Positions 1 through 41,938 of a stretch of DNA of 41,938 nt are shown piece by piece (position 1 is the first letter of the stretch; each line of letters begins with the position of its first letter). The translations under genes and the position numbers were made by a program. This DNA is from Candidatus Gottesmanbacteria bacterium RIFCSPHIGHO2_02_FULL_39_14. GTDB lineage: Bacteria; Patescibacteriota; Microgenomatia; 2-02-FULL-39-11. The stretch spans positions 10,327 to 52,264 of the forward strand of contig MFJM01000006.1 in assembly GCA_001779205.1 (NCBI GenBank), written 5' to 3'. Below the pieces are notes generated by a model. It saw only the letters and a program-made list of their open reading frames with translations. It searched no databases and had not been told where the DNA came from.

Positions 1-8
1 GGAAAAGA

Positions 9-326
9 ATGGGATCGGCAGCCCAACTGGATGTCTGGAAAACAAGAAGAAATGTGGCAGGGTGGCTGGCTAACGGCCGGAGGGAGTTCTGGGATGAATT
101 GGAACATCTGGATGTATTGCCTCCCCATGCGGAATTTTACCATTATGCTCCGGGTAATATTCCGGAAAAATGTGATATCCATACTTTACGGGAACTGGTC
201 CATGCGACCAATGCCGATGTCTGGAAGGAAATAATTCTTTTGGGTATGGCACTGGCGATGGGGATAACTATTTGGCGCGGGTTGACGGCCAAAAGCGAGG
301 AGGAAGAAGGCGGGGGAGGTCATTGA
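9..326 (+). CDS. hypothetical protein, possibly the C-terminal part of a gene starting upstream of the window
   Basis: Open frame from the window edge; hydrophobic C-terminal segment; ends TGA at 324-326 overlapping the next gene. Confidence 0.4.
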   Translation: MGSAAQLDVWKTRRNVAGWLANGRREFWDELEHLDVLPPHAEFYHYAPGNIPEKCDIHTLRELVHATNADVWKEIILLGMALAMGITIWRGLTAKSEEEEGGGGH

Positions 327-1531
327 GGAGACTGGCCAGCTGGTTTTCCGTTTTGTTTCTTTCCGCAGTAATTTTAACCTACATATCTTTCATTTTAACG
401 GACAATTTTTTTTACTACGAATCTGATTTCCTGCCTTTTTACGTTTCGGCAAAAATCTTCCGGGAAGACTTCCGGAAAATATATGATTTTGAGACGATTC
501 TCTCGTATGAGAAAAAGTTATTTCCGGCACCTTATAAAACAGAAGAAAATTATGCGATTAATCCTTTTATAAATACTCCTTACCTGATTCTTCTCTATCT
601 TCCGTTAAGTTATCTGCCACCACGCTTTGCATTCTTCACCGCGGCGGGATTAATGGCAGTGATACTGGGAATTGACTTATATCTTCTACATCGCCTTTTT
701 GCACCGAAAGAGAAGGCTGTTCTTCCCATTTTGACTGCACTTTCCTTTGCCCCATCTTTTGTGACTATTTTTCAGACACAGAATTCTCTCGTGACATTAC
801 TGATTATTATTGGCTGTTACAGCTTAATAAAAAGGGAAAAGTATTTTCAAACCGGTTTGTTGGCCAGTTTATTACTCTACAAACTGCAAATTGCCGTTGT
901 GGTCTTGGCATTTCTTATGTTATTGAGAAAGGGGAAAATAATTGCCGGTTTTTTATGCGGAGGATTGTTGGTCTTTTTTATTTCGGCTTTAATGCTTGGC
1001 GGGGATATCAATATTTTTATTAAGGCTAATTTATGGTATGTATTGCAATATGAGCAGCAACCGGTTAACAACCTATATATGATTTCCTGGCAGGGATTTA
1101 TTACCCAACTGTATTACCTTTTCAACGGGTTAAAATACGCTACCCTGATGAGGATTTCAGCACTATTTTTAAGCATAATCACAGTGATTTCGGCAGGAAT
1201 AAAAATATTAAAGATCCCAAAAATTGAGAACTTTCTTCCGGAAATATTTTCCCTAATGTGTATAACTATTCTTTTATCCGCCATGCATGTCCAGTCGCAT
1301 GAGGCTGTTTTATTGCTATTCCCGTTTTTTGTTTTTATTTCTAAAGCTGCCAATAAAATGGCGATAATTGTATTCTTGGGCTGGTTAATTTTTTTACTTT
1401 CATTCTTTACACCATTTTATCCGCGGCCGTTATACTTGGCGCCCACGCTATATTTATTTTTAATTTTTAAACTGATATCCGGTTCATTCGGACGAAATCA
1501 GACAGCAAAAGTGAAGAGCGGCAGGCAGTAA
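323..1531 (+). CDS. polytopic membrane protein, GT87/DUF2029-like glycosyltransferase
   Basis: Many TM segments, N-terminal 'ESDFLPFYVSAK' typical of GT87-like proteins; TTG start at 323 overlapping the upstream stop. Confidence 0.6.
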   Translation: MRRLASWFSVLFLSAVILTYISFILTDNFFYYESDFLPFYVSAKIFREDFRKIYDFETILSYEKKLFPAPYKTEENYAINPFINTPYLILLYLPLSYLPPRFAFFTAAGLMAVILGIDLYLLHRLFAPKEKAVLPILTALSFAPSFVTIFQTQNSLVTLLIIIGCYSLIKREKYFQTGLLASLLLYKLQIAVVVLAFLMLLRKGKIIAGFLCGGLLVFFISALMLGGDINIFIKANLWYVLQYEQQPVNNLYMISWQGFITQLYYLFNGLKYATLMRISALFLSIITVISAGIKILKIPKIENFLPEIFSLMCITILLSAMHVQSHEAVLLLFPFFVFISKAANKMAIIVFLGWLIFLLSFFTPFYPRPLYLAPTLYLFLIFKLISGSFGRNQTAKVKSGRQ

Positions 1532-1559
1532 TTGTCGGGGGCGTGAATTAATTTTTTTA

Positions 1560-2993
1560 TTACTTTTTCGCTTTAAACATTTCAAGGATTGGCTTCATAT
1601 AATAGAACTGGCTGGCAGCTCCCATGGCTGTCTGGGCACCGCCAGTTAAGGGAGCAAAGGCTGTACCGGCAGTCATAGGCAGAACAGGTTTGGGATGGAA
1701 CTGTTTTTTGACGGTAGCAATCAGAGTCGGAGCCAGGAAGAGAACTCCCAGACCAAGGAAAGCAGAAAAAGCTCCTTTTCCAGGCATCCAGGTTAAGGGA
1801 GGGGTTAAAAGCTGATCGGCATCCATATCCATCTGGGTAAGGAATTCGGCAAACATCAAAACAGCAACTGTTGTGGGATAGACAACCAGATTGGCTGCGA
1901 TATTTAAGAACCATTGGGAAAAGGCAGACCGACCCGGGATAGCTTCAAAAAGAAGATGAAGAGGTCCCAGGATTAAACCAATCAGAAGCTGGATATAAGA
2001 ATTGAGAAGAAGCAATAAGATTCTGATCATAGTGAAGAGGACTCCCAGGGTAATGATCAGTCCGAAAATCAAATCAGGTGAGAAAGGACCCAGTAAAGTT
2101 CCGATGCTTTTAAAGGCAAAAAATTTCAGCATACCACCGATTAACGTTCCAATTCCGGATATTCCGTGGACGGCCAGATTGGGAAACATGATATTATCCC
2201 AACTGCTGAAACCGGCGCTTACAACGGTCCGAACTAAATCCCAACCACTGGCATTCATATAATAGGTTTGGAATTCGGCAACCCGATCGCCCTGGCCGAT
2301 GCCTTGGGCAACCAGACCAATAATAACAGCCATTGCCAGGTACATCATGTCAACCATAAATCCAACTATGGGATAGGAAAGAGTGATCAGTAAAATGGTA
2401 ACAACGATTCTGGGGATAGCCGCCTGAACGGTAATAATAGTTTTAGGATCGATTTTCATGCGGAAAATGATCATGAAACCGATGACGATCATGACGATGA
2501 TTAAGGCAGAATAAGCGATATTTCTGGTAGCATTCCATAAAGGCAAAAGCGGTTTTAGTCCGGCAAAACCGATACCCTGGGCATAGGCAGGAGCGGCAAG
2601 ACCGGCATTGGCCAGGATATATTGGGTATATGCAAGACCTGAGGCCGGCGGATGCTCATAGATAGTAGCGATCAGATCAGTAACGGTTCCCATAGCTGTG
2701 GCCCGGCCTTTGTTAACGGCACCCATATCGGTGGTATAAGAGAGGATACCGCCTAAAATGGCCCCAACTCTGGTCCTTTCGGCCCGATCGCTAAAGACCG
2801 GAATTTCATCGGGATTATTTTTTTCAATTTCCTGGGCTTGTTCTTCATTTTCTATATAAGTTCCGACATCAAAGGGTTTAAAAAGATCACCTTCTTGTTG
2901 GGCGGAAATTTTATGAGGAGATAAGAGGAATGGGAAGATTAGTAAGGATAAAAAGAAAATTATAGAAATTATTTTTTTGGGCAGACGTGTCAT
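1560..2993 (-). CDS. polytopic membrane protein, TrbL/VirB6-like
   Basis: Signal peptide 'MTRLPKKIISIIFFLSLLIFPFLLSPHKISAQ' at the internal Met (2993), several TM helices, near two TrbC-like pilins. Confidence 0.5.
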   Translation of the reverse strand: MTRLPKKIISIIFFLSLLIFPFLLSPHKISAQQEGDLFKPFDVGTYIENEEQAQEIEKNNPDEIPVFSDRAERTRVGAILGGILSYTTDMGAVNKGRATAMGTVTDLIATIYEHPPASGLAYTQYILANAGLAAPAYAQGIGFAGLKPLLPLWNATRNIAYSALIIVMIVIGFMIIFRMKIDPKTIITVQAAIPRIVVTILLITLSYPIVGFMVDMMYLAMAVIIGLVAQGIGQGDRVAEFQTYYMNASGWDLVRTVVSAGFSSWDNIMFPNLAVHGISGIGTLIGGMLKFFAFKSIGTLLGPFSPDLIFGLIITLGVLFTMIRILLLLLNSYIQLLIGLILGPLHLLFEAIPGRSAFSQWFLNIAANLVVYPTTVAVLMFAEFLTQMDMDADQLLTPPLTWMPGKGAFSAFLGLGVLFLAPTLIATVKKQFHPKPVLPMTAGTAFAPLTGGAQTAMGAASQFYYMKPILEMFKAKK

Positions 2994-3012
2994 TACTTTA
3001 ATTACACTGCTT

Positions 3013-4512
3013 TTAAGGAAGGGTGTCAAGAATCGTAAAGACATGAGTTTGATAGTTCTGATCGATTTGTTCCAATAAGCCTTCATATTTTTTATCGGGA
3101 TTGGATGTTGTGTATTCTTCCAAACAGCGGACGGAAAAAGACGGACGGGACCTGAAATCACAGATTAAATAAATAACTTCTTTGCCTCCTAAAGGGATAA
3201 AGTCTCTATCTGTATTGGCAACTTTGGCATGTTTTTGGTGGTATTTTTTTTCCAGGAAATACCAGACGAGAAAGCTGTTTTTATAATTATCTTCCGGGGT
3301 GACAACGAACACCTGATAGAAATTATCTTTTTTCAATCCCATTTCTTTTTTTCTTTTACTCACGTCGGACATAATTAAATCGGTCAGTTTAGCGTAGGTA
3401 CGGTAGTCGCCGGATACCCAGGGAACTGATTCCCATAAGCCTTTAATAAATAAAAATAACGTTACTACTGCCACCGATACTGTTACCACTTTGAGAAGCA
3501 GAGTTTTGGATTTTAAATTTTCGATTAAAAGGTAGGATACTCCAAGAAAAACAAAGGGAGTAATAATTATAAGATAGTGCAAGTATATATCTTTCTGGGC
3601 AACGGCTGCCAATAAGAGAAAGTAGCCGATACAGCCAATAGGAATAAATAAGCCTTTTATTTTTTTTAAATCGGCCCGTAAAAGCAGTGAAAGCAAAAGC
3701 AGCACGTAAGAGATAAAAAAAATAACAGAATTTAAACGAGAAAAGAACAAAAGCAGGAGAAGTTTTCCCCAATTTAATAAAAAAACTAAAAATACATTAT
3801 TGGAAGAAGTTTCCCGAAGCTTATAAAACAACAGTCTTAAAAACTCGGAAAGCCCATAGAAACGAACCACAGGAAGATAAAAAATTACAGCCAGACAGAA
3901 GGTAAAAATGATGAGGAGAAAAATCTTGCCGATATTTTCTTTACCGAGTCTATAGACGGCTACTACGGTGTATAAAAACAGAAAGGGGATAGATGAGGCA
4001 TGAATGCTAGCGGACACGAGAATGATGAGTATGGTAAGAAAGGCGTAACTGGTGCGTTGGGATTTGTAAAATACAACGAAACTCCAAAAAGAGAACAGAA
4101 AAATCGGAATATTGAGAAATACTGTTTCAATCATACTCCCGGAGATAACCATAATTGCCGATACTGCATAAAATAGCCCGGCCAGAAGTCCTGCTTTGCG
4201 GTTATATAAGAGAGCGCCTATTTGGTAAAGGGCAATAATCCCGAGAAGCTGGATAAAGACGAAGACAGAAAAGATAAAGAATAAATCAGTAGAAATGGAA
4301 GACAAAATTCCGAGAAAATAATAGTAATAGGGCGGATAGGGAAAGCTTACTCCCAGAGCCCAATGTCCAACTAGCGGCAATTCAAGATCGCGGGCAATGT
4401 GTAAACCCATGAGAAGATCCCGGGCACTATCGACAACAAAGACGGGAGGATAGCGGGTTAAACGCAAAACAGCTCCAAGAAGGAGGATGAAGAAAAGTAA
4501 GATATTAGTCAA
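3013..4512 (-). CDS. GT39/ArnT-like membrane glycosyltransferase (PMT_2 type)
   Basis: N-terminal 'LRLTRYPPVFVVDSARDLLMGLHIARD' and about 10 TM helices; start uncertain (TTG 4512 or upstream ATG). Confidence 0.6.
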   Translation of the reverse strand: MTNILLFFILLLGAVLRLTRYPPVFVVDSARDLLMGLHIARDLELPLVGHWALGVSFPYPPYYYYFLGILSSISTDLFFIFSVFVFIQLLGIIALYQIGALLYNRKAGLLAGLFYAVSAIMVISGSMIETVFLNIPIFLFSFWSFVVFYKSQRTSYAFLTILIILVSASIHASSIPFLFLYTVVAVYRLGKENIGKIFLLIIFTFCLAVIFYLPVVRFYGLSEFLRLLFYKLRETSSNNVFLVFLLNWGKLLLLLFFSRLNSVIFFISYVLLLLSLLLRADLKKIKGLFIPIGCIGYFLLLAAVAQKDIYLHYLIIITPFVFLGVSYLLIENLKSKTLLLKVVTVSVAVVTLFLFIKGLWESVPWVSGDYRTYAKLTDLIMSDVSKRKKEMGLKKDNFYQVFVVTPEDNYKNSFLVWYFLEKKYHQKHAKVANTDRDFIPLGGKEVIYLICDFRSRPSFSVRCLEEYTTSNPDKKYEGLLEQIDQNYQTHVFTILDTLP

Positions 4513-4513
4513 T

Positions 4514-4840
4514 TTAGGGTCCCGGGATGGTGAAGATGGTAAGGGGCACACCAGTATAGAATTCAATTAACCTAAAAATGAGTACGGCCACAGCCATGAG
4601 AGCAATACCCATAACAGCATAGGTCATGGTTTGTTTGGCACTGGTTGCCGCCTTGGGATCACCTCCGGCTGTCAGGTAACGAAAACCGCCAACAACAAGC
4701 ATGACAAAAAGAGCAAGGAGACCGAGACTGATGATAACTGTCAAAATTTGTCTATAAATTCCTTCCAGACATTTGAAGGTAGGAACATCTACATCGCCGA
4801 TGGTTCTGATGCATTCAACTCCAGCCCATTCTTTATACAT
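4514..4840 (-). CDS. TrbC/VirB2-like pilin
   Basis: Two TM helices around 'VVGGFRYLTAGGDPKAATSAKQTMTYAVMGIALM'. Confidence 0.65.
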   Translation of the reverse strand: MYKEWAGVECIRTIGDVDVPTFKCLEGIYRQILTVIISLGLLALFVMLVVGGFRYLTAGGDPKAATSAKQTMTYAVMGIALMAVAVLIFRLIEFYTGVPLTIFTIPGP

Positions 4841-4856
4841 GAGGGATACAGGCGCT

Positions 4857-5243
4857 TTATACTCCTGACGGGATTACTAAGTCAAAGATATTGTCGATAC
4901 CGAAGAATTTACCGACGATGATCATTAAAGCCCAGGCAGCAAAAACAATAATCAGACCGATGATAGCAGCCTGAATTCTTTTTTGGGCCGACTCAACAGC
5001 ACTTTTGTCACCACCTGAAGTTATCCATTGAAAACCACCGATAAGGAGATAAATAAAGGCGGCTAAAGTAGCTATGACTAAGATGGCACCGATAAGACCG
5101 CTAATTAACTTTCCAAGATTGGTTACTCTAAGATTGGGTGGGGTAGGGATGGTAAAAGTAATGCCGTTGGCAAGGACCGGTGAGTTAAAACTTAAAAATA
5201 CAAAGGGAGTAAATAAAGCAGTTAATTTTTTAAATATAGCCAT
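4857..5243 (-). CDS. TrbC/VirB2-like pilin with signal peptide
   Basis: 'LLIGGFQWITSGGDKSAVESAQKRIQAAIIGLIIVFAAW', same architecture as the neighbouring gene. Confidence 0.65.
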   Translation of the reverse strand: MAIFKKLTALFTPFVFLSFNSPVLANGITFTIPTPPNLRVTNLGKLISGLIGAILVIATLAAFIYLLIGGFQWITSGGDKSAVESAQKRIQAAIIGLIIVFAAWALMIIVGKFFGIDNIFDLVIPSGV

Positions 5244-5283
5244 TTTATAGTATTATGGACATAGTTTAGAATGGTTGTCAAGT

Positions 5284-5631
5284 ATGGGAAATAAAGTAAT
5301 TAATGCGAGGAGAATAAATCTTAAAGAAATTTTACTAATAATTATAGTTTTGTCTTTATTTATAAACCTGATTAAGTCATGGATAAAATTGGGAGAGCGG
5401 TTAGAAATAATTAAAGAATCAAAAATAAAAGTAATTGAGGAACAAAAAAAACAGGAGGATTTAGAAAGGAAGCTGGCTCAAGCGGCGAGCCGCGAGTTTA
5501 TTGAGAAACAGGCCAGGGAAAAACTTAATATGGCTAAAGAGGGAGAGCTAATAATACTTTTACCATCGCCGGTTCTTTCTGCCAGTCCGACACCGGAACC
5601 CTCCGATACATCAGCCAATTGGCAAAAGTGA
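5284..5631 (+). CDS. septum formation initiator family (FtsB/DivIC-like)
   Basis: One TM helix, coiled coil, then 'REFIEKQAREKLNMAKEGE'. Confidence 0.65.
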   Translation: MGNKVINARRINLKEILLIIIVLSLFINLIKSWIKLGERLEIIKESKIKVIEEQKKQEDLERKLAQAASREFIEKQAREKLNMAKEGELIILLPSPVLSASPTPEPSDTSANWQK

Positions 5632-5650
5632 ATGAGACTGTTTTGGTAAT

Positions 5651-5669
5651 TGTGCCAGGGGAGAGGATC
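5651..5669 (-). repeat. partial duplicate of the tRNA-Met 3' end
   Basis: 'tgtgccaggggagaggatc' identical at 5651-5669 and 5744-5762. Confidence 0.8.
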
Positions 5670-5745
5670 CCGAAGATCACTTCCCGTTCGCGAGGTCTAC
5701 GTCCTCGCCTCACGGTGTCGTGTCTACGGGGCAGGTCGAACTCTG

Positions 5746-5818
5746 TGCCAGGGGAGAGGATCGAACTCTCGGCCGCCACGTTATGAATGTGGTGCTCTAC
5801 CACTGAGCTACCCTGGCA
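5746..5818 (-). tRNA. tRNA with CAT anticodon (Met or Ile2)
   Basis: Reverse complement TGCCAGGGTAGCTCAGTGGTAGAGCACCACATTCATAACGTGGCGGCCGAGAGTTCGATCCTCTCCCCTGGCA folds as a cloverleaf with acceptor TGCCAGG/CCTGGCA, loop TTCATAA and T-loop TTCGATC. Confidence 0.92.
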
Positions 5819-5887
5819 AGCTTTTTGATTTTAACATAACTCAAGAACAGCCACAACGGAAGCTATATTTGATATAATTTATAGATG

Positions 5888-6217
5888 ATGATTGATCTAT
5901 TTAAAAAAAGATGCGTTCCCTGCGAAGGCGGAATGCCACCTGTAACTCCCGAGAAAGTTAAGGAATTACTTTCTCAAGTACCCCAGTGGAGAATGGAAGA
6001 GGGGAAAGTGGTAAGGCGGTTTAAATTCAAGAATTTCAAAGAAGCAATAAATTTTGTTAACAAGGTAGCTGATTTAGCTGAAGAGGAAGATCATCATCCC
6101 AATATTTCAATTTACGGCTGGAACAAGGTGAAATTGACTTTTTTCACTCATGCCATTAAAGGACTATCAGAAAACGACTTCATCATGGCCGCTAAGGTTA
6201 ATCAGATAACCTTGTAA
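5888..6217 (+). CDS. phhB: 4a-hydroxytetrahydrobiopterin dehydratase (pterin carbinolamine dehydratase); alternative ATG at 5885
   Basis: 'F.FKNFKEAINFVNKVADLAEEEDHHPNISIYGWNKVKLTFFTHAIKGLSENDF' family signature. Confidence 0.88.
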   Translation: MIDLFKKRCVPCEGGMPPVTPEKVKELLSQVPQWRMEEGKVVRRFKFKNFKEAINFVNKVADLAEEEDHHPNISIYGWNKVKLTFFTHAIKGLSENDFIMAAKVNQITL

Positions 6218-6253
6218 GCGAAGCTAATTTCAGTTATAATTACTTCTTGTCAC

Positions 6254-6326
6254 CGCGGAGTAGTGTACAGTTGCACAGGAGGCTCATAATCTCCTAGGCT
6301 AGGTGCGACTCCTAGCTCCGCAACCA
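6254..6326 (+). tRNA. initiator-like tRNA-fMet (CAT), encoded CCA, atypical D- and T-loops
   Basis: CGCGGAG TA GTGT ACAGTT GCAC A GGAGG CTCATAA TCTCC TAGG CTAGG TGCGACT CCTAG CTCCGCA ACCA; C1-A72 mismatch diagnostic of bacterial initiators. Confidence 0.75.
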
Positions 6327-6333
6327 GGGTATT

Positions 6334-6373
6334 AAAGAAAAAAAGCTCCTCACTCGAGGAGCTTTTTTTCTTC
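6334..6373 (+). terminator. Rho-independent (potentially bidirectional) terminator
   Basis: AAAGAAAAAAAGCTCCTC-ACTC-GAGGAGCTTTTTTTCTT hairpin with T tract. Confidence 0.88.
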
Positions 6374-6452
6374 CACCCTGGCCAGGCTGATATGAAGCAC
6401 GCAAGTGCTGAATATAATAGCCTGGCATCACCTTTTGGGATATCATGGTAGT

Positions 6453-6728
6453 ATGTTCCACTATCTTTATATTCTCCAAAGTATTAAAGACAAGAAATTT
6501 TATACCGGAATTACCATTGATTTAAAACAAAGGTTAAAGGAGCATAATTCCGGTGAGAATACCTCGACATCTTATCGTCGACCATTCAAACTAATTTATT
6601 ATGAAGCCTATCTTCTCAAAAAAGACGCAGAAGCACGAGAATGGTATTTGAAGACGAGTATGGGAAAAAGAGTAATGAAGAAACAATTAAGGTATTACTT
6701 AGAATCAATTACGACAATTAAGATATGA
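6453..6728 (+). CDS. GIY-YIG domain endonuclease
   Basis: 'YLYILQSIKDKKFYTGITIDLKQRLKEHNSG'. Confidence 0.85.
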   Translation: MFHYLYILQSIKDKKFYTGITIDLKQRLKEHNSGENTSTSYRRPFKLIYYEAYLLKKDAEAREWYLKTSMGKRVMKKQLRYYLESITTIKI

Positions 6729-7228
6729 GAATTAGAAAAGGTTAACTAAATGATATACAAAAGCTTGTATTTTTAGACCGTGCTGCTTACGGTGAGTATG
6801 GTGCAAACGAAGAATACTTTAAACAAAAGTTAACGTCTCCCAATACTCACGTATTAATTATTGAAAAAAGGAGTAAAGTTTCCGGTTTTACTGTTTTTTA
6901 ATTTATGGAACCACATCAAACACCAGAAAATTTCTCTGATTTACAATTAATGAAACCGATGAAAGGAAAATGGATGCATATCATTGCTTTTACAACAGAG
7001 ACTAATTATAAAGACATCCACGCAGATACCCGGCTTCTAAAAGCTGCTGAGAATTTAGCAAGAGAATTGAGATCTACTGTTTTTTGTGTTCCCTTAAGTA
7101 AAAATCATCCATATCCGGCTGCTTTTAATTTTTTTGAAGGAAATGGATATCAAAAAGTAGGTACAATTCAATGGTTGGCAAACTCTAACGAAAAAATTGA
7201 TTGCTACTTTTATAGCAAATCAGTATAG
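6725..7228 (+). pseudogene. GNAT acetyltransferase with two in-frame TAA codons
   Basis: MRIRKG*LNDIQKLVFLDRAAYGEYGANEEYFKQKLTSPNTHVLIIEKRSKVSGFTVF*FMEPHQ...HPAAFNFFEGNGYQKVGTI-type GNAT; stops at 6743-6745 and 6899-6901; one frame otherwise. Confidence 0.7.
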
Positions 7229-7235
7229 AAAACAG

Positions 7236-7263
7236 GTTCTTATTTCTTCTAAGCCCCGCAACA
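7236..7263 (+). repeat. direct repeat copy 1 (28 bp)
   Basis: gttcttatttcttctaagccccgcaaca; 27/28 match to 9962-9989. Confidence 0.9.
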
Positions 7264-7268
7264 AAAAT

Positions 7269-7297
7269 AAAAATAGCGTCTTACAAGGCGCTATTTT
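7269..7297 (+). terminator. hairpin/terminator-like element
   Basis: aaaaatagcg tcttacaagg cgctatttt; near-identical hairpin at 9054-9083. Confidence 0.65.
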
Positions 7298-7336
7298 GGT
7301 AATTATAATCAAAAATTGATATACTTATATCATTAA

Positions 7337-8989
7337 ATGGAAGAAGGTTTTAAGCCGAACGATCAGAGTTATTTACTTCTTCAGGTAAATGACCTCGTAC
7401 CACTTCTGTCCGGATATGAGCAAAATACGATAGAAGTATTGCTCCAAAAAGCCAATTCGTGGCTTGCTTTGGATTCGCATAACTGGCGTAGTCCTGGTGA
7501 AAGGCGTCTGACTTCCCAATTTATGACACAACATTTTGCACAACGTTACCCACCGTAGGATGGGGTAGCCAAACAGAAATTGATAGATAAGTTATCATCG
7601 CCTTCGAGTCTGGATGAATTATTCTGGGAAGGGATTGACATTGATGCTGCGAATAATGCCGTTGATGAATTTAATGCACAGTTACCAAAAACCAAAAAGA
7701 AGTCAGGTCCGATAGAATTTGAGGAATTGGAAATACCTGCTTTTGTTCCAGAGAAAGCAGATACAGTAACATTTTATATCCATGCCTTACCCATTCACCC
7801 CGATCTGATTGAAGCTGAATATTATGCGCCTGAATTCCCCAAAAATCTAATTAACAAAAACGTCTTATTCTACTTACTGTTCCATTCAAAAGATATTTTG
7901 GATCAGCTACCCAATTTGAAGATGGTTACAGACTATTTTTGGTCTCGTTTTCCCGGATATATTGCTTATCAAGGCGAGATTGACAGAAATATTCCGGCAA
8001 GCATCAAGGGAGAGCAAATAAGATCAGAATACCGACGTATCCGCACCGATACATCTGAAATTTATAACCGTTTGGGCAAAATAGATGGCTTAATTTTGCA
8101 AGACAGAACTGATGATGGAGTTCGCGAGATGGTTATGCGTCTATCAGCTTCGGCAGAAGAAGGTGAAGAGTGGTTAAGGATTGCGGGAACCACTTTATTT
8201 AGTCTTGTGCTCAATTCTTCTGAAATCGATAGGTTTTTTAAAGATCCCGAAGTTAAGAATCGGGAATATCTAGCTTGGAAGAAGATTTCTTCCGATCAAC
8301 TGAAAGTGATCGTTGCAACCAATCGGTTATTGCGGACGATTGATGCTAAAAATCCTAGTGATATGCTCACACCGGAGGAATTGAAGTCTCTGACTGATTT
8401 CATCCCCTATATCGGCTATTTGTTCGATGAAAGTGATGAACGGGAAATAATGGAGGCAACGGGTTTGCTGACGAACCTTTTTACCGGCCAGAATATTGAC
8501 AAGCGGTCGGAAATTGCAGCAATACTCTTCCAAAAATTGACGGCAGCAAGAAATAAATACTGTCAACAAGGGAGGCTTCGCAGCCAAATTCCTGGTGCTG
8601 AAAACGAAGTTGTTCCCTTATCTCCCGAAGATGTTCTTTATCAGAAAATACTTAATTTGATAAAACAATATCCTCAGAAAATCGGCTTACTCAAAAGTGC
8701 TGATTATGACTTATGGAGAATTGGCAATACCGTTGAGTTTATAAATGAAATATTGGTAATCGAGCTGCCCGGATCCTCTCCAGGGCTAAAACCGGTCATT
8801 GATCGTATGGCAGCCTTATCTAAGGAAGAACTGTCGAAATTCAAGCCTAAGGAATATGTTGAAGACCCGGAGATCGTCCAATTGGAAATCGCCTTTTCAA
8901 ATCCTCCAGGTTCCATTTCGAATTTTATTGGATCAATCCCGACATCTCAAGCTTGGGCGGTTTTTGCCGAAGCAAATAAGGAAAAGTAA
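7337..8989 (+). pseudogene. hypothetical protein gene interrupted by one in-frame TAG (7556-7558)
   Basis: ORFs 7337-7558 and 7580-8989 share one frame with only TAG + 7 sense codons between them. Confidence 0.55.
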
Positions 8990-9053
8990 TCCACAGATAA
9001 CGCCCATTCTGGATAAAATACGTTCTAATTTATTCCAATCCCCTGAACAAGAT

Positions 9054-9083
9054 AAATAGCGTCTTCCAAGGCGCTATTTTTTA
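9054..9083 (+). terminator. Rho-independent terminator
   Basis: aaatagcgtcttccaaggcgctattttttA hairpin plus T tract. Confidence 0.75.
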
Positions 9084-9101
9084 TCATTTTGGGGGAGATA
9101 T

Positions 9102-9824
9102 TTATGGGGTGCCAGTTAAAGAACCTGGTGGTAACTCCATATTATTTCGTCTTTTAGTAATTACTGGAATTTCTAGAATACTTTTTACTACTTTTTCTGC
9201 AATTTCTCTTTGATTATTGAAAGAGGGAGTAAAAGCTATTTCCACCTTGTGGTCTGTACCATCTTCCATCACTATACCTTCGGGAAGTTGCCCTTCCTGT
9301 TGTGCAAAACCACCTTTAAGATTTATATGTTGCATATTGATTTGCATCATAACGCTTCCTGCTCTCTCGACATCTCGTTGTAGCCCAGCTAAATCATTTT
9401 TTTGTTTTTCCGACATTCCCTTTGGGTTAAATGATATGTGTGGGATTTCAACAATTGGACACATCAGAAGCGGACTTATTATTCTTAATTGCTCGAGCGG
9501 CAATCTTAAACCTGATGAGTCATCAAATGCTCCCAACCGAGATGTGAGAATATTAACAATATCTTGGTAAATAACTCCCGATTCCTCTCCGGTTAATTTT
9601 CCTCCGATTCGTAATCCTGCTATATAGTGAGGACCATCTATTTCTCTTCCAGCTTCATCACGCAATAATTGAGCTGAGAACTTTTATTGAGTTATGTCAA
9701 AAGCCTTTCGAAATTCAGATGAAACTCTTCTATATTCACGAAACGCTCGAATTCTATCCACAAACTTTATTTTTTCATTACCGAGTACGTGAGATTCATC
9801 TTCCTGTAAATCAGTATGAGCCAT
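9102..9824 (-). pseudogene. hypothetical protein gene interrupted by one in-frame TAA (9684-9686)
   Basis: MAHTDLQEDESHVLGNEKIKFVDRIRAFREYRRVSSEFRKAFDITQ*KFSAQLLRDEAGREIDG... continuous frame from ATG at 9824 except for TAA. Confidence 0.55.
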
Positions 9825-9961
9825 TCTTTATTCATGTTAGATTAGATAGATTAGAGTGTCAATTATAGTTTGTCAACAAAATTATATACAAAAATATTAT
9901 CTTGATTTCTCTGCAGGCACGGTAAATAAAAATTCAAGTATAAGTCAGATTTGTAAACCAC

Positions 9962-9989
9962 GTTCTGATTTCTTCTAAGCCCCGCAACA
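9962..9989 (+). repeat. direct repeat copy 2 (28 bp)
   Basis: gttctgatttcttctaagccccgcaaca; see 7236-7263. Confidence 0.9.
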
Positions 9990-10079
9990 CTTCGACTCAC
10001 TCCGCTCGCTCAGTGCAAGCACATTAATTGAGAAGCGGAGTGTGTTTGGTTTATAAGGATAAAAAAATAAGGGTCGAAG
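9990..10079. repeat. nested inverted-repeat element
   Basis: CTTCGAC(9990)/GTCGAAG(10073) outer arms and CACTCCGCT(9998)/AGCGGAGTG(10034) inner arms. Confidence 0.7.
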
Positions 10080-10126
10080 CGTACTGAACAAATGTAGCGG
10101 GTTGAAGCACTATATAATTAGAGATT

Positions 10127-10372
10127 ATGTGGTTTGTCTATATACTGCTGTGCAAGGATAGGAGCTTATATACGGGTGTTTCCAACAATCCACAAAAACG
10201 ATTTTCAGATCATCAAACCGGTAAAGGCAGTAAGTATACAAGATCATTTAAAGCAAAAAGTATTGTCCATCTTGAAAAGTACATGACCAAATCAGAAGCG
10301 CTAAAAAGAGAAAGACTGATAAAAAGTTGGAGCCGAGAAAAGAAAATCAGAATATTAAATCTAAAAATCTGA
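10127..10372 (+). CDS. GIY-YIG domain endonuclease
   Basis: 'WFVYILLCKDRSLYTGVSNNPQKRFSDHQTGKG...SKSEALKRERLIKSWSREKK'. Confidence 0.88.
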   Translation: MWFVYILLCKDRSLYTGVSNNPQKRFSDHQTGKGSKYTRSFKAKSIVHLEKYMTKSEALKRERLIKSWSREKKIRILNLKI

Positions 10373-10386
10373 TTATTTCCAAAATT

Positions 10387-11409
10387 ATGATTAAGGCAAA
10401 AAAACTGTATTTCTATTTATTGTTGACGATACTTCTTCATGGTTGTCTCTTTTTTTATAAATACTACCAGACTGCGAATATTCAGCAGGATAACTATGTC
10501 GGGTATGCGAAGGCATTTAAAACAGAATCATTTATAAGCAATATCTCTGAGGACGATAGCAGACTATTTCCCGGTTTACCGCTGTTAATCTATATATTTA
10601 ACTTCTTAACCGGAAGTGAAAATACAGCCGGCTTGTTTTTATCATTTCTAAGCCTGTTAACAATTTTTTTGTTTTCAGTACACTTTACAAAAAACACTTT
10701 TTATGCATTTTGGATTACTGTTTTCCCGCCCATCATATTTGAACAAACAAGTAAAATCAGTACCGAAGCAATAACAATTGCTCTTTTTATCATCAGTTAT
10801 TACCTCATTATAAATAAAAAATACCGATTCAGTGCGCTTCTGCTTGGATTTGCCTCAATTGTCCGATTGATCAGCATAAGTATGTTTATAGGGCTTTTAA
10901 TTTTATTATTCAGGCGGAAAAAATATATTTTATTGGTACAAAGCAGTGTATTTTATATGCTATTTCCTCTTTTCATGCTGGTATTTAATTTCTTTCACTG
11001 GGGATGGGGGGGCATTTTCAGACAAATAACGATGAATCAGATTGTCGGTAGGGGAACATTAACGCCGGTACAACTCATTAATGATATATTGCGGACAATT
11101 TCTTGGAAGCAACCTCAAATACTTATTTCCGGAATGGTTAACATTATTCTTTTTTTCTCGGTATTTTATAGTTGTATCAGATATAAAAATGATTTCTTAA
11201 ATTCAGGTGATCAATTATTGGTCAAGGTCTGGGCCATACTTTCTTTAATATTAGTTTTTTCTATCGGACCAACTCCTTTCTTGGAAGAAGCAAGCAGATA
11301 TCTGATAGTTATTACAACACCATTACTCCTTTTTATGTTTCAAAGACTGCTTAAGCATAAAAGGCTTCTTATTGGCTCTTTGATTCTAAGCATTTTTGCA
11401 TTTATCTAA
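10387..11409 (+). CDS. polytopic membrane protein, probable GT-C type glycosyltransferase
   Basis: About 9 TM segments, PIG-V/GT39-like layout. Confidence 0.5.
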   Translation: MIKAKKLYFYLLLTILLHGCLFFYKYYQTANIQQDNYVGYAKAFKTESFISNISEDDSRLFPGLPLLIYIFNFLTGSENTAGLFLSFLSLLTIFLFSVHFTKNTFYAFWITVFPPIIFEQTSKISTEAITIALFIISYYLIINKKYRFSALLLGFASIVRLISISMFIGLLILLFRRKKYILLVQSSVFYMLFPLFMLVFNFFHWGWGGIFRQITMNQIVGRGTLTPVQLINDILRTISWKQPQILISGMVNIILFFSVFYSCIRYKNDFLNSGDQLLVKVWAILSLILVFSIGPTPFLEEASRYLIVITTPLLLFMFQRLLKHKRLLIGSLILSIFAFI

Positions 11410-11539
11410 GTAAGGGGGGAGCCGGAAGACCTTGGTACTGTCGGATATGAAATCACTACAGAAACCCCCTTTTAGTCCATTTATTGAAAAATCCTTTTAA
11501 AGCTGGTAAGGTATTAGGTATAGATAGATATTTATTGAT

Positions 11540-12349
11540 ATGTTGCCGGCTTTTTTAATCACTTTCAGGGAAGTAATTGAGGCTTCGTTAATAGTGGCTA
11601 CAATTTTGGGTATTCTGGTGAAATTAAAGCAAAAGAAAGGGGTAAAATCAGTCTGGCTGGCAACGCTAGCGGGAGGGGGAGTGAGCATTATTCTTCTGGC
11701 GATTGGCAGTCTGGTAGGAGTTAAAGTCCAAGAGATTTACAGTGGGAAAACGGAGGAATTGATTGAGGGTATCATGATGGTGACGTCGGCCTTTTTTATT
11801 ACCTGGGCAGTATTTTTCCTTCATAATTACTTCTGCAGATATAAAACCAGATTGTTGCAGAAGATTAATTCTTCGGTTGAAAGTGAAGAGCAGAAGGGTT
11901 TGTTTTGGCTGACTTTTACAGCGGTTTTTCGGGAGGGGATTGAGGTTGTCCTATTCTTGTCGACAATTTATTTATCCTCCAATCCACAGCGTATTTTCAG
12001 CGGTTTTGTGTTAGGTGCAGCGGGTGCTTTGATGGTATCTTTTGGTCTATTTACGGCAACTTTGAGGTTGCCGATTTTTTATGCTTTTAGAATAACAAGC
12101 CTGCTTCTTATCCTTTTTGCCGCAGGATTATTAGCACGGGGTGTTGCCGAGTTTGCCGAGTTTGGATTATTACCGGTAATTGCTGAAACGACACTATCGT
12201 TTATACCGGCAAAAGCAACATTTTCCGGAGACATGATAAAGTCTGTATTCGGGTTAACACAGAAAATGGATACAATTCAATTGTCTATCTATGGGGTTTA
12301 TGTCACTTTAATGAGCTGGCGTGTTTTTGTGAGAAAGGCGGGGAGGTAG
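11540..12349 (+). CDS. FTR1 family iron permease
   Basis: Two REXXE motifs: 'FREVIEASL' and 'FREGIEVVLFL'. Confidence 0.88.
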   Translation: MLPAFLITFREVIEASLIVATILGILVKLKQKKGVKSVWLATLAGGGVSIILLAIGSLVGVKVQEIYSGKTEELIEGIMMVTSAFFITWAVFFLHNYFCRYKTRLLQKINSSVESEEQKGLFWLTFTAVFREGIEVVLFLSTIYLSSNPQRIFSGFVLGAAGALMVSFGLFTATLRLPIFYAFRITSLLLILFAAGLLARGVAEFAEFGLLPVIAETTLSFIPAKATFSGDMIKSVFGLTQKMDTIQLSIYGVYVTLMSWRVFVRKAGR

Positions 12350-12378
12350 TGGTAAACTTCTTATAAAGGAGATAAAAA

Positions 12379-13164
12379 TTGAAAATAATTCCATTAGGCA
12401 GCAACGGCTTTTTTCCCAGTTATAACAGGCAGACAGCATGCTACGCAATTCATTACAAGAGTATTTTAATTGTTCTAGATGCAGGAAGCGGACTTTTCCG
12501 ATTTGCCGAAAAAGAAGGAAAAGTTTTGTTACGAGGAGTTGATGAAATTCATATTTTTTTATCGCATTATCATTTGGATCATACCTTCGGATTTTATGCA
12601 GCCTTTGAACTCTTTGAGAAAAAAAGGGTAACAGTATTTGCCAAAGCAGGCAGACAAGTTTTTTCGGAATTTGTCGCGATGGAACATTTTCCGATTGATT
12701 ATGAGAAGAAGCATAAAAATTTCAGTTGGAAAACTGTAACTGAAGAAACATACCGTTTAGAAGGTTATAAAGCAAAAGTCCGTAAGCAGAATCATCGGGG
12801 TGAAGTAAGCTTAGGATTCAGAATGGAATTCTCAAATGGTAAAAGTATGACTTATATTACAGACGGAGAACCGACTTGGGAGAGCGTAGAATTTGTCAGG
12901 GGAGTTGATTTATTACTGCATGAGCATGAACCATCTGATGAAAAGGAGGCAAAACATCTCAAATTGGAAGATCAGATTTCCGACGGACATGTGACGACCG
13001 AAGGGGCTGGTTTGATTGCCAGAGAAGCCGGAGTGAAGAAACTGGCGTTGGTTCATCACAATCCATTTCTTAATGAGGCGAGCTTAATAAAAGAATTAAA
13101 AAAAGCAAAAGCGATTTTTAAAGAAAGTTATTTAGCGATGGATATGGAAGAGGTTGAGTTTTAG
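12379..13164 (+). CDS. MBL-fold metallo-hydrolase
   Basis: 'LSHYHLDHTFG' metal-binding motif, later Asp/His residues; TTG start with AAAGGAG SD. Confidence 0.8.
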   Translation: MKIIPLGSNGFFPSYNRQTACYAIHYKSILIVLDAGSGLFRFAEKEGKVLLRGVDEIHIFLSHYHLDHTFGFYAAFELFEKKRVTVFAKAGRQVFSEFVAMEHFPIDYEKKHKNFSWKTVTEETYRLEGYKAKVRKQNHRGEVSLGFRMEFSNGKSMTYITDGEPTWESVEFVRGVDLLLHEHEPSDEKEAKHLKLEDQISDGHVTTEGAGLIAREAGVKKLALVHHNPFLNEASLIKELKKAKAIFKESYLAMDMEEVEF

Positions 13165-13174
13165 ATTTTAGAAT

Positions 13175-13203
13175 TTGACAATACAATTGTATTATTGTAT
13201 TAT
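13175..13203 (+). promoter_or_regulatory. promoter of TA module 1
   Basis: TTGACA-N17-TATTAT, 9 nt before ATG 13213; spacer contains ATACAATTGTAT palindrome. Confidence 0.75.
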
Positions 13204-13212
13204 GATACTCAA

Positions 13213-13464
13213 ATGAATTGGATTACTACGAATATCAGATTTCCTGAAGATATTTATATGGAATTAAAGATGGAAGCCGCACGTAAGCGCCGAAGTATTG
13301 CTGATATTGTGAGAGAAAGCGTAGCTAAAAGAAAAAATATTATGGGAATAACTAATGTAGAAAAATTTTTAAAAAAAGCCGATAAAATAGCAAGAGAAAT
13401 CAGCAGACAAAATAAAGGTAAAAGCTTATCTAAGGCTCTAATTGAGATGAGATACGAACAATGA
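13213..13464 (+). CDS. ribbon-helix-helix antitoxin (VapB-like)
   Basis: 'TTNIRFPEDIYMELKMEAARKRRSIADIVRESV'; overlaps the PIN gene. Confidence 0.75.
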   Translation: MNWITTNIRFPEDIYMELKMEAARKRRSIADIVRESVAKRKNIMGITNVEKFLKKADKIAREISRQNKGKSLSKALIEMRYEQ

Positions 13465-13886
13465 TTGTTGTAGATGCTTCAGTAGCAATTAAGTGGATCG
13501 AGAAAGAAGAGGATAGTGAAAAAGCTGTTTTATTACAAAAATCTCATTTGTTAAAGCAAAACGAGATTATTGTTCCCCAGTTAATTTATTTTGAAATTGC
13601 GAATACATTATCCACGAAATCTAAAGTTGAAGAAAAGTATATAGAGTTGGGAATAAACATAGTTTATAACACTGATTTGAAAATTGAACAGTTAGAGAAA
13701 GTTGATCTTTTAAAAGCGTCAAATCTAGCAAAAAAGTATAAAACTTCAGTTTACGATATGATTTATGCTGTTGTGGCAAAAAAATACGATACTATACTTA
13801 TCACTACAGATGAGAAATTTATTCAGAAAACAAAATTTTCTTATGTTAAATTATTAAGTGAATATACTGCCGGCACAAAAACTTGA
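13461..13886 (+). CDS. PIN-domain ribonuclease toxin (VapC-like)
   Basis: 'MIVVDASVAIKWIEKEEDSEKA...YDMIYAVVAKKYDTILITTDEKF'. Confidence 0.85.
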   Translation: MIVVDASVAIKWIEKEEDSEKAVLLQKSHLLKQNEIIVPQLIYFEIANTLSTKSKVEEKYIELGINIVYNTDLKIEQLEKVDLLKASNLAKKYKTSVYDMIYAVVAKKYDTILITTDEKFIQKTKFSYVKLLSEYTAGTKT

Positions 13887-13904
13887 CAGATATGGTAAGA
13901 TAAG

Positions 13905-14162
13905 AGGAAATTGATAAAGGCGATGATGGCGTAAGGATGGGACGCCGGAGCTGACCCTAATAAGGTACGGAGGCGAAACCGTAAAAGACAGTAACATGTG
14001 TCGCGAAAGCGGAGCATGTCATGAATGAGGTTAACTCATTTCGGATATGTGTCCCCGCGAGGGGACTTTTTAATGGGTTAACGAAATAAGGTGGCACAGC
14101 GAAAGTAATTTCGCCCTTGAATTCCCAGAATATTATTTTCGGGAAAAGGAGGGCGTTTTTTT
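13905..14162 (+). promoter_or_regulatory. T-box leader (probable tRNA-Trp) upstream of trpE
   Basis: T-box AAGGTGGCACAGCG at 14088-14101, antiterminator partner CGCCCTT, then terminator 14112-14161 with T7 tract; bulge UGGC complementary to GCCA (G73). Confidence 0.85.
14112..14161 (+). terminator. T-box regulated terminator
   Basis: CGCCCT...TTCCC...GGGAA...AGGGCG TTTTTTT. Confidence 0.85.
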
Positions 14163-15533
14163 ATGGAAAATATTTTTCAAAATATAAAGCTAGGCTCCTA
14201 TCAAGAGAAGGAAGTGGATTTATCCATTTCCGCTTTCGAAGTATTTAAGCGGCTTTATCCTTATTCGAAAAATATATTTTTGTTGGAATCATTAGGAGAA
14301 GAGGGCAAATACAACCGCTTCTCTTATGTAGGTTATGAACCGGAATGCGTAATTTCAGGTTTAAATGGAGAACTGATTGTTAATAACAGACTATTTAAGA
14401 GCGCAAATCCTTTTGAAAATTTAAAGATTTTTTCCAGATTTAGTAGCGCAGGCCGCGATTTCTGTGGAGGCTTGGTCGGCTATTTTTCTTATGAAGCGGC
14501 TGCCTTTTTTGAGCCTGGTTTTCCGCCAGCTAACAGAGCGGAAAAGCATGAATTTCCGGATTTTCAGTTCGGATTATATTTTGATGGATTGAAGTTCGAT
14601 AAGAGGGGGAAGAGATGTACTTACTTTCATTACGGGAATTCCAGATTAGACCAAATAATGAAAATAATAAATAAAACAAACGGAAATTTGGGACGATTTT
14701 CATATAAAACGATAAAAAATCCGGATGAGAAGGAACACCGATTTAAAGTAGAACATGCCTTGGAAGAAATTAAGAAAGGGAATATTTTTCAAGTGGTTCT
14801 ATCAGAGAGAACTGATTATCAAATCGATGGTGATAACAGGAGAATTTATGCAGTATTACGGCAGGTGAACCCTTCGCCATATATGATCTATCAGAAATTT
14901 GATATGAGGGAGATTATTTCGGCAAGTCCGGAACTACTTATTAGAGTCAAAGGAAGAAAGATTGAACATTTCGGAACACTAGCCGGGACCATAAAAAGGG
15001 GGAAAGACCAGGAAGAAGATGAAAGGTTAAGAGAAAGACTCATTGGCGATGAAAAGGAATTGGCCGAACATTTCATGCTAGTTGATTTAGCCAGAAATGA
15101 TGTCGGTAAGGTGGCCCGCTTCGGGACAATCACGGTAGACAAACTTTCGACAGTCAAGAAATTTTCCAAGGTGCAACATTTATACAGCGAGATAAGAGGA
15201 GAGCTACAAGGGCGGCGGAATTGTTTTGATGCTATTGCTGCCTGTTTTCCGGCGGGGACTTTGACTGGAGCGCCAAAAGTTGAGGCAATGAAGATAATCA
15301 GCAAGCTTGAAGAGATGCGCCGCGGGCCTTACGGAGGAGTAGCTGGATATTTTTCTTTTAACGGAGAGGTGATGCTGGCAATAATTATAAGATCGCTGAT
15401 GATTTGCCGAAATTATGCCTATACGCAAACTGGTAGCGGAATTGTGGTTGATTCTGTTCCAGATCGCGAATTTCAGGAGATAGTCAATAAACAAAATGGA
15501 ATGGATGAGACATTAAGGAGGGCTTCCTTATGA
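14163..15533 (+). CDS. trpE: anthranilate synthase component I
   Basis: LLES motif, 'ISASPELLIRVKG', 'GTLAGTIKRG', 'CFPAGTLTGAPKVEAM', 'GGVAGYFS'. Confidence 0.96.
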   Translation: MENIFQNIKLGSYQEKEVDLSISAFEVFKRLYPYSKNIFLLESLGEEGKYNRFSYVGYEPECVISGLNGELIVNNRLFKSANPFENLKIFSRFSSAGRDFCGGLVGYFSYEAAAFFEPGFPPANRAEKHEFPDFQFGLYFDGLKFDKRGKRCTYFHYGNSRLDQIMKIINKTNGNLGRFSYKTIKNPDEKEHRFKVEHALEEIKKGNIFQVVLSERTDYQIDGDNRRIYAVLRQVNPSPYMIYQKFDMREIISASPELLIRVKGRKIEHFGTLAGTIKRGKDQEEDERLRERLIGDEKELAEHFMLVDLARNDVGKVARFGTITVDKLSTVKKFSKVQHLYSEIRGELQGRRNCFDAIAACFPAGTLTGAPKVEAMKIISKLEEMRRGPYGGVAGYFSFNGEVMLAIIIRSLMICRNYAYTQTGSGIVVDSVPDREFQEIVNKQNGMDETLRRASL

Positions 15534-16105
15534 AAACATTGATAATCAATAATTACGATTCTTTCACTTATAACCTCTATCAGTATTTAGGGGAACTCGG
15601 CGGCAATCCGCAAGTGTTCCGCAATGATGAGATAACTTACACAGAGATAGAAAAGAAAAAATACAGCCATATCGTAATTTCTCCGGGGCCGGGAGATCCA
15701 TCCGATAAGCATTATTTCGGCGTCTGCCGGGAAGTGATATTACGCCCTGATAAAAATATTCCAATATTGGGAGTGTGTCTGGGACATCAGGGAATTATCC
15801 ATTATTACGGGGGCAGGATTGTTAGGGCCGGAAAGATATTACACGGAAAGAAAAGCAAAATTACTCATAACGGGGACGGAATTTTTAAGGAAGTTAAAAG
15901 CCCCCTATTGGGCATGCGCTACCATTCGCTTGTTGGTGAGAAAGAAACGATACCTGATGTTTTGGAAATTACCGCAGAAACGGATGATGGTGTTGTGATG
16001 GGAGTGGCACATAAACAAATACCAATTTTTGGAATTCAGTTTCATCCGGAGTCGGTGGGGACGGAAGACGGGAAAAAAATATTAAAGAATTTTTTAGAGT
16101 TTTGA
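15530..16105 (+). CDS. trpG: anthranilate synthase component II (glutamine amidotransferase)
   Basis: 'NNYDSFTYNLYQYLGELG', 'GVCLGHQGI', 'GIQFHPESVGTEDG'. Confidence 0.96.
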   Translation: MKTLIINNYDSFTYNLYQYLGELGGNPQVFRNDEITYTEIEKKKYSHIVISPGPGDPSDKHYFGVCREVILRPDKNIPILGVCLGHQGIIHYYGGRIVRAGKILHGKKSKITHNGDGIFKEVKSPLLGMRYHSLVGEKETIPDVLEITAETDDGVVMGVAHKQIPIFGIQFHPESVGTEDGKKILKNFLEF

Positions 16106-16138
16106 ACGTATAGTCCCGAATTAATCGGGATCACGTTC
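16104..16138. repeat. trpG-trpD intergenic hairpin
   Basis: GAACGTATAGTCCCGAATTAATCGGGATCACGTTC; arms GAACGT/ACGTTC and TCCCGA/TCGGGA. Confidence 0.75.
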
Positions 16139-16146
16139 TAAAAAAC

Positions 16147-17184
16147 ATGGAAGCACAAGAAATTTTAGAAAAATTAATAAACAGAACAGATTTAACAAAA
16201 CTTCAAAGCACGATACTTGCCGAAATAATTTTCTCCGAGGACGTACAGGCGAGTATAAAAGCGGCACTGTTGACTGCTTTAAGGATGAAAGGGGAGTCTG
16301 TGTCTGAAATTCTGGGATTTATTGAAATCATCAGAAAAGCAATGGTGAAAGTGAAGATAGATGATTTAGCGATTGATACCTGCGGCAACGGTGGAGATAA
16401 CCAGAATACTTTTAATATTTCAACGGCAGCGGCGATTGTGGCAGCAGCCTGCGGGGTGAAAGTGGCCAAACACGGCAACCGCAACATTTCGTCAAAAAGC
16501 GGAAGTGCTGATGTTTTGGAAGCAATGGGAGCAAGAGTTGATTTGACGGCAAAAGAGGTGGAAGACAGCCTTAATTTCTCCAATTTCACTTTTATGTTTG
16601 TGCCTAATTTCCATCCGATTTTCAAAAATATCGGACTTTTGAGGCGTGAGCTTAGAATAAAAACAATTTTCAATTTGCTCGGGCCGCTGGTTAATCCGGC
16701 AGGAGTGAAGCGGCAGATTATCGGCAGCGGAAGCAGGGAGGCGGCGGAAATATTAAGTAAGGTCGTGCAAAGACTTGATAATGAGCATATTCTAGTAGTT
16801 CATTCTTTTGAGGGAATGGATGAGATTAGCATATATGAGCCGACACAAGTATTTGAGATTAGAGGAAATAGAATTAAAAAATTTGTCATAAAACCAGAGG
16901 AATTCGGTTTGAGAGGAAAGGATGCAAACAATATAAGAGTCAATTCCATTGAGGAGAGTAAAGTTAAATTAACAGAGATACTTGAGGGGAGTTTTGGCGA
17001 TGCGAGAAAAATTGTTCTATTTAATTCCGCGGCTGCACTTTATGTTGGAGGACGATGTCGAAGTATTGCCGAAGGAATTAAATTTGCCGAGAAAGCAATA
17101 GACGAAGGACTAGCATATGCAGAACTTAATAAATTCATAGAGTTTAGTAAAAAAGTGAGGATGCAAAATGATCAACATATTTAA
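16147..17184 (+). CDS. trpD: anthranilate phosphoribosyltransferase
   Basis: 'DTCGNGGDNQNTFNISTAAAIVAAACGVKVAKHGNRNISSKSGSADVLEAMG'. Confidence 0.95.
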   Translation: MEAQEILEKLINRTDLTKLQSTILAEIIFSEDVQASIKAALLTALRMKGESVSEILGFIEIIRKAMVKVKIDDLAIDTCGNGGDNQNTFNISTAAAIVAAACGVKVAKHGNRNISSKSGSADVLEAMGARVDLTAKEVEDSLNFSNFTFMFVPNFHPIFKNIGLLRRELRIKTIFNLLGPLVNPAGVKRQIIGSGSREAAEILSKVVQRLDNEHILVVHSFEGMDEISIYEPTQVFEIRGNRIKKFVIKPEEFGLRGKDANNIRVNSIEESKVKLTEILEGSFGDARKIVLFNSAAALYVGGRCRSIAEGIKFAEKAIDEGLAYAELNKFIEFSKKVRMQNDQHI

Positions 17185-17839
17185 AAAAATATTAGAGGTG
17201 AGGAAATTCATTCTTATGGCTGAGATAAAAATAAAATCACCATCGGAAGGAGCATTGGGCGGGATGGAAGAGATGGAGGAAATTGCTAAAGAATATACGG
17301 ATGGGGGAGCGGATATGATTTCGGCAGTGACAGAACAAACGCATTTCGGAGGAGATTTGGGGATGATAGATAGAATAAAAAGAGTGAGCAGTTTGCCGAT
17401 TCTTTGCAAAGATTTTATTTCGGATGAAAGAGAGCTAGTTGATGTTAAAGAGCATGGTGCTGATGCTGTTTTATTATTGGTAATGTATGTATCTAAGGAG
17501 AAGTTAGTAGTGCTTTTTGACAGTGCGTTGAAAATGGGACTTGTTCCAATAGTAGAAGTTGATAACGAAGTTGACCTTAACATGGCAGTAAGAGAAAAAT
17601 TTCCGGTGGTGGCGGTTAATGCCAGGAATTTAAGGGATTTGTCGGTTGACAGAAAAAAGGCAATTTCATTGATTAGAAAAATTCCTCAAAAAGTAATTGC
17701 CCTGGCGTTTTCCGGAGTAAGAGATAAGGAAGATGTGAAAAATTATTTAAAAGCCGGAGCAAAGGGAGTGCTTATCGGGACAGTGCTAATGCGGGCAAAG
17801 GATAAGGTTTCGATGTTAAAGGAGTTGAGGGGTGTATGA
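17168..17839 (+). CDS. trpC: indole-3-glycerol-phosphate synthase, short form
   Basis: 'LMAEIKIKSPSEG', 'LCKDFI', 'VPIVEVDN', 'VAVNARNL', 'GVLIGTVLM'; lacks N-terminal extension. Confidence 0.9.
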   Translation: MINIFKKILEVRKFILMAEIKIKSPSEGALGGMEEMEEIAKEYTDGGADMISAVTEQTHFGGDLGMIDRIKRVSSLPILCKDFISDERELVDVKEHGADAVLLLVMYVSKEKLVVLFDSALKMGLVPIVEVDNEVDLNMAVREKFPVVAVNARNLRDLSVDRKKAISLIRKIPQKVIALAFSGVRDKEDVKNYLKAGAKGVLIGTVLMRAKDKVSMLKELRGV

Positions 17840-18453
17840 AGACATTGATTAAGATTTGCGGAATAAAGGATTTGGCGGAGGCCGGAATGGCAATTAAGAA
17901 TGGGGCTGATATTCTGGGATTTAATCTTGTTAAGACTTCAAAGCGATACATTGAGCCAAAAGTGGCTAAAAATATAATCAAAAAAATAGACAGGAGGAAA
18001 GTAGAGATTGCGGGTGTGTTTCAGAATGAAGAGAAGGAGAAAGACATTGAAATAACTGATTTTTTAAAATTGGATTTAGTTCAGTTACATGGAGAAGAAG
18101 AGCCAGAAATATACAGGAGGTTAAAGACAAAAATAATTAAAGTTTTTCCGGTGGAAAGAGACTTTGATGTGGATAAACTTTTATTAGAAATGAAACAAAG
18201 TAAAGCAGATTTTTATCTTTTAGACAGGAGAAATCAGGGGAGCGGGGAAAGAATTGATGTGGAAAAGGCGAGAAGAGTTGCAGAGAAATTTTCATTATTT
18301 TTGGCCGGAGGATTAAATCCCGAAAATGTCAAAAAGGTTGTCGAGAAAGTTAAGCCGTATGCAGTTGATGTGGCTTCGGGGGTGGAAAGCGGCGGGCGAA
18401 AAGACATGCTAAAAATTCAAAAATTTATCAGAATGGTCAGATCAATATCATGA
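17836..18453 (+). CDS. trpF: phosphoribosylanthranilate isomerase
   Basis: 'IKICGIKDLAEA', 'VQLHGEE', 'LAGGLNPENV', 'VDVASGVES'. Confidence 0.94.
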   Translation: MKTLIKICGIKDLAEAGMAIKNGADILGFNLVKTSKRYIEPKVAKNIIKKIDRRKVEIAGVFQNEEKEKDIEITDFLKLDLVQLHGEEEPEIYRRLKTKIIKVFPVERDFDVDKLLLEMKQSKADFYLLDRRNQGSGERIDVEKARRVAEKFSLFLAGGLNPENVKKVVEKVKPYAVDVASGVESGGRKDMLKIQKFIRMVRSIS

Positions 18454-19631
18454 GAAAGATCGATACAAAAGTAAAAAACGGTTATTTCGGTAAATTCGGA
18501 GGGCAGTTTGTGACAGAATTGCTTTATTCGGCATTGGAAGAGCTGGGAGAAGTATTTACGAAAATTAAGGAAGACCGTGAATTTCTTAAAACTTATATAA
18601 GCTTAGTGGAGGATTACGCGGGCAGGCCGACGCCTTTGTATTCAGCGGAAAATATTTCCAGGATAGTCGGCTCGCGAGTTTATTTTAAACGGGAAGATTT
18701 GCTAAATGGAGGGTCCCACAAACTTAATAATTCATTAGGCCAGGCATTAATGGTGAAATTTTTAGGAAAGAAGGAAATTGTTACTGAAACGGCGGCAGGG
18801 ATGAACGGAGTGGCGACAGCAATGGCGGCAACTGTGGCGGGATTAAAATGTAAAGTTTTTATGGGAGTCAAGGATATTGAGAGACAGAGATTGAATGCTG
18901 ATAAAATAAAACTTTTAGGTGCGGAAGTAGTTCCGGTCGAAAGAGGTTTTGGAGTCTTGAAAGATGCTGTGTCGGAAGCGCTTGTTTATTGGATTAGGAA
19001 TCTGACAACATGCCATTACCTGATCGGATCGACGGTCGGTCCACATCCATTTCCTTCAATTGTTGCTTTTTTCCAAAAGATAATCGGTGATGAGGCAAGG
19101 CGGCAGATTTTTGAGAAAGAAGGAAAGTTGCCTAGCCATATTATAGCCTGCGGTTCAGGCGGGAGTAATGCTATGGGAATTTTTCAAGCATTTATCGATG
19201 ATCCGGTAGAATTGATTTTTGTTGAAGGGGCGGAGTCGGCGGCATTAACAAAGGGTACGGTCGGAATATTTCAGGGAACAAAAACTTATGTTTTACAGGA
19301 TGAGTTTGGGATGGACAGAAAGACGGAGAGCAGGGCAGCGGGACTTAATTATCCGGGAAGAAGTCCGCAGATTGCCTATCTTTATTCTATCAGAAGAATA
19401 AAAGCGGAAACTGCAACTGACCAGGAGGTAATTGAGGCATTTTATAAAACGACAAAACTAGAAGGACTAATGCCGGCTTTTGAAACCTGTCATGCAATGG
19501 CATATTTATTCAGAAGTAAGGGAAAATTCCGAAAAAAAGATATTGTGCTTTTGAATTTTTCAGGAAGAGGAGATAAGGATATGGCAGCTGCGCTGCAAGG
19601 CAGAAAGTTCATAAAGTTTATAAAGTTATGA
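18450..19631 (+). CDS. trpB: tryptophan synthase beta chain (divergent)
   Basis: 'GKFGGQFVTELL', 'FKREDLLNGGSHKLNNSLGQAL', 'GSGGSNAMG', 'FSGRGDKDM'. Confidence 0.93.
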   Translation: MRKIDTKVKNGYFGKFGGQFVTELLYSALEELGEVFTKIKEDREFLKTYISLVEDYAGRPTPLYSAENISRIVGSRVYFKREDLLNGGSHKLNNSLGQALMVKFLGKKEIVTETAAGMNGVATAMAATVAGLKCKVFMGVKDIERQRLNADKIKLLGAEVVPVERGFGVLKDAVSEALVYWIRNLTTCHYLIGSTVGPHPFPSIVAFFQKIIGDEARRQIFEKEGKLPSHIIACGSGGSNAMGIFQAFIDDPVELIFVEGAESAALTKGTVGIFQGTKTYVLQDEFGMDRKTESRAAGLNYPGRSPQIAYLYSIRRIKAETATDQEVIEAFYKTTKLEGLMPAFETCHAMAYLFRSKGKFRKKDIVLLNFSGRGDKDMAAALQGRKFIKFIKL

Positions 19632-20398
19632 ATATTAAGAAAATATTAATGACGCATTTTTATTACGGGGATGTAAGTCCGGAATTTTCGGAAGATTTGG
19701 CTATGAGACTTATTAGTTCCGGGTCGGATATTCTGGAAATAGGAATTCCATATAGCGACCCGGTTTGCGACGGACCTGTTTTTCAAAAGTCATGCAGGCA
19801 GGCACTTGAGAATGGTATTACTCCTATGACAGTTTTAGCAGGAATAAAAAAAATCAGAGAAAAAACAATTAAACCAATATACTTAACAAGCTACTTTGGT
19901 CCTGTTTTCAAGTTGGGGGTGGAGAGATTTTTGAAAATGGCAGATGATACGGGAGTAAATGGACTAATAATTCCTGATTTGCCATTGGAGGAGCAAGAGA
20001 ATTTTTCAGATATTTTTAACAAATACAATTTGTCTATAATCCAATTTGCAACTGTTTATTCAGACCAAGGGCGGCTGGAGAAAATAATTAATAAATCCAA
20101 TGATTTTATTTACGGCATTTCTCATTCAGGGGTAACAGGGGATAGAGGCAATGAAAGGGAGATTCAAGATTTGATAGTTAAAATTAAAAACTTAACCGAT
20201 AAAAAAATATATTGCGGATTCGGGATCAAAACGGCAATGGATGCTAAGAAGATTATTGATTTAGGCGCAGACGGAGTAATTGTAGGAAGTGCGATTGCCG
20301 AGATTTATCAAAATAGTAAAGACCCGCAGAAAAGTTTAGAAGAAATTGAAGATTTAGTTAGAAATATTCAAAAAAAAGTTAAACTGATTATAATGTAA
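19628..20398 (+). CDS. trpA: tryptophan synthase alpha chain
   Basis: 'ILEIGIPYSDPVCDGPVFQ', 'GLIIPDLPLEEQ', 'SHSGVTGDRG', 'GFGIKT'. Confidence 0.93.
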   Translation: MNIKKILMTHFYYGDVSPEFSEDLAMRLISSGSDILEIGIPYSDPVCDGPVFQKSCRQALENGITPMTVLAGIKKIREKTIKPIYLTSYFGPVFKLGVERFLKMADDTGVNGLIIPDLPLEEQENFSDIFNKYNLSIIQFATVYSDQGRLEKIINKSNDFIYGISHSGVTGDRGNEREIQDLIVKIKNLTDKKIYCGFGIKTAMDAKKIIDLGADGVIVGSAIAEIYQNSKDPQKSLEEIEDLVRNIQKKVKLIIM

Positions 20399-20412
20399 GA
20401 AAGGAATAAATT

Positions 20413-21927
20413 ATGGATGAAGCAGTTAAAAAATATCTTAATGAGTTAAAAGAGCTGGGGATAGAATACCAGATTTTGGAGCATCCCCAGCTTATTTCCG
20501 TGGAGAAAGTCCAGGAATATCTGGGGTACAGAATGGATGATGCCGGAGCGACACTACTGATGAAAACGGATGATAAGTTTGTAGCCATTATAAAGAGGGG
20601 CGATACTAAACTGGATAATGAAAAAATAAAGAAATATTTGGGAGTAAAAAACTTGAGGATGGCAACGGAGGAGGAATTCGAGAAGATTACACATGTACCG
20701 AGCGGAGCAGCAACGGTTTTTATTAAGGGAGTACCAATATATCTTGATAAAAAGATATTGGAGAAAGAGTATATCAATGCAGGAAGCGGGAGTTTACTGA
20801 TTACACTGCGGTATAAAACAGACGATTTTAAAAAAATCCCAGGGATTAAAATCGTTGATTTTACAAAAATTGAAACTGATAAAGAAGATTTAGGGAAAGT
20901 TATTAAAGGAGGAAAAAGAATTCTTTCCGGTATTACACCGTCGGGTGATGGAAGTCTTCACATAGGTAATTATTTGGGGGCGGTGAGGCAGTTTAAAGAA
21001 CTGGCGAAGAATAATGAGTGTTTCTTGTTTGTGGCTGATATTCATGCGTTAACGACAGTTCAGAGTAGAGAAGAATTACAGAAGAATATTGAGATTTTGA
21101 TTATAAATGAATTGGCTCTGTTGGGTGAATTGTCAAATATCACTTTTTTCAGACAATCGGATGTTCCTATGCATACGGAATTACAGTCAATACTCAATAA
21201 TGTGACACCATTGGGATTGATAAAAAGGGCTCATGCTTATAAGGATAAACTGCAGAAGGGGTTAACCGAGGAAGAGATGAACATGGGACTTTTTTGTTAT
21301 CCGATTCTGATGGCGGCGGATATATTAATTTATAAACCGGATATTGTTCCTGTGGGACAGGATCAGAAGCAGCATTTGGAGATAACCAGGGATATTGCCG
21401 AAAATTTTAATAAAACCTACAGAAAGAAAGTTTTTCCATTACCAGAATCACATATTCCCAAAGAAGTAGCAGTTATTATGGGAACAGATGGGAAGAGGAA
21501 GATGAGCAAATCGTTGGGGAATATTATCAGTATATTTGATGACGAAGCGATTATTAAAAAACAGGTAATGTCGACTTATACCGATCCGACCAGAAAACAC
21601 GCAATAGATCCTGGGCATATTGAGGGGAACATGGTATTTACATATTTGGACTTCTTCGGAAAAAAGAAAAGAGTTGAAGAGTTGAAAAGTTTATATCGAG
21701 TGGGGAAAGTGGGGGATGTAGAGGTAAAAAATTTTCTGTTAAAGACATTGATTAAATATTTTGCTCCGGCACGAGAGAGATACCAAGAGTTAAAATCCAA
21801 TCCGCAAAAGGTGAGAAAAATCCTCATGGAGGGGTCGGAGAGAGCCAGGGAAGTGGCAAGCACAACAATGGTGGAAGTCAGGGAAGCTGTGGGGTTGACT
21901 AATAAATACTCTTTCTTCGAATATTAA
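20413..21927 (+). CDS. trpS: N-terminal YbaK/ProX-like aminoacyl-tRNA editing domain fused to tryptophanyl-tRNA synthetase
   Basis: N-term (about 155 aa) 'YQILEHPQLISVEKVQEYLG...ATLLMKTDDKFVAIIKRGDTKLD...VPSGAATVFIKGVPIYLDKKI' then TrpRS 'SGITPSGDGSLHIGNYLGAVRQF' and 'KRKMSKSLGN'; one uninterrupted frame. Confidence 0.9.
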   Translation: MDEAVKKYLNELKELGIEYQILEHPQLISVEKVQEYLGYRMDDAGATLLMKTDDKFVAIIKRGDTKLDNEKIKKYLGVKNLRMATEEEFEKITHVPSGAATVFIKGVPIYLDKKILEKEYINAGSGSLLITLRYKTDDFKKIPGIKIVDFTKIETDKEDLGKVIKGGKRILSGITPSGDGSLHIGNYLGAVRQFKELAKNNECFLFVADIHALTTVQSREELQKNIEILIINELALLGELSNITFFRQSDVPMHTELQSILNNVTPLGLIKRAHAYKDKLQKGLTEEEMNMGLFCYPILMAADILIYKPDIVPVGQDQKQHLEITRDIAENFNKTYRKKVFPLPESHIPKEVAVIMGTDGKRKMSKSLGNIISIFDDEAIIKKQVMSTYTDPTRKHAIDPGHIEGNMVFTYLDFFGKKKRVEELKSLYRVGKVGDVEVKNFLLKTLIKYFAPARERYQELKSNPQKVRKILMEGSERAREVASTTMVEVREAVGLTNKYSFFEY

Positions 21928-21972
21928 TTTAGCCAGTCGTCGTATTTGAGTTTTTACGATTGGAGGTAAATA

Positions 21973-22001
21973 TTGACAGATTACAGTATGTATGGTAGTA
22001 T
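21973..22001 (+). promoter_or_regulatory. promoter of TA module 2
   Basis: TTGACA-N17-TAGTAT, 9 nt before ATG 22011. Confidence 0.75.
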
Positions 22002-22010
22002 GATTAGAGT

Positions 22011-22301
22011 ATGGATACAAATATTGTCAGTACAACTGAATTGCAGAGAAATATTAAATCTGTTTTGGACAAACTCAACGATAATAATGAACCTCTGATT
22101 GTAGTGCGGGATAGTAAACCTAAGGCTGTTATGATGCCATATAGTGAATATAAAAGGTTGTCTAGCTTGGAAAAAGAAGTAATTAGGCTGCAGATGGAAA
22201 AAGTATGGGAAAAAATGAGGATTATAAATAAAAATGTATCAGATAAAGAACTTAATAAAGATATTGAAGAAGCGATAAAGTATGCCAAGAATGGTCGTTG
22301 A
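22011..22301 (+). CDS. Phd/YefM-family antitoxin
   Basis: 'NIVSTTELQRNIKSVLDKLNDNNEPLIVVRDSKPKAVMMPYSEYKRL'. Confidence 0.85.
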   Translation: MDTNIVSTTELQRNIKSVLDKLNDNNEPLIVVRDSKPKAVMMPYSEYKRLSSLEKEVIRLQMEKVWEKMRIINKNVSDKELNKDIEEAIKYAKNGR

Positions 22302-22707
22302 CACGAATGTTTTGATACGAGCACTTCTTAAACCCGATAGCAGTGACGGATTAGTAATAAGGAGAGCAGTTGAGGGTAAACTAGATTTATTTTTCAGTCT
22401 AAAACTAATTACAGAATTAAAAAGGACGCTTACTTATAAAAGGATAAGAAAGCGGGCGGTTACTAATGATGATGTTAAGATATTTCTGAAAACTCTTCTA
22501 ACATTTGGTAATATTACTTCCATAACAGAAAAAATTAATTTATGCCGGGATCCTGATGATAACGAACTGTTATCAATCGCAGTTTCAATTTATAAAGATA
22601 GTCCTGTATATTTAGTTACTGCTGATAAAGATTTACTGGTATTAAAGGGGAAAATAGAAAAAGTAATGATTGTTACACCCCAGGAATTTTTGAGGCTGAG
22701 GAAGTAA
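22282..22707 (+). CDS. PIN-domain toxin (COG1569-like)
   Basis: 'MVVDTNVLIRALLKPDSSDG...CRDPDDNELLSIAV...YLVTADKDLL'. Confidence 0.85.
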   Translation: MPRMVVDTNVLIRALLKPDSSDGLVIRRAVEGKLDLFFSLKLITELKRTLTYKRIRKRAVTNDDVKIFLKTLLTFGNITSITEKINLCRDPDDNELLSIAVSIYKDSPVYLVTADKDLLVLKGKIEKVMIVTPQEFLRLRK

Positions 22708-22754
22708 TAATGTTTGGTTGTTCGGGAGGTGTAGATGAAGTATAATTTAAGCTC

Positions 22755-23093
22755 ATGAAAAAGGATGAAATCAGTTTGTCTGACTTCCAGAAGATGGATT
22801 TAAGAGTAGGGAAAGTGATTAGTGCTTCCGCGATCGAAGGATCAATTAACCTTCTTCGACTTAAAGTGGACTTGGGCTACGATTACGGAGTTAGGCAAAT
22901 TATTTCGGGTATTGCCCGATGGTACAAACCTGAAAAATTACGGGGCAAAAAATTCATATTTTTGGCAAATTTGGAGGGGAAGAAACTGATGGGAAATAAG
23001 AGTGCGGGAATGATTTTATGCGCTGATGAGAACCACTCTGCATTTATAATTCCCGTTGATAATAAAATTCCCGAAGGAACGTTAATCAGGTAA
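22755..23093 (+). CDS. stand-alone tRNA-binding OB-fold protein (MetG C-terminal/Trbp111-like)
   Basis: 'FQKMDLRVGKVISASAIEGS...VRQIISGIARWYKPEKLRGKKFIFLANL...NKSAGMILCA'. Confidence 0.85.
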   Translation: MKKDEISLSDFQKMDLRVGKVISASAIEGSINLLRLKVDLGYDYGVRQIISGIARWYKPEKLRGKKFIFLANLEGKKLMGNKSAGMILCADENHSAFIIPVDNKIPEGTLIR

Positions 23094-23095
23094 TT

Positions 23096-24988
23096 ATGAT
23101 AAATTCCAATAGCAGCAAAAATCATAAGAGCAAGAAAGCAAAGAAGATTTTTGAATTCCGGCTAAACCTGACTCCGAAAAATATTTTTCTGTGGTCAATA
23201 ATCTTTTTGATACTTCTTTTTATCATGATGTCGGCCAGAGATATTTCAAATCTGTTTCCCGAGAAACCTTTGTCCATTTTGATTAACGATGTTAAACAGG
23301 GGGAAGTAAAGAAAATTGAGGTAATTGAAGATAAACTTTTGGCAACATATAAAGACGATAAGGTTTATTCATCAATCAAAGAAAGCCAGGATTCCTTTTA
23401 TAAGATTCTAAGTGACGCGGGAATTGATCCTAAAAGCGTAGAAATTGATATTAAAGATACCACAGGAGGAGCAGTTTGGTTTAATATCTTGTCCAATGTC
23501 TTACCGCTCTTATTGATGGTCGGATTTTTCCTTTTTTTAATCAGACAAGCAAGGGGAGCGCAAGATTCGATATTTTCCTTCGGACAATCAAGGGCTAAAC
23601 TTTTTTCCAAAGATACTCCCAAGGTGACTTTTAAGGATGTGGCCGGAGTTGATGAGGCTAAACAGGAGTTAGAAGAAGTGGTTGATTTTTTGAAAAATCC
23701 GCAAAAATACAGAGCACTGGGGGCGAGAACTCCTAAAGGAGTGATTTTGGTCGGACCATCCGGAACGGGCAAAACTCTGTTAGCCCGGGCTTTGGCCGGG
23801 GAGGCGGGAGTACCGTTTTTTTCCATGGCAGGCAGCGAGTTTATGGAAATGCTGGTAGGAGTTGGTGCTAGCAGGGTTAGGGACTTATTTAATACTGCCA
23901 AGAAGAATTCACCATCGATTATTTTTATTGATGAGGTTGATGCCATCGGCCGCATGAGGTCAATTGGAGTGATGGGGGGACATGATGAAAGAGAACAAAC
24001 TCTCAATCAAATTTTGGTGGAAATGGATGGATTTACTCCTAATGAACATGTGGTGATAGTGGCGGCAACCAACCGCGGAGATTTACTTGACCCGGCACTT
24101 CTTAGACCGGGAAGGTTTGACCGGCGGGTTGTTCTTGATTTGCCTGATATGGAAGGAAGGAAGGCTATTTTGAAGATACATTCCCAAGGAAAACCGATGG
24201 TTAATGAGATAGATTGGGATAAGGTTTCCAAGCGGACGGTTGGTTTTTCCGGAGCAGATATCGAAAACATGCTTAATGAGGCGGCTATTCTGGCTGCCAG
24301 GAAAAACAAAACAATTATCGAATTTGAGGATATTGAAGAGTCAGCTACCAAAGTAAAGCTGGGGCCGGAGAAAAAGAGACTGCAGAGCGATTTGGATCGG
24401 AAGATGACAGCTTATCATGAGGCCGGGCATGCGGTTGTAACATTCGCTCTACCTAATATGGATCCGGTTCACCGCATTTCCATTGTATCCCGGGGTATGG
24501 CTTTAGGATTTACTATGATACCGCCACAGAGGGACAGAATTCACGAAACCAAGACTCATTTACTGGAGGAAATTGCTTCTATGATGGGAGGCAGAGCGGC
24601 TGAATCACTAATTTTTTCAGAGATGACGACGGGGGCGGCCAATGATATAGACAAGGCGACCATACTTGCCAGAGATATGGTTGTTGAATTCGGGATGAGC
24701 GATTTGGGACCGATAAGCTTTGGTCCTTCTATTGATGTAACGGAGTGGGGCGGAAGGTATATGACGGAAACCAAAGTGTCACCCGACATGCAGGGTAAAA
24801 TTGACTGTGAGGTTAAGAAAATTCTGGACAAAGGGTATAAACAAGCTTTAACTATATTGAAAAAAATGAGAGAGAAACTGGATTTAATTGCCAATGAACT
24901 CATTAAGAAAGAAACTTTGGAGGGTGAGGAATTTGAAAAACTGATGGGTTCGAAACCTGCTAAAGCTATAGTAACGTCAGCGTTTTAA
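23096..24988 (+). CDS. ftsH: ATP-dependent zinc metalloprotease FtsH
   Basis: Walker A GPSGTGKT, SRH region, 'HEAGHAVV' zinc motif. Confidence 0.96.
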   Translation: MINSNSSKNHKSKKAKKIFEFRLNLTPKNIFLWSIIFLILLFIMMSARDISNLFPEKPLSILINDVKQGEVKKIEVIEDKLLATYKDDKVYSSIKESQDSFYKILSDAGIDPKSVEIDIKDTTGGAVWFNILSNVLPLLLMVGFFLFLIRQARGAQDSIFSFGQSRAKLFSKDTPKVTFKDVAGVDEAKQELEEVVDFLKNPQKYRALGARTPKGVILVGPSGTGKTLLARALAGEAGVPFFSMAGSEFMEMLVGVGASRVRDLFNTAKKNSPSIIFIDEVDAIGRMRSIGVMGGHDEREQTLNQILVEMDGFTPNEHVVIVAATNRGDLLDPALLRPGRFDRRVVLDLPDMEGRKAILKIHSQGKPMVNEIDWDKVSKRTVGFSGADIENMLNEAAILAARKNKTIIEFEDIEESATKVKLGPEKKRLQSDLDRKMTAYHEAGHAVVTFALPNMDPVHRISIVSRGMALGFTMIPPQRDRIHETKTHLLEEIASMMGGRAAESLIFSEMTTGAANDIDKATILARDMVVEFGMSDLGPISFGPSIDVTEWGGRYMTETKVSPDMQGKIDCEVKKILDKGYKQALTILKKMREKLDLIANELIKKETLEGEEFEKLMGSKPAKAIVTSAF

Positions 24989-24998
24989 AATTATCCCC

Positions 24999-25964
24999 AT
25001 GCTGAGATTGGTTTTGATCGACGGCCATGCAATTTTATACCGGGCATATCATGCTCTTCCTCCTTTAACAACCAGTAAAGGCGTACCAAGCGGAGCAGTC
25101 TATGGTTTTATTTCAATTTTGCTAAAAACAATTAATGATTTGAAACCGACGAATTTGGCGGTTGCTTTTGACAGAAGGGAACCGACTTTCAGAAAAAAAC
25201 TTTTTGCCGACTATCAGGTACAAAGACCGAAGATGGAAGAGAACTTAGTCAGCCAGGTAGATTTAATGCACAGTTTAATAAAAACAATGGGAATTGCGGT
25301 TTATGAATTGGCGGGATTTGAGGCAGATGATGTGATTGGAACACTAGCAGAACAGGTAGTCAAAGGAGAAAAAAGCGAAGTAATTGTGGTTACCGGAGAC
25401 CGGGATTTGCTGCAATTAGTTACTGAGAGGATAAGAATTTATATGCCGGTTAAAGGAATTAGTGAGGCAAAATTATTCGGTAAGAATGAAGTAGTTGAGA
25501 AGTACGGTGTTTTACCTTCACAGGTTGTTGATTATAAAGCTCTTATTGGAGACCAGTCAGATAATTATCCGGGTGTTGCCGGGATCGGACCAAAAACAGC
25601 CGAGAATTTAATAAAAAAATACGGATCTTTGGAGGGTATTTATAAAAATATTGATTTTATTGAGCCCAAACTAAAAGAAAAGCTTACCCGGGATAAAGAG
25701 AAAGCATACCTGTCTTATAAGTTAGCAGAAATTGTTAAAAATGCACCGGTTAATCTTGATTTAGCATCAACAAAACTTATTAGTCTTGACAGGCCGGATG
25801 TCAGAGCGGTTTTTGAAGAATTGGGATTTCGAAGTTTGATTACGCGATTAAGCGGAAAAAGCAATAAACCCGCCTCCGTCCAGAATAAATCGGGACTACG
25901 GCGAGGCGAGGAAAAAAAAGCAGCTGAAAAACAAAAGAAGGCAGAACAAACTTCTTTGTTTTAA
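24999..25964 (+). CDS. stand-alone 5'-3' exonuclease (PolI N-terminal domain family)
   Basis: 'LIDGHAILYRAYHALPPLTTSKGVPSGAVYGF', 'AFDRREPTFR', 'ADDVIGTLA', 'GDQSDNYPGVAGIGPKTA'; C-term QTSLF. Confidence 0.9.
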   Translation: MLRLVLIDGHAILYRAYHALPPLTTSKGVPSGAVYGFISILLKTINDLKPTNLAVAFDRREPTFRKKLFADYQVQRPKMEENLVSQVDLMHSLIKTMGIAVYELAGFEADDVIGTLAEQVVKGEKSEVIVVTGDRDLLQLVTERIRIYMPVKGISEAKLFGKNEVVEKYGVLPSQVVDYKALIGDQSDNYPGVAGIGPKTAENLIKKYGSLEGIYKNIDFIEPKLKEKLTRDKEKAYLSYKLAEIVKNAPVNLDLASTKLISLDRPDVRAVFEELGFRSLITRLSGKSNKPASVQNKSGLRRGEEKKAAEKQKKAEQTSLF

Positions 25965-25966
25965 TT

Positions 25967-27082
25967 ATGAAAGTGGCTTTAGTACATGACTATATAAAGG
26001 AATACGGCGGCGCGGAGAGAGTATTGGAGGCTTTACATGAAATTTGGCCAACAACTCCTGTTTATACAAGTGTTTATTTACCGGAATTCCTCGGGCCTCA
26101 CCAACGGCGATTTAAGGATTGGAAAATAATTACCTCTATTTTCCAGAATTTGCCATTTAAGGAAAAAATGATAAGCCCGATGCGGATTTTCCCACTCATT
26201 TTTCAGAATTGGGACTTTTCAAAATATGAAGTAATAATCGTTTCGGCTACCGGAGCATACATTCCCAATTTAATTAACAAACAAAGAGCATTACACATCT
26301 GTTACTGTCATACTCCACCCAGATATTTATACGGATACCCGACAGCGCGAAATTGGAGGAAAACATTTTTTGGCAGAGTGGCAGGAGAGTTAATTAATCA
26401 TAAATTGAGACTAACTGATTTCGAGGGGGCGCAGAGGGTTGATTATTTTATTGCTAATTCTAATGAAATCAGAAAACGGATTAAAAAGTTTTACAGGCGG
26501 GAGGCAAGCGTTATTTATCCGCCGGTGGAGATGGTAGATAAAATCAAAAATAACAAAAAACAAATAACAAATAACAAAAATAAAAATTATTATTTGGCAG
26601 GGGGGAGGCTAGCGAGGGCGAAACATATTGATCTGGCGATTGCGGCAGCAAATGAAATGAAATTTAATTTAAAGATTTTCGGTAAGGGGTTTGCCGGATA
26701 TGACAGAGAGTTAAAGTCAATGGCTGGTCCGACAGTTCAGTTTGTTGGAGAAGTAGGTGATGACGAACTGAAAGATTTATATGAAAATTGCAGAGTACTA
26801 ATCTACCCATCAGAATTTGAAGATTTCGGGATTATGCCGATTGAAGCTCAAATATTTGGAAAGCCGGTTATTGCCTTCAGGCAAGGCGGAGTTTTGGAAA
26901 GTGTGATTGAAGGAAAGACAGGAATATTTTTTGATGAATTATCAGTTGATAGTTTAGTCACTGCGATAAAAAAGCTGGAGAAGACAAAAATTTTAGAGGA
27001 AGATTGCATTAAAAATGCCCAAAAATTTTCAAAAGAACGGTTTAAAAAAGAAATGCTTCAATTTGTAGAAAGACATGCCTGA
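25967..27082 (+). CDS. GT4-family glycosyltransferase
   Basis: 'ALVHDYIKEYGGAERVLEAL', 'YPSEFEDFGIMPIEAQIFGKPVIAF'. Confidence 0.88.
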   Translation: MKVALVHDYIKEYGGAERVLEALHEIWPTTPVYTSVYLPEFLGPHQRRFKDWKIITSIFQNLPFKEKMISPMRIFPLIFQNWDFSKYEVIIVSATGAYIPNLINKQRALHICYCHTPPRYLYGYPTARNWRKTFFGRVAGELINHKLRLTDFEGAQRVDYFIANSNEIRKRIKKFYRREASVIYPPVEMVDKIKNNKKQITNNKNKNYYLAGGRLARAKHIDLAIAAANEMKFNLKIFGKGFAGYDRELKSMAGPTVQFVGEVGDDELKDLYENCRVLIYPSEFEDFGIMPIEAQIFGKPVIAFRQGGVLESVIEGKTGIFFDELSVDSLVTAIKKLEKTKILEEDCIKNAQKFSKERFKKEMLQFVERHA

Positions 27083-27902
27083 ATTACCAGAAGTTGAAAC
27101 AATCCGCTTACAACTTTCTCAATTAATTTCCGGTTTAAAGATTAAGGATATACAAATTTTCCAAAGAAAATCTTTTACGGGAGACGAGAAATTATTGATT
27201 GGAGCGAATATTTCCGGTTTAAGAAGATTTGCGAAAATGCTGGTGATGGATACTGATAAAGGATTATTATTGGCTGTTCATTTGAAGATGACGGGGCAGC
27301 TTATTTACAAAAAATTCAAATTACAAAATTCAAATAACAAAAAAGAAAATTTACCTAATAAATATACAAGAGTTATCATTAATTTTACTGACGGGAGTGG
27401 ATTATTTTTTAATGATGTGAGAAGGTTTGGGTGGATGAGAGTAGTAAAAAAGAGAGATTTTGAGGAAATTATAAATAAGTTAGGTCCCGATCCGACGAGA
27501 ATTAATAGTGGTGATTTTTATAAAATTCTTAAGTTATCAAAAAAACCAATAAAATTATTATTAATGGATCAGGAGAAATTGGGAGGGGTAGGCAATATTT
27601 ATGTCTGTGAGGCTCTTTTTGAAGCAGGTCTAAATCCGAAAATCCCGGCTAATCAATTAACTGAGGAAGCTAGCGAACGGCTGTTGGTGCGTTTGAAAAA
27701 ATCATTAAGAAAGGGGATAAAGTGGGGAGGAGCTTCAGACAATAATTACCTTGATGCCTATGGAGAACAGGGAGAGATGCAGGAACATTTTCTGGTATAC
27801 GGAAGAGAAGGGGAGAAATGTTTAAATAACTGCGGAAGTATGGTTAAAAAGATCCGGATGGGCGGACGGGGAACCTATTTCTGTTCCAAATGCCAAAAGT
27901 GA
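27075..27902 (+). CDS. mutM: formamidopyrimidine-DNA glycosylase
   Basis: 'MPELPEVETIRLQL', 'DQEKLGGVGNIYVCEALFEAG', C-terminal zinc-finger with 'YFCSKCQK'. Confidence 0.93.
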   Translation: MPELPEVETIRLQLSQLISGLKIKDIQIFQRKSFTGDEKLLIGANISGLRRFAKMLVMDTDKGLLLAVHLKMTGQLIYKKFKLQNSNNKKENLPNKYTRVIINFTDGSGLFFNDVRRFGWMRVVKKRDFEEIINKLGPDPTRINSGDFYKILKLSKKPIKLLLMDQEKLGGVGNIYVCEALFEAGLNPKIPANQLTEEASERLLVRLKKSLRKGIKWGGASDNNYLDAYGEQGEMQEHFLVYGREGEKCLNNCGSMVKKIRMGGRGTYFCSKCQK

Positions 27903-28040
27903 CTCAGTTTGATATCTTGATTTTTATCCCCTATAACATTTATAAATAGGTTATCCTCCTCAAGACTTCACCTTTCACGCGAAAAATCTGAAAAACTGCC
28001 AAATTAAATTAATAAAAAATTATTTGAAAGGATCGTAATA

Positions 28041-29312
28041 ATGGCTGTTGTTACTATTGAAAGTAATCTTGGAAGGTTAGCTGTAAATTTCAGAACTTCA
28101 GAATTTGTTTCAAAAGCTCATCCTGACAAGATGGCGGATGGAATTAGCGCGTTAGTATTACAAGAGCATCTTATTAATGATCCTCTAGCTCATGTTGCAG
28201 CAGAAACAATATTGTCTTCATCCGGTGAAGTTTCATTATACGGTGAGATAACTTCCGGACATGATATGACTCAAGCTGATTATGAGAGATTGGTAAGAGG
28301 ATATGTTGGCGGTTTAGGTTGGACGAAAGCTCATGGTTACGATCCAGACGAATTGATTATTCGGAAACAATACGCTTTACAGTCACCAGATATAGCACAA
28401 GGAGTTGTTGAAAGCGATCCAAGCAGGCTAGGAGCAGGAGATCAGAGTGAAACAATAGGTTTTGCAATAAGAAATCCAAGATTTTCTGAAGAAGAGGATC
28501 AGAGGTTACCACTTCCACATGCTCTTTCAAGAGATTTATTACTTGCCATTAATGCTTTACGAGAAAGTAGTTTATCTGAGGTCATTAAACCGGATATGAA
28601 ATCATTGGTTGAGGTTTCGTATAAAGACGGTAAACCGGTGGCTTTAGAGAAACTTGTTTTGGCTGTGTCTCATAGCGATAGTATTGAAAATGGACAGTTG
28701 AGAGAACTAATAAGAGATACGGTAATGAGTGTTCTTCATAAGTATAAATTAAATTTTAATTTTGATGAGGCAATAGTCAATGGTACTGGAAAATTTGTAA
28801 TCGGAGGACCAAGAGGAGATACAGGATTAACCGGTCGTAAGATTGTAGTTGATGCATACGGACCGGAAATTCCGGTAGGTGGTGGAGCATTTCATGGTAA
28901 GGATCCTTCAAAAGTTGATGTTACAGGGGCATATCTGGCTAGATGGATAGCCAATCAGATAGTAGGAAACGGACTAGCAGATAAATGTTTAGTGAGACTT
29001 AGTTGGGCCATTGGTCAACCTATGCCTGTTGCCATGCATGTTGATTTGTGTGGGACTGAAAAGAATAGTATAAAAAATATCACTGAAATGCTAGCCCAGA
29101 TAGATACGTCTTTGGGTGTTGCTATTGCGCGTTTTGGCATGAGAGAGATAAAACCCGGAGATACTAAAGGAATTGTATATCCGGCAATAGCGGGTTGGGG
29201 TCCTTTTGGACTTGTTAAAGATGATTCTGAAAGACCTTGGGATCTTGTTGTTCCGCCTGATAAATGGAAAGAATGGACGGCTCCAAAAATTGAAGTTGCC
29301 GGTCAGAGTTAA
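28041..29312 (+). CDS. metK: S-adenosylmethionine synthetase (divergent)
   Basis: 'SKAHPDKMADGIS', 'GAGDQSETIGFA', 'GGPRGDTGLTGRKIVVDAYG', 'GGGAFHGKDPSKVD'. Confidence 0.9.
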   Translation: MAVVTIESNLGRLAVNFRTSEFVSKAHPDKMADGISALVLQEHLINDPLAHVAAETILSSSGEVSLYGEITSGHDMTQADYERLVRGYVGGLGWTKAHGYDPDELIIRKQYALQSPDIAQGVVESDPSRLGAGDQSETIGFAIRNPRFSEEEDQRLPLPHALSRDLLLAINALRESSLSEVIKPDMKSLVEVSYKDGKPVALEKLVLAVSHSDSIENGQLRELIRDTVMSVLHKYKLNFNFDEAIVNGTGKFVIGGPRGDTGLTGRKIVVDAYGPEIPVGGGAFHGKDPSKVDVTGAYLARWIANQIVGNGLADKCLVRLSWAIGQPMPVAMHVDLCGTEKNSIKNITEMLAQIDTSLGVAIARFGMREIKPGDTKGIVYPAIAGWGPFGLVKDDSERPWDLVVPPDKWKEWTAPKIEVAGQS

Positions 29313-29346
29313 TTTTGAACTGTAATCTGCTATAATGGGCTTCTGA

Positions 29347-30042
29347 ATGGATAAATCCAGACCGATTGTGATTTCGTTGGGTGGATCGTTGGTTGTGCCA
29401 AATGGAGGAATTGATACCGCATACATTTCCCAATTAAATAATTTTATCCGTAAAAAAATCGACGAAGGATGGCGATTTTTTGTTGTCGTCGGAGGAGGAG
29501 CAACGGCACGACATTATATTAAGGCAGCCAAGAAGATAACCGGAGAAATCAGTGATTGGGATTTAGACTTTTTGGGAATCCATGCAACACATTTAAACGC
29601 CCATTTCATCAGAACAATTTTTAAAGACATAGCCCATCCGCGAGTAATCCTTAACTACGAGAAGAAAATTGAAAGTTTAAAAGAACCGCTGGTTATTGCT
29701 GCCGGCTGGAAACCAGGGTGCTCGACTGATTATGATGCGATGTTACTGGTGCGGGATTACAAGGCTTCGGCTCTTATAAATATGTCAAATATAGAGTGGG
29801 TTTATAATAAAGATCCAAAAAAACATAATAATGCCATATTTATAAAAAAAATAAATTGGCAAGGCTACGAAAAACTGATTGATAAGAAATGGAGTCCGGG
29901 AGTAAACGTTCCTTTTGACCCAGTGGCGACTAAAATGGCGAAAAAACTTAATTGTACTGTTTATATAATCGGAAAAAATCTGGAAAATTTGAACTCGTTA
30001 TTGGAAGGGCGGGATTTTAAAGGAACAGTAATTTCTTCTTAA
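29347..30042 (+). CDS. pyrH: archaeal-type UMP kinase / amino acid kinase family
   Basis: 'IVISLGGSLVVP', 'VVVGGGATARHYI', 'AAGWKPGCSTDYDAMLL'. Confidence 0.78.
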   Translation: MDKSRPIVISLGGSLVVPNGGIDTAYISQLNNFIRKKIDEGWRFFVVVGGGATARHYIKAAKKITGEISDWDLDFLGIHATHLNAHFIRTIFKDIAHPRVILNYEKKIESLKEPLVIAAGWKPGCSTDYDAMLLVRDYKASALINMSNIEWVYNKDPKKHNNAIFIKKINWQGYEKLIDKKWSPGVNVPFDPVATKMAKKLNCTVYIIGKNLENLNSLLEGRDFKGTVISS

Positions 30043-31115
30043 TGACAATATCAAGTCTAAGTCTTTCAAATTTCCGCAATCACTTAAAAAGGAAATTTAC
30101 CTTTTCCCTTAATACAACAATAATTATAGGTAAAAATACCTCCGGCAAGACTAACTTAATTGAAGCGATTTATTTTTTATCCATCGGAAAAAGTAACCGG
30201 GCCGGGCAGGATGTACAGGTTATAACTTTCGGAGAAGAGTTGGCCAGGATCAAAGGAGAACTGAAAGCGGAGGGAGAAAATATCGTTCTGGAAATGGTTT
30301 TAACTACAGGTGAGGTGATGGGAATTAAAACTCCTCTTAAAAAATTCACGGTTAATGATGTAAGCAGACGAAGCCTTGATTTTATAGGAACCCTAAAAAG
30401 TGTGCTGTTTTGGCCTGAGCATATGGAATTGGTGACAGATTCACCGTCTTTGAGACGACATTATCTGGACAGCGTTTTAGTACAGGTTGACCGGGAATAC
30501 AGGCGGACAATTTTATCTTATGAACGGGCTTTAAGACAGAGAAACAGACTACTTGAATATATCAAAGAAAATAAAGCCCACAGACATCAGTTGCTATTTT
30601 GGGATCAGTTATTAATAAGACAGGGCAATTATATAACTAAAATTAGGGAGGAATATATTAATTTTATAAATGATTTCAAATTACCGCAAATGGAGGATTT
30701 AGGGGTCAAATACCAGGTATTTTATGATAAAAGCATTATTTCCATAACGCGACTCGATCAATACAGGGAAGCAGAGATAGGAGCTTCAGTGACTTTGATT
30801 GGACCGCAGAGGGACGACATGATTTTCAGAATCAAGAAGAATGAAGAATATTTTGATCTTTCAAATTACGGGAGCAGGGGGGAGCAGCGATTGGCTGTTT
30901 TGTGGCTAAAACTAGCAGAACTGGCATTTATTGAAAGCAAAACCAGTGAAGAACCGGTACTGCTTCTTGATGACATTTTTTCCGAACTGGATCATGAACA
31001 CCGGGAGATAATTTTCGGGATGATCGGAAATCAGCAAAGTATTGTGACGGTAACAGACAGACATCTTATTCCTGAAAGATATTACAAAGAGGCGAAAGTG
31101 ATAGAATTGGATTGA
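30042..31115 (+). CDS. recF: DNA replication/repair protein RecF
   Basis: 'LSLSNFRNH', 'IIGKNTSGKTNLIEAIYFLSIGKS', 'GSRGEQRLAVLWLKLAEL', 'VLLLDDIFSELD'. Confidence 0.92.
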   Translation: MTISSLSLSNFRNHLKRKFTFSLNTTIIIGKNTSGKTNLIEAIYFLSIGKSNRAGQDVQVITFGEELARIKGELKAEGENIVLEMVLTTGEVMGIKTPLKKFTVNDVSRRSLDFIGTLKSVLFWPEHMELVTDSPSLRRHYLDSVLVQVDREYRRTILSYERALRQRNRLLEYIKENKAHRHQLLFWDQLLIRQGNYITKIREEYINFINDFKLPQMEDLGVKYQVFYDKSIISITRLDQYREAEIGASVTLIGPQRDDMIFRIKKNEEYFDLSNYGSRGEQRLAVLWLKLAELAFIESKTSEEPVLLLDDIFSELDHEHREIIFGMIGNQQSIVTVTDRHLIPERYYKEAKVIELD

Positions 31116-31142
31116 GAACAATTGACATTTAACGTTTGACAA

Positions 31143-32105
31143 TTGACAAAAATGAAAAATAAAAAAATAGAAGAAATTATTAAGAAATTATATATTCCTG
31201 CTAACGATTCGCATAAGGGAAAGAACGGGAGGTTACTGATTATCGGAGGATCGCATCTTTTTCATGCCGCCTCTTTATGGGCGTTGAAAGTGGCGAGCAG
31301 GATAGTTGATTTGGTGCATTATTCATCAATTGAAGAGAATAACAAAATTGTTCAAGGGTTAAAGGAGGAATTTAGGGATGGAATAGTGGTTTCGAGGTCA
31401 GAAATTGAAAGTTATATTGAGGAAGATGACTGTATATTAATCGGCCCTGGTATGTTAAGGGCCGAAAACTCAAAACTCAAAACTCCCGCCTCCGCCGAGG
31501 CTTCGGCGGGCAGGCAAAACTTAAAACTACAACTTAAAATTCAAAAATTAGAAGATATTTTAAAATTAAAAGATGAGGGGATGCAGACTTATTATTTAAC
31601 AAAATATCTGTTGCAAAAATATCCGAAGAAAAAGTGGACGATTGACGCGGGAGCATTGCAGATGATTGATCCGGAAGATATTCCTGAGAATTCAATTCTG
31701 ACGCCGCATAAGAAGGAGCTTGATTTATTAAAAGCCAAAATTCCCTCCTTCGCCAAGGCTTCGACGGGCAAGCAAAATTCAAAAGAAGATATTAAATATT
31801 TCGCTGATAAATATAATTGCATAATTTTATTGAAAGGGAAAGAGGATATTGTAGCATCAAAAGATAAGATAGAAGAAATTGCCGGAGGGAACGCGGGAAT
31901 GACGAAGGGAGGAACAGGAGATGTTTTGGCAGGGTTGGTCGCGGCATTATATTGCAAAAATGATGCTTTTGTATCGGCAATAACGGCATCATATATAAAT
32001 AAACAAGCAGGTGAGGAGTTATATAAAAAAATGGGTTTATGGTTTAATGCTTCGGACCTGGCTGACCAAATCCCTATGACGATGAAGAGATTACTTTTAG
32101 ACTAG
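31143..32105 (+). CDS. nnrD: NAD(P)H-hydrate dehydratase (NnrD C-domain family); ATG alternative at 31152
   Basis: 'GKNGRLLIIGGS', 'DCILIGPGM', 'ILTPHKKELD', 'MTKGGTGDVLAGLVAAL'. Confidence 0.82.
   Translation: MTKMKNKKIEEIIKKLYIPANDSHKGKNGRLLIIGGSHLFHAASLWALKVASRIVDLVHYSSIEENNKIVQGLKEEFRDGIVVSRSEIESYIEEDDCILIGPGMLRAENSKLKTPASAEASAGRQNLKLQLKIQKLEDILKLKDEGMQTYYLTKYLLQKYPKKKWTIDAGALQMIDPEDIPENSILTPHKKELDLLKAKIPSFAKASTGKQNSKEDIKYFADKYNCIILLKGKEDIVASKDKIEEIAGGNAGMTKGGTGDVLAGLVAALYCKNDAFVSAITASYINKQAGEELYKKMGLWFNASDLADQIPMTMKRLLLD
31485..31520 (+). repeat. in-frame palindromic element copy 1
   Basis: cccgcctccgccgaggcttcggcgggcaggcaaaac; encodes PASAEASAGRQN. Confidence 0.8.
31743..31778 (+). 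repeat. in-frame palindromic element copy 2
   Basis: ccctccttcgccaaggcttcgacgggcaagcaaaat; encodes PSFAKASTGKQN, same frame. Confidence 0.8.
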
Positions 32106-32343
32106 AAATGACAGTTGGATTATTTGACTTATGGAATTCAATTTTCACCTGCGGATATTCCTTTTTCAGAAGAGTAATAAATTCATCTATCCAAGAAGGA
32201 GTAAGAACTTTTACCTGTTCAAAATCAAATTCGATAATTTGAGGAGTTTTAGTAAATAAATAAGCTTTGGCCGAAAGATAGGCTTCACGGCCGGCCGGTC
32301 TGGAGATAAGCAAATCGCCAAATTTATACAGTTTGATAATCAT
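32074..32343 (-). CDS. STAS-like DUF4325 protein
   Basis: 'ISRPAGREAYLSAKAYLFTKTPQIIEFDFEQVKVLTPSWIDEFITLL' resembles DUF4325. Confidence 0.65.
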   Translation of the reverse strand: MIIKLYKFGDLLISRPAGREAYLSAKAYLFTKTPQIIEFDFEQVKVLTPSWIDEFITLLKKEYPQVKIEFHKSNNPTVISSLKVISSSS

Positions 32344-32344
32344 A

Positions 32345-33175
32345 TCAGTATTCTAGCACAGCAATACAGCCTTTAATTACACTTTTTTTCTCAATAATTT
32401 TCATCTTCTGGTTAGGAAAAATCTCTAAAGATGCTTTACCTGAATCAAAGCGCAGTCGCCATTTCTTATCTTTTAATACTTGAGTGACAAATTTCAGTCC
32501 GTTGCCTCTTTTTTCAGCAAATCTACCTGAAATAACCTGAGTAAAGGCGATTTTCAATGCATGACGATCAGCGGATACTTGAGGAATGACATTTCTGATA
32601 GTTTTTAATATTCCCTGTCCGCGATCAGCAAGAACAATAATTTTTTGATTATCATCATGAGCAAAAAATATTCCAGGAATATCCGGCCATTGACCCAAGT
32701 TATGATCGAAGGAATTATTACCGATTTCTCCGGCCAAAGCAGTTACCAGATATGCTACGATTCCCAACTTTTGTTCAAGATGTTGCGAAAAAGTCTGCAG
32801 ACGAACTTGAAAAACATCACGTGTTTGGCAATATAAATCAGGGGATGTTTGGAAAGGAGAGGATTTTGTTACCCATGAAAATCCTTTTTGGACAATGTTT
32901 TCAGACATATCAATAGTTGTTTTTTTCATAAAGGTTTTTAGCGTATTAAACAAAACTGATTGCTGATTTATTTTATAATAGACCAGTCTTCCTTTTCGAT
33001 AACTTTGGAATAAACCAATCTTTGTTAGAGCAATAAGCTCCCTTCTGATATTTCCAACGCTCACGGACAATTTTCTTTTTAACTGGTGCAAGTAATAATC
33101 TTGATCCGGACGGGAAAGAAACTGCTCAAGAATTTTGCGTCTGGTTTTTGATTTAGTGAGGCTAAATATATCCAT
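32345..33175 (-). CDS. winged-helix DNA-binding protein fused to HATPase_c-like ATPase
   Basis: N-term ArsR-like wHTH 'KSKTRRKILEQFLSRPDQDYYLHQLKRKLSVSVGNIRRELIALTKIGLF', then 'LAGEIGNNSFDHN', 'VLADRGQGI', 'RGNGLKFV' (N, G1, G2-box like). Confidence 0.75.
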   Translation of the reverse strand: MDIFSLTKSKTRRKILEQFLSRPDQDYYLHQLKRKLSVSVGNIRRELIALTKIGLFQSYRKGRLVYYKINQQSVLFNTLKTFMKKTTIDMSENIVQKGFSWVTKSSPFQTSPDLYCQTRDVFQVRLQTFSQHLEQKLGIVAYLVTALAGEIGNNSFDHNLGQWPDIPGIFFAHDDNQKIIVLADRGQGILKTIRNVIPQVSADRHALKIAFTQVISGRFAEKRGNGLKFVTQVLKDKKWRLRFDSGKASLEIFPNQKMKIIEKKSVIKGCIAVLEY

Positions 33176-33182
33176 GGTTATA

Positions 33183-33204
33183 TTGTAGTCAATACTGACT
33201 ACAA
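33183..33204 (-). promoter_or_regulatory. perfect palindromic operator within promoter spacer
   Basis: TTGTAGTCA-GTAT-TGACTACAA; flanked by TTGACT (-35) and overlapping TACAAT (-10). Confidence 0.8.
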
Positions 33205-33258
33205 AGTCAAACGGCCGATCAGATCCCCCGGACAATGAAGAAGCTGATTCTGGGGTGA

Positions 33259-34104
33259 TTATAAGAAATTCAGAAGGATTATTCCAAATATACAAAGAAG
33301 TGAGCCGATGAGCTTCTTAGCGATATGTTTCCTTTCACCCATAAACGTAATTCCCATAAAAGATGTTGAAAGAAGAAATGCCGTTTCGTAATTGGTGTTG
33401 GCAATGGAGATATTTCCTTTCGCGAAAGCCCAATTAATAAGATAAAAACCCGTTACAGCAGTAAAGCGGGAAAGAATTATCTTCTTTTTATATTTGGTAA
33501 ATATTGGTTTTAGATCCTGGTAAGACTGAGGTATTAACAGGAGAATAATGACAAGAGATAGCTGGCTTAGAAAGACAACGGTTATCGGATTGAAGTAAAA
33601 AAGCGCAAGCTTTCGAAAATAAGCAAGAGCTCCCATGAGAATTCCACTTGCCAGAGCTAAGTAGAAACCTGTGGATGGATTAAGCTTTTTTCCTTCATAG
33701 AAAATAACTAAAATGCCTGAAATTATACTCAAAATGCCAATAGTATTTAAATAAGTTATTTTTTCATGAAGAAATAATATTCCACTTAGAAAAACAATTA
33801 TCAGACTAGACCGGGAAAGAATATTAATATTCGAGATATCTTCAGTTTTGTAAGCCTTTATGAGAAACAGATTTCCTAAAAATATAAAGAGAGTCGGGGT
33901 AAACAAATAAAAATAAGCAATTGGTTCTTTGACAAACGATCCGTATAATATAAAAGGACCAGTATAAAGGATTAAATTAAGACCAATTTGGAGCAAAAAA
34001 TAAGAAAAAGCAGAATACTTTTTCTCGGTGATGTTTTTATTAATTGACTCGGTGATGCCCCAAAGAGTGCCGGCGAGAAGTGCTACCAGATAAATAAAAA
34101 TCAT
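33259..34104 (-). CDS. EamA/DMT-family transporter
   Basis: About 10 TM helices, EamA repeat pattern. Confidence 0.75.
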   Translation of the reverse strand: MIFIYLVALLAGTLWGITESINKNITEKKYSAFSYFLLQIGLNLILYTGPFILYGSFVKEPIAYFYLFTPTLFIFLGNLFLIKAYKTEDISNINILSRSSLIIVFLSGILFLHEKITYLNTIGILSIISGILVIFYEGKKLNPSTGFYLALASGILMGALAYFRKLALFYFNPITVVFLSQLSLVIILLLIPQSYQDLKPIFTKYKKKIILSRFTAVTGFYLINWAFAKGNISIANTNYETAFLLSTSFMGITFMGERKHIAKKLIGSLLCIFGIILLNFL

Positions 34105-34125
34105 AGGGAAATAATAGCATATCCG

Positions 34126-34179
34126 TTAAAAGCAGTTTAGAAGGATAAAGCCGAGGGTACAAAGAAGAGAATCGATCAA
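34126..34179 (-). pseudogene. 3'-terminal remnant of an EamA transporter gene
   Basis: Encodes LIDSLLCTLGFILLNCF*, matching C-termini LIGSLLCIFGIILLNFL* and LAGSLFCTLGIILLNFF* of the neighbours. Confidence 0.75.
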
Positions 34180-34211
34180 ATTCCACAGATGATGAAAAAT
34201 TGATATTTTGA

Positions 34212-34240
34212 TTGACATATTTATGGTTTTATGGTAGTAT
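34212..34240 (+). promoter_or_regulatory. promoter of TA module 3
   Basis: TTGACA-N17-TAGTAT, 9 nt before ATG 34250. Confidence 0.78.
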
Positions 34241-34249
34241 GGTTATATT

Positions 34250-34519
34250 ATGGCAGATATGGTGAAAACTACTATTATGCTTCCTGAAGATATTCTGCGT
34301 GAAGCAAAAATTACAGCGGTGAATGAAAAAACAACTTTAAGCAAGGTTATAAGAGAAAGTCTTGAGACTCGTCTTGGTAAAACTATAAGAACCAGAAATA
34401 TTAAACAAAATAAAGACCCATTAAGATTTTTGGGTGCATTTAGCATTGGTATAAAAGTACCTTATAAACATAGAGCAGATCTTTATGAAGAACACCTTAA
34501 ACGGAAAATGGGTTTTTGA
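34250..34519 (+). CDS. ribbon-helix-helix antitoxin
   Basis: 'KTTIMLPEDILREAKITAVNEKTTLSKVIRESLETRL'. Confidence 0.75.
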   Translation: MADMVKTTIMLPEDILREAKITAVNEKTTLSKVIRESLETRLGKTIRTRNIKQNKDPLRFLGAFSIGIKVPYKHRADLYEEHLKRKMGF

Positions 34520-34925
34520 CAGTAATCTTCTGATTTATGGTTTGGATAAGTCTTCAAGCCGCTATCATGATGTTTATCATCTGTTTGAATTAGGAAAAGA
34601 AGGCAAAATTCAGATTATTGTGGCTCAACAGAATATTATAGAAACTGTGCATGCTTTTGTTAAAGGATATAAAAGTCCTATTGAAGAGGTGATATATAAC
34701 ATCAAAGGATTATTAGATGAATTAGATATCTATATTATTACTCCAATAAATAAAACACACTCAATATTTTTTGAAATACTTTCGAATTCCTCAGACCCTT
34801 CAGATATTTTTGATTATTATCTGGCGGCAACAATGCTTGATAACGGTATTAATCGAATATTGACTATAAATACCAAAGATTTCTCCAAAATCCCCGGAAT
34901 TGAGGCTGTGAATCCGTTCAAATAA
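34485..34925 (+). CDS. PIN-domain toxin
   Basis: 'KWVFDSNLLIYGLDKSSSRY...SDIFDYYLAATMLDNGINRILTINTKDFSKI'. Confidence 0.83.
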   Translation: MKNTLNGKWVFDSNLLIYGLDKSSSRYHDVYHLFELGKEGKIQIIVAQQNIIETVHAFVKGYKSPIEEVIYNIKGLLDELDIYIITPINKTHSIFFEILSNSSDPSDIFDYYLAATMLDNGINRILTINTKDFSKIPGIEAVNPFK

Positions 34926-34928
34926 ACC

Positions 34929-35792
34929 TTAAAAGAAATTCAGAAGAATAATGCCGAGCGTGCAGAACAGAGAGCCTGCTAATTTTTGCTGAAAATTACT
35001 TTTTTCCTTCAAAAAAAATATACCTAAAATAACAACAGAGAGCAGAGACAACGTTTCATAATTAGTATTAACTACCGATATTTTTTCTCTGGCAATGGCA
35101 TAGATAAAAAGAAGATAAGCAATAAAAGAAGTGAACCTGGATAATAATATTTTCCAGGAGTATTTCCGCAAAATCGGAAGCATATCAGGCAGCGCTTTGG
35201 GCATAAAAAGAGACAATGTTGTACCGGCAATATTGGCTGCAACTAGGAAGGCAACAGGAGAGAAATTAGAGAGAGTAATTTTATTTAAATAAGCTACCAT
35301 TCCAAAACATATTCCTCCTGATAAGGCAAAAATAAATCCCGATGACAGATGAAGGGATTTTCCATTATAAAAAATAACAATAATACCCAGGAGAATAAGG
35401 AAAATCCCCAATAAATTTAGATAGGAAATCCTTTCCGAAAGCAATAAATACCCATTCAGAAAGTTGACTACCAGGCTTATCCGCCAAATTATATTGATAT
35501 TTGAGACATCTTCGGTTTTATAAGCTTTAATAATGAAAATATTGCCAATAAAAGCAAATAATACCACTATCAATAAGGAAAAATAAGATGAGAGTGATGA
35601 TGGAAATACTTCTTTATTTATGAAAAACAAAAGCAAATAGAATAATAAATTACCTCCCCATTGGAGCAGGGAATAGGAAAAGACTGAATACTTTTTTTCG
35701 GTAATATTTTTGTTAATCGTTTCCGTTAGACCGCTTAAAACACCGCCCAAAAGAGCAAACAAGAGATATATGTTCATATTATTTATTTTCAT
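34929..35792 (-). CDS. EamA/DMT-family transporter (paralog of 33259-34104)
   Basis: Shared 'TE(S/T)INKNITEKKYS(A/V)FSY' and C-terminus. Confidence 0.75.
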   Translation of the reverse strand: MKINNMNIYLLFALLGGVLSGLTETINKNITEKKYSVFSYSLLQWGGNLLFYLLLFFINKEVFPSSLSSYFSLLIVVLFAFIGNIFIIKAYKTEDVSNINIIWRISLVVNFLNGYLLLSERISYLNLLGIFLILLGIIVIFYNGKSLHLSSGFIFALSGGICFGMVAYLNKITLSNFSPVAFLVAANIAGTTLSLFMPKALPDMLPILRKYSWKILLSRFTSFIAYLLFIYAIAREKISVVNTNYETLSLLSVVILGIFFLKEKSNFQQKLAGSLFCTLGIILLNFF

Positions 35793-36153
35793 TATTAACC
35801 CACCATTGCTTGAAGAGGGTGCATAATCCTTTTTGGTTTAAAGCGACTAGGAAAATTCCATCGAGATACGTTTTTTTCCCAGTAGATTTCCGAATAAATG
35901 ATGCATACCAGTGAGCAATATACTGATTATTTTTCTCTGAAATAATTTCAAAATCAAACAAGACATCCTTTTGGGATTCAGGCACATCCTGCCAAAGATT
36001 TATCAGTTCTTTTTTAGAAGTCAGAGGCTTTTCGAACGGAGTTTCGTAGTATTGGAATTTTTCGGCGAAAAGCGGAGGGATAGATTTTGGATTTTTATCA
36101 ATCCAAGCCTGACCCATTTTATTTATCCATAACCAGCCGGCATTTTTCTTCAT
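35779..36153 (-). CDS. NTF2-like/SnoaL-like protein
   Basis: 'WINKMGQAWIDKNPKSIPPLFAEKFQYYETPFEKPLTSKKELINLWQ'. Confidence 0.65.
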   Translation of the reverse strand: MKKNAGWLWINKMGQAWIDKNPKSIPPLFAEKFQYYETPFEKPLTSKKELINLWQDVPESQKDVLFDFEIISEKNNQYIAHWYASFIRKSTGKKTYLDGIFLVALNQKGLCTLFKQWWVNNENK

Positions 36154-36157
36154 GTTA

Positions 36158-37018
36158 TTAGGAGAGTTTTAGAGCGGAAATAATCATGACAGCGGCAGCA
36201 GTGAAGCGAATGGCGTAAACTTTAAGGGTATGTTTCTCAAGGAGTTGGGGAGCAAATATTGAGAAGAGAAAAGCCATAATCATTGATACGGGTAAAGCTG
36301 TAATTGTTGTAGAGATACTAACATTTTCCGCATAAGCTTTATTTGCAGCGATAGTCCCTAAAGCTAAAGCGAGAGACATAGCAAATGTTGAACTGACACT
36401 ATTAAAAGTCAACTTTTTTAGATCTTTGATGAACAGCGGTGCGGTTGTCAGAAGGAATAATTGGGTAAATAAAGCGACGAACAGATTTACTTCCCAATAG
36501 CCATTATTAATTAGTGATTTATTTATAAAAATATTACTTATTGAGTAGAAGAAAGTGGAGGCAATGGCGATTCCGATTCCAAATGTAAAAAAGGATTTTA
36601 GTGTAAATTTTTCTTCTATACTTACAAACATACCTGCGATGAGTATTATTCCTACTAATCCCAACTGAAAAAAACTAAGTTTTTCGCCAAGAATTGCAAT
36701 ACCAAGAATAACGCCGAATGCAGTACGGAAATTAAATAGAGGAGAAAATACAGATATATCAAGTTTTGATAGTCCGATTATATACAATAATCCAAATAAA
36801 CTATAAAAAAACGAGGCAAAAAGTATATTTTCCCAGGTATTGGGTAATCCTACATGGTTTAATAAGGCCAGAAGAGCAGTAATACACAGGGAAAATAAAT
36901 TCCAGAAGAAATTAAATAACCAGATATTTTGAATAGCGTATTTTGAAGTAAGTTTTCCGATGATAGCAACAAGACCGAATAATATCGAAGCGATCCAGGC
37001 AAATGCTACAAACGACAT
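36158..37018 (-). CDS. EamA/DMT-family transporter
   Basis: 10 TM helix pattern with duplicated EamA halves. Confidence 0.72.
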   Translation of the reverse strand: MSFVAFAWIASILFGLVAIIGKLTSKYAIQNIWLFNFFWNLFSLCITALLALLNHVGLPNTWENILFASFFYSLFGLLYIIGLSKLDISVFSPLFNFRTAFGVILGIAILGEKLSFFQLGLVGIILIAGMFVSIEEKFTLKSFFTFGIGIAIASTFFYSISNIFINKSLINNGYWEVNLFVALFTQLFLLTTAPLFIKDLKKLTFNSVSSTFAMSLALALGTIAANKAYAENVSISTTITALPVSMIMAFLFSIFAPQLLEKHTLKVYAIRFTAAAVMIISALKLS

Positions 37019-37088
37019 AATATGCCAATATTATCACAGGGATTGTTGTATTGAATAGCGCGGGAATTGTGCGATAATTAAAACTGTT

Positions 37089-38135
37089 ATGTATACGCCG
37101 AAGTATTCGATAACCAATAAAATTTTGAAAAATATCGGGATTGTGGAGGCATGTCGGGAGGTAATTGATAATGCGCCGCTTGTGCCCGCCTATGAAAAGA
37201 AGTTCCGGGAAGAAGCGATTATCAGAACGGTTCATCACGGAACCCATATTGAAGGAAATGAGTTGAATCTGACAGAGGCGGAGCAGGTGATTAAAGGGAA
37301 TCCGGTAGTGGCCAAAGACCGGGATATACAGGAAGTAATCAATTACCGCAATGTATTAAATTATCTTGATTATGTGGGTAAAGATGAGGCGGGCGGAAAA
37401 ATAACCGAGGAGGTAATAAAGAAAATTCATGCTTTAACGGTGGAAAAGATAATTCCATCCGAACAATGCGGTGTTTACCGCAAAACCCAGGTGGTGGTTA
37501 AAAATACGGTAACAGGGGAGATTACCTTCCGGCCGCCACCGGCAATTGAGGTATTATACCTGATGGGTGATTTTGTTGAATGGTGTGATAAGACAGATAA
37601 AGAAGAATTACATCCGGTTATGAAAGCAGGTATTACCCACTATGAGCTGGTTAGAATTCATCCTTTTATTGACGGTAACGGCAGAATGGCCAGAGCGGTG
37701 GCGACCTTAGTTCTTTTTCTGGAAAATTATAATATCAAGAAGTTTTTCTCTCTGGAAGAATATTTTGATAAAGATGCGGCACACTATTATGAATCATTAA
37801 GAACAGCGTCTGAGGGAGAATTAACCAGGTGGCTGGAGTATTTTACCTTAGGATTATCAATAGAACTGACCCGGATTAAGGAAAAAGTGCAAAGACTTTC
37901 TACTGATCTTCACCTGAAAGAGAAACTGGGCGGACAGCAGGTGTTTTTATCAGAAAGACAGATTGCCATAATGGAATATATTCAAAGAGTAGGATATTTA
38001 AGTAATGCCGGATTTGCAGACTTATTTCCCAAAATTTCGGAAGATACAATACTGCGGGATCTTCATGATCTTATTAAGAAGGGAATTATTCATAAAGAAG
38101 GCAAGACGAAAGCGGCTAAATACCTTTTAAAATAA
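37089..38135 (+). CDS. Fic family protein with C-terminal winged helix
   Basis: 'HPFIDGNGRMAR' Fic core; N-terminal 'THIEGNELNL' inhibitory-like helix; C-term 'LSERQIAIMEYIQRVGYLSNAGFADLF'. Confidence 0.92.
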   Translation: MYTPKYSITNKILKNIGIVEACREVIDNAPLVPAYEKKFREEAIIRTVHHGTHIEGNELNLTEAEQVIKGNPVVAKDRDIQEVINYRNVLNYLDYVGKDEAGGKITEEVIKKIHALTVEKIIPSEQCGVYRKTQVVVKNTVTGEITFRPPPAIEVLYLMGDFVEWCDKTDKEELHPVMKAGITHYELVRIHPFIDGNGRMARAVATLVLFLENYNIKKFFSLEEYFDKDAAHYYESLRTASEGELTRWLEYFTLGLSIELTRIKEKVQRLSTDLHLKEKLGGQQVFLSERQIAIMEYIQRVGYLSNAGFADLFPKISEDTILRDLHDLIKKGIIHKEGKTKAAKYLLK

Positions 38136-38144
38136 TAAGATAAT

Positions 38145-39920
38145 ATGACGTTCAGGAAATTTGCGGAATTTTTCCGGAAACTGGCGGAAACTACTTTAAG
38201 AAATAAGATAACAATTATTCTGGCAGATTTATTTAAAGAAGCAAAACTTACGGAAATAGGCAAAATCTGTTACCTTTTGCAGGGTAGAGTTGCGCCTCTT
38301 TATGAAGCAGTCGAATTCGGGTTAGCCGATAAAATGATAATTAGAGCTATTGCCGAAGGATTGAACGTCAAAAGAGAAGAAGTCACAACACATTTTAAGA
38401 AAACAGGCGACTTGGGAATCACTATTGAGAAGTTAAAAGAGATAATTAATAAGAGAAAAGTTAATAAAAAAAAATTGAGCGTAGTGGAAGTTTATGAGGT
38501 TTTACATAAGATAGCCACAGCATCAGGGTCCGGGTCACAGGAAGTTAAGATAAAACTTTTAAGTGATTTAATAAAGGATTTGGATTCTTTATCCTGCCGT
38601 TATGTGGTACGTATTCCGATAGGGAAATTGAGATTGGGTTTTTCGGATATGACAATGTTGGATGCTTTGTCATGGATGTTAGACGAATCCAAGCGATATA
38701 GACCTGAAATAGAAAAAGCTTATAACGTAAGGCCGGATTTGGGGTTTATTGCGGAAACGGTTAAAGTAAAAGGTATTGCAGGGTTGACAGATATAAAGCC
38801 GAAAGTGGGTTCACCAATTCTGATGGCGAGGGCGGAAAGAATGACTTCGGGGGAGGATATTATAGAGAAAATAGGAAAGTGTGCTGTAGAGCCCAAGTAC
38901 GATGGGCTGAGATTACAGGGGCATCTTCAAACAACAAAAATATCTTTGTTCTCAAGAAATCTGGAGAATGTGACGCAAATGTATCCGGATATTGTTGAAG
39001 GAATGAAACAACAGCTAAAAGCGAATGAAGCCATAATTGAGGGTGAGGCTGTTGCCTACAATCCAAATACGGGTGAATATCTTCCGTTTCAGGAGACTGT
39101 ACAGAGAAAAAGAAAGTATGATATTGAGGCTTACGCCCGCGAGATACCATTAAAACTTTTCGCCTTTGAACTTTTATACAAAGACGGAAAAAATTACATA
39201 GGCAAGCCTTATATTGAAAGAAGAAGGCAACTAGAGAAAACAGTTGAGCGTGGGGAGACAATATTAGTTTCCCAGGAAGAAGTGGTGGATGATGTACGGA
39301 GGCTTGAGGAGATTTTTCAAGATGCGATCAGCCGCGGTTTGGAAGGGGTGATGGCTAAAAAGTTAAACGGAATTTACCGGGCAGGGTCGCGGGACTTCAC
39401 TTGGATTAAATATAAGAGAAGCTATGCGGGATCACTTTCGGATACGATTGATGCTGTGGTGATGGGTTATGATTTTGGACAGGGGAAGAGGACAGGTTTC
39501 GGGATAGGAGATTTTTTAATAGGAATTTATGATGAAAAGGATGAAAGATTTCTGACTGTTGCTAAAATCGGCACCGGACTTACAGATAGTGAATGGAAAA
39601 CGATAAAAGTGAGAAGTGATGAGTTAAAAGTTAAAGTTAAACCAAAAAATTATGAAGTGGATAAGATTATGGATTGTGATATTTGGATTGAGCCAAGAAT
39701 CGTTACAGAGATCAGGGCTGATGAAATAACCAGATCTCCGGTTCATACAGCTGGGAGAATTATGGGGCCGTCTAAATCCGGCAAGGCATTTGAGGTGAAA
39801 GAAGCGGGACTGGCCTTGAGGTTTCCAAGGTTGGAGAGATTCCGGGATGATAAAAAACCTGCGGATGCGACGACGTTAACGGAATTAAGAAAGATGTATG
39901 GGCAGCAAGGGAAGAAATAA
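38145..39920 (+). CDS. ATP-dependent DNA ligase (archaeal/eukaryotic LigI type)
   Basis: Active site 'EPKYDGLRLQGH', 'GEAVAYNP', 'FAFELLYKDG', 'GLEGVMAKKLNGIYRAGSRDFTWIKYK'. Confidence 0.92.
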   Translation: MTFRKFAEFFRKLAETTLRNKITIILADLFKEAKLTEIGKICYLLQGRVAPLYEAVEFGLADKMIIRAIAEGLNVKREEVTTHFKKTGDLGITIEKLKEIINKRKVNKKKLSVVEVYEVLHKIATASGSGSQEVKIKLLSDLIKDLDSLSCRYVVRIPIGKLRLGFSDMTMLDALSWMLDESKRYRPEIEKAYNVRPDLGFIAETVKVKGIAGLTDIKPKVGSPILMARAERMTSGEDIIEKIGKCAVEPKYDGLRLQGHLQTTKISLFSRNLENVTQMYPDIVEGMKQQLKANEAIIEGEAVAYNPNTGEYLPFQETVQRKRKYDIEAYAREIPLKLFAFELLYKDGKNYIGKPYIERRRQLEKTVERGETILVSQEEVVDDVRRLEEIFQDAISRGLEGVMAKKLNGIYRAGSRDFTWIKYKRSYAGSLSDTIDAVVMGYDFGQGKRTGFGIGDFLIGIYDEKDERFLTVAKIGTGLTDSEWKTIKVRSDELKVKVKPKNYEVDKIMDCDIWIEPRIVTEIRADEITRSPVHTAGRIMGPSKSGKAFEVKEAGLALRFPRLERFRDDKKPADATTLTELRKMYGQQGKK

Positions 39921-39927
39921 TTAAAAA

Positions 39928-40629
39928 ATGAAGATAACTATCACAATACCGGCATATAATGAGGAAAAATACATAGGAAAGACGCTTGATTCGGTTAAAA
40001 AATTAAAGAAGGGTGATTGGACAGAGGAGGTATTAGTGATTGACGGGGGGTCGTCGGATAAAACAAGGGAAATAGCTAAACAAAACGGTGTCAGAGTTAT
40101 TCATGAACCTCATAAAAGTATAGGTTTTGCAAGACAGCACGGTTTAAAACATGCCAAGGGAGACATAATTGCCTTTACGGATGCAGATACGATTTTGCCT
40201 CCTGATTGGTTATTAAAACATGTGGCAATATTAGAAAAATCCGGAGTAGTACTGTCTTTAGGAACTTTTAAGGTTTTTGACGGAAATTTTCCCTATTTAC
40301 AATATATTAATTATTTACAGGCTCCTCTTCAGTGGATTTCATTTGAACTTTTGGGTATTCCTGTTGCATCAGGACAAAATATGGCTTTCTGGAGGGAAAA
40401 GGCAATGGAGATCGGCGGCTTTGATATTAATCTCCGTTTGATTGAAGATGTTGATTTTGCCATCAGAATGAAAAAAGTCGGCAAGGTTGTTTTTTCATAT
40501 AACATGCCTGTTTTTTCATCGGGCCGCAGATCAAATGAGGGGTGGAGATTCTTCGCAAGAGGGGGAGGAGCCTTTGTAAAATACTTCTTGGGTGAAAGGA
40601 CTTTACCTAAATTTCCCGATTACAGATAG
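39928..40629 (+). CDS. GT2-family glycosyltransferase
   Basis: 'TITIPAYNEEKYIGKTLDSVKK', 'VIDGGSSDKT', 'AFTDADTILPPDWL'. Confidence 0.9.
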   Translation: MKITITIPAYNEEKYIGKTLDSVKKLKKGDWTEEVLVIDGGSSDKTREIAKQNGVRVIHEPHKSIGFARQHGLKHAKGDIIAFTDADTILPPDWLLKHVAILEKSGVVLSLGTFKVFDGNFPYLQYINYLQAPLQWISFELLGIPVASGQNMAFWREKAMEIGGFDINLRLIEDVDFAIRMKKVGKVVFSYNMPVFSSGRRSNEGWRFFARGGGAFVKYFLGERTLPKFPDYR

Positions 40630-40635
40630 ATCTTA

Positions 40636-41232
40636 ATGGAAATCCCTACAAATTATATTTTATCGATAAAACCAAAAGGATACCTTACTCAAGGATTAAG
40701 CCATTGTGGTGCCTTTTCGGTTAAGGCAATACTAAGTGCTTATGGACTGGATAATAAGACTCATCCAAAGAATTACCATCCCGTATGGATTGGTAAATTG
40801 ACAGGTTTAACTTTAGGAAAAAACTATTATGTAAATATTTTAAAATCCTATGGTGTTGATTCAGAAATAAAGACGGCAGAGAACTTGTCAAATAATGAGA
40901 GGTTAGACCTTCTTAAATCTCTGTTGGCTCAAGATACTCCTGTAATGGTCAGGATAGGAAACGGTTATATCCATAGCACTAAATATAACCCAATATTAGG
41001 CAGAATATTTATACATTGGATTACTTTATGGGGTTATGACGATAGGAAACAAATATTTTATGTATATGATTCTGCGATGTTAAAAAAACATTGGAGTAAG
41101 AATAATCCTATCGGGAATACGACGAGAACTTATAAGGAGATACTTAGAGATTGGAATTTCGGAAAGTGGCATCCTTTAAATTGGATAGTCATACCAAAAA
41201 ACTTTGTCTATATTAAAATCAAACAGAATTAG
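40636..41232 (+). CDS. C39-like papain-fold cysteine peptidase
   Basis: 'TQGLSHCGAFSVKAIL' (Cys), 'FIHWITLWGYDD' (His), 'FYVYDSA' (Asp). Confidence 0.6.
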   Translation: MEIPTNYILSIKPKGYLTQGLSHCGAFSVKAILSAYGLDNKTHPKNYHPVWIGKLTGLTLGKNYYVNILKSYGVDSEIKTAENLSNNERLDLLKSLLAQDTPVMVRIGNGYIHSTKYNPILGRIFIHWITLWGYDDRKQIFYVYDSAMLKKHWSKNNPIGNTTRTYKEILRDWNFGKWHPLNWIVIPKNFVYIKIKQN

Positions 41233-41448
41233 AAAGTAAACTAATATTTGCTTATTACCGATTTCGTTTAAGTGGTGAATAGAATAATGAACTAACTAAT
41301 CCAGCTAGGCTAACTATAAACAGTAGGAAGCTAACACGTATTATTAATTGTAACAATTGAAATAATATCACTTTTTTTCATAATATCAGGAATGAGTTTT
41401 GTAAATTAATTGAAAAAGATATAATCATTGCGGATTTGTCTTAGCCTA

Positions 41449-41477
41449 TGTCATCCTGAACGAAGTGAAGGATCTCT
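41449..41477 (+). repeat. REP-like element copy A
   Basis: tgtcatcctgaacgaagtgaaggatctct. Confidence 0.85.
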
Positions 41478-41509
41478 CAATTTATTTGAGAAATATACTG
41501 GCATACGCC

Positions 41510-41540
41510 AGAGATTCTTCGGCTTCGCCTCAGAATGACA
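41510..41540 (-). repeat. REP-like element copy B (inverted)
   Basis: agagattcttcggcttcgcctcagaatgaca. Confidence 0.8.
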
Positions 41541-41543
41541 AAT

Positions 41544-41592
41544 TGTCATCCTGAACGAAGTCAAGCTTAGCTTGATGAAGTGAAGGATCTCT
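41544..41592 (+). repeat. REP-like element copy C with internal insertion
   Basis: tgtcatcctgaacgaag-tcaagcttagcttgatgaag-tgaaggatctct. Confidence 0.8.
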
Positions 41593-41601
41593 GAACTTGT
41601 T

Positions 41602-41880
41602 TCAGATTTCATTTGATAGATTATTAAAATCAGGATTAATGGTTTTAATTAAAGCTATCTTTTTCTTTCTGGTCCAACCTTTGATTTTCTTTTCAAAAAC
41701 TATCGCTTCTTCTATATTTCTAAATTCAGTTAAATAGATTAATTTATTAAGATTATATTTTGAAGTAAAACCGGGAATTGATTTTAAACTATGCTCATTT
41801 ATTCTTCTTACTATATTATTGGTTACTCCTATATAAAGTTTATTGGATTTATTAGTCAGAATATAAACATAATAAGTCAT
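41602..41880 (-). CDS. GIY-YIG domain endonuclease
   Basis: 'YYVYILTNKSNKLYIGVTNNIVRRINEH...EEAIVFEKKIKGWTRKKKIALI'. Confidence 0.9.
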   Translation of the reverse strand: MTYYVYILTNKSNKLYIGVTNNIVRRINEHSLKSIPGFTSKYNLNKLIYLTEFRNIEEAIVFEKKIKGWTRKKKIALIKTINPDFNNLSNEI

Positions 41881-41904
41881 TAATTAAAGTATCTCACATT
41901 CGTG

Positions 41905-41938
41905 AGAGATTCTTCCCCCGCTAAGCGGGGTCAGAATG
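41905..41938 (-). repeat. REP-like element copy D (inverted, cut by window end)
   Basis: agagattcttcccccgctaagcggggtcagaatg. Confidence 0.7.

Follow-up and report, generated by a model that had tools for sequence, protein, structure and literature searches.

The window, that is, the whole stretch of 41,938 nucleotides that was analyzed, carries a complete trpEGDCFBA operon closed by a trpS gene (20413..21927, + strand) whose 504-aa product joins an INS-type domain to a tryptophanyl-tRNA synthetase (TrpRS). The seven upstream genes, trpE, trpG, trpD, trpC, trpF, trpB and trpA in this order, occupy 14163..20398 on the same strand and were identified from their ORFs and from homologous trp operons in related genomes. 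The trpS gene begins 14 bp after trpA, and a Shine-Dalgarno-like AAAGGA precedes its ATG. Directly before trpE, at 13914..14121 (+), the covariance model RF00230 matched a T-box leader over its full length (49.5 bits, E = 1e-8); we call this leader divergent because its score lies under the Rfam gathering score of 93. An earlier sequence-only reading of this DNA had described the fusion as the last gene of a trp operon with a T-box, and this placement was borne out. The fusion is the sole TrpRS of the window genome, a second, weak TrpRS match falling under the cut-off.

Downstream of trpS, a separate gene (22755..23093, +) encodes a Trbp111-like tRNA_bind domain (PF01588, E = 6e-24), the same domain that is fused C-terminally to TrpRS in family f12 and in genome G281. 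A PhdYefM-type antitoxin and PIN-domain toxin pair (22011-22707) is inserted between the two genes, and a different toxin-antitoxin-like pair of small genes lies downstream of trpS in genome G199.

Three segments make up the fusion protein: an N-terminal INS/YbaK-type domain (residues 1-155; 20413..20877, +), a linker predicted to be disordered (residues 156-165; 20878..20907, +; pLDDT below 50 in AlphaFold2) and a TrpRS body (residues 166-504; 20908..21924, +). In Pfam searches, PF04073 (tRNA_edit) matched residues 24-141 (E = 3e-22; 79 bits, cut-off 25.5) and PF00579 residues 169-450 (E = 2e-59), and the NCBIfam model of bacterial trpS, TIGR00233, matched residues 168-495 (286 bits, cut-off 177). 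In the translation, the HIGN motif lies at residues 183-186 (20959..20970, +) and the KMSKS motif at residues 363-367 (21499..21513, +), with K363, M364 and K366 invariant in 39 sequences. These matches confirm the initial description of a YbaK-like domain joined in frame to a full TrpRS. The domain is not YbaK proper, since the fusion scores 31 bits against the 153-bit cut-off of TIGR00011, the NCBIfam model for the YbaK Cys-tRNA-Pro deacylase. AlphaFold2 modelled the fusion as two confident domains (mean pLDDT 89.9), and the N-terminal domain modelled alone reached a pLDDT of 93.6. Using Foldseek, this domain was matched to H. influenzae YbaK (TM 0.82/0.84), to T. thermophilus ProX (TM 0.86) and to ProRS INS domains, with TM values of 0.82-0.87 in the test for a YbaK-like fold, and the TrpRS body resembled C. 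jejuni TrpRS 3tzl (TMt 0.93). In the predicted structure, the TrpRS-fused domain retains the YbaK-type fold.

Loss of the catalytic lysine in TrpRS-fused domains

In the INS superfamily, the catalytic lysine is strictly conserved, and its replacement by alanine dramatically impairs deacylation in every member tested (PMC10164551). All characterized members rely on this lysine together with the GXXXP loop (PMC11286415). We fixed the numbering with YbaK and ProRS of E. coli MG1655, whose residues K46 and K279 fall in one alignment column, shared with K45 of ProXp-ala. In the window domain, this column holds Ala46 (codon 20548..20550, +), and ungapped HMMER alignments to S. aureus ProRS and L. 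pneumophila lpg1207 concur. A residue survey was performed on 65 PF04073 domains from the study genomes and E. coli, 31 of them fused to TrpRS and 34 not. Lysine was found in the catalytic column of none of the 31 TrpRS-fused copies (14 alanines, 11 serines, 4 prolines and 2 valines) versus all 34 of the others, namely 18/18 free-standing or otherwise placed domains, 11/11 AspRS-fused domains and 5/5 ProRS INS domains. Lysine was likewise present in all additional copies, which were taken from the phylum and from f5, a family described below, except for a free-standing protein of the TrpRS-type subfamily in genome G019.

At the GXXXP position, the window domain has the loop G98-AAT-V102 (20704..20718, +), from which the proline is missing; proline was present in 5/31 TrpRS-fused copies versus 29/34 others, and the glycine was universal. 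As judged from these alignments, the window domain has neither the catalytic lysine nor the GXXXP loop of an active deacylase. The sequence-only reading had suggested that misacylated tRNA might be cleared here, and had named missing catalytic residues in the editing domain as evidence to the contrary. With Ala46 and a GAATV loop in the window, and with the superfamily lysine absent in 31/31 TrpRS-fused copies, editing by the usual chemistry is not supported.

A lysine that does remain, Lys51 (codon 20563..20565, +), aligns with K50 of C. crescentus ProXp-ala, which contributes to acceptor-stem recognition (PMC10164551). It lies five residues past Ala46, as K50 does past K45, and the position holds lysine in 26/31 TrpRS-fused copies. 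We considered K51 as the catalytic lysine and rejected this assignment, since placing E. coli YbaK K46 and ProRS K279 puts the catalytic column at residue 46. Near-invariant residues in the fused set are R62, D64, K73, G98, D112, G126 and D138. Compared with the INS deacylases YbaK and ProX, the window domain belongs to the same Pfam family (PF04073), has the same predicted fold (TM 0.8-0.9) and conserves K51, G98 and D112; unlike them, TrpRS-fused domains lack the universal catalytic lysine and mostly the GXXXP proline. Furthermore, INS members have been described as single-domain proteins save for the ProRS fusions (PMC11295145), whereas the window domain sits on a class I synthetase.

The domain is nonetheless under purifying selection. 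Comparison with a same-genus homologue gave dN/dS values of 0.063 for the editing-family domain and 0.079 for TrpRS, which are rough as dS exceeds 1, and 18 positions are invariant across 16 divergent copies. Taken together, the low ratio and the invariant residues indicate that the domain does something, though not via the usual residue. We also rejected the idea that it is unusually basic, its median pI being 7.7.

Distribution and evolution of the fusion

The search for the fusion covered Patescibacteria, which are very small bacteria. In the class, at least 23 of 280 genomes, from ten families, were found to encode it, and a sample of 380 genomes from the phylum added five fused genomes outside the class. 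Named assemblies were scanned with a profile of five closer editing domains, a 16-domain profile being too divergent, and the closest fused domains came from Candidatus Gottesmanbacteria, followed by Roizmanbacteria, Shapirobacteria and other Microgenomates. The window genome itself was placed in the Gottesmanbacteria family (Microgenomates, Patescibacteria), in one genus with G506, which also carries the fusion. Because the fusion recurs in independently named assemblies and in at least 23/280 class genomes, an assembly artefact was rejected. The sequence-only reading knew of no characterized example and had allowed that the fusion might prove widespread and already characterized. It is indeed fairly widespread in Patescibacteria; among open-licence papers, we found neither a characterized PF04073-TrpRS fusion nor any published description of an INS-domain/TrpRS fusion.

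Several variants of the architecture were encountered. The TrpRSs of G486 and G443 carry tandem editing domains, the second copy lacking the K51 position in both proteins, and those of G281, G481, G462, G520 and G432 combine an INS domain and TrpRS with a C-terminal tRNA_bind domain. In G057 (L039:2663-4912), a triple fusion of INS, B3/4 and TrpRS (749 aa) is encoded between trpG and trpD of a trp operon. The closest PDB relative of its extra B3/4 domain is CtdA, a B3/4 canavanyl-tRNA deacylase (PMC10018355); CtdA differs in being free-standing and in acting on tRNA-Arg, and the window protein has no B3/4 domain. The free-standing TrpRS-type copy in G019 has its own ribosome-binding site and unrelated neighbours, in a genome whose TrpRS is plain, and led us to reject the view that the module is confined to fusions. 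With this exception, the TrpRS-type module was found only on TrpRS among the about 100 domains examined.

On a tree of 77 TrpRS bodies, fused and plain forms are scattered: the label changes 20 times, at least 11 of these changes being forced by well-supported branches, and a single inherited clade of fused TrpRSs was rejected (AU test, p = 6e-8). The fused domains themselves are compatible with a single clade (AU p = 0.59 and 0.63), which is not proof of a single origin. Domain trees placed them near the ProRS INS domains and apart from the YbaK/AspRS side, their order relative to ProRS INS domains and f5 proteins not being settled by these trees. The domain groups cut across TrpRS clades, which suggests recurrent loss, combined with exchange of the 5' part of trpS or with transfer. 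On this reading, TrpRSs of Patescibacteria have gained, exchanged or lost the module on many occasions. Adaptation of the TrpRS body to the domain was also considered and rejected, as no body residue outside the junction tracked the domain in a clade of 29 TrpRSs.

A link between the fusion and tryptophan synthesis, proposed from the window alone, did not hold in the wider set. trpA scored above the cut-off in 22 of the 280 class genomes; five of these 22 are fused, and all five come from the window's own family. Another 18 fused genomes are among the about 258 class genomes without trpA, some of them incomplete (several genomes are 60-90% complete, which makes absences of trpA or of a ProRS INS domain soft). 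Within the window's family, a plain trpS likewise follows trpA in G406, G468, G496 and G516. With 18/23 fused genomes lacking trpA and both fused and plain trpS ending the same operon in one family, the link was rejected. A trpB-like gene without trpA adjoins trpS, fused or plain, at L091, L097, L100, L085, L111 and L112, which suggests indole salvage.

Intact members of the superfamily also occur in these bacteria. In family f5 (L167-L175; for example L172:880-1338), the gene of a free-standing INS-type protein that retains the lysine and has a GAVCP loop lies 0.05-3.4 kb upstream of a plain trpS, both genes being on one strand, an arrangement seen in 8/8 genomes with both genes on the contig. 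This neighbour is the strongest indication that INS proteins with activity may act on TrpRS products in the class. The window genome, too, encodes a free-standing PF04073 protein with an intact lysine.

Editing modules were seen on other synthetases as well. AspRS with a C-terminal YbaK-type domain is found in many Patescibacteria (L128:25-1905, L184:34-1932, L130, L131, L135, L138 and L144); this domain keeps both the lysine and GXXXP and looks catalytically intact, and our literature search found no description of an AspRS-YbaK-type fusion. In G039, a relative of G057, a B3/4 editing domain is fused to TyrRS (L181:1288-3285), and LysRS is combined with B3/4 and a weak HD domain (L179:1-2784). 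An apparent NUDIX-type hydrolase is joined to a YbaK-type domain with an intact lysine in G281 (L137:463-1887), as read from its sequence.

Candidate functions of the fused domain

TrpRS is usually counted among the synthetases that do not need proofreading. Given that the lysine needed by the editing family is always lost, the fused domain most likely holds tRNA instead of correcting errors. We favor, with a probability of about one half, a housekeeping TrpRS whose lysine-less INS domain is a pseudo-editing module dedicated to this synthetase. The domain most likely performs no deacylation and acts as a removable accessory: by binding the acceptor end of tRNA-Trp, it would assist charging or the handling of the product. 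The INS fold and its acceptor-stem side (K51) would have been retained, and loss of the hydrolysis lysine would leave the domain silent as a deacylase. The tRNA_bind domains fused to or lying beside the same TrpRSs are consistent with such a role.

A comparable arrangement is known from Plasmodium TrpRS, where an AlaX-like domain without catalytic residues is yet required for tRNA binding and charging (PMC3680381). In both enzymes, a linker connects TrpRS to an N-terminal domain of an editing family from which catalytic residues are missing (PMC3680381). However, AlaX represents another editing family, and the Plasmodium protein is a eukaryotic TrpRS with a long linker and an independent origin. 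Homology of the window domain to AlaX of apicomplexan AXD-TrpRS was not found, as it belongs to PF04073 and has a predicted YbaK fold, and the likeness is one of kind only. ProRSs of Plasmodium and Trypanosoma likewise bear an INS domain, ProXp-ala, at their N-terminus (PMC11286415), but this domain is active on Ala-tRNA-Pro, keeps its lysine and sits on a class II synthetase.

Several observations speak against the accessory role. The domain is not unusually basic, and many close relatives charge tRNA-Trp without it. The K45A substitution in ProXp-ala also weakens RNA binding (PMC10164551), so that loss of the lysine could equally lower tRNA binding. Moreover, relatives carry tandem copies or an additional B3/4 domain, which could indicate a continuing need for hydrolysis.

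These last features lead to the main rival, which we consider unlikely: an active proofreader that works without lysine, for instance with help from the 2'-OH of A76, and that would clear mischarged tRNA-Trp, perhaps charged with a tryptophan analogue. In the superfamily, the main role of the lysine is to position the CCA end, and catalysis involves the 2'-OH of A76 (PMC10164551); the fused domains conserve the fold, glycine G98 of the loop, D112 and G126. The tandem domains, the CtdA-related B3/4 domain of the triple fusion and the intact INS protein upstream of trpS in all eight testable f5 genomes would also fit. Against this stand the dramatic effect of the lysine-to-alanine exchange in all members tested (PMC10164551), the statement that mischarging of tRNA-Trp by TrpRS has not been reported (PMC3680381), the loss of most GXXXP prolines and the additional loss of K51 in the second tandem copies. 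That the fused domains would constitute a new TrpRS-dedicated INS subfamily proofreading tRNA-Trp without lysine appears rather improbable.

The domain could instead be a regulatory or protective module that binds an amino acid, a nucleotide or an inhibitor, or that protects TrpRS or tRNA-Trp against an inhibitor or nuclease, and we regard this as doubtful. Its patchy, swap-prone spread and the free-standing G019 copy amid unrelated genes would suit such a module. Foldseek also matched SadB, a c-di-GMP-binding regulator whose N-terminal domain is YbaK-like (PMC6543031), and structures with indolmycin and chuangxinmycin, both of which target TrpRS, were among the PDB matches of the TrpRS body. 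However, these cells have no known ligand, inhibitor or toxin, the TrpRS body shows no adaptation and, beyond one family, the domain has no link to the trp operon or its T-box.

A tolerated passenger without benefit would account for the patchy presence and for a TrpRS body that does not track the domain, but is very hard to reconcile with a dN/dS of about 0.06 and with 18 residues that do not vary among 16 divergent copies. Least probable of all is editing in trans for another synthetase, for example on tRNA-Pro with TrpRS as a mere carrier: the fused domains are nearest to ProRS INS domains and no ProRS INS was found in the incomplete window genome, but the catalytic lysine is lost all the same, several fused genomes also have PF04073 in ProRS-length frames, the window genome has its free-standing intact-lysine protein and the module keeps almost exclusively to TrpRS.

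If the fused domain did edit without lysine, it would represent the first TrpRS editing and a second chemistry for the INS superfamily; AspRS, TyrRS and LysRS also bear editing modules in this lineage. Patescibacteria thereby place such modules on synthetases that had none described in the literature we searched. The module described here is conserved, comes from an editing superfamily whose catalytic lysine it lacks, occurs almost only on TrpRS and appears to have been attached, swapped or lost many times. Its fused, plain, tandem and free-standing forms, together with the intact-lysine neighbour, provide a natural set for asking how an editing fold gets reused.
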